Positions 1 to 39,028 of a stretch of DNA of 39,028 nucleotides are shown here, one piece after another. The position numbers and the translations under genes were made by a program. Numbering within the stretch: position 1 is the stretch's first letter; every line of letters starts with the position of its first letter. The notes below the pieces were generated by a model that made no database searches, had not been told where the DNA came from, and saw only the letters and a program-made list of their open reading frames with translations. Origin of the DNA: Nitrosomonadales bacterium (lineage in GTDB: Bacteria; Pseudomonadota; Gammaproteobacteria; Burkholderiales; Gallionellaceae); assembly GCA_023259015.1 (NCBI GenBank), contig JAHFRC010000010.1, positions 3,096 through 42,123 on the forward strand, given 5' to 3'.

Positions 1-2
1 AA

Positions 3-1274
3 GAAGCCAAGCTGAAAGCGGAGGCCAAGGCGAAGGCCGCAGAAGAAGCGCGTGCAGCCAAACAGGCGAAGCTGGAGGCGAAGGCCAAGGCCAAAGAAGA
101 AGCCGCAGCGAGAAAGGCGGAGCAAGCCAGGCTGAAAGCGGAGGCCAAGGCAGCAGAACAGGCAAGAATTGATGCAGAAGCCCAAGCGCAGTTAAAAGCG
201 GATGCAGTGATTGAAGGGAGAGTCGAGGCTAAGGCAGCAGAGCAAGCAAAGACCGAAGATCTTGCGCAGATAGAAAGGGAGGCTAAGGCAGCAGAGCAAG
301 CAAAGACCGAAGATCTTGCGCAGATAGAAAGAGAGGTTAAGGCAGCGGGGCGTGTTAGGCTTGTGGAGCAAACCAGGGAAAATGCCAAGGCAGTGGAATT
401 GGCTCATTTAGATGCTGAAGCGAAAGCTGCTGAAGAGGCAAGAAGCAAGGCTGAAGAAGAGGCCAAACCAATCAAGGCCAAGCTTGATGAGGAGGCCGAG
501 GCAAGAGTTAACGCCGCTATAGAGGAAGACTACAAGAGGACCGCTGAGTTATATCTCAGGGTAGCCAAGCAGGGGAATGCGGAGGCACAAAACAGTCTTG
601 GTGTGATGTATGCCAATGGGCAAGGGGTTCCACTGGACGACAAGGCAGCGGTAACATGGTATCGCAAGGCGGCTAAACAGGGGAACGCTGAGGCACAGTT
701 TCACCTTGGAGAAATGTATGACCTTGGGCGCGGCGTTCAGCAGAACAAAAAAATTGCGGCGGAGTGGTACAGCAAAGCAGCTAGTCAAGGGTATACAAAT
801 AATCGAGCCAATACAGAGACAGAAGACAGCATCCAAACCCAAACAGCACCACATGTGGCGGCATCACTTGGCAGTAAGGGTGAACCAGATACCAGGACTA
901 AAGAGTCGCAAGCGACAGAAGCTGAACAAACAGCGTTGGAAATGGTGCTTGAGCGCAGTGTAAAAAATTGGGCAACAGCTTGGTCGGCCAATAACATAAA
1001 CGATTATTTGGCTGCTTACGTGTCAGATTTTAAACCGGAAGGCATGAGCCATGATGCGTGGAAACAGCAGCGCATTAAGCGCATTAGCAAACCAAGGATT
1101 ATTGAGGTTACATTGAGTGACATCAATTTAAGTATACAGGATGATAATCATGCAACTGTTTCGTTTATACAGAATTATCACTCTGGTAAATATCAAAACA
1201 AAACAAAAAAAATATTGCGGATGATAAGACAGCTTGATCGTTGGTTGATTGCCGAAGAAGTTGCTGTAAAATAA
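3..1274 (+). CDS. Coiled-coil/Sel1-repeat protein with NTF2-like C-terminal domain (5' partial)
   Basis: The frame is open from the window edge, so the start lies upstream; the internal GTG at 207 is not the real start. About 160 residues of Ala/Lys/Glu-rich sequence resembling TolA-type coiled coil come first. Two Sel1-type repeats follow (near 530-790; core motifs such as NAEAQNSLGVMYANGQGV and NAEAQFHLGEMYDLGRGV). The last ~110 residues (SVKNWATAWS ... YLAAYVSDF ... WLIAEEVAV) match the NTF2-like tail seen at the C-terminus of Cds6-type and TPR envelope proteins. The family suggests a periplasmic or inner-membrane scaffold role, but the N-terminus that would show a membrane anchor is missing and no enzyme motif is visible. 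The coiled coil contains a near-perfect 54-bp tandem duplication. The gene converges on lapD, so it is not in that operon. Confidence 0.75.
   Translation, partial: EAKLKAEAKAKAAEEARAAKQAKLEAKAKAKEEAAARKAEQARLKAEAKAAEQARIDAEAQAQLKADAVIEGRVEAKAAEQAKTEDLAQIEREAKAAEQAKTEDLAQIEREVKAAGRVRLVEQTRENAKAVELAHLDAEAKAAEEARSKAEEEAKPIKAKLDEEAEARVNAAIEEDYKRTAELYLRVAKQGNAEAQNSLGVMYANGQGVPLDDKAAVTWYRKAAKQGNAEAQFHLGEMYDLGRGVQQNKKIAAEWYSKAASQGYTNNRANTETEDSIQTQTAPHVAASLGSKGEPDTRTKESQATEAEQTALEMVLERSVKNWATAWSANNINDYLAAYVSDFKPEGMSHDAWKQQRIKRISKPRIIEVTLSDINLSIQDDNHATVSFIQNYHSGKYQNKTKKILRMIRQLDRWLIAEEVAVK
225..332 (+). repeat. 54-bp tandem duplication inside a coiled-coil gene
   Basis: Units 225-278 and 279-332 differ only at their last base and encode two copies of an 18-residue block beginning EAKAAEQAKTED. 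The near identity points to a recent in-frame duplication or slippage event that changes coiled-coil length. Confidence 0.9.
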
Positions 1275-1413
1275 ACCGTTGAGGATAGTAGTTCGGACTT
1301 GACCTGACAGCTACCCGGTTTAACAAAGTGGCTGCCAGATGTTTATCTTAAATATTTCAAGCATACATACATGGTACTGGCTTAGGGATTGGTTGGCCGC
1401 TCTCAGTCCTTAG

Positions 1414-3375
1414 TTAATCCCATTTTGTCGGTTTGCTAACGCCATAGCCTTTCACACCATCTACGCGGAGGTTCTTGAGTAAGCCCCGCTCTTCAATGGT
1501 TTCTACCGACTCGGCGATGACGAATATCCCAAGGCCGTGTGCAAATTTTACCAGTGATTCGACGAAGAATTGATTTTCCTTGTTTTCATGAATATCACGG
1601 GTGTAGCTACCGTCAATCTTAATGTAGTTGATCTTGAGCCCACTCAGGTAGTTGAATGACTTAAACCCTTTGCCAACCTGGTCGAGCCCGGTTTTGGCGC
1701 CAGTCTCGGCAATGCGTTCAACCCAGCTGCGTAGCGCATCCAGATTGTCCGTGGCGCCATGCTCCATCAACTCAAAGGCAATATAGGGCGCTACATTCGC
1801 ATTTTTGCGCAGAAGGTCGATCAACCAAGCCACAAAGCTGCTATCCTTGATTGACATCGGGAACAGGTTCACTGCCATCACTATACCCGTATTTTCCGGG
1901 CGGACAAGGCGAGCCAGTGTTTCGCTTATGACTTGCTTATCAAATTCCTGGGTAAGATGAAGGTGTTTTGCCATTGGTATGATGCGGTTGGCCGGAATGA
2001 GCTTGCCGTCATTGTCGTGGATGCGCAGCAGCACTTCATACTGGAAAACCTTCGTGTCATCCTTGCAGGACATGATCGCTTGCCGATGCAGTGTGATGCG
2101 GCATTCCGCTAGCACGTTGCTCAGCACTTCCATCCAATGCGATGCCGAATAGGAGCTAAATTCATCATCCACTTTGCTGTCGCCAATATGAAACGCATTG
2201 GGTCCCTTGACTTGGGCCGTCCTCAGGGCCATGTCAGCTTCCGACAGCAACTGCCCTGCCGGTTGTCCGTGATGGATGGCTGCGCCGATGTGGCCAATAT
2301 TGCTCGAATCGGTCAAGCCGCGTTCCTGAAGATTGCTTAGGGACAGGGATAGTTTCTCGGCAAGCGCGAACACCCCTTCCTCAACCAAATCCTGCGCCAG
2401 GATAGAAAAATTGGCATCGCTCAGGTGTGCCACAGAGTAGTGGAGATTGGGCACTCCCTTGCAGATTTCTTCGAGCAGCGTTCCACATCCGCGCAGTAAT
2501 TCGACACCAGCCCGGTATCCTTTGCGTTCGGTGAAGTTGCGGAATTCATTGAGTTCAATGAGAATGAGCGCGTTAGTGGATGATGTTCTCCGTGTTTTGG
2601 TTATCTGGTTCAGCTGAATATCGAAATATTTCCGGTTGGCGAGGCCGGTTAGAGCGTCAACGTAGGTGTCGGCGCGCAAGCGCTCCATGGCATCTGCCTG
2701 TTCTTTGAACATCTCCTTGACTTTGGTGGACATCAGGTTCATCGCATTGACAACATTGCGCAGGTCGAGCGTCCATGGCAATTGGTCTTGCACCAGATAT
2801 TCACGGTTGCAGATTGCCTTGGCCTGAGCCTCCACAGTACGTAGCGGCTGCAATATATAGCGCAGAGCAATCACGCCTATCAACAGTGTGAAAACAGAAA
2901 ACCCGAGGAACCACCAGAAAGAGACCACGCTGCTGTTCCATAGCGAAGAATAGGCATAACCCGGATTTGCGCTGACACGTATCTTACCCGCCTGCTTCCA
3001 GCCTGCCATGATCTGCGCTTCACCTTGGGGCGTATCGAGGGCAACCCAGTTGATGAACCATGCTGGAACACCCTTCGTAACGGCTGGCTGAACGCGCTCG
3101 ATAACAGTCTTCCCGTCGATATCTGTAATCACCACTTCACGATAGTAGCCGCTGTCGGAAACAGCATTGATCTTGCTCTCTATAATGGACATCTCGCCTT
3201 TAGCCATATGCGGAGACAGTGACAGGCCCAGTGATGTCGCCGTATCCTGTGAAATGTTGCGCAACTGGTTGTTAAGATAAGTGCGGGTATTATGTATATT
3301 GATCACCACCGACCCGATAAACAAAAGGGTGAACAAGGTGGCAATTACAATGATCAATTGGCGCAGAAGAGTCAT
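1414..3375 (-). CDS. lapD: LapD-type c-di-GMP receptor (degenerate GGDEF/EAL)
   Basis: In the family, LapD is an inner-membrane receptor that binds cytoplasmic c-di-GMP through a degenerate EAL domain and sequesters the periplasmic protease LapG, keeping a large adhesin on the surface. Seen here: a membrane segment at residues ~7-26, a LapD_MoxY periplasmic domain to ~148 including the GWKQAG loop (Trp126) and SANPGYAYSSLW strand of the LapG-binding surface, a second membrane segment ~150-175, HAMP, a GGDEF domain whose signature has become LSDANF, and an EAL domain with EVL for EAL (447-449) and LDQVGKG where catalytic enzymes have LDDFGTG. Both enzyme sites therefore look dead, as in known LapD; KID and ESVET remain. 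The length of 653 fits the family. It lies 34 bp downstream of lapG on the same strand, probably co-transcribed. Confidence 0.9.
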   Translation of the reverse strand: MTLLRQLIIVIATLFTLLFIGSVVINIHNTRTYLNNQLRNISQDTATSLGLSLSPHMAKGEMSIIESKINAVSDSGYYREVVITDIDGKTVIERVQPAVTKGVPAWFINWVALDTPQGEAQIMAGWKQAGKIRVSANPGYAYSSLWNSSVVSFWWFLGFSVFTLLIGVIALRYILQPLRTVEAQAKAICNREYLVQDQLPWTLDLRNVVNAMNLMSTKVKEMFKEQADAMERLRADTYVDALTGLANRKYFDIQLNQITKTRRTSSTNALILIELNEFRNFTERKGYRAGVELLRGCGTLLEEICKGVPNLHYSVAHLSDANFSILAQDLVEEGVFALAEKLSLSLSNLQERGLTDSSNIGHIGAAIHHGQPAGQLLSEADMALRTAQVKGPNAFHIGDSKVDDEFSSYSASHWMEVLSNVLAECRITLHRQAIMSCKDDTKVFQYEVLLRIHDNDGKLIPANRIIPMAKHLHLTQEFDKQVISETLARLVRPENTGIVMAVNLFPMSIKDSSFVAWLIDLLRKNANVAPYIAFELMEHGATDNLDALRSWVERIAETGAKTGLDQVGKGFKSFNYLSGLKINYIKIDGSYTRDIHENKENQFFVESLVKFAHGLGIFVIAESVETIEERGLLKNLRVDGVKGYGVSKPTKWD

Positions 3376-3409
3376 GGTGCTTTCCTTAAAAAATTAGGTA
3401 TTCCTGGAA

Positions 3410-4096
3410 TTATGATTCATCTAATGAAAATTCTTTACCCATGCGGGTGTTCATCTGATTCCATAGCTCGACATGGGAAGAAACTTCCGAGTGCCCGTCG
3501 CTACGTTCCTTGGCAAGCCACAACCCATCTCCATTGAAGCTGTATATGGGGATCAAATCGCTGCGTTCGCTAGCCGATTTGACCTCGCCGTCAATATTGT
3601 CGAGCACTAAAGGCATTGAGTTGGGCGTAGGATAGTAAGTCAGCACCATGTGTGACTGATTGGCAGGAGGAAGATTAATGGCAGTGACGTAGGTGATTTG
3701 CAACTGGTCTATCCTGACACCCAGAGCCAGTAGTGTAAAGTATTTGCCGATCGCTAGGGACGCAGGGCTACCCCCATTGCGCGCCAGCATTTCGACGGGG
3801 GTTGGCCAGTAGTTGCGTTTGCCCCAAAGCTCCATATCGGATTTTGAAGGAATGCGGTTGAAAAAATCGTTGACCGCCTCCAGCTTTTCGTTAATTGGCT
3901 TGTTCTTGCTGTTTGCAATCAGTTTGGTCCATGAGAGAATCCGACGGGAAGCGGTCGGGCCGTATTTTGCGTCGGCGCCAATAAGGACTTTTTCCGATAT
4001 GGAAACCTTAAAGCCTTCCTGTGCGAACAGGGAGTTGGCAACAAAGAGAAAAACCAGGCCGAAAATAGCCCATATCGAGAAACGGTTTGTCTTCAT
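3410..4096 (-). CDS. lapG: LapG-like periplasmic transglutaminase-fold protein lacking the catalytic Cys
   Basis: LapG is a calcium-dependent periplasmic cysteine protease (Cys-His-Asp) that clips the N-terminus of LapA-type adhesins. Seen here: a signal peptide (residues 1-25, cleavage near SLFA/QEG), the family block EAVNDFFN, then YWPTPVEMLAR, and the conserved HMVLTYYPTPN (His149) and PLVLDNIDG (Asp166). The expected GDCEDFAIAKYFTL stretch instead reads GSPASLAIGKYFTL, so the Cys position is Pro111 and the neighbouring acidic residues, known as calcium ligands in the family, are Ser or Ala. The frame is intact at the usual length (228 residues), so this is not an obvious pseudogene. It is first gene of a lapG-lapD pair behind a 520-bp intergenic region. 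It may be a pseudo-protease or binding partner, or be freshly inactivated. Confidence 0.85.
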   Translation of the reverse strand: MKTNRFSIWAIFGLVFLFVANSLFAQEGFKVSISEKVLIGADAKYGPTASRRILSWTKLIANSKNKPINEKLEAVNDFFNRIPSKSDMELWGKRNYWPTPVEMLARNGGSPASLAIGKYFTLLALGVRIDQLQITYVTAINLPPANQSHMVLTYYPTPNSMPLVLDNIDGEVKSASERSDLIPIYSFNGDGLWLAKERSDGHSEVSSHVELWNQMNTRMGKEFSLDES

Positions 4097-4616
4097 GGGG
4101 AAGAATGCATGAATTTCTTGCTAATGGGTAGAACCACGCATGGGCATGGCAGAGAGATGCAAAATAATTTGGTGCTGCGTAACAGACACAAGTGGTTTTC
4201 AAACATTGCATTGAACCTGATGCTCGTACATGGATTTGGTTGATGCAGCCACAGTTTGTTGCGTCCAAATATTTTTGAAGTATATATGGATATGCATTTT
4301 CTGATGCAATTCAGTTGAGGCCGCATGCGCAAACTGGGGGGCAACTTGCTATAAAGTAACAGATTTTCTCCGTATGCACCATATGTATATTGGACTATAT
4401 ACTTCTTGGCCGAATCAGCTGGAACCGGTGCAGGTTGGGCCATGCAAGAAATGGTGGGTGGCATCCGCGTACTTGTAAGGCACCAATGTCCCAATAACAA
4501 ATGCAAAGTATACTTTACAAGTATGTCATTGGAGCATAGCAAATATTGACCTGTATTAGCATTTAAGTGTAGGCCAAGAAGAGAATAACCCACCACGCAT
4601 ACTTGTAATTTCAAAA
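4097..4616. other. 520-bp intergenic region with three TACTTGTAA motifs
   Basis: I see no supportable gene here: the long minus-strand frame crossing it runs out of phase through the end of pgi and has no family features. TACTTGTAA occurs at 4470-4478 and 4600-4608, and as its reverse complement at 4515-4523. A 16-nt palindrome (GTAATTT/AAATTAC arms, 4605-4620) contains the pgi stop codon. The region is AT-rich compared with its neighbours and should hold the promoter of lapG-lapD. Confidence 0.5.
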
Positions 4617-6266
4617 TTACTGTATTCGGCGAACTTTCAAGTAGCGGTTGATTAAGCCATTGGTCGAGGCGTCGTGAGGGGAAATACGCGGCTTGCCCTG
4701 AATTTCCGGCAGTAATTTTCCGGCGAGCTGTTTGCCGAATTCCACACCCCATTGATCGAAAGAATTGATGTTCCACACTACGCCTTGCACAAACACTTTA
4801 TGCTCGTAAAGAGCGGTCAGCATTCCCAGTGTATGCGGATCGAGCTTATCAAATAACAGCGTGTTGCTCGGACGGTTGCCTGGAAACACCTTGTATGGCA
4901 GCAGTGCTTCCAGCGCCTCATCGCTGAGTTCTTGCGCCACGAATTCGGCGTGAACCTCCTCTGCGGTTTTGCCCAGCATCAATGCCTCAGTCTGCGCGAA
5001 GCAATTAGACAAAAGCATAGCATGGTGTTCCCCCATCGGGTTATGGCTGGCGAGAGGGGCAAGAAAATCGGCGGGAATCATGTGCGTGCCCTGATGCAAC
5101 AACTGGTAAAACGAATGCTGGCCATTGGTGCCGGGTTCGCCCCATACCACCATTTGTGTTGCGTAATCCACTGCATGGCCGTCACGGTCTACGCGCTTGC
5201 CATTGCTTTCCATTTCCAGTTGCTGCAGGTAGGCAGGAAAGTGTTGCAGATATTGGTCGTATGGCAGGACGGCATACGAAGCGGCATCAAAAAAATTGGC
5301 GTACCAGACACTAAGCATGCCCATGATTAGCGGCATGTTGCGTTCGAAGGGTTCCTCGCGGAAATGTTTGTCCATGGCATAGCCGCCTGCGAGCAGCTTT
5401 TCAAAATTGTCCATGCCGATGTAGAGTGCGATAGGCAATCCTATTGCCGACCATAGCGAATAGCGGCCGCCAACCCAATCCCAGAATTCAAATACATTGT
5501 CCGGGTTGATGCCAAATTTTGATGTTGCGGTGAGGTTAGTCGAGATTGCCACAAAATGTTTTGCGACGGATGCTTCATCACCCAGTTGTTTAGTCAGCCA
5601 TGCACGCGCTGAATCTGCATTGGCAATGGTTTCCTGGGTGGTGAAGGTTTTCGAGCTGACGATAAACAGCGTGGTTTCCGGGTCGATATGCTTGAAAGTT
5701 TCCGCTATATCCGTGGCATCCACATTGGAAACAAAATATGTGTTCAGTCGTTCGCTGCCATAAGGTTTGAGCGCTTTGCAGGCCATCAATGGCCCCAAGG
5801 CGGAACCGCCGATGCCGATATTCACAATGTCCCGGAATGGCTTGCCGGTATGTCCGCGCAACGATCCGTTACGCACGGCATCGGAGAAGTGGCGCATGTG
5901 ATCCAGCACACGGTGCACGTCATGCATTACATTCTTGCCATCCACAAAGACTTTGGCGCCGCGTGGCGCGCGCAACGCGGTATGCAACACTGCGCGCTGT
6001 TCGCTGGTGTTGATTTCTTCGCCGTTGAACATGCGCATGATCCAGCTGCCCAGCCCTGACTGGCGCGCCAAATCCAGCAGCAGTGCAAACGTTTCATCCG
6101 TGATGAGGTTTTTCGAGTAGTCCAGCAGCAGGCCGTCGAGTTGCAGCGAAAACTTGTCAAAGCGCACCGGATCGGTGCGAAACATCTCGCGCATGTTTTG
6201 CTTGCCGATGGCGGTTTTGTGCGCCGATAGGGCTTGCCATGCGGGTGAATGGATTAGATTTGACAT
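4617..6266 (-). CDS. pgi: Glucose-6-phosphate isomerase
   Basis: Interconverts glucose-6-phosphate and fructose-6-phosphate in the cytoplasm, linking gluconeogenesis to glycogen synthesis and the pentose phosphate branch encoded nearby. Both family signatures are present: [14 protein letters not shown] and [18 protein letters not shown], as are GIGGSALGP and the [10 protein letters not shown] sugar-phosphate-binding loop. The length of 549 residues equals that of the E. coli enzyme. The start is an ATG preceded by a weak AGGA. The gene follows glgB and a small DUF2934 gene on the same strand and probably ends that transcript. Nothing looks degenerate. Confidence 0.97.
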
Positions 6267-6353
6267 GGTGGCGATCCTATAATCTGCTGCGCGGGCACCC
6301 TAATAACATCAGGCATGCTGCCCTCTGGTATGCAGATACGGCATCAAATATGG

Positions 6354-6755
6354 CTATTTTTGAGCATTGAGTTTCGCATCAATTTCCGCTTCGGCAGTTA
6401 TCCAGTCCTTCATCGCGTAACAGCTGTTAAATCCATGCCGTTCGGCCAGAAAATAGGCGGCGGTGGCGATCATATGGTAACGTTCTTCCGGTGAGACGGT
6501 AATCTTTCTCGCCATTTTTTTTGGTTGACCTTTTGCGATTACGGCGATTTTTCCAGCTAATGGAGCGCTTACTTTTTTTGCCGGGGCTGCCGTTGTCTTC
6601 TTGGCTGGGGTTGGCGACGCTTTTTTGGCGATGGTTTGGGGTTTTGTTGCAGGTTTTACTGCAATCGTTTTTTTGGCGAGCGGCTTTTTATCCTTGGTGT
6701 TGCTTGCGGTCTTGGAGGTGGTTTTTTTGCCAACTGGGGTGCGTGATGTAGCCAT
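6354..6755 (-). CDS. DUF2934 protein with a Lys/Ala-rich histone H1-like N-terminal tail
   Basis: The first ~85 of 133 residues are low-complexity Lys/Ala/Pro/Thr with AKK and TPAKK repeats resembling histone H1 tails. The C-terminus (SPEERYHMIATAAYFLAERHGF ... DWITAEAEIDAKL) matches the short DUF2934 domain. A strong AGGAGG sits just upstream of the ATG, so the gene is well translated if transcribed. It is 40 bp downstream of glgB and 87 bp upstream of pgi. The function of DUF2934 is unknown; the basic tail suggests nucleic-acid or polyanion binding, which is an inference from composition only. Confidence 0.8.
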   Translation of the reverse strand: MATSRTPVGKKTTSKTASNTKDKKPLAKKTIAVKPATKPQTIAKKASPTPAKKTTAAPAKKVSAPLAGKIAVIAKGQPKKMARKITVSPEERYHMIATAAYFLAERHGFNSCYAMKDWITAEAEIDAKLNAQK

Positions 6756-6795
6756 GATAATCCTCCTTTTATAGTTGATAACACGTTGCTACAAA

Positions 6796-8982
6796 TTATG
6801 CCTGGGCCAGCATGATGCAAGCCAGCGGCGGCACTTCTATTGCGGCGGAATAGGGTTGTCCCATCCAGGGCAATTGCTCGGCGGTAATTTTACCCGCGTT
6901 ACCGAGGTTGCTGCCGCCATAATAATGCGAATCGCTGTTGAATATTTCCCGATATTCACAATCCAACGGTAGCCCGATACGGTAATGCTGGCGCGGCACC
7001 GGGGTGAAATTCAAGACGGCAACAATGGTCTTGCCATTATGACCGAAGCGCAAGAAGGAAAGTAGCGAGAGGTCGGTGTCATTGCAGTCTATCCAGGAAA
7101 AACCAGCAGGCTCGAAATCCTGTTCGTACAGCGCCGGCAGGTTGCGGTACAGGTGATTCAGGTCGCGTAACATACTCTGTATACCGCGATGGGGGTCAAG
7201 CCCGAGTTGCCACCATTCCAGTTCCCGGCCAGCATGCCATTCCAAACCTTGGCCGAATTCGTTGCCCATGAAGTTGAGTTTCTTGCCCGGGCTGGCGATC
7301 TGGTAAGCTAGCAGCAGGCGCAGGTTGGCAAATTGCTGCCAGGCATCGCCGGGCATCTTGTCGAGCAGGGAGCCTTTGCCATGCACCACCTCGTCATGCG
7401 AGAACGGCAGCATAAAGTTTTCGCTGTAGGCGTAAAGCTGGCTGAAGGTAAGCTGGTTGAGGTGGTAACGGCGATGTATCGGATCGTGCCGCATGAAGCT
7501 GAGTGTGTCATTCATCCAACCCATATTCCATTTCATGGAAAAACCCAGGCCGCCGAGATAGGTCGGGCGCGATACTGCGGGCCATGCCGTGGATTCCTCG
7601 GCCAATGTCAGCGCGCCGGGAAATGCGTCGTGCACCATGATATTCATCTCGCGGAGGAAATCGATGGCTTCCAGGTTTTCACGTCCGCCGTATTTATTAG
7701 GCAGCCATTCGTCTTGCTTGCGCGAATAGTCGAGGTACAGCATGGATGCCACCGCATCCACGCGCAGCCCATCGAAATGGAATTGAGACAGCCAGTAATG
7801 TGCACTCGACAGGAGGAAACTTTTTACCTCGTTGCGGCCATAGTTGAAGATGTGTGTACCCCAGTCCTGATGAAAGCCCAGACGCGGGTCTTCGTGCTCG
7901 TATAGCGCAGTGCCGTCATAGCGCGCCAGGGCGAATGAATCCTGCGGGAAGTGCGCGGGCACCCAGTCCAGCAAAACACCGATCCCTGCCTGATGGCAAC
8001 TGTCCACAAAATGGCACAGATCATCAGGAGAGCCGAAACGGCTGGTCGCGGCAAAATAGCCAGTCGTTTGATAGCCCCAGGATTCATCCAGCGGGTGCTC
8101 GGAAACAGGCATCAGTTCTATATGGGTGTAGCCCATATCCTTGACGTAGGGGATCAGGTGTTCAGCCAATTCGCGGTAAGTATAAAAATTGCCGTTTGGA
8201 TGGCGTTTCCACGAACCGGCATGGATTTCATAGACATTGAGCGGGGCATGCAGCCAATTCCATTTACTGCGCTGCGTTAACCATTCCACATCCTTCCATA
8301 TGTGCGTGATTTCCACCCCGGCGCGAGCGGCGGTTCCGGGGCGCAATTCGTATGCGTTGGCATAGGGATCGGTCTTGGTTAGCAGCTTGCCTGATGTATT
8401 GAATATCTCAAACTTGTATAACGCACCTTGCTCAATGCCCGGAATAAACAGTTCCCACACGCCGCTGGAGCCATGCACCGCCATCGGGTGGATGCGTCCA
8501 TCCCAACGGTTGAATTCACCCACTACACTGACGCGCTCGGCATTCGGCGCCCAGACGGCAAAACGCACACCGGGAATGCCATCAATTTGCACGGCATGCG
8601 AACCGAGTATGCGATAACCCTGATGCAGGCTGCCTTCGTTAAACAGGTGCAGGTCGAAGCTGGAAATTTGCGGTGCGAAGGTGTAATGGTCGTGCACCAA
8701 ACGTTGTACGCCATTTTCCGTGAAGCGAAGCCGGTAGGGGTGAGTGGGTTTATCAGGGCCATGCCACTCAAACAAACCTTCGGAGTGGACACATTTCAGC
8801 GGTTCACTACCCGGCATGGTTTCAAGCCAGGCTTCGCTTGCATGAGGGTTGAATACCCGAACCACGTACCCCTCTTTTTCCTGGTGCAGGCCGAGATAGG
8901 CGAAGGGATCATGCAGGCGGCCTTGCAGAAGCAATTCGGCGCGTGGATCGGTATTTATGCGAGGATGTTTTTTCATGATCAC
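6796..8982 (-). CDS. glgB: 1,4-alpha-glucan branching enzyme
   Basis: Introduces alpha-1,6 branches into glycogen. Seen here: an N-terminal GlgB domain and CBM48 (GSHAVQIDGIPGVRFAVWAPNA near 128-148), then a GH13 catalytic barrel with region I DWVPAHFPQD, region II FDGLRVDAVASM (nucleophile Asp409), region III LTLAEESTAWP (acid/base Glu462) and region IV LPFSHDEVVHGKGS (Asp530). The length is 728, as in E. coli. The 8982 start is a GTG; an ATG two codons later (8976) is equally plausible, and neither has a clear Shine-Dalgarno. A TATAAT lies on this strand at 8994-8989, too close to the start to be sure of as a -10 box. The gene is divergent from glgC across ~80 bp, suggesting shared control. 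Confidence 0.97.
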   Translation of the reverse strand: MIMKKHPRINTDPRAELLLQGRLHDPFAYLGLHQEKEGYVVRVFNPHASEAWLETMPGSEPLKCVHSEGLFEWHGPDKPTHPYRLRFTENGVQRLVHDHYTFAPQISSFDLHLFNEGSLHQGYRILGSHAVQIDGIPGVRFAVWAPNAERVSVVGEFNRWDGRIHPMAVHGSSGVWELFIPGIEQGALYKFEIFNTSGKLLTKTDPYANAYELRPGTAARAGVEITHIWKDVEWLTQRSKWNWLHAPLNVYEIHAGSWKRHPNGNFYTYRELAEHLIPYVKDMGYTHIELMPVSEHPLDESWGYQTTGYFAATSRFGSPDDLCHFVDSCHQAGIGVLLDWVPAHFPQDSFALARYDGTALYEHEDPRLGFHQDWGTHIFNYGRNEVKSFLLSSAHYWLSQFHFDGLRVDAVASMLYLDYSRKQDEWLPNKYGGRENLEAIDFLREMNIMVHDAFPGALTLAEESTAWPAVSRPTYLGGLGFSMKWNMGWMNDTLSFMRHDPIHRRYHLNQLTFSQLYAYSENFMLPFSHDEVVHGKGSLLDKMPGDAWQQFANLRLLLAYQIASPGKKLNFMGNEFGQGLEWHAGRELEWWQLGLDPHRGIQSMLRDLNHLYRNLPALYEQDFEPAGFSWIDCNDTDLSLLSFLRFGHNGKTIVAVLNFTPVPRQHYRIGLPLDCEYREIFNSDSHYYGGSNLGNAGKITAEQLPWMGQPYSAAIEVPPLACIMLAQA

Positions 8983-9061
8983 GGATTGATTATAGCCACA
9001 ATTTCGGCCAGACTATAGCTGGAATCTGATACAGTAGGCAGAACATTTTTACTCCGGTGCC

Positions 9062-10351
9062 ATGATCATGTTGCCACAAGAGCAAATACGTTTAGTGAGC
9101 TGGATGACCAAGAACACCTATGCCATGGTGTTGGCGGGCGGACGCGGCAGCCGCCTGCATCAATTGACGGACTGGCGCGCCAAACCGGCGGTGCCGTTTG
9201 GCGGAAAATTCCGCATCATCGATTTTGTGTTGTCGAATTGCGTCAATTCAGGCATCCGGCGCATCGGCGTGGCGACACAATACAAGTCGCACAGCCTGAT
9301 CCAGCATATCCAACATGGCTGGAGTTTTTTGAACGGCAAATTTGGCGAATTCATCGATGTATTGCCTGCCCAGCAATGGGTGCAGGAGTCGTGGTATCAG
9401 GGCACCGCCGATGCGGTTTACCAGAATCTGGATATTCTGCGCGAATCAGATCCTGATTATGTGCTGATACTGGCGGGCGACCATGTATACAAGATGGATT
9501 ACGGCAAGATGTTGGCCTTCCATGTGGAAAAGCGGGCCGACATGACCGTTGCCTGCATCGAGGTGCCTGTCAACGACGCCAAGGGTTTTGGCGTGATGGC
9601 GGTGGACGGGGAGTCGAGGGTGGTGAATTTCAGCGAGAAGCCGGAACATCCCTCACCGATTCCCGGCAAGCCTGATTTGGCGCTGGCCAGCATGGGCATT
9701 TATATATTCGGTACGGATTTTCTGAGGGAGCAGTTGATGCGTGATGCGAGTGATTCCAACTCATGCCACGATTTCGGCAAGGATATCATCCCGTATCTGG
9801 TGTCATCGGGCTACCGCGTGTTTGCCCAGAGTTTCAGCAGCAGCTGCATAAAAATGGATAGCGGAGAACCGTATTGGCGCGATGTGGGAACCATAGATTC
9901 CTACTGGGAGGCGAACATGGAACTTACCAAGGTGACCCCCGACCTCAACATGTACGATCAGGAGTGGCCGATCTGGACCCATCAGGAACAATTACCCCCG
10001 GCCAAATTTGTATTTGACGATGATGATCGCCGCGGCAAGGCGATTGATTCGCTGGTGTCTGGCGGCTGCATCATCAGCGGCGCAACCGTACGCCGTTCAT
10101 TGTTGTTCTCCAATGTGCGCGTAAACAGTTACAGCAATGTCGAAGACTCAGTGATCCTTCCCAACGTAGTGATAGGCAACAATGTCACGCTCAAGCGGGC
10201 GGTGGTGGACAAAAATTGTGTGATTCCCGACGATATGACGATTGGAATTTACCCTGAAGAAGATGCAGAACGGTTTTTTGTGACAGACAGGGGTATTACG
10301 CTTGTTACCCCTGAAATGCTTGGGCAGGATGATGTGCATGGTATTCGTTGA
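9062..10351 (+). CDS. glgC: Glucose-1-phosphate adenylyltransferase
   Basis: Makes ADP-glucose from ATP and glucose-1-phosphate, the committed step of bacterial glycogen synthesis. Seen: the nucleotidyltransferase loop [27 protein letters not shown], the glucose-1-phosphate-site region [11 protein letters not shown], and a C-terminal left-handed beta-helix (hexapeptide-like [24 protein letters not shown]). At 429 residues it is near the usual ~430. Start choice: 9062 leaves 20 residues before the VLAGG loop, close to characterised homologues; ATG at 9068 is an alternative and 9104 would be short. It is the first gene of glgC-GH57-malQ. No glycogen synthase (glgA) is visible in the window. Confidence 0.97.
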
Positions 10352-10400
10352 TCTTGGCCCCATGCCATAAAAGATATTTGCTGATTCAATCAAGTTTTTC

Positions 10401-12119
10401 ATGACTAAACCGCTCGATCTGGTTTTCCTCTGGCACATGCATCAGCCGGATTACCGCGATTATGCCACTGGTGATTTTGTATTGCCGTGGGTTTACCTGC
10501 ACGCCATCAAGGATTACACAGATATGGCATATCACCTGGAAAAATACCCGCGGGTGAAAGCGGTGGTGAATTTTGTGCCGGTACTACTGGATCAACTGGA
10601 AGATTACGCACAGCAATTCGCCAGCGGCCAACTGCGCGATCCGCTGCTGCGCTTGCTGGCGCGCGAGAATCTCAATGAGTTGAGCGAAACCGAGCGCGAC
10701 CTTGTATTCAACAGCTGTTTTCGCAGCAACCACCACAAGATGATCGAGCCGTATCCAACCTATCATCGCCTGTTTCAATTGTTCAAGACGCTCGAACCGG
10801 CAGGCAATGCGGGGCTTGTATATTTATCCGGGCAATATATCGTTGACCTGATTGTCTGGTATCACCTGGTGTGGTGCGGCGAAACCGTGCGCCGCGAGCA
10901 TGACCTGGTCATCCAACTGATGAGCAAGGAAGAAGGTTTCGACTATGCCGACCGCAGGCAACTGTTCGAATTGATCGGACAGCTTGTCACCGGCATCATC
11001 CCGCGTTACCGCAAGCTGGCCGAAAGCGGGCAAATCGAGATTTCCACCACACCGCATTACCATCCGCTTGCACCGTTGTTGCTGGATCTAAACAGCGCGC
11101 GCGAAAGCGTGCCGGAGAGCAGCCTGCCGCAATCGCATCGCTATCCGGGCGGGAAAAGCCGTGTACAGGCGCATCTGGCTTCCGCGAGGGAAAGCCACTA
11201 TGCCCGTTTCGGCCACACCCCGCAAGGCATCTGGCCGGCAGAAGGCGCGGTCTCAGCTTCGCTGCTGGAACTGTTGGTGGAGCAGAATTGCCGCTGGGTA
11301 GCAAGCGGACAGGGAGTGCTGGCCAACAGCCTGCGCGCCGCCAACCCATCCATGCCTGACCGCATACAATACCTCTATCGCCCCTACCGGGTACAAGGTA
11401 TGGCTAGCAGCATGCGCTGTTTTTTTCGCGATGACCACTTGTCCGACTTGATCGGCTTCGAATATTCCCGGTGGTTCGGCAAGGATGCGGCGCTGCATTT
11501 TGTATCCCAGCTCGAGACGATTGCGCAACAGGCGCCAGAGGGAGAAACGCCGCTGGTAAGCGTCATCCTGGATGGTGAAAATGCGTGGGAATCATACCCG
11601 TATAACGGCTATCACTTTCTGCAGGACATGTACTCCGTGCTGCAGGCACACACGGAAATTTGCACCACGACTTTTAGCGAATACCTTGACCGGCGTGAGG
11701 CGAAAGGTGGGCAGGGGTTTGCCAAGGATGGAGTATTGCCGCGCCTGGTGGCGGGCAGTTGGGTGTATGGCACATTTTCCACATGGATAGGCTCGCCCGA
11801 CAAGAATCGTGCTTGGGATTTATTGTGCGTGGCGAAGCAGAGCTATGACATGGTAACGGCAAGCGGACGTTTGAATGAGGAAGAGTTAAAAGCCGCCGAG
11901 AGGCAATTGGCTTCATGCGAAAGCTCCGACTGGTTCTGGTGGTTTGGCGATTACAACCCTTCCCATGCGGTGGCGAGTTTTGACCATTTGTACCGCAATA
12001 ATCTGATGCAGCTATACCGCCTGTTGAAACTGCCAATACCGGCAATGCTGCACAACCCGATCAGCCAGGGCGGCGGCGCGCCGGAAGCGGGCGGTGCGAT
12101 GCGGCGCGGCTCCAGTTAA
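10401..12119 (+). CDS. Glycoside hydrolase family 57 alpha-glucan-active enzyme
   Basis: GH57 enzymes include alpha-amylases, amylopullulanases, 4-alpha-glucanotransferases and branching enzymes. The conserved regions are visible: HQP in LWHMHQPDYRD near the N-terminus, the nucleophile region GIWPAEGAVS, and the acid/base region ILDGENAWESYPYNGYHFL, followed by the helical C-terminal part (WFWWFGDYNPSH). There is no signal peptide, so it acts in the cytoplasm. At 572 residues it lacks the extra domains of large secreted amylopullulanases. It lies 49 bp after glgC and ends immediately before the malQ start, which implies a role in storing or mobilising glycogen. The exact specificity cannot be read from sequence. 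Confidence 0.9.
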   Translation: MTKPLDLVFLWHMHQPDYRDYATGDFVLPWVYLHAIKDYTDMAYHLEKYPRVKAVVNFVPVLLDQLEDYAQQFASGQLRDPLLRLLARENLNELSETERDLVFNSCFRSNHHKMIEPYPTYHRLFQLFKTLEPAGNAGLVYLSGQYIVDLIVWYHLVWCGETVRREHDLVIQLMSKEEGFDYADRRQLFELIGQLVTGIIPRYRKLAESGQIEISTTPHYHPLAPLLLDLNSARESVPESSLPQSHRYPGGKSRVQAHLASARESHYARFGHTPQGIWPAEGAVSASLLELLVEQNCRWVASGQGVLANSLRAANPSMPDRIQYLYRPYRVQGMASSMRCFFRDDHLSDLIGFEYSRWFGKDAALHFVSQLETIAQQAPEGETPLVSVILDGENAWESYPYNGYHFLQDMYSVLQAHTEICTTTFSEYLDRREAKGGQGFAKDGVLPRLVAGSWVYGTFSTWIGSPDKNRAWDLLCVAKQSYDMVTASGRLNEEELKAAERQLASCESSDWFWWFGDYNPSHAVASFDHLYRNNLMQLYRLLKLPIPAMLHNPISQGGGAPEAGGAMRRGSS

Positions 12120-13619
12120 ATGCTGATAGATCGCGCCAGCGGCATATTGCTGCACCTGACATCCCTTCCGGGCGCGTTCGGTGCCGGCGATTTTGGCACG
12201 GACGCCTACAAGTTTGTCGACTGGCTGGTAAGCGCGGGCCAAACCCGTTGGCAAGTTCTGCCCCTCGGTGAAATAGGCCCGGGAAACTCTCCATTCATGA
12301 GCGGCTCGGCCTTTGCCGGCAACATCCTTTTGATTGATCTTGCCGAATTGGCCTCACATGGTTGGCTTGTTCACGAGGATCTGACACCTCATCCGAAATT
12401 TTGTGCCGACCGCGCAAACTTCATGCTCATGCGCCCGTTTCGCATGGAGCGGCTGCATCGCGCTGCCGAGAGTTTTTTTACGAGCTGTCCCGACAAGATG
12501 CACAGGGCATATGACGAGTTCTGCGCGGCTGAAAGCGAATGGCTGGAAGACTATGCCCTATTCATGACAATCTCGGAGCGCGAAAGTTGGCGCGAGTGGA
12601 GCCACTGGCCAAAGGAAATCAAATACAGGGATCCGCAGAAACTATACCACCTGAAAAAAAACTGCGTGGGCGAAATCGGTTTCTGGAAATTCTGCCAATG
12701 GTGTTTTGCGCGCCAATGGTCAAGATTGAAACGTTATGCCAATGAGCGCGGCATTTGCATCATCGGTGACATGCCGATATTCGTGGCTTATCAAAGCGCC
12801 GACGTGTGGTCGCATCAGGAACTGTTCGAACTGGACGGGAATGGACGTCCATCCGTTGTTGCCGGGGTGCCGCCCGATTACTTCAGCGAGACCGGGCAAC
12901 TGTGGGGGAATCCGCTCTACCGCTGGGATGTTCACAAGGAAACCGGTTACGCGTGGTGGGTGGCGCGGTTACGGCAAGCACTCCGGCAAGCCGACCTGGT
13001 GCGGGTCGATCATTTTCGTGGCTTCGCCGCTTACTGGGAAATTCCCGCAGATGCCCCCAATGCAATCAGCGGAAAGTGGGAATCGGGTCCCGGTGAAAAA
13101 CTGTTTGAAGCATTCGAACAGAAATTCCCGCATCTGCCCATCATCGCCGAGGACTTGGGTTTGATCACCCCGGATGTGTTGGAGTTGCGCGATAAATTCA
13201 AACTGCCGGGTATGCGCATCCTGCAGTTTGCTTTCGGTGACGGGGTGGGCAATCCTTTCTTACCGCACAATTACGTGACTAACACCATCGCCTATACGGG
13301 AACCCATGATAACGACACCAGCATAGGCTGGTGGAGCACCGTGCCAGATCATGAGAAGACCTTTGCCCGGCAGTATCTCGGCATAGACAACGACGGGGAG
13401 AAGATCGGTTGGGCCATGATGCACGCTCTTTCCAAATCGGTGGCAAATACAGTCATCTTTCCCATGCAGGATGTGCTTGGCTTATCCGGCGAACATCGCA
13501 TGAATTACCCGGGCCACCCGATCGGGAATTGGGAATGGAGGTTTTCATGGGACATGGTCAAGCCGGAGCATGCGGAGGCATTGGTGGAGATGAGTGTGGA
13601 GTATGGAAGGAAGGGGTAG
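12120..13619 (+). CDS. malQ: 4-alpha-glucanotransferase (GH77, amylomaltase)
   Basis: Transfers alpha-1,4-glucan segments between chains and releases glucose; in glycogen clusters it recycles the short maltooligosaccharides left by debranching. GH77 motifs are seen: GDMPIFVAYQSADVW, the nucleophile region LVRVDHFRGFAAYWEIP, the acid/base region PIIAEDLGLITPDV, and AYTGTHDNDTSIGWW. The length of 499 is typical of bacterial MalQ of this short type. The ATG directly follows the GH57 stop codon with no spacer, so translational coupling is likely. It is the last gene of the glgC operon. Confidence 0.96.
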   Translation: MLIDRASGILLHLTSLPGAFGAGDFGTDAYKFVDWLVSAGQTRWQVLPLGEIGPGNSPFMSGSAFAGNILLIDLAELASHGWLVHEDLTPHPKFCADRANFMLMRPFRMERLHRAAESFFTSCPDKMHRAYDEFCAAESEWLEDYALFMTISERESWREWSHWPKEIKYRDPQKLYHLKKNCVGEIGFWKFCQWCFARQWSRLKRYANERGICIIGDMPIFVAYQSADVWSHQELFELDGNGRPSVVAGVPPDYFSETGQLWGNPLYRWDVHKETGYAWWVARLRQALRQADLVRVDHFRGFAAYWEIPADAPNAISGKWESGPGEKLFEAFEQKFPHLPIIAEDLGLITPDVLELRDKFKLPGMRILQFAFGDGVGNPFLPHNYVTNTIAYTGTHDNDTSIGWWSTVPDHEKTFARQYLGIDNDGEKIGWAMMHALSKSVANTVIFPMQDVLGLSGEHRMNYPGHPIGNWEWRFSWDMVKPEHAEALVEMSVEYGRKG

Positions 13620-13658
13620 TAAACGGGGAGCGGCCCCGCTAGATTTACGGACTACCCC
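13613..13658. terminator. Interrupted hairpin between convergent malQ and pgl
   Basis: Outer arms GGGGTAGT (13613-13620) and ACTACCCC (13651-13658) pair perfectly, and an inner CGGGG/CCCCG stem (13624-13628 with 13634-13638) has a five-base loop. The malQ stop codon lies in the left arm. There is no T-tract, so intrinsic termination is uncertain. Its position between two converging genes fits a shared transcript end. Confidence 0.4.
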
Positions 13659-13678
13659 CGGCAGCCCATGCACACCAA

Positions 13679-14392
13679 CTAACTTCCAATCAACCCACTT
13701 TCAAGATAAACATCCACCCCCCCCTCTGGAGCAATTGCCGCCGCAGGAATATCCACACCCTTCCGCCAATCACTGATCGCCTGTTGTTTCGCCGCACCCG
13801 TCACCAGAAACACGACCTGTCTTGCCGCACTCAGGCGTTGTGCAGAAAGTGACACTCTTTGCGGCGGGGGTTTGGGTGCATCAAGCACGGCGATGGTGGC
13901 GGGTGCGCCGGGTGTGTTGCCCAGGTCATGATCGGGAAACAGGCTAGCGGTGTGGCCGTCTTCGCCCAGCCCCAGCAGCACCAGATCAAATAGCTCGATG
14001 TTCGCCAGCGTCTGCGCATAATTATTGGCTGCGATTTCTGCGCCTTTTTCTGCGGGAATAAGATGAATCTGGCTGGCGGGAATGGCGACATGATCCAGCC
14101 AGGCCAGTGCGGCCATACGGCTGTTGCGCTCGGCATGGCCGGGCGATAGGCAGCGCTCGTCGCCGAAATACACATGCCATGCAGCCCAGTCTGCATCGGC
14201 CTTACGCAGCAGCTCATACACGCGGCGCGGCGTCGTGCCGCCGGCCAGCACGATATGGAATGCACCGCGCAGGTTGATGGCCTTCCGTGCGGAATTCAAT
14301 ATCGCTTGCAATGCTGCCTGCTCCAGTTCGGCGGTTGTGGGGTAAGCGTGCCAGCGGCATTTTTGCGGTGGGTCGCTTTTCAATAAAGGCAT
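13679..14392 (-). CDS. pgl: 6-phosphogluconolactonase
   Basis: Hydrolyses 6-phosphogluconolactone, the step between Zwf and Gnd. Family motifs: LAGGTTPRRVYELL near the N-terminus, VYFGDERCLSPGHAERNSRM, and LGLGEDGHTASLFPDHDL with the catalytic-site His. I place the start at ATG 14392 (237 residues, normal for the family). The frame continues open to 14563, but that extension translates the dispersed repeat at 14472-14558 (giving the tell-tale VRPELVEG) and has no family similarity. The gene is divergent from gnd-zwf, so all three oxidative pentose phosphate genes are adjacent. Confidence 0.93.
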   Translation of the reverse strand: MPLLKSDPPQKCRWHAYPTTAELEQAALQAILNSARKAINLRGAFHIVLAGGTTPRRVYELLRKADADWAAWHVYFGDERCLSPGHAERNSRMAALAWLDHVAIPASQIHLIPAEKGAEIAANNYAQTLANIELFDLVLLGLGEDGHTASLFPDHDLGNTPGAPATIAVLDAPKPPPQRVSLSAQRLSAARQVVFLVTGAAKQQAISDWRKGVDIPAAAIAPEGGVDVYLESGLIGS

Positions 14393-14471
14393 ATAATCCG
14401 TCCAGTAGTACGATGATAATACGATTCTACGGCGGGTATGAATCGGTTGTGTAGTGTATGGTGAAATATAA

Positions 14472-14558
14472 ACTCCGTTCGGGCTGGGCTTGTCGAAGCC
14501 TGGTTCAATCTTGCCGAAGCGATCCATTTTCCCTTCGACAAGCTCAGGGCGAACGGAC
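14472..14558. repeat. Inverted pair of a dispersed repeat (REP/BIME-like)
   Basis: TCCGTTCG..CTG.GCTTGTCGAAG occurs on the plus strand from 14472 and on the minus strand ending near 14558, separated by ~33 bp, so the pair could fold into a long imperfect hairpin. A third diverged copy sits at 34888-34909. The pair occupies the divergent pgl-gnd intergenic region and is the sequence that spuriously lengthens the pgl frame. Confidence 0.7.
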
Positions 14559-14607
14559 TTCAAGTATTATCTGGCCGAATCAATAATTATTTTCTCAGGG
14601 AGTTTCT

Positions 14608-15522
14608 ATGCGAATGGCGATGATAGGGTTGGGCAAAATGGGCGGCAACATGGTGCGCCGGTTGCGTCGCGGCGGTATCGAGGTAGTTGGGTTTGACCGC
14701 GCTTCGGAAGTGGTAGCGCAACTCGCCAAAGAGGAAGGCATGATTGCCGCCGCATCGGTGTCCGACGCAGTATCGAAATTATCCGGCCCGCGCGTGGTGT
14801 GGCTGATGCTGCCGAGCGGCGATCCGACCGAGCAGCAAATTCGCGCGCTGGCGCCGTTGCTGAAGACGGGTGACATCGTCGTGGACGGCGGCAACTCGAA
14901 CTACCACGACAGCCAGCGGCGCGGCGCATGGCTGGCGGAGCAGGGTATCGGCTTCATGGATGCGGGCACCTCGGGCGGTATCTGGGGGCTGGAGAACGGC
15001 TATTGCCTGATGGTCGGGGCGGCTTCGGAAGTGGCGCAAATAATGGCGCCCATCCTCAAGGTGCTGGCGCCATCCGCAGAGCGCGGCTGGGCGCATGTGG
15101 GGCCGGTCGGTGCGGGGCACTTCACCAAGATGATCCATAACGGCATCGAGTACGGCATGATGCAGGCTTTCGCCGAGGGGCTGGAACTCATGCATGGCAA
15201 AAAAGAATTCAATCTGGATCTGGCGCAGATCACCGAGCTGTGGCGGCACAGTTCGGTGGTGCGCAGCTGGCTGCTCGACCTTACCGCCGAGGCGTTGCAG
15301 CACGACCAGAAACTGGAGAACATCGCGCCTTACGTCGCCGATTCGGGCGAAGGGCGTTGGACGGTGGTGGAGGCGATAGACCAAGGAGTTGCAGCACCGG
15401 TGCTGACGCTGGCGTTGCAGATGCGCTTTACCAGCCAGAACGAAACCGGTTACGGCTATCGCCTGTTATCCACGATGCGCAATGCATTCGGCGGTCACGC
15501 AGTAAAACACACCAACGGTTAA
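14608..15522 (+). CDS. gnd: 6-phosphogluconate dehydrogenase, decarboxylating (short ~300-residue type)
   Basis: Oxidatively decarboxylates 6-phosphogluconate to ribulose-5-phosphate. Seen: a Rossmann motif at the extreme N-terminus (MIGLGKMGGNMVRRL), DGGNSNYHDS, MDAGTSGGIWGLENGYC and the catalytic region HFTKMIHNGIEYGMMQ with Lys and Asn. At 304 residues it belongs to the short class, not the ~470-residue class; that class often prefers NAD, though cofactor preference cannot be proven here. AGGGAG a few bases upstream supports the ATG. zwf follows after 12 bp. Confidence 0.95.
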   Translation: MRMAMIGLGKMGGNMVRRLRRGGIEVVGFDRASEVVAQLAKEEGMIAAASVSDAVSKLSGPRVVWLMLPSGDPTEQQIRALAPLLKTGDIVVDGGNSNYHDSQRRGAWLAEQGIGFMDAGTSGGIWGLENGYCLMVGAASEVAQIMAPILKVLAPSAERGWAHVGPVGAGHFTKMIHNGIEYGMMQAFAEGLELMHGKKEFNLDLAQITELWRHSSVVRSWLLDLTAEALQHDQKLENIAPYVADSGEGRWTVVEAIDQGVAAPVLTLALQMRFTSQNETGYGYRLLSTMRNAFGGHAVKHTNG

Positions 15523-15534
15523 GGGCGGCTGAAA

Positions 15535-17040
15535 ATGAAAACCATGGAACCCTGTACGCTGGTGATATTCGGTGCTGCCGGCAACCTGAGCCGGCTCAAG
15601 CTGATTCCGTCTCTGTTCCGCCTGGAGATAGCCAGGCGGTTGCCCGAGTGCTTGTCCATACTCGGCTGCAGCATCGAGCCGCGTCAGCGTGAGGAATGGA
15701 TAGAAGAGATTGTCAAAATGCTGCAGCCGATCTATCCGCAGGGGATAGATAAAGCGGCCCTGGAGCGCTTTTGCGCGCGCATGCACTACCATGCCATCCC
15801 GCCCGGTGATGACGCCGCCTACTCGCGTTTGAAGCAGTTGCTGGAGGGGGATAAAACCTTTCCTCCCAACATGGTGTTCTACATGTCGGTCAGCCCTGCG
15901 GCGTTCCCGGATATCGTGGATAAATTGGGCAGCGTGGGTCTGCTTCAGCAGAAACACGGCTGGCGCCGCGTGGTGATCGAAAAACCTTTCGGCTACGATT
16001 TGTTGAGCGCGCAGACTCTGCAAGGAAGTTTGTACAACCACCTGAACGAACCGCAAATTTACCGCATTGACCATTATCTCGGCAAAGGCACGGTGCAGAA
16101 TGTGATGGTGTTCCGCTTCGCTAATTTGCTGCTGGAGCCGCTGTGGAACCACCACTATATCGACCATGTGCAAATCACCCAGTCCGAGACCTTGGGCATC
16201 GGCGGGCGCGCCGGTTATTACGAAGGAGCAGGCGCGTTGCGCGACATGATCCAGAGCCACTTGTTGCAGTTGATGGCTTTGGTGGCGATGGAACCGCCGC
16301 TGACCATAGCTGCGGAGCATTTGCGCGATGAAAAAGTGAAAGTGTTGAAAGCGATACGGCCGATCACGCAGAATTCGGTGCATGCGCATGCGTTTCGCGC
16401 GCAATACACCAGCGGTACTATTGATGGGCAGACGGTTCCCGGCTATCTGGAAGAGAATGGCGTGGCGCAGGACAGCACTACGGAAACTTACGCAGCCTTG
16501 AAGTTATTCATCGACAACTGGCGTTGGGCGGGAGTGCCGTTTTACCTGCGCACCGGCAAGCGCATGGCGGAAAACAGTTCGGCAATCTGCATCCGCTTCA
16601 AGAACACGCCGCAGGATTTGCTGCGCCGCACGCGCCAGGGCCCGCCGCAGCCAAACTGGATCATGCTGGGCATACAGCCCGATGACTGCATGAAAATGGA
16701 ATTGCAGGTAAAGGTGCCGGGGCTGGATTTGCACACCCGGTCTCTCAGCCTGGATGCCACATACCGCAAGGAGACCGACGAGGATTTCGACGCTTACGCC
16801 GGCCTGCTGCTGGACGTGATGCAAGGCGACCCTTCGCTGTTTCTGCGTATAGACGAAGTGGAGGCGGCATGGCGCGTGGTAGATCCCATCCTCAAGGTAT
16901 GGGCGATGGAGCGCGACTTCATCAATACTTATCCGGCTGGCAGTTGGGGGCCGCGCGGCACCTACCGGCTGTTTGACCGCGAAGACCAGTTCTGGCGCCA
17001 TTCATTGAATCTGGATGGAGCCAATTTGACGGCTTATTGA
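15535..17040 (+). CDS. zwf: Glucose-6-phosphate 1-dehydrogenase (slightly divergent)
   Basis: First step of the oxidative pentose phosphate pathway, yielding NAD(P)H. The substrate-site signature reads YRIDHYLGKGTVQN; the Asp-His and Lys are kept, but the residue after Lys is Gly instead of the usual Glu/Gln. The coenzyme loop is FGAAGNLSRLKLIPSLF, with Asn where most homologues have Asp (GASGDLA). IEKPFGYD, GGRAGYYEGAGALRDMIQSH and PFYLRTGKRM are well preserved. At 501 residues it has normal length. It is co-transcribed with gnd. The substitutions suggest a subfamily variant, not decay; which cofactor it uses is open. Confidence 0.93.
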   Translation: MKTMEPCTLVIFGAAGNLSRLKLIPSLFRLEIARRLPECLSILGCSIEPRQREEWIEEIVKMLQPIYPQGIDKAALERFCARMHYHAIPPGDDAAYSRLKQLLEGDKTFPPNMVFYMSVSPAAFPDIVDKLGSVGLLQQKHGWRRVVIEKPFGYDLLSAQTLQGSLYNHLNEPQIYRIDHYLGKGTVQNVMVFRFANLLLEPLWNHHYIDHVQITQSETLGIGGRAGYYEGAGALRDMIQSHLLQLMALVAMEPPLTIAAEHLRDEKVKVLKAIRPITQNSVHAHAFRAQYTSGTIDGQTVPGYLEENGVAQDSTTETYAALKLFIDNWRWAGVPFYLRTGKRMAENSSAICIRFKNTPQDLLRRTRQGPPQPNWIMLGIQPDDCMKMELQVKVPGLDLHTRSLSLDATYRKETDEDFDAYAGLLLDVMQGDPSLFLRIDEVEAAWRVVDPILKVWAMERDFINTYPAGSWGPRGTYRLFDREDQFWRHSLNLDGANLTAY

Positions 17041-17124
17041 TGGCGGATTACAGCACGTTTGAATTAACCGCCAGGGAGGGTGTTTCAGGGCAGTCTGGTT
17101 TTAATTTTTGAATGGGAGAGTCAT

Positions 17125-18024
17125 ATGCACATTCTAATTACCGGGGGAACTGGCCTGATCGGTCGGCAGCTTTGCAAGGCACTGTTGGCGGAGCGGCATG
17201 AATTGACTGTGTTTAGCCGCAATCCGGCATCCGTTCCGGTTAAATGCGGCACAGGGGCTCACGCGATGGCCGCGCTTAGCGAGTGGCAGCCGGGAAAAAC
17301 TTTCGATGCCGTCATCAATCTGGCGGGGGAGCCGATTGTGGATGCAAGCTGGACGGCACGGCGCAAGCAGGTCTTGTGGGATAGCCGCGTCACCTTAACT
17401 GGTGAGCTGGTGAAACATATATCTTCTGCAGGGCGTAAACCGGCGGTGTTTTTGAGTGGCTCTGCGGTGGGTTATTACGGCAACCGCGGCGATATCGAGT
17501 TGGACGAGGCAGCTGATGCAGGAGATAATTTTGCCGCGCATCTGTGCAAGGCGTGGGAAGATGCGGCGCGTGGCGCAGAACTGGTTGGGGTGAGAGTGTG
17601 CCTGTTGCGCACCGGTTTGGTGTTAAGCGGCGACGGCGGCTTGCTGGGGAAAATGCTGTTGCCGTTCAAGCTTGGTATGGGTGCGCGCCTGGGTGACGGA
17701 AAACAGTGGATGAGCTGGGTGCATATAGACGATTATGTGGCGATGCTGCTCAGGTTGTTGCACGATGCCCAAGCCAGTGGGCCATACAACATGACTGCGC
17801 CGCAACCGGCCAACAATGCGGAATTTACCGCTACCCTGGCGAAAGTGCTGCATCGCCCGGCATTCTTTGTGGCGCCGGCGCCGCTGCTGAAATTGGCGAT
17901 GGGCGAACGCGCATGCCTGATGCTGGAAGGGCAAAAAGTAATGCCCGGCAGGATGTCCGCTGCCGGCTATCACTTCAAGTTTTCCAATCTGGAAAACGCG
18001 CTCAGCAATTTGCTGGGCAAGTAA
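17125..18024 (+). CDS. TIGR01777/YfcH-family NAD(P)-dependent epimerase-like protein
   Basis: An extended SDR-fold protein: the Rossmann loop ITGGTGLIGRQLC is at the N-terminus, followed by VINLAGEPI, FLSGSAVGYYGNRGD (Tyr at the SDR active-site position), MSWVHIDDYV, and a C-terminal DUF1731-like part (FFVAPAPLLKLAMGE). These match the YfcH family, whose substrate is unknown. I chose ATG 17125 over an upstream in-frame start at 17080 because GGGAG lies 7-8 bp before it and the Rossmann motif then falls at residue 4. At 299 residues it has the typical length. It starts 84 bp after zwf and may be on a separate transcript. Confidence 0.88.
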   Translation: MHILITGGTGLIGRQLCKALLAERHELTVFSRNPASVPVKCGTGAHAMAALSEWQPGKTFDAVINLAGEPIVDASWTARRKQVLWDSRVTLTGELVKHISSAGRKPAVFLSGSAVGYYGNRGDIELDEAADAGDNFAAHLCKAWEDAARGAELVGVRVCLLRTGLVLSGDGGLLGKMLLPFKLGMGARLGDGKQWMSWVHIDDYVAMLLRLLHDAQASGPYNMTAPQPANNAEFTATLAKVLHRPAFFVAPAPLLKLAMGERACLMLEGQKVMPGRMSAAGYHFKFSNLENALSNLLGK

Positions 18025-18269
18025 TTCTAATTCAAAATTAAAAGTGCATTCTTGCAGGGCGGGTGAATCCGCTGGATCAAGCTGTTTGGCACAGGCCGAC
18101 CTATGGGTTATTGTGCTTTTAAAATGAGCATGGAATAGCATTTTGCGCCGTCGTATGCCGGTAAATACGGCGAATTCAGGAATGAAGTGCAATTTTGAGT
18201 AACGCTGGTTGGAAGGGCAAGATGCAGTAGCATCCGTGCCTTTTTGACCAGCCAGTCGAAATTGCAAAA

Positions 18270-18437
18270 ATGGACTACATACACCTTACCCAAGAAGAAC
18301 GATACCAGATTTACGCCTTGAAGAAGGCGGGACTCAAACAGAGCGAGATAGCCAGATTGCTAGAACGAAGTGCATCAACCATCAGCAGGGAATTGGCTCG
18401 TAACTGTGGTCGATGCGGATATATGGCCCGCAGATGA
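18270..18437 (+). mobile_element. IS30-family transposase N-terminal remnant
   Basis: This 55-codon frame starts at ATG 18270 and encodes the N-terminal helix-turn-helix of IS30 transposases (HLTQEERYQIYALKKAGLKQ, SEIARLLERSASTISRELAR). It ends at a stop shortly after the HTH. The DDE catalytic domain is absent, so it cannot transpose. The right boundary falls inside a sirtuin gene fragment at ~18400-18412. I could not identify terminal inverted repeats. The 245 bp between the YfcH-like gene and this ATG hold no supportable gene and may include more of the element. Confidence 0.8.
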
Positions 18438-18802
18438 TTTTAAGCCTGAGGTTGATAACGCGAATTGCCGGCTTCTTTCCCCGCTGCCCCGGGTGCGGCG
18501 GAATTGCGCGCCCGAATATCTTGATGTTCGACGACTGGGAATGGAATGACCGGCGCTTCGCCCGCCAGCAGCGGAAAATGGGCGATTGGCTGGAAAGGGC
18601 AGGGCGGCTGGTGGTGATGGAATTGGGCGCGGGCACGGCCGTTCCCAGTGTGCGCATGATGGGCGCGCGAACCAAGGCGCCGATGATACGCATCAATCCG
18701 GGGGAGCCGGCAGTCAGCCACCCCGAAAGCATTGGCTTGGCAGTGACAGTGCTGGAAGGTGTGCTGGGAATCCAGCAGGCATTGCTGGAGGCAAATGCAT
18801 GA
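18403..18802 (+). pseudogene. Sir2-family (sirtuin) C-terminal fragment with frameshift
   Basis: Sirtuins are NAD-dependent protein deacylases. Only the C-terminal part remains. In the first frame (18403 to ~18495) it reads DADIWPADDFKPEVDNANC then RLLSPLP. The match then jumps to the +1 frame with RCPGCGGIARPNILMFDDWE, ending with VVMELGAGTAVPSVR and IRINPGEPAV at 18802. The second zinc Cys pair (CPGC) and the ELGAGTA segment survive; the NAD-binding N-terminus and catalytic His are gone. The frameshift is consistent with loss of ~8 nt between short GCTGCC repeats near 18490. The left end abuts an IS30 fragment, pointing to insertion followed by deletion. Confidence 0.8.
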
Positions 18803-18862
18803 ACAGCATAAAAATGGCAGTGACCAGCCGGTGCTGTTGCAACGGGTGATAAACTGGCCGCC

Positions 18863-19867
18863 ATGAGAAACGTCCATCTGGTCATCCCCGATTTATTCTT
18901 GCCGCAAGAAGCGGCTGCCGAGGCTTGTTCCGGCCTGAAGTTGCCCATGCTGGAGAAGCTGCTGGCGCGGGCAGAGCCGGCGCCTTTATCGGCGGAATCG
19001 CTGGAGGCATGGCTGTGCGCTGCATTTGGCGTAGCGGGCCAGGCTATTGCCGCAGTCACGCTACGGGCGGATGGAATGGAGCCGGGCACAGCTTACTGGT
19101 TGCGTGCCGACCCGGTGTATCTGCGCCTCCAGCGTGACCAGTTGATATTGCACCCCGGTGTGCGCTTGGACAAGGAAGAGGCGGCGCAACTGTGCGCCAG
19201 CCTGAATGCACATTTTGCGGAAGAGGGGCTGCGCTTCTTTGCGCCTCACCCGCAACGCTGGTATGTGCAACTGGATGCCGCACCGGGCATGGCCACACAC
19301 CACTTGGCGCAGGTGGCGGGCAGGAATGTACATGCGTATTTGCCGCAAGGGAAGGATGCTTTGCGTTGGCATGGTGTGTTCAATGAAATCCAGATGCTGT
19401 TGTTTCAGCATGCGGTAAACCAGGCGCGCGAAATGCGCGGCGAACTGCCTGCCAACAGCGTGTGGCTGTGGGGCGGCGGGTGCGCAGCGGGACAGTTGGC
19501 GCGGCCTTTTTCAAGAGTGTATGGCGATAGCGATTTGGCCATGACATTTGCCTTGGCGGCAGGTATTCCCTGCGAGGCCATGCAGGATGATGCGGCGCGC
19601 TGCACCGAAGGCGATGATGGCGGTGCGCTCATCGTCTGCGAAGGATTGCGCCGCGCCATCCAGCACGGCGATATGCAGTCCTGGCGCGACGAGTTGCAGC
19701 GCTTCGAGCAAAGCTGTGCAGCCCCGTTGCTGGACGCGCTGGGCGCCGGACGTATCGCGCAACTCACGCTGGATACCATGCATGCGGGCGTGCCGCGCCG
19801 CTTCATATTGGCACGCAGTGCGCTGTGGAAGCTGTGGCGGCGGGTAAAACCATTGGCATACTATTAG
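18863..19867 (+). CDS. RpfE-type conserved protein (phosphoglycerate mutase-related)
   Basis: This resembles the betaproteobacterial proteins annotated as RpfE-like regulatory protein or cofactor-independent phosphoglycerate mutase-related (COG4255). Visible family features are an N-terminal [53 protein letters not shown], and a C-terminal LWLWGGG-type block ([11 protein letters not shown]). The metal ligands of true phosphoglycerate mutases are not evident, so catalysis is doubtful. At 334 residues it has no signal peptide. It stands 61 bp before accA, possibly in the same transcript. The biological role is unknown. Confidence 0.75.
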
Positions 19868-19928
19868 TGTAAAATGTGTTCCTTATTATGTGGAGCCTTT
19901 GAATATCGAGATGCAAGAAAAATTTCCC

Positions 19929-20894
19929 ATGAAAATTACCTTCCTGGATTTTGAGCAGCCCATTTCCGAGCTGGAAAGCAAGATCGAGCAGTTGCGTTAT
20001 GCGCAGGATGATTCCGCGCTCGACATTTCCGAGGAAATTATCCGCCTGCAAAAGAAAAGCCAGTCGCTGACCAAGAATATTTACGCCAAGCTGACGCCGT
20101 GGCAGATATCACAAGTGTCACGCCACCCGCAACGCCCCTACACACTGGACTATATCCGGCACCTGTTCACTGATTTCGAAGAGCTGCACGGTGATCGCGT
20201 GTACGCCGATGACACGGCCATCGTCGGCGGTTTGGCGCGTTTCAACGGCCAGAGCGTGATGGTGATCGGGCACCAGAAGGGGCGTGACACCAAGGAGCGG
20301 CAGTACCGCAATTTCGGCATGCCGCGCCCTGAAGGCTACCGCAAGGCGATGCGCCTGATGCGCCTGGCGGAAAAATTCGACATCCCGATCATGACCTTTG
20401 TCGATACGCCTGGCGCATACCCCGGCGTGGGTGCGGAAGAGCGCGGCCAGTCCGAAGCCATCGGCAAAAATTTGTATGTGATGGCGGAACTGCGCGTGCC
20501 GCTGGTTTGCACGGTAATCGGCGAAGGTGGCTCCGGCGGCGCTCTGGCCATCGCTGTGGGCGATGCGCTACTGATGCTGCAATACGCCACCTATTCGGTG
20601 ATCTCGCCGGAAGGCTGCGCCTCTATCCTGTGGAAGAGCGCGGACAAGGCGGCTGACGCGGCGGAAACGCTGGGCATCACCGCCACCCGTTTGAAAGCGC
20701 TGGGGCTGATAGACAAGATCGTCAATGAGCCGCTGGGCGGCGCGCACCGCAACTATCCGGAAATGATGCAGACCATGAAAAAAACCTTGCAGGACACACT
20801 CAAGCTAGTGCAATCCCAGCCCATAGGCAACCTGTTGCAGAACCGTTTCAACCGCCTGATGAGCTATGGCAAATTCAAGGAAGTCTCGCTCTAG
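19929..20894 (+). CDS. accA: Acetyl-CoA carboxylase carboxyltransferase subunit alpha
   Basis: With AccD this forms the carboxyltransferase that moves CO2 from biotin to acetyl-CoA, making malonyl-CoA for fatty acids. Seen: the N-terminal coiled-coil [65 protein letters not shown], and the oxyanion-hole glycines [16 protein letters not shown] chose ATG 19929 (321 residues) because homologues begin [11 protein letters not shown]; in-frame GTG 19890 and ATG 19911 are upstream alternatives. The 3' end overlaps tilS by 29 bp. Confidence 0.96.
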
Positions 20895-22266
20895 CGAACT
20901 ACCGGAGCGCGTTGCGAATGCGCTCATGCCCGTCGTTTCAGCGGGCAGCTCCATCCTGCTGGGATTGAGCGGTGGTGTCGATTCAGTCGTGCTGCTGCAC
21001 CTGTTGCAGCAACTTTCTCCGCGTTACTCCTGGCGCTTGAGCGCACTGCACGTACATCACGGCATCAGCCCCCAGGCCGATTCGTGGGCGGTATTCTGCG
21101 CCGGCCTGTGCACGCGTTACGGCATTCCCCTGCAAGTCGAGCATGTGGACATCGCGCCGTTGCGCGCGCATGGCATCGAGGCGGCAGCGCGCAAGCTGCG
21201 CCATGCGGCGCTTGCCAGGCAGCCGTGTGACTTTGTGGCACTGGCCCACCATGCCGACGACCAGGCGGAAACACTGCTGCTGCAATTGCTGCGCGGGGCA
21301 GGGGTGAAGGGCGTGGCAGCGATGCCTTTGGTTAAGCGCGCCGCAACACATGCCCCGCTTTCAATTGCAGGCAGAGGGAGCCGGGGAGAGGGGATGGCGC
21401 ACCACCCAATTTTGCTCCGCCCCTTATTGCACTGCCCCCGCCAGGAAATTCTCGACTATGCCGCCGCTGAAAATCTGCAATGGATAGAAGATGAGAGCAA
21501 TGCGGACGACAGCTATCCGCGTAATTTCTTGCGCCACCGCGTGCTGCCGTTGCTGGGTGAAGAATTCCCCGCCTACCGCGACACGTTGGCGCGTAGCGCG
21601 CAGCATTTTGCCGAAGCGAGCGGACTGCTCGATGACTTGGCGCGGCTGGATACACAAAATGCGGCGGGAAAAGGCCACGGTGCAACCCTGGAAGTATCGC
21701 AGTTGCAAACCCTCTCCCGACCCCGCGCCAAAAACCTGCTGCGCTACTTCCTGCACGGCTCCGGCGCACCGATGCCGCAAGCCGTGCAACTGGACGACAT
21801 GCTGCAGCAACTGTGTGGCGCGCGGCAGGATGCTGCGGTATGTATCAGGTATGGCGACTGGCAAATACGCCGTTATCGGGGCAAGGTGTATGTGTTAGGC
21901 GCACCGGGCGAATTCGACCGCAACCTGATAATGCCGTGGCAAGGCGAAGCGGAGCTGGAGTGGCCTGCGCTGAATATGCGGCTGCATTTCATACACACAC
22001 GAGGAACTGGTGTCAGCCTTGAGAAATTGCAACGTGCGCCGGTGACACTGCGCCTGCGGCAAGGCGGAGAGACCCTGCGTTCCCACCCGAATGCCGCACG
22101 CACCCTGAAAAATTTGCTGCAAGAACACTGCATCCCTCCCTGGCAGCGCGAGCGCCTGCCGCTGCTGTATTGCGGCGATGAATTGGTGTGTGTACCGGGT
22201 GCGGCAATTGCGGCTGAGTATCGGGCGGCTGACGGGTCGGCAGGTGTGCAGCTGGCTTTCGACTAA
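20866..22266 (+). CDS. tilS: tRNA(Ile)-lysidine synthase
   Basis: Attaches lysine to C34 of tRNA-Ile(CAU), switching its decoding from AUG to AUA; essential in nearly all bacteria. The ATP-PPase loop [16 protein letters not shown] is at residues ~31-46, followed by [40 protein letters not shown], and the family-specific [29 protein letters not shown]. The C-terminal TilS domain includes [13 protein letters not shown]. The length of 466 is usual. It overlaps the accA end, implying translational coupling, a common accA-tilS order in betaproteobacteria. Confidence 0.95.
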
Positions 22267-22389
22267 TAGCCCTGATATATCCGTCTTGTGCTGGGAGCCG
22301 TTGGTGCCGGGAACCATTGCAGACCGCACAAGCAAAGCCTGTTAAAATAACGCCCTGTTTTTTTATTAACTTTGTTTGGAGAATGTCGC

Positions 22390-22815
22390 ATGGCTGTAGA
22401 ACGTACTTTGTCTATTATCAAACCCGATGCTGTTGCCAAAAATGTCATCGGCCAGATTTACACCCGCTTTGAAAATGCCGGACTGAAGATCGTCGGTGCG
22501 CAGATGCGCCACCTCACCCGCAAAGAGGCGGAGGGTTTTTACGCGGTGCATCGCGAACGCCCGTTTTTCAAGGATCTGGTGAGTTTCATGATCTCCGGCC
22601 CGGTAATGATCCAGGTGCTGGAAGGCGAGAACGCGGTGCTGAAGCATCGTGATCTGATGGGTGCGACCGACCCGAAGAAGGCCGACAAGGGCACCATCCG
22701 CGCCGACTTCGCCGACAGCATCGACGCCAATGCGGTACATGGTTCTGATTCGGCAGAAAACGCGGCCACCGAGATCGCCTATTTCTTTGCGCCGAAGAAC
22801 ATTCACTCACGCTGA
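22390..22815 (+). CDS. ndk: Nucleoside diphosphate kinase
   Basis: Transfers the gamma phosphate of ATP to NDPs through a phosphohistidine. Seen: [15 protein letters not shown] at the N-terminus, [14 protein letters not shown], and the active-site signature [12 protein letters not shown] with the catalytic His. ATG 22390 gives 141 residues, the standard length; an upstream in-frame start adds six non-family residues. It is the first gene of the tightly packed ndk-rlmN-pilW-rodZ-ispG operon; its stop overlaps the rlmN start (TGATG). An AT-rich stretch ~40 bp upstream (TTAAAATAA near 22341) could be its -10 region. Confidence 0.97.
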
Positions 22816-23891
22816 TGACCGAGAACCTCCTCAATTTTGATGCCGATCAGTTGACTGCCTGGTTTGCCGGACAGGGCGAAAAGCCCTTTCGTGCGCGCCA
22901 GGTGTTGCGCTGGATGCACAAGGCGGGGGAGGCCGAATTCGACGCAATGAGCGATCTTGCCGCATCATTGCGTGGCAAGCTCAAACAGCAAGCCTGTGTG
23001 CGGGCGCCCAAGGTGATGCGCGAAGAGTTGTCGGAAGACGGCACGCGCAAATGGCTGCTGGATGCAGGAATGGGCAATGCGGTCGAGGCGGTGTTCATCC
23101 CCGAAGAAACGCGCGGCACGTTGTGCGTCTCGACCCAGGCGGGTTGCGCGCTGGATTGCGCTTTCTGCTCCACCGGCAAGCAGGGTTTCAACCGCAACCT
23201 GAGCGTGGCGGAGATCATCGGCCAGTTGTGGTGGGCCAATCGTGAGCTCGGCAAGAATGCAGAGGGCAATTGGCCGATCAGCAACGTGGTGTTGATGGGT
23301 ATGGGCGAGCCGCTGCTGAATTTCGACAACACCGTGAGTGCGTTGCACCTGATGCTGGATGACAATGCTTATGGCTTGTCGCGCCGCCGCGTAACGGTGT
23401 CTACTTGCGGCATCGTGCCCGCGATGGACAGACTGCGCGAGGAATGCCCGGTGGCGCTCGCGGTGTCGCTGCATGCGCCGAACGATGCGTTGCGCAATGT
23501 GCTGATGCCGGTCAACCGGAAATATCCGCTGCGCGAACTGATGGCTGCGTGCCGGCGTTACCTGGAGAAAGCGCCGCGCGATTTCATCACCTTCGAGTAT
23601 GTGATGCTGGAAGGAGTGAATGACAGCGTGCAGCAGGCGCGCGAGTTGGTTTCATTGGTACGCGAGGTGCCATGCAAATTCAACCTCATCCCGTTCAACC
23701 CGTTTCCGCAAACGCATTACCGGCGCTCCGGCGCGGATGCGGTGCGGCGCTTTTGCGATGTGCTGATGCATGCCGACATTGTGACCACCACGCGCAGGAC
23801 ACGCGGTGGCGACATCGCGGCGGCATGCGGGCAACTGGCCGGGCAGGTGCAGGATAAAACCAAGAGGACGTTGATGGAGGTTCGCACATGA
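22815..23891 (+). CDS. rlmN: 23S rRNA A2503 / tRNA A37 C2-methyltransferase (radical SAM)
   Basis: Methylates C2 of A2503 in 23S rRNA and A37 of some tRNAs. The radical-SAM cluster motif is [19 protein letters not shown] (CxxxCxxC), with [15 protein letters not shown] and [13 protein letters not shown] following. Near the C-terminus [18 protein letters not shown] carries the second catalytic Cys. The length of 358 is normal. The start overlaps ndk by 1 nt and the end overlaps pilW by 4 nt (ATGA), a standard betaproteobacterial arrangement. Confidence 0.97.
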
Positions 23892-24670
23892 AAACGCTAT
23901 TACATACCGGGCTGCTGGCAGGGATTATGTTTGCCTTGGGTTTGGCAGGTTGCGCCACGCAGCCGGGCAGCTCTCCCGACCAGCAGCCTGCCACCCGTTC
24001 GCAGGCCAGCGCAAAAGTACATACCGAATTGGCGGCGATGTATTATGAACGCACCCAGTATGGCGTGGCGCTGGAAGAGATAGGAAAAGCATTGCACGCT
24101 GAACCCAACTATGCACCAGCCTACAATGTGCGTGGGCTGGTAAATATGGCATTGCGTGAGGATCAGCAGGCAGAAGAGGATTTCAAACATAGCTTGCAGC
24201 TGGATGGCAGCGATTCGGGAACGCTTAATAATTATGGCTGGTTTCTCTGCCAGCGCGGCAAGGAGCGCGATTCCATCAAGCAATTCATGGCAGCGTTGAA
24301 AAACCCGCTTTATACCACGCCGGAAAAGTCATACGTGAACGCTGCAGTGTGTTCCAGGAGAAGCGGCAATGTAAAAGATGCCGAGGAGTTCCTGCAAAAG
24401 GCATTGACCCTTCAGCCCAATATGCCGGAAGCGTTATTGGAAATGGCTGAGATGAGCTTTGCCAACGGCGACTATGCGGGCGCAAAATCCTATTTCACGC
24501 GCTTTGCACAAATCAGCGCTCCATCTTCCCTGACCGCCGAGAACTTGTGGCTGGCGGTGCGTATTGAACGCAAGGCGGGCGACAAGAATTCCGAGCAGAG
24601 CTATGCGCTGCAATTGCGCAAGCGTTTCCCCGACTCGCGTGAAAACCAATTGATGCAGCATGAGCAATGA
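23888..24670 (+). CDS. pilW: Type IV pilus biogenesis/stability lipoprotein PilW (PilF)
   Basis: An outer-membrane TPR lipoprotein that helps the PilQ secretin assemble. Seen: a lipoprotein signal (hydrophobic segment then lipobox LAGC at residues ~20-23), then TPR units including [39 protein letters not shown], and [20 protein letters not shown], which is characteristic of the family. At 260 residues it fits. It overlaps both rlmN and rodZ by 4 nt. Other pilus genes are not in the window. Confidence 0.93.
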
Positions 24671-25524
24671 TGGACAACCAGCCGGATGATGTTTCCGGCA
24701 ATACCACAACCAGTGTCCCGGACAGCATTGCGGCACAACCGCCAAGCGTTGGCGTAGCGCTACGCGAAGCGCGCACACGGCTTGGCCTTGGCGTGTCCGA
24801 TGTGGCCAGCCGCATCAAGCTTGCACAGCGCCAGATTGAAGCGCTGGAAGCGGATGATTTCGCGCATTTGCCGGAGATGACCTTCGTGCGCGGCTTCGTG
24901 CGCAGTTACGCCAGATTGCTGCAACTCGACCCTGCTCCCTTGCTGGCCGCACTGCCGGGGGCGCTTGCACCGCTCGCGCCATCGCCTCCGGACACACTGG
25001 CGGAAATACCCTACCCGGATGCCCATGTGGAGCGCAGGCCCAATATCATCTGGCTGGCGGCGGCGCTTGCCGTGGCGGCCGTATTGGCGCTGTTTGCATG
25101 GCTGCACAGTGCTCCAAACGCTGCAAAAGAGCCGCATGTGGAAGCTTTGCCGCTTCCTGCGGCATTGCCTGTTTCGGCGGTGCCAGAGGCGGAGATAGTG
25201 AAAGCATCGCAAGTTGCCGCACCTGCTGCAAGGCAGGTTCCTGCGCCTACCGCCAAACAGGCTGCCGCAAGCAGCGTGCCCAAGCGGCCCGGCGCAATTC
25301 GTTTGGAGATTGACGAAGAATCATGGGTTGAGGTGAAAGATAGCGATGGCAAGGCATTACTTTCACAACTTATCCCTCGCGGCGGTGTACAAAGCATTGA
25401 GGGCGCACCGCCGTTTTCCATAGTGATCGGCCACGCCAAAGGTGTGCGCCTGTACTACAAAGAACAAGCCGTTAACCTGGCGCCACATACCAATGCCGAT
25501 GTTGCGCACCTGACACTGGAATGA
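24667..25524 (+). CDS. rodZ: RodZ-like cell-shape protein (HTH_25 / DUF4115)
   Basis: RodZ links MreB to the inner membrane. Seen: an N-terminal helix-turn-helix ([50 protein letters not shown]), a Pro-rich linker, a single membrane segment at ~118-140 ([20 protein letters not shown]), an Ala/Pro-rich periplasmic spacer, and a C-terminal DUF4115 domain ([36 protein letters not shown]). Two adjacent ATGs (24667, 24670) are possible starts. It overlaps pilW and ispG, the usual order in this phylum. Confidence 0.93.
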
Positions 25525-26777
25525 GCCTGCGCCCTGTAGCGCGCCGCGCCGCGCAACGCGTCATGGTTGGTGACATCGCCATCGGCGGCAATGCGCCGGT
25601 CGTGGTGCAGTCGATGACCAACACCGACACGGCCGATGCGCAAGGCACCGCGCGCCAGGTATTTGAACTGGCGCAAGCCGGTTCCGAGTTGGTGCGCATC
25701 ACGGTGAATACCTCAGAGGCCGCCGCGCAGGTGCCGCATATCCGCAGGTTGCTGGACGCGATGGGCTGCGGTGTGCCGCTGATCGGCGACTTCCATTACA
25801 ACGGCCACCGCCTGCTCACCGAATTTCCGGAATGCGCGCAGGTGCTGGCGAAATACCGCATCAATCCCGGCAACGTAGGCAGGAACCGCAAAGGCGAAGA
25901 CCAGTTCGCCATCATGATTGATGTGGCAAGGCGCTACAACAAGCCGGTGCGCATAGGTGTGAACTGGGGCAGCCTCGATCAGGACCTGGTGGTGCGCATG
26001 ATGGATAAAAACGCCAGGCTGGCGCAGCCGAAGGACGTATCCGAGGTGACGCGCGAGGCGCTGATCATGTCCGCATTGGAAAGTGCTGCACGCGCCGAAG
26101 AGTTGGGTTTGCCGCATGATTGCATCGTGCTGTCGTGCAAGGTGAGCGAAGTGCAGGACTTGATTGCGGTGTATCGCCAGTTGGCACGGCATTGCAACTA
26201 CCCGCTGCACCTGGGATTGACCGAAGCAGGCATGGGTTCCAAGGGTATCGTCGCCTCCACCGCCGCTATGGCAGTGTTGTTGCAAGAAGGCATCGGCGAC
26301 ACGATACGTGTTTCATTGACGCCCGAACCGGGCGGCGACCGCACGCAGGAAGTGGAGGTGGCGCAGGAGATATTGCAGACCATGGGCTTGCGCTCGTTTG
26401 CCCCCATGGTCACCGCCTGCCCCGGCTGCGGGCGCACCACCAGCGTGGTGTTCCAGGAACTGGCGCAAGGCATCCAGGCTTATCTGCGCGCGCAGATGCC
26501 GCTGTGGCGCGCGCAATACAGCGGTGTGGAAGAAATGCGGGTGGCGGTGATGGGTTGCATCGTCAACGGCCCCGGCGAAAGCAAGCTGGCGAACATCGGC
26601 ATCAGCCTGCCCGGCACCGGCGAAAATCCCGCCGCACCTGTATATGTGGACGGCGAAAAAGTGGCCACGCTACGCGGCGATAATATCGCGGCAGATTTCA
26701 AGCAAATCGTGGACGAATATGTGGCAAGAAAATATTCGCCACGTGTTACGGATATGGATAGCTCGTATGTCAAGTAG
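25521..26777 (+). CDS. ispG: 4-hydroxy-3-methylbut-2-en-1-yl diphosphate synthase
   Basis: Penultimate enzyme of the MEP isoprenoid pathway; a [4Fe-4S] enzyme converting MEcPP to HMBPP. Seen: [20 protein letters not shown] at the N-terminus, [19 protein letters not shown], and the cluster ligands in [15 protein letters not shown] and [13 protein letters not shown]. At 418 residues it matches the betaproteobacterial form. It starts inside the rodZ stop region (ATGA overlap) and ends the operon; in many relatives hisS follows directly, whereas here an element and a FecR gene intervene. Confidence 0.96.
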
Positions 26778-27262
26778 CAAGATAGCGGATGTTCCTCCAA
26801 TCAGGCTTCACGCCATGTCAGTCAGACACTGACAGCAAAATTATCCTGTTCCTTACACAATAATCAGACAAACACCGATAGCGCCCTTTGCAGGCGAAAG
26901 ACACTATTCCTGTCTTGAATTTGCAAACCATATTAGCGGGCGACGGATTCTTGGGGTTGCACTAAGAACTTGTCCGTAAATAATCCATCCATGCGTTGCG
27001 TCTTGCTTCGTGGACTGCATCTTAAAGTCGGCACTGTCGCATAGTTGGATTATTTACGGACAAGTTCTTAATGTCAGGGGTGCCCTGGTATGTGTTGAAG
27101 GCCGTTATCCGCAACTGGCATATCGACTTTTGTTTTGATTTTTAAGGAAGCAAATGTCAACTAAATTTAAGCGGTAACGTTAGTTTTGTTATACGATTTC
27201 GTAAAGCTTGAGGCGCGCAGTATCAGGAAATTCCTATTGAGTGCATAAACCAGGAGATGCCC
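26778..27262. other. 485-bp intergenic region holding an inverted-repeat element
   Basis: No gene is visible. The only strong structure is the 108-bp perfect inverted-repeat element at 26963-27070. AGGAG at 27252-27256 is the Shine-Dalgarno of the following gene. Confidence 0.6.
26963..27070. repeat. 108-bp MITE-like element with perfect 25-bp terminal inverted repeats
   Basis: Arms 26963-26987 and 27046-27070 are exact reverse complements (each includes GAACTTGTCCGTAAATAATC on the appropriate strand). They enclose 58 bp with no reading frame of note. The outermost bases are TA on both sides, compatible with a TA target duplication as made by IS630/Tc1-mariner transposases. It could also act as a transcript terminator for ispG, but it lacks a T-tract. 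No second copy is in the window. Confidence 0.7.
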
Positions 27263-29128
27263 ATGTTCCCACTTTCTCGAATTATCGCCACCCTTTTCAC
27301 CTTGATATTTATTTCCATGTGCGGTTCTGCAGCGCATGCCCAAGAAGAGTATGACATGAATGCATCGGTTAACCCTCTGCGCTTGAGCTATATTGAAGGT
27401 GGCGTGTCTTTCTGGCGTCCGGGCGCACCAGATTGGGTGAAGGCCCAACTAAATATTCCGCTTGCGGTTGGCGATGCGCTTTATGCCGGCAAGGATAGTG
27501 GCCTTGAACTTCAGATGGGGAGCCGCGCCTTTGTCAGGGCTGACGATGATACACAGCTCAGTCTCGTTAACCAGACACCCAATTTCATCCAGTTCAGGGT
27601 CGCTTCCGGCAGGGTGTCTTTTGACCTGCGTACGCTTCCCGCAGCTTATTCCGTGGAGGTAGATACGCCCAACACGGTGTTCACTATCGATCATACCGGG
27701 TACTACCGGGTGGACGTGAACGCGGATGTGCACTTCATAACACGCCGTGGCGGCTTGGCCATGATGGCTCTTGAAGGCGGAAAGGCAATGAGCATTCATC
27801 CATCAGAGGAAATTGTGGTGCAGGGCGCTCAAGCGGAAACCTATGCGGCGCCGGAGCTCGACCAGTGGGATCGATGGAACTACGACCGCACGGAAGGTTT
27901 GATTGATACGATCAGTGAGCGTTATCTTCCTTATGGCGTCGCCGGTGTATCTGATCTGGACCACTATGGAAACTGGCGCGTGGTGCCGGATTACGGGCCA
28001 GTCTGGGTGCCTGAGGCAGTTCCTTTCGGATGGGCGCCTTATAGCACGGGGAGCTGGAGCTGGGATCCCTACTACCAATGGACATGGATTGATGATGCAC
28101 CGTGGGGCTGGGCGCCATTTCATTATGGGCGCTGGGTTTACCTGGGTGGCTACTGGGCATGGACTCCAGGGCCGGTGACTAGGCACCCGGTTTATGCTCC
28201 CGCTCTGGTAGCATTCTTCAATGTCAGCCCAAACATGTCAGTCGGCATCAGTAGCTCGGGAATAGGCTGGGTGGCGCTTGGCTGGGGTGAACCTGTAAGC
28301 CCGTGGTGGGGGCGGCCCGGTTTCATCGGCAAACCATGGTGGGGCGGATGGAGGGGGCCGCGGGTAGTAAATAACGTGTATTACAACACCCGCGTAAATA
28401 ACTCTGTCGTTGCCACAACGCATGAGCATTTCGGCAGGGGCCATGTACATGATGCTCCTGTGCATGTGGTGCGGCCTCATGAACTGGAACATGTTAATGG
28501 CGCCTTGCAAGTGAAACCCGTGCAAACAAGCCTGGTGGGTGGCGCTCCCGTGGGCGCCCGGCCACCTGAAGACATACTCTCGCGACCGGTGGTGGGCACG
28601 CGCGCTCCCCGTGAATACAAGTTGCCATGGCTTGACAAGACGCCCAAGACAAAATCGAAGGCAGCTCCCGAGCAACGCTATGTGGCAGCGCCCAAACGCC
28701 TTCCCAATGAAATGCCGCGCCCGGAATTCGGCACACAGACCGGAGAAGAGCGCATTCGCCCACCTCTTCCGCCACGCTTTAATGAGCGGCGGCATGCGCC
28801 CGAGCCAGCCATTCCCGCGAACGTGATTCAGGAACATGGCGGAACCGGTCAAACTGCACCCAAGGTATCCAGCACCCCCGCACCTGAAAAAACTGCACCA
28901 CAACGCATCATGCGTGATGCCACGCAGCCGCGTGAAGTTCAGGAACGGGGGCGCTTGTCACCTGAACAACGCAGGGTCGAGGCGGCATCGCCCGCCCCAC
29001 GCGCCGCTGCTGCGGAAACCCGGCAGAAAGAGCATACAGAGTTGCCTGGCAAGCCTGCCAACCGTATATACAATAACAAAGACCAGAAGAAAGGCGAGCA
29101 GCGGCGCCCGGATCAGAAACCGGAATAA
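27263..29128 (+). CDS. Secreted FecR-domain, Trp-rich (DUF6600-type) protein
   Basis: A signal peptide (cleavage near AHA/QEE) is followed by a FecR-like beta domain (LPLAVGDALYAGKDSGLELQ, then DTPNTVFTIDHTGYYRVDV). A Trp/Tyr/Gly-rich block comes next (WRVVPDYGPVWVPEAVPFGW, DDAPWGWAPFHYGRWVYLG, YWAWTPGP), typical of DUF6600 proteins. The last ~230 residues are a disordered Pro/Arg/Glu/Lys-rich tail. No catalytic motif is visible and the function is unknown; an exported structural or surface role is an inference. I prefer ATG 27263 to 27257 because AGGAG ends six bases before it, and only zero bases before 27257. It is monocistronic and interrupts the usual ispG-hisS order. Confidence 0.8.
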   Translation: MFPLSRIIATLFTLIFISMCGSAAHAQEEYDMNASVNPLRLSYIEGGVSFWRPGAPDWVKAQLNIPLAVGDALYAGKDSGLELQMGSRAFVRADDDTQLSLVNQTPNFIQFRVASGRVSFDLRTLPAAYSVEVDTPNTVFTIDHTGYYRVDVNADVHFITRRGGLAMMALEGGKAMSIHPSEEIVVQGAQAETYAAPELDQWDRWNYDRTEGLIDTISERYLPYGVAGVSDLDHYGNWRVVPDYGPVWVPEAVPFGWAPYSTGSWSWDPYYQWTWIDDAPWGWAPFHYGRWVYLGGYWAWTPGPVTRHPVYAPALVAFFNVSPNMSVGISSSGIGWVALGWGEPVSPWWGRPGFIGKPWWGGWRGPRVVNNVYYNTRVNNSVVATTHEHFGRGHVHDAPVHVVRPHELEHVNGALQVKPVQTSLVGGAPVGARPPEDILSRPVVGTRAPREYKLPWLDKTPKTKSKAAPEQRYVAAPKRLPNEMPRPEFGTQTGEERIRPPLPPRFNERRHAPEPAIPANVIQEHGGTGQTAPKVSSTPAPEKTAPQRIMRDATQPREVQERGRLSPEQRRVEAASPAPRAAAAETRQKEHTELPGKPANRIYNNKDQKKGEQRRPDQKPE

Positions 29129-29607
29129 CTTCAAGGTTTGCGGTCATCTGCTACGCAGATTGCCTGCTTACCCCGCTTCATTCCAACTGCTGCGTTGCGT
29201 AAGAAATTTCTTGCTTGCCTAAAAAATACAGGCAGTGTTGGAAATTTCCTTAGTGCAACCGCTATGTGGCTTGCTGACGGTTCCGTGCGGGCTGCTTTTA
29301 TCCGTAGCGGCGCCCCCTTGTAGGGCGGTTGGCCCCTGCAAAAATTTCTGAAAAAGCGGCTTTCCTGCTACCATCGCGCCCTTGATAAATGCAAGGCTGG
29401 TTTGCGGGTTGTATGGTATCGCGAATGATCCCGGAAAACATTAAGAAGCGATTTGTTGTCATGTACGGATATCCGATGCGCCATTGACCAATGATAACCT
29501 TCCCGCAAAACGGGGCAGCCATAGAAATATATTGAATAGAATCGATGAATTCCCTTCAACGTGGGAATGATGAAGTTATAGAAGTTCTTTGCATATTTAG
29601 AAAAAGC
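29129..29607. other. 479-bp intergenic region with short inverted repeats
   Basis: No supportable gene. A small hairpin (ATCTGC/GCAGAT, 29146-29160) just after the FecR gene may end its transcript. Between 29181 and 29259, TTCCAAC/GTTGGAA and GTTGC..AAG.AAATTT with its reverse complement form two overlapping inverted repeats whose arms are in permuted order. The hisS promoter should lie in the last 200 bp, but I cannot pick out a convincing one. Confidence 0.4.
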
Positions 29608-30885
29608 ATGAGCAACAATCCAACTTTGCAAGCCGTGCGCGGCATGAACGACATCCTGCCGGACGAGGCGGGGTTGTGGCTGTGGTTCGAGGATGTGGTA
29701 CGGGACTGGCTGGAAAGCTACGGCTACCGCAACATCCGCATGCCGCTGCTGGAGCCGACAGCACTATTCAAGCGCGCCATCGGCGAGGTGACCGACATCG
29801 TCGAAAAAGAGATGTATAGTTTTACGGATCAACTCAATAACGATGAGCTTACGCTTCGTCCCGAGGGTACGGCTTCCTGCGTACGCGCGGTACTGCAGCA
29901 CAACCTGCTGTACAATGCACCCCAGCGTTTGTACTACAGCGGTGCGATGTTCCGCCACGAGCGCCCGCAGAAGGGGCGCTACCGCCAGTTTCATCAGTTC
30001 GGGGTAGAGGCGCTGGGCTTCGCCGGGCCGGATATCGACGCCGAGATGATTTTGATGTGCGCGCGGCTGTGGCGCAAGCTGGGCATCCGCGACGTAACGT
30101 TGCAGCTCAACACGCTTGGCGATATTGCTGCTCGCCAGCGCCACCGCGAAAAATTGATTGCGTATTTCGGGCGGCATATGGGCGACCTGGATGCGGATGC
30201 CACGCGGCGTTTGCACAGTAACCCGCTGCGTATCCTGGACAGCAAAAATCCGGCGATGCAGGAAATCATCGCTGGTGCGCCGATGCTGACGGATGAACTG
30301 GATGAAGAAGCGCTGGAACATTTTGAGGCGGTGCAGGGAATCTTGCGGCGGCATGAAGTTGCTTATGAAATCAACACGCGGCTGGTGCGCGGGCTGGATT
30401 ACTATAACCGCACCGTGTTCGAATGGGTTACTACGCGGCTGGGCGCACAGGGCACCATTTGCGCGGGTGGGCGCTTCGACGGGCTGATCGAGCAGATCGG
30501 CGGCAAGCCAGCGCCCGCATGCGGATTCGCCATGGGCATCGAGCGCCTGCTGGCGCTGTTGCAGGAAGACGGCATGAGTTGCCCGCCGCAGGAACTGGAT
30601 GTATATCTGGTGCATCAGGGCGAACTGGCCGATGCCATGGCGAGCGGGGTGGCCGAGCAGTTGCGCGATGCGGGGTTGCGCGTGTTGCTGCATTGCGGTG
30701 GCGGCAGTTTCAAGTCGCAGATGAAAAAGGCGGATGCCGGCAATGCAATGTGTGCAGTCATCATCGGCGACGATGAGGCGCGCGCGGGATTGGTTACGCT
30801 CAAGCCGATGCGCGGAGGCGAGCAGGTGCAGGTGGCGCCGGGCGAGTTGCCTGGCAAAATAAAAGAATTGATTAAACTCGGTTAG
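29608..30885 (+). CDS. hisS: Histidyl-tRNA synthetase
   Basis: Class II synthetase charging tRNA-His. Motif 1 region ([16 protein letters not shown]), motif 2 ([20 protein letters not shown]), the histidine-specific [15 protein letters not shown], and motif 3 ([14 protein letters not shown]) are all present, with a C-terminal anticodon-binding domain. ATG 29608 gives 425 residues, matching homologues that begin directly before the AVRGMND block; the frame stays open to ATG 29545, but that extension has no family character. yfgM follows after 13 bp. Confidence 0.96.
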
Positions 30886-30898
30886 ACAAGGATAGAAA

Positions 30899-31537
30899 AT
30901 GGCAGCACTCGATTCGCAGGAACAAGAGCAGGTAGATGCATTCAAGGCATGGTGGAAAAAAAACGGTAATTTTTTGCTGCTGATACTGGCGGTGATTTTT
31001 GGCGGTTATGCCGCGATGCATGGCTGGCAATCCCATAAGGCCAATCAGGCGATGGAAGCTGCCACAATGTTTGCCGAATTGGAAAAGCAGGTTGACAGCA
31101 GGGATCCCAAGCGCGTCAATGATGCGGCGGCGGCGGTGTTAGACAAATACGGATCGAGCGCCTATGCGCCGCGTGCTTCACTGCTGGCGGCGCAGGTTAA
31201 CATCATGTCCAAAGACGCGGCACGCGCCAAGACGCAACTGCAGTGGGTGATCGAGCATGCCGGCGAGGAAGGTTTGAAGAATGTGGCCCGCCTCAATTTG
31301 GCCAGCGTGTTGCTGGATGAAAAAAACTATGCCGATGCGCTGGAATTGCTTAACGCTCCCCATCCCGATTCCTTTGCCGGTTTGTATGCCGACCTCAAGG
31401 GTGATGTGCTGAGCGCGCAAGGCAAGGCCGAAGAAGCGCGCGCCGCTTACCAGCAGGGATTGGACAAGACTGACGCCAAAAGCCCATACCATAACCTGAT
31501 CCAGATGAAGCTGGATGCGTACGGAGGTAAAAAATGA
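30899..31537 (+). CDS. yfgM: YfgM-family TPR inner-membrane protein
   Basis: YfgM is an ancillary partner of SecYEG and periplasmic chaperones in E. coli. Seen: a cytoplasmic N-terminus (LDSQEQEQVDAFKAWWKKNG), one membrane segment (FLLLILAVIFGGYAAMHGW, residues ~23-42), then a periplasmic TPR-like domain ending EEARAAYQQGLDKTD. At 212 residues it is standard. Its stop overlaps the bamB start (ATGA), preserving the hisS-yfgM-bamB-der order. Confidence 0.92.
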   Translation: MAALDSQEQEQVDAFKAWWKKNGNFLLLILAVIFGGYAAMHGWQSHKANQAMEAATMFAELEKQVDSRDPKRVNDAAAAVLDKYGSSAYAPRASLLAAQVNIMSKDAARAKTQLQWVIEHAGEEGLKNVARLNLASVLLDEKNYADALELLNAPHPDSFAGLYADLKGDVLSAQGKAEEARAAYQQGLDKTDAKSPYHNLIQMKLDAYGGKK

Positions 31538-32829
31538 CGTTCAGCCGCGTAGCACCCGCAAGAGGCACACCAAAGGCAGGCAATCCGCATCCAGCCAGCG
31601 GCTGGGCGGAATTGACACCGCCGATGGGCGCCCGGCAGCCTGCCCCCGTAAAGGGGACGCCGCCAGACACTCGCCCTGCGGGCGGCCTTGGCGCAGGCTG
31701 CCACTCTTTCGCAGCCGCATTGCTTCTGCCGTTGTTGCTCGCGGGCTGCTCCATGTTTGGCAGCAGCAAAACCGGCAATGAGCCGGCCAGCCTGACAGAG
31801 TTCAAGGAGCAAGCCAGGTTTGATATCCGTTGGCGCCATGACATAGGTGATGCGGGCGGCAACATGCTGCAACCGGCAGTAACGAATGATGCAGTGTATG
31901 CTGCAAACGCCAAGGGTGAAGTGTTCCGCCTGGAGCGCGCAACCGGCAAAGAGATATGGCGGGCAGACAGCGGCTTTACTGTTTCCGGCGGGGTAGGGGC
32001 AGGCGGTGGCTTGGTGTTGGCAGGCGGAATGAAGGGTGACTTGGCAGCCTTTGGAGAAGACGGCAAGTTGCGCTGGAAAACCAGGGTGTCAAGTGAAGTA
32101 TTGAGCGCGCCGCAGGTGGCCGATGGCATTGTGGTGGTGCGCACAGGAGATGGCCGCATTGCCGGGCTGAGCGTGGTGGATGGCAAGCGCCAGTGGTTGT
32201 ATGAGCGCGCCACCCCGGCGCTGATTGTGCGCAGCCACGCAGGCGTGACTTTGGGGCGCGGCATGGTATATGCCGGTTTGGCCGGCGGGAAACTGGCGGC
32301 CATTGGCCTGACCAATGGCATCGTCGTGTGGGAGTCGGTGGTATCTCAACCGCGCGGCAACACGGAACTGGAGCGTATCAGCGATATAACCAGCCTGCCG
32401 GTGGTGGATGGCGAGCAGATTTGTGCGGTGGCCTTTCAGGGACGCGTGGCCTGCTTTGATATTGCACAAGGCAATCTGCTTTGGAGCCGTGACCTATCCA
32501 GCGACAAGGGCATGTTGATACAGGGCAAATATCTTTACGTGACTGATGCCAGCGGCATCGTATCCGCACTGGACAAGAGCAGCGGCAGCTCGCTATGGAA
32601 AAATGACAAGATGACCATGCGCCATGTTTCGACGCCTTATGTGCTCGGCAACCATGTGGTGGTAGGCGATTATGAAGGTTACCTGCATGCATTGAACCGC
32701 GATGATGGGAGCATGGCAGCGCGCCTTAAGACCGATGGCGGCGGCATCATGGCTGCGCCAGTAGAACTGGACGGCGGATTGCTGGTGCAAACGCGCAATG
32801 GCGGCTTGTATTTGGTCGCGATCCACTGA
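31534..32829 (+). CDS. bamB: Outer-membrane assembly lipoprotein BamB with an N-terminal insertion
   Basis: BamB is a beta-propeller lipoprotein that supports BamA in inserting outer-membrane proteins. PQQ-like propeller blades are clear (FRLERATGKEIWRAD, YAGLAGGKLAAIGLTNGIVVWE, VSALDKSSGSSLWKND, YLHALNRDDGSMAAR). The lipoprotein signal AALLLPLLLAGC is normal but begins only at residue ~60. The first ~58 codons encode a Pro/Gly/Ala-rich stretch (PARGTPKAGNPHPASGWAEL and on) unlike any BamB N-region, made of hairpin-forming DNA (31549-31711). Translation from ATG 31534 would give a very long n-region; an in-frame ATG at 31624 shortens it to ~28 residues. Which is used, and whether export is affected, is unclear. 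Confidence 0.9.
   Translation: MTFSRVAPARGTPKAGNPHPASGWAELTPPMGARQPAPVKGTPPDTRPAGGLGAGCHSFAAALLLPLLLAGCSMFGSSKTGNEPASLTEFKEQARFDIRWRHDIGDAGGNMLQPAVTNDAVYAANAKGEVFRLERATGKEIWRADSGFTVSGGVGAGGGLVLAGGMKGDLAAFGEDGKLRWKTRVSSEVLSAPQVADGIVVVRTGDGRIAGLSVVDGKRQWLYERATPALIVRSHAGVTLGRGMVYAGLAGGKLAAIGLTNGIVVWESVVSQPRGNTELERISDITSLPVVDGEQICAVAFQGRVACFDIAQGNLLWSRDLSSDKGMLIQGKYLYVTDASGIVSALDKSSGSSLWKNDKMTMRHVSTPYVLGNHVVVGDYEGYLHALNRDDGSMAARLKTDGGGIMAAPVELDGGLLVQTRNGGLYLVAIH
31549..31711 (+). repeat. Hairpin-rich palindromic insertion in the bamB 5' region
   Basis: The segment contains GGCAGCCTGC (31634-31643) pairing perfectly with GCAGGCTGCC (31693-31702). Within that stem lie two more hairpins: CCCC/GGGG (31644-31656) and GCCGCC/GGCGGC (31659-31686), giving a three-way junction shape. 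A further CCAGCC/GGCTGG hairpin is at 31591-31605. The translated product has no family similarity, and the flanking yfgM overlap and bamB signal sequence are normal. Boundaries are approximate. Confidence 0.6.
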
Positions 32830-32927
32830 TGGGGATTGATGATCGGTGGGCGACGAGGAGGGAGTAAAAACCTCGTGTGGCTTTGCCCTCAATCCTTGAT
32901 CCTCAATCCTTTAGTTGAAAGCCTGAA

Positions 32928-34322
32928 ATGTTACCCACGCTGGTACTGGTTGGCCGGCCCAATGTCGGCAAATCAACGCTGTTCAACCGCCTTACGCGCA
33001 GCCGCGACGCGCTGGTGGCCGATCAGCCGGGGCTGACGCGCGACCGCCACTACGGGCGCGGGCGTGTCGGAGAACGCCCCTTCCTGGTGGTGGATACCGG
33101 CGGGCTGGAGCCGGTCGCCAGGGAGGGTATCCTGTTCGAGATGGCCAAGCAGACGCGGCAAGCGGTGGATGAGGCCGACATCGTGCTGTTTCTGGTGGAT
33201 GCACGTCAAGGTTGTACGCCGCAGGACAAGATCATCGCCGAACAATTGCGCAAGACCGGACGCCCGGTGCTGCTTCTGGTCAACAAGGCCGAGGGCATGC
33301 AGCGCACTGCCGCTACCAACGAATTTTTTGAGCTTGGGTTGGGCGAGCCGCTGCCGATTTCTTCGGCGCATGGCGACAATGTGAATGAGATGGTGGAGCT
33401 CGCGCTGGAAGATTTTCCGGGGCAGGCGGAAGGTGCGGAAGAAAAATCCGACCATCCCAAGATCGCCATCGTGGGTCGCCCCAACGTAGGCAAGTCCACC
33501 TTGGTGAATGCGATATTGGGTGAGGAGCGCGTGATCGCGTTTGACCAGCCAGGCACCACGCGCGACAGTATCTACATCGATTTCGAGCGGGCCGGACGCC
33601 AATACACCATCATCGATACCGCCGGGGTGCGCCGCCGTGGCAAGGTGGATGAAACGGTCGAGAAATTTTCCATAATAAAAACCTTGCAAGCGGTGGAAAA
33701 TGCCAATGTGGTGGTGCTGGTGGTGGATGGGCGCGACCAGATCACCGAGCAGGACGCGCACATCGCCGATTTCGTGCTGGAGGCCGGGCGTGCGCTGGTG
33801 CTGGCGGTGAATAAATGGGACGGGCTGGATGACTACCAGCGCGAAACGGTCAAGCGCGACATCGAGCGCAAGCTGCATTTCCTGAGCTTTGCCAAGCTGC
33901 ATTTCATCTCCGCCCTGCGCGGCAACGGCATACCCGGCTTATTGAAATCGGTGAACGAAGCGTATGCCGCAGCAATGGCCAAGCTACCCACGCCGCAACT
34001 TACACGGGTATTGATCGCCGCAGTAGAAAAGCAGCAGCCCCCGCGCTCGCAATTCCGCCCCAAGCTGCGCTACGCCCACCAGGGCGGCAGCAATCCGCCG
34101 CTGATCGTGATCCACGGCAGCGCACTGGACAAAATTCCTGACAGCTATCGCCGCTATCTGGAGCGCACCTTTTGCGAAGCTTTCAGCCTGCAAGGCGCCC
34201 CGCTCAGGGTTGAATTCAAAGCGGGCAAGAATCCCTTTGAGGGCAGGAAGCGGCCTCTTACCGAAAGCGAGAAGCGCACGGCACATCGTGCGCGCATAAG
34301 AGGCCGCAGGCTATACGGCTAA
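32928..34322 (+). CDS. der: Ribosome-assembly GTPase Der (EngA)
   Basis: Two tandem Ras-like GTPase domains act in 50S subunit maturation. Both G1 loops are GRPNVGKST (residues ~7 and ~185), with G3 DTGG and DTAG and G4 NKAE and NKWD, and a C-terminal KH-like domain ([20 protein letters not shown]). The length of 464 is typical. It is separated from bamB by 98 bp. In many betaproteobacteria hfq-hflX-hflK-hflC come next; here an HU gene and the cassette array do. Confidence 0.96.
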
Positions 34323-34372
34323 AAGGAAAAGCTTCTTGGCGCAGGATAAGCTCAAGCTATTTTTTTCCATAG

Positions 34373-34423
34373 GTGCAGTAAAGTCCAATTTCCGTTAAAC
34401 TTTGCATACTGCACGGTGCAGTA
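34373..34423. promoter_or_regulatory. Operator-like palindrome plus half-site upstream of the HU gene
   Basis: TACTGCAC-G-GTGCAGTA (34407-34423) is a perfect 8-bp inverted repeat with a single central base. The same half-site GTGCAGTA recurs at 34373-34380 within a 10-base direct repeat (GGTGCAGTAA), 43 bp upstream, about four helical turns. Both lie in the 124-bp gap before HU. The binding protein is unknown. Confidence 0.45.
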
Positions 34424-34446
34424 ACTTAACTACAGGGATTAACAAC

Positions 34447-34728
34447 ATGAACAGGAAAGAACTTATTGATGCATTGGCAAGCAAGACAAGCAGCACAAAA
34501 GCAGACGCTGATCGCAGCATTGCGGCACTGATCGATATCATCAGCGCCACACTCAAGAAGGGCGATAGTGTTGCTTTAGTTGGTTTCGGTACTTTTGAAG
34601 TACGCAAGCGTGCGGCGCGTATCGGTCGCAATCCCAAAACCGGAGCTGAATTGAAAATCAAGGCAGCCAAGGTTCCGGCATTCAAGGCTGGCGCTACGTT
34701 GAAGGCAGCAGTCAACGGCAAGAAATAA
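34447..34728 (+). CDS. HU-family histone-like DNA-binding protein
   Basis: A nucleoid protein that bends DNA non-specifically. Seen: MNRKELIDALASKTSSTKAD at the N-terminus, then VALVGFGTFEVRKRAARIGR and NPKTGAELKIKAAKVPAFKAG, the beta-arm and HU signature. At 93 residues it is standard. ATG 34447 is preceded by AGGGA; an upstream in-frame start would run through the operator palindrome. It stands alone behind a palindromic operator and is followed by a strong hairpin. HU/IHF-type proteins can influence integron recombination, but adjacency here may be chance. Confidence 0.95.
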   Translation: MNRKELIDALASKTSSTKADADRSIAALIDIISATLKKGDSVALVGFGTFEVRKRAARIGRNPKTGAELKIKAAKVPAFKAGATLKAAVNGKK

Positions 34729-34743
34729 TTATCACCCGCGAGG

Positions 34744-34771
34744 GCTGGCGAAAACAGAAGTTTTTGCCAGC
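34744..34771 (+). terminator. 12-bp hairpin after the HU gene
   Basis: GCTGGCGAAAAC (34744-34755) pairs with GTTTTTGCCAGC (34760-34771), with one G-T pair and an AGAA loop, 16 bp after the HU stop. The stem is long and stable but no T-run follows, so it may terminate weakly or protect the 3' end. Confidence 0.55.
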
Positions 34772-34879
34772 TCAAGCCGCAAACAGCAGGCCACTACTAA
34801 GCAAGTAATCCGCATGGCAAATGTTCGCACATGCAGGTTTTAGATGAAGTGGCCTTCCCTGAAGAAGCTCGCATTTATT

Positions 34880-35269
34880 CTATTCGTGGTGAGCCTGTCG
34901 AACCATGATGGAAATGAACATAATGAGATTAATTCCACGTTTCCTTGGGGTTAGCGTTGCTTGCATATGACGTTCATTCCAGTACGAATGCACCAGTTGG
35001 TTGCGTACCTTTGCGGCATATTGAATTTGCTTTTGCTCGCTCTCACTCAGGTATTCAACCAGCTTCACCTCGCCGAACAGAACCCCAAGAGTCTTGTGTG
35101 ATCTCGGGTCCGCGAACGTCGTACGGGGAGGTAACCCCTCACGTTTTCGCTCTTCGTCGATTACGGAAAGCAGCAAGCCCAGTCCGTGTTCGAGCAACTG
35201 CCCGGTGTACACGGCCAGCCCATATGTGTGAAAAATCGGTGCAAGCTCTACGGCGGTAGGTTCGGGCAT
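34880..35269 (-). CDS. HEPN-like protein, probably C-terminally truncated (distal cassette)
   Basis: Largely helical 129-residue protein (FHTYGLAVYTGQLLEHGLGL ... LSESEQKQIQYAAKVRNQLV) with RNQLVH, which fits the R-polar-xxx-H motif of HEPN ribonuclease-like domains at the expected position in a late helix. Its ATG lies 6 bp after the core of attC site A, so it is a cassette gene. No attC follows it. The last residues (MVRQAHHE) are a translated dispersed repeat at 34888-34909, so the natural C-terminus and the attC appear to have been lost. No partner antitoxin is adjacent. HEPN assignment is by motif only. Confidence 0.6.
   Translation of the reverse strand: MPEPTAVELAPIFHTYGLAVYTGQLLEHGLGLLLSVIDEERKREGLPPRTTFADPRSHKTLGVLFGEVKLVEYLSESEQKQIQYAAKVRNQLVHSYWNERHMQATLTPRKRGINLIMFISIMVRQAHHE
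34888..34909. repeat. Copy of the dispersed TTCGACAGGCTCA repeat at the array boundary
   Basis: On the minus strand this reads TGGTTCGACAGGCTCACCAC, a diverged copy of the TTCGACAAGCTCAGGGCGAA element found at 14472-14558. It marks the left limit of the cassette-derived sequence. Confidence 0.6.
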
Positions 35270-35274
35270 ATGTG

Positions 35275-35337
35275 TTCTAACGTGAAGCTAAGGGGCTGCG
35301 CGCTTTTGCGCAGTCCCGCTTGAGCGTAGGGTTAGGG
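35275..35337 (-). repeat. attC site A
   Basis: 63 bp, read on the minus strand from CCCTAAC to GTTAGAA, with a central GC-rich palindrome (CTGCGCAAAAGCGCGCAG). It follows hicA, whose stop codon abuts it. Both ends depart by one base from RYYYAAC/GTTRRRY. Confidence 0.85.
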
Positions 35338-35550
35338 CTATAGATCACTTGGAGCCAAGCCAGTATGCTTTGCGACGCGCGCCAGCATTTTCGGTCCGAT
35401 TTCGTCGCCATCATGGAAGGCGAAAACAAAGTCAGGCCAGCCGTTACGGGAAAGTGTTTTGTGCGAACCGGATTGTCGTTTGACCTGCCAGCCGAGCCGC
35501 AACAGCGCAGCAAGAAGGCGCTTTGCTTTAACCGATGGCCATTGGCTCAT
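35338..35550 (-). CDS. hicA: HicA-family toxin (mRNA interferase), module 1
   Basis: HicA folds as a double-stranded-RNA-binding-like domain and cleaves mRNA using a conserved His. Seen: a 70-residue protein with VKAKRLLAALLRLGWQVKRQ, SGSHKTLS (catalytic His) and FHDGDEIGPKMLARVAKHTG. It overlaps hicB by 4 nt. The order hicB then hicA is the reverse of the more common arrangement. Cassette-borne toxin-antitoxin pairs are known to stabilise integron arrays. Confidence 0.85.
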   Translation of the reverse strand: MSQWPSVKAKRLLAALLRLGWQVKRQSGSHKTLSRNGWPDFVFAFHDGDEIGPKMLARVAKHTGLAPSDL

Positions 35551-35756
35551 GCCGCCATCGGGATGGAAATGTTTATGGAGAAGGGACGGCTCTCGCTATG
35601 CTCAAGCCGTTCAGCAATTACGCGAAGAGCGAGTACCTCAGCTTTTGACACAGCCTCCAACGATGTCGCGCCGTAAGCGAGGACACCTGGCAACTCTATG
35701 ACTTCTGCCAACCAGCGCCCGTCTGATTCTTGTTCCTGTTCTATGGTGAAATTCAT
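35547..35756 (-). CDS. hicB: HicB-family antitoxin, module 1
   Basis: A 69-residue partially RNase H-like HicB: FTIEQEQESDGRWLAEVIEL then PGVLAYGATSLEAVSKAEVL. There is no recognisable C-terminal DNA-binding domain, as in short HicB forms. It is the first gene of the cassette, with its ATG ~60 bp inside the attC B core, leaving room for a cassette-internal promoter. Confidence 0.85.
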   Translation of the reverse strand: MNFTIEQEQESDGRWLAEVIELPGVLAYGATSLEAVSKAEVLALRVIAERLEHSESRPFSINISIPMAA

Positions 35757-35815
35757 TCAGTCCTCCGGCTCAATTCACGTGAACGGCTTAATTCTACTCC
35801 GAAATGGCTGCCATC

Positions 35816-35878
35816 CCCTAACGTTGTAGTTGAGCAGCCGCGCGCTTCTGCGCGGTCGGATCGAACGGAAGGTTAGGG
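35816..35878 (-). repeat. attC site B
   Basis: 63 bp, minus strand CCCTAAC ... GTTAGGG, with a central CGCGCAGAAGCGCGCG hairpin. It is the most diverged of the seven in its arms (CTTCCGTTCGATCCGAC), while its core ends are conserved. Confidence 0.85.
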
Positions 35879-35891
35879 ATATGTTACATTG

Positions 35892-36182
35892 TTATTTAGC
35901 AACAATAATTGCAATAGTTGCAATTATTGCCGCAATAATTGCCCATATTTTTGCATCACGCGCTATTCGGGTAGCCAAGGTAGCAGCGGCCAAAGCTTCA
36001 TTATGACGATTTTTATCAATAGCAGATTTTCTGTCTTGCAAAATTTGAGTTGCAGCCATGCTTTTAAAATGATTCTCTTGGCTGATTGTATTAACACCTT
36101 CGGCTTTCATAATCAAAAGCTCATCATCGCTTTTATCAGAAAGCTCGTATTTAAGTTTTGCAATATGTTCTGGAACGGACAC
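35892..36182 (-). CDS. Unknown cassette protein with a C-terminal membrane segment
   Basis: I do not recognise this protein. From GTG 36182 it has 96 residues: a charged, helical N-terminal part (VPEHIAKLKYELSDKSDDEL), a middle rich in Ala/Asn/Lys, and a C-terminal hydrophobic helix (IWAIIAAIIATIAIIVAK) ending at the stop. A TTG at 36203 in frame lies within attC C and is less likely. The cassette contains nothing else. The tail-anchor layout suggests a small membrane protein. Confidence 0.6.
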   Translation of the reverse strand: MSVPEHIAKLKYELSDKSDDELLIMKAEGVNTISQENHFKSMAATQILQDRKSAIDKNRHNEALAAATLATRIARDAKIWAIIAAIIATIAIIVAK

Positions 36183-36190
36183 TCTGCAAT

Positions 36191-36254
36191 CCCTAACGTT
36201 CAAATTGAGGGGCTGCGCGCTTTTGCGCAGTCCCTCTCGAATGCAGGGTTAGGG
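36191..36254 (-). repeat. attC site C
   Basis: 64 bp, minus strand CCCTAAC ... GTTAGGG, with a CTGCGCAAAAGCGCGCAG hairpin. The 62 internal bases are identical to those of attC E. Confidence 0.9.
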
Positions 36255-36827
36255 CGCATTGTCTTTGGGGAACCAATCTTGGCCGACGTAGCGAAACGCC
36301 TCCTCCGACTCGGAATCGGAGAGAAACCGTTGCATCGCGTGAGCCCATGCGGAAACATTTAGCCGAAGGTCCCACGGCTTGCCACCACGTTCACCCGATA
36401 GGGCTAGCGTGCCGCTCCAGAACTTGAACTCCGTTCCATCAACAGTGCTGCACTGCCACTCGGGAACGACGCGCGTGGCGTGGATGATTTTGTTGCTCAA
36501 TTCGCGCAGGGTAAGTTCGAAGTCGCCGTGCGTTGCCGCCCCCACATCGAGACCAACTCGAGACTTCTCATCAAGCGCATCGAACCGCTCCCGATCGATT
36601 TCGCCCGCCGTACTGTCTTGAAGAACTCGGAATTTGATCGAACACTCGAGAGTGTCGGAGCAGACGATCCCTTTCACCCAACCCCAATATTCATCGAACT
36701 CGCCGTCACCTTGATCCAGTTCGCTGCCGATAAGGCGGCCGGCGCAATAGCTCCGGCTTCCGGCGGAGAAGTGCTGAAGAAGTATGAGCTTCTCCAGAAT
36801 GCCATCGATGTCGAGATGATGTGACAC
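36249..36827 (-). CDS. Unknown cassette protein (192 residues)
   Basis: No family recognised. It is a soluble, acidic protein beginning at GTG 36827 (MSHHLDIDGILEKLILLQHF), with a Trp-rich middle and tail (EFDEYWGWVKGIV, EFKFWSGTLALSGERGGKPW, FRYVGQDWFPKDNAP). There is no signal peptide or membrane segment. Its stop codon lies in the TAAC of attC C, the usual cassette arrangement. Product and role are unknown. Confidence 0.65.
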   Translation of the reverse strand: MSHHLDIDGILEKLILLQHFSAGSRSYCAGRLIGSELDQGDGEFDEYWGWVKGIVCSDTLECSIKFRVLQDSTAGEIDRERFDALDEKSRVGLDVGAATHGDFELTLRELSNKIIHATRVVPEWQCSTVDGTEFKFWSGTLALSGERGGKPWDLRLNVSAWAHAMQRFLSDSESEEAFRYVGQDWFPKDNAP

Positions 36828-36837
36828 GCTTCGTGCG

Positions 36838-36900
36838 CCCTAACGTAAAAGTAAGGGGCTGCGCGCTTTTGCGCAGTCCCGCTTGACTGCCGGGTTAGGT
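36838..36900 (-). repeat. attC site D
   Basis: 63 bp, minus strand ACCTAAC ... GTTAGGG, with a CTGCGCAAAAGCGCGCAG hairpin. It carries the stop codon of the NERD gene. Confidence 0.9.
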
Positions 36901-37653
36901 AACATTTTGGATCGTGCGGCATTTTGGAAAAGCGGAGCACCCCCAGAACTTGTTACCCGCCTTGTCACCGCTATTTGTTGTGCGCAGAACCATTTGCGCC
37001 CCACACTTTGGGCATGACCTTGGTGCATCGGGGTCTAAACGGAGTTGAATATTCTTCACATGCTCACGATTTGTGGCGAGCGATGGAGCCATTCTTCCGG
37101 TGTTGATTGCAGTGGACACTTCTTCAACTTCAGAGGGCGACAGAAAAATTTCGGTCTTTGACTTGATGTAAGAAATATATCCGCCTGCGTAAGTGACGTT
37201 TGGCGGCATCTCGGTCTTGAATTCGCTACCGCCGACAAAGACGATGACAGAGTGAATTTGTTCAGGGGGAAGATTTAGCAAGGCTTCCAGCGCTTTGACA
37301 TGCTTATAATTTTGACGAAGTGGGTTTTGAAACTTGTTAGTTATTTTGAAAAGCTTCTGTGTCCACATGGGCTGATGCTCTTCGCCAAAAATCCAGCCGC
37401 TATAATTTTTTGTTTCAACGACGAACACGCCAAACCGTGACACGAAGATGTGATCGATTTGCGTCGTTCCATCGGGCGTTTTAAGCGTGACATTGTGAAT
37501 CGGACGGTACTCTTTGGGGTCAAGTAAAAACTTTGCGGACATCCTGACCATCCATTCGCCAAAGAGTCCCTTAAACCAAGGGGTTTTAACGACAGCGCCT
37601 GCAATGAGCAGAGGAAATATCCACCAAAGCTGAACAAAGAGTGTTTTGAGCAT
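36895..37653 (-). CDS. Membrane-anchored NERD-domain protein with topoisomerase-type zinc finger
   Basis: NERD domains resemble restriction-endonuclease-fold nucleases. Seen: an N-terminal membrane segment (LFVQLWWIFPLLIAGAVV), then a NERD core with GEWMV, TQIDHIFVSRFGVFVVETKN (Asp ... Glu-x-Lys, the likely catalytic set) and YSGWIFGE. The C-terminus is a four-Cys finger of the topoisomerase I type (CPKCGAQMVLR ... FWGCSAFPKC). At 252 residues it is intact, and its stop codon sits inside attC D. Such architecture suggests DNA recognition or cleavage at the membrane; a defence role is an inference. Confidence 0.85.
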   Translation of the reverse strand: MLKTLFVQLWWIFPLLIAGAVVKTPWFKGLFGEWMVRMSAKFLLDPKEYRPIHNVTLKTPDGTTQIDHIFVSRFGVFVVETKNYSGWIFGEEHQPMWTQKLFKITNKFQNPLRQNYKHVKALEALLNLPPEQIHSVIVFVGGSEFKTEMPPNVTYAGGYISYIKSKTEIFLSPSEVEEVSTAINTGRMAPSLATNREHVKNIQLRLDPDAPRSCPKCGAQMVLRTTNSGDKAGNKFWGCSAFPKCRTIQNVT

Positions 37654-37676
37654 GTATATACGAACCTGTAGAAGTT

Positions 37677-37740
37677 ACCTAACGTTCAAATTGAGGGGCT
37701 GCGCGCTTTTGCGCAGTCCCTCTCGAATGCAGGGTTAGGC
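37677..37740 (-). repeat. attC site E
   Basis: 64 bp, minus strand GCCTAAC ... GTTAGGT, a full match to RYYYAAC/GTTRRRY, with a CTGCGCAAAAGCGCGCAG hairpin. Internally identical to attC C. It contains the stop codon of hicB module 2. Confidence 0.92.
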
Positions 37741-37947
37741 AGCGATTTCGAGATACTCGACAATGCTCGCTGGTTGGGGAATGAGCAATCCGTCTTCACG
37801 AAGGCCCTCGATATGGAACTCAATGGCTTCACGGATTTCACGCTCGGTTTCCTCGACGGTGTGGCCAGTAGCAACACAACCTGGCAAGTCAGGCACGTAA
37901 GCTGAGTAGTTGTTTTCTGCTTTTTCGAGAACGATTGCGTAACGCAT
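37735..37947 (-). CDS. hicB: HicB-family antitoxin, module 2
   Basis: A 70-residue HicB: YAIVLEKAENNYSAYVPDLP then GCVATGHTVEETEREIREAI and HIEGLREDGL, the canonical short form. It follows hicA by 4 bp and ends within attC E. Unlike module 1, the toxin gene comes first, the common order, so control is probably by the complex acting on a promoter upstream of hicA. Confidence 0.93.
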   Translation of the reverse strand: MRYAIVLEKAENNYSAYVPDLPGCVATGHTVEETEREIREAIEFHIEGLREDGLLIPQPASIVEYLEIAA

Positions 37948-37951
37948 AGAA

Positions 37952-38140
37952 CTACTCCTTTAGCTTGGCTTGTTTGAGTATGCTGTTCAAAGTGCCGGGT
38001 GCCAAATCATCGCTTGGTTTTCCGGGCACGGTGACACGGCCACTTTTGACGGGATGCTTGAATTGACGATGGCTACCTCGCGTTGCAGCGAGATACCATC
38101 CATCCGTCTTTAGCATCATCAAGATTTCATTTACTTTCAT
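37952..38140 (-). CDS. hicA: HicA-family toxin, module 2
   Basis: A 62-residue canonical HicA: VNEILMMLKTDGWYLAATRG, SHRQFKHP with the catalytic His, and GKPSDDLAPGTLNSILKQA. It is first in the cassette, with ~40 bp between the attC F core and its ATG. Its proteins differ clearly from module 1, so cross-neutralisation is unlikely. Confidence 0.93.
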   Translation of the reverse strand: MKVNEILMMLKTDGWYLAATRGSHRQFKHPVKSGRVTVPGKPSDDLAPGTLNSILKQAKLKE

Positions 38141-38179
38141 GCTGCAAGGATAGCAGATTGCTATGGTGCTGCCAAAAAT

Positions 38180-38242
38180 GCCTAACGTTAAGGTAAGGGG
38201 CGGCGCGCTTTTGCGCCGTCCCTCTTGACCGTGAGGTTAGGT
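38180..38242 (-). repeat. attC site F
   Basis: 63 bp, minus strand ACCTAAC ... GTTAGGC, both ends matching consensus, with a GACGGCGCAAAAGCGCGCCG hairpin in which compensating changes on both arms keep the pairing. Confidence 0.9.
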
Positions 38243-38631
38243 TTTTCTTCGCGGCCAACGATAGGCAATAATCTGCCAATCATATAATCAGAGTAATCGC
38301 GCATGAACTCAAAAAACAAGATTGCCAATATGTGCAGTGCGCATAGAGAGGAAAAGAAAATGCACAAAACAATAAACGGCTTATCAACCTTAGCGGACAG
38401 CCAAAATAGTGCGATTAGTCCGGAAATACAAAACGCGATTGTTAGAAACGAAGCCCAATACCTGCGAAACAACTTCATTCTATTCGAGCTATTTAAGGCG
38501 ATTGGATTTGTTTCTGGAGGAGCTGCGCTTGGAAGTGTTTTCCTCACTTGCCAAAATACAGCGCCCCATGTAGATGCGATGCTTGCGATTGCAATAATGA
38601 TAGCAATCCAATCGCTTGTGCTAATTACCAT
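38188..38631 (-). CDS. Unknown cassette membrane protein (three predicted TM segments)
   Basis: No family recognised. The 147-residue protein has hydrophobic segments near residues 8-28 (WIAIIIAIASIASTWGAVFW), 61-78 (FLTIAFCISGLIALFWLS) and 84-110 (FIVLCIFFSSLCALHILAIL), separated by basic loops. The last ~18 residues (NLTVKRDGAKARRPLP) are translated attC F, so the gene has no stop of its own before the site. Function is unknown; the small multi-pass layout is common among cassette proteins. Confidence 0.7.
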   Translation of the reverse strand: MVISTSDWIAIIIAIASIASTWGAVFWQVRKTLPSAAPPETNPIALNSSNRMKLFRRYWASFLTIAFCISGLIALFWLSAKVDKPFIVLCIFFSSLCALHILAILFFEFMRDYSDYMIGRLLPIVGREEKPNLTVKRDGAKARRPLP

Positions 38632-38649
38632 GGTAGCTCGGCATAAAAA

Positions 38650-38712
38650 ACCTAACGTGAAGCTAAGGGGCGCCGCGCTTTTGCGGCGTCCCGCTTGAGC
38701 GTAGGGTTAGGC
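38650..38712 (-). repeat. attC site G
   Basis: 63 bp, minus strand GCCTAAC ... GTTAGGT, both ends matching consensus, with a GCCGCAAAAGCGCGGC hairpin. Its arms resemble attC A, but the stem has paired substitutions. Confidence 0.9.
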
Positions 38713-38756
38713 CGCTTTCGGCTCGTGGTGATTGCCGGTTCTCAGACGGAGTGGAA

Positions 38757-39026
38757 TTACGGAACAAGTTTCACCTCGATGTTGCTCTGCCGAAACCAAG
38801 AGACGATCTCAGTTATGTCTTCGTCCGGGTTATGTGATGGCGGGCTGAAACCAAAAGTCATTTTTGGCGTATTGAGGCTTTTAACTTCAACGCATGAGCC
38901 CTCATCCTTCTTCTTTCTGCGAAGAAGAAGGGGGATAGGTGACTTCGTCTTTAGATAGATCAGTGCGCCCGCCAGATCCTTGAATTCGTCGGATGAATAG
39001 AACTGAATAAATACTTTCGACTTTTC
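38757..39026 (-). CDS. Unknown cassette protein (5' partial at the window edge)
   Basis: The minus-strand frame is open from the edge and encodes at least 89 residues (KVFIQFYSSDEFKDLAGALI ... IVSWFRQSNIEVKLVP), ending 45 bp before attC G. No family recognised. The alternating hydrophobic pattern and charged loop RRKKKDEG suggest a small alpha/beta protein. The ATG at the extreme window edge is in another frame, so the real start is outside. Confidence 0.6.
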   Translation of the reverse strand, partial: EKSKVFIQFYSSDEFKDLAGALIYLKTKSPIPLLLRRKKKDEGSCVEVKSLNTPKMTFGFSPPSHNPDEDITEIVSWFRQSNIEVKLVP

Positions 39027-39028
39027 AT

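Follow-up and report, generated by a model that had tools for sequence, protein, structure and literature searches.

How does a gene for an outer-membrane assembly lipoprotein come to carry about 160 bp of hairpin-forming sequence between its start codon and the core of its signal peptide? This question is raised by bamB in a Nitrosomonadales bacterium of the family Gallionellaceae, akin to the iron oxidisers of fresh water, located in a stretch of 39,028 nucleotides that was analysed as a whole (the window). An earlier note on this DNA had read the segment as a palindromic insertion that resembles the elements found in coding genes of Rickettsia, and had suggested that its folded structure could control translation. 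The original papers on Rickettsia palindromic elements (RPEs) are reportedly those of Ogata and colleagues. Protein-coding palindromes have been described as a Rickettsia peculiarity, to judge from a title cited in PMC10969869; REPs inside genes of other bacteria are described in passages of PMC3733652. Following up the note by computational analysis, we arrive at a reading that we hold to be highly probable: the bamB segment is composite, built from small mobile repeats, non-autonomous and able to form hairpins, which entered in frame after the lineage split from the compared congeners, and it is best taken as tolerated selfish DNA, not a regulator.

Results

A gained segment in bamB

The features around the start of bamB are the following.

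30899..31537, + strand: yfgM, coding for a TPR_21 protein; its stop overlaps the bamB start as ATGA
31523..31527, + strand: GGAGG, ribosome-binding-like, 5' of the bamB ATG; conserved in three congeners
31534..32829, + strand: bamB (PQQ_2/BamB), 431 amino acids, with the in-frame insert
about 31549..31710, + strand: in-frame insert of 162 bp (54 codons); empty site in G001, G002 and G003; edges uncertain by a few bases
31711..31749, + strand: native signal-peptide core AAALLLPLLLAG with the lipobox Cys72 codon (31747-31749)

The earlier note was right about the positions and the ATGA overlap of yfgM and bamB, and the segment is, as it had said, open in frame 5' of the BamB signal core; it places 54 extra codons after MTFSR and before the hydrophobic core of the lipoprotein signal. 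Comparison of bamB starts in relatives gave three congeners with an empty site: the genes of G001, G002 and G003 start with MTFSRTA, ATGACATTCAGCCGCACGGC, and then directly the signal core, leaving an alignment gap of 162 nt. Among 30 bamB loci, 16 have a lipobox motif, the window's own included, and by reading none of the 15 others contains such a stretch; the remaining 14 are uninformative on the insert, because the lipobox motif search gave nothing there. Since the congener genes are empty, we can exclude that the segment is an ancient orthologous N-terminus. The insert is known from the assembly alone, and this genome is a 73%-complete draft.

A search for other copies revealed that the pieces of the insert are dispersed repeats in its own genome and in relatives. 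They match two other places in the own genome strongly (C90 and C84), and there are 30 matches at E ≤ 0.01 in four of four genomes of the genus, counting the own genome and the insert itself. The opposite outcome, a stretch present in all bamB orthologues and without copies elsewhere, failed on both counts.

A 7-bp direct repeat, CAGCCGC (31542-31548 and 31712-31718), was considered as a target duplication and not counted, because by reading its right copy lies on codons that are also present in the empty relatives (ACGGCT vs GCAGCC). Two further irregularities were seen nearby. The 3' end of yfgM in G001, just 5' of bamB (L011, about 370-390), has a short extra stretch that occurs in neither the window nor G002 nor G003. 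The gap between bamB and der (32830-32925) contains short CTCAATCC-like repeats, and CTCAGTCCT repeats lie at about the equivalent place in G007 (L014).

The insert is made of nested repeats

The hairpins described in the earlier note, a perfect 10-bp outer stem with two inner stems and one more hairpin upstream, are all present. The outer stem (31634-31643 with 31693-31702) surrounds CCCCGTAAAGGGG and the 31662-31692 hairpin, and the further hairpin upstream is a repeat that we call unit b. Read by hand, the layout is that of a repeat, alpha, whose first arm contains b and whose second hairpin encloses two others, a2 and d.

31552..31567, + strand: alpha repeat, 5' part (degenerate ACCCGCAAGGGGTAC hairpin)
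31568..31618, + strand: unit b, 51-nt hairpin CACC...GACAC, reading PKAGNPHPASGWAELT; nhmmer E 1.2e-16, R1 E 1.4e-17, covariation
31619..31640, + strand: alpha repeat, 3' part up to the second hairpin, from comparison with other alpha copies
31634..31643, + strand: outer stem (perfect, 10 bp), left arm, pairing with 31693-31702
31643..31661, + strand: inner hairpin a2, CCCCCGTAAAGGGGACGCC
31662..31692, + strand: inner hairpin d, GCCAGACACTCGCCCTGCGGGCGGCCTTGGC; relatives in the alr, queA, pilD and DUF3108 genes of the genus
31693..31702, + strand: right arm of the outer stem
31703..31712, + strand: alpha tail ACTCTTTCGC; usual form ACCCTTCCGC

The alpha repeat of the window was assigned by hand, and its tail carries two changes; the nhmmer profile finds a single copy of unit b in the window. 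The idea of one palindromic insertion thus holds as far as the segment was inserted, but the insert is composite, with unit b (51 bp) and a second unit (a2 plus d) inside a third repeat.

Other copies of alpha display the same nesting. Alpha without b and d measures 56 nt in nine of the ten listed copies (110 nt in the tenth), and alpha with b alone measures 107 nt in all six copies, a difference of 51 nt. Unit b lies between GGGGTA and CGCC, with no target duplication evident at these sites, and one locus (L179) has both alpha forms. The alr locus (L003) contains alpha with d and without b; L053 has one alpha copy with both, in another layout.

Unit b is a 51-nt hairpin kept by compensatory changes

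Copies of unit b read CACC (or TAAC, CAAC)...AGGCAAT-stem-loop-stem-GAATTGACAC. An nhmmer profile built from 21 of 25 copies (leaving out one chance match and three near-duplicates) detected 153 distinct copies among 179 loci at E ≤ 0.1. The length is 51 nt, or 17 codons, in 133 of the 138 copies whose end could be read; three others measure 54 nt, one 53 and one 50. Across 113 distinct rows 96.8% of the stem cells are paired, compared with 25-38% in slid registers. Stem cells changed on both sides number 156 against 45 in shuffles, with none of 500 shuffles reaching the observed value, a count that is somewhat favoured because most loci come from a pattern that already requires purine/pyrimidine complements at part of the stem. 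The hairpin of unit b is kept by compensatory changes. Four of its six reading frames are usually open (142, 132, 124 and 117 of 145 copies), and the other two are open in 31 and 6.

In-frame copies in other genes

One filled and empty pair is thrC. The gene of G003 is 51 bp longer than those of G002, G004, G005, G007 and G008; its junctions read GAAG[CACC...GACAC]CGGGC, compared with GAAGCGGGC in G002, the edge being ambiguous by one C, and no target duplication is evident in this pair. Unit b was gained as 51 bp both at thrC and inside alpha, with no evident target-site duplication. The queA gene of G003 is 135 bp longer than in G000, G001, G002, G007 and G008 through an insert of alpha and d parts with a weak b. 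All three inserts that have an empty site (bamB 162 bp, thrC 51 bp, queA 135 bp) are multiples of three. In two nuoL loci, b occupies a His-rich loop, a part of the protein that differs from one relative to another; the NuoL of L077, a Gallionellaceae record, is 91-93% identical to that of six family genomes over about the first two thirds. In the own genome, alr carries alpha and d parts at a site whose bordering residues are adjacent in PDB 2odo.

Of 49 candidate ORFs, 40 were given to family searches and 37 of these found a family match; L105, L120 and the L115 plus frame did not. By family profile, the hosts include the M16 peptidase, the prepilin peptidase (pilD), threonine synthase, CobQ-type, Wzy-type, TPR/Cds6 and YbbP-like proteins, HrpA (two sites), AddA, PriA, LeuRS, YoaA, GlnE, RecJ, MnmC, PrlC, LivF, GspL, DnaG, ThpR and the family-4 UDG; mutL of the own genome was recognised as a host by sequence reading. 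In mnmC and cobQ, unit b lies between the two domains of each protein. These positions, like those in nuoL and alr, are ones where an insertion is likely to be tolerated.

Reading frames were counted over 27 rows from 24 genes, namely 25 of the 40 searched ORFs plus bamB and mutL. The other 15 comprise the three frames without a family match, four loci whose clear parts are alpha or d and not a full b (L003, L042, L046, L057), two further copies of the ybbP family (L143, L088) and six in which the unit lies outside the matched part (L072, L156, L081, L089, L149, L136). Unit b is situated within or between matched protein parts in 22 of the 27 rows (mutL by reading) and at a protein end in five (bamB, M16 peptidase, leuS, livF, UDG), where translation is less sure. 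By peptide, 16 rows read PKxGN...AELT, three xKVRQS...GIDT, six a GGVNSA-like reverse frame and two a VSxPP-like reverse frame. Such in-frame copies are uninformative on insertion rates, since selection removes out-of-frame insertions.

Genes of replication or repair are frequent among the in-frame hosts: mutL, recJ, priA, dnaG, addA, yoaA and UDG (L209, L071, L170, L140, L099, L112, L178, L135). Replication and repair hosts are likewise reported for intragenic REPs elsewhere in the portion of PMC3733652 consulted here. In L079, two neighbouring ABC-transporter genes each have unit b directly after the start codon and in the same frame (6527-6585 and 7342-7400); the second gene matches LivF and the first is LivG-like by reading.

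Consequences for BamB and its translation

Translation from the ATGA start would place the lipobox cysteine at residue 72, and the insert lies wholly before it. Signal peptidase II removes the signal peptide of lipoproteins. The 54 extra residues would lengthen the n-region of this signal, and mature BamB would be unchanged because the insert would be discarded with it; BamB is probably unharmed. Three features lead us to infer translation of the insert: the start is conserved, it overlaps yfgM as ATGA, and no good start follows later. The ATG at 31624 is in frame but lies inside the insert without a clear GGAGG, and the TTG at 31720 would leave almost no n-region. N-terminal REPs in other species are often thought to be untranslated, according to passages of PMC3733652.

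We can now return to the suggestion that the hairpins, lying in the 5' coding region of bamB, work in cis as an RNA or translational control element and tune its expression, perhaps with the true start downstream. Location at the 5' end of bamB, a covarying hairpin and a strong fold of the segment itself all fit this proposal: the 163 nt fold at -80 kcal/mol compared with -67.9 (sd 4.2) for shuffles (z -2.89), and one of 200 shuffles is as low. The fold in context is nevertheless unexceptional. Over 271 nt the z value is -1.55, 14 of 200 shuffles are as low, and the GGAGG/AUG region folds into a small local hairpin of native bases that is not paired to the insert. Moreover, a scan of 31300-32000 against Rfam returned no match at E ≤ 1, three congeners lack the element, and the same units occur in intergenic DNA and, within unrelated genes, in the middle as well as at the ends. 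Control of translation by the insert is possible but unsupported, and we regard it as very unlikely to be what the segment is for. Over 10 nt, the end of yfgM (31510-31519) is also perfectly complementary to part of unit b (31586-31595); this pairing is unused in the predicted fold and perhaps due to chance.

How unit b may move

The preference of unit b for particular sites was examined through the pairing of its flanks. Over 132 copies, the mean pairing score is 9.73 compared with 8.18 (sd 0.20) for re-paired flanks (0 of 200 reach it). With strict flanks (136 copies) the values are 9.46 and 7.71 (sd 0.21; 0 of 500), and with similar flanks collapsed (52 copies) 9.08 and 7.63 (sd 0.34; 0 of 500). 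Strong pairing is found in a minority, with a score of at least 14 in eight of the 52 copies against 1.8 expected. With flanks that match each other better than re-paired ones, unit b tends to sit in foldable sites, as a tendency and not a rule. In L160, L097, L102 and L129, b is found inside a GTAGGGGCACGGCG...CGCCGTGCCCCTAC-like palindrome that is GTAG-like and may be a separate REP family.

We favour a single-strand or hairpin route, in which b would be copied as a single-stranded hairpin into sites able to fold into hairpins. Foldable target sites could account for repeats nesting in repeats, as in the window, where b and a2 plus d both lie inside alpha. With a length divisible by three and four of its six frames usually open, b would often leave the reading frame of a gene intact on insertion, and selection would spare the insertions in loops, linkers, termini and signal peptides.

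Several properties recall GTAG/CGTC-type REPs or REPINs mobilised by a RAYT (Y1_Tnp) transposase, including the hairpin form, the copy number, the intragenic copies, DNA-repair hosts like those named in passages of PMC3733652, and the occurrence of some b copies within GTAG-like outer palindromes of the GTAGGGGCACGGCG[b]CGCCGTGCCCCTAC type. The defining tags argue otherwise: of 103 copies, 36 have GTAG at the same position and two have CGTC at any position. Y1_Tnp matches are present in 26 of the 33 genomes with b, but across 80 genomes the two are unrelated (26 with both, 7 with b only, 38 with Y1_Tnp only, 9 with neither; Fisher p 1.0, Spearman -0.05). Three b-rich genomes, G084 (35 copies), G002 (22) and G007 (15), have no Y1_Tnp match, and six Y1_Tnp loci of the genus (RAYT and IS200-type, 2.0-3.4 kb each) contain no match to b at E ≤ 0.1. 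The Y1_Tnp-based searches found no mobilising enzyme for b, and an origin from RAYT-driven REPs appears unlikely to us.

An ordinary MITE of a DDE transposase would also be small, non-autonomous and dispersed, and the own genome has a transposase-like gene with b at its 3' end in two copies. The lack of an evident target-site duplication at thrC and in alpha argues against a DDE transposase, and the ends of unit b (CACC or TAAC; TGACAC) are not inverted repeats of each other. This explanation is the least probable of those considered, at a level we would call very low. The gene in question (L207:1-1059 and L208:1696-2157, G000 contig 39) is IS1182-like by reading; its 3' part occurs twice, 98.9% identical over 610 bp, and both copies end in the unit-b peptide ALKVGNPLSGKPDVELSPQ. 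The insertion sequence may carry b as a passenger.

Taking up the favoured hairpin route again, we tentatively propose, at somewhat under even probability, that b, at 17 codons, represents a minimal mobile hairpin with no transposase of a recognised type beside it. It would insert without duplication into hairpin-capable sequences, including other repeats, which would give nested composites. Through its length and open frames, essential proteins across an order of free-living bacteria would receive short peptides that are rich in proline and glycine and probably unstructured.

Taxonomic spread

Of 80 genomes from the window's family, 33 contain unit b by a covariance model at E ≤ 1e-4, and the other 47 have no copy at this threshold. 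The own genome has 10 copies, and the highest numbers are those of G093 (52), G016 (43) and G084 (35). In a class-wide sample, one of 274 genomes contains b, namely the own genome; both searches used stricter filters, by which weak matches are lost. A pattern scan of genome contigs from 84,980 species gave at least 112 stretches. Among the 80 matches listed, 73 are labelled Gallionella, Gallionellaceae, Gallionellales, Sideroxyarcus, Thiobacillus, Sulfuriferula, Nitrosomonadales or Hydrogenophilales, and the other seven Proteobacteria (two), Gammaproteobacteria (four) and Flavobacteriales (one); no Rickettsia record is among these 80. Gallionellaceae and Thiobacillus are both members of Nitrosomonadales.

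Discussion

The likeness to RPEs drawn by the earlier note is real at the level of behaviour, in that the repeats are dispersed, lie in frame in other genes and have empty orthologues. RPEs, as described in parts of PMC10969869 and PMC3733652, are dispersed repeats that form hairpins and occupy unrelated genes in frame, apparently tolerated by the proteins. Unit b shares the palindromic hairpin, the dispersed copies in one genome and the in-frame insertion with empty orthologues (bamB, thrC, queA, nuoL). It differs in its host group (Betaproteobacteria/Nitrosomonadales), its 51-bp module, its nesting in other repeats and the empty and filled sites that give its ends. By analogy, b-type elements appear to work like RPEs, yet form a separate, nested family.

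Two other systems invite comparison. GTAG/CGTC REPs, in the part of PMC3733652 seen here, are palindromic, multi-copy and partly intragenic with replication and repair hosts, whereas most copies of b lack the defining tag, the unit is 51 bp long and no RAYT link was found. Enterobacterial RU and ERIC miniature inverted-repeat elements are also short, non-autonomous repeats able to make in-frame fusions (PMC10969869, PMC2759123), but in b no target duplication is evident and terminal inverted repeats are lacking. Literature searches at title and abstract level returned no paper describing the unit-b family, and the main text of PMC3733652 makes no mention of Gallionella, Sideroxydans or Thiobacillus.

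What emerges is a family defined by sequence in Gallionellaceae and relatives. Its empty and filled sites form clean pairs, its ends are defined, its length divides by three, and it is found in genes as well as in other repeats. For annotation, this means that alignments of BamB, ThrC, NuoL and QueA from some of these genomes include inserted repeat peptides. For the biology of the family, two questions become testable: by what route these palindromes move, and whether functional proteins gain new peptide segments from them.
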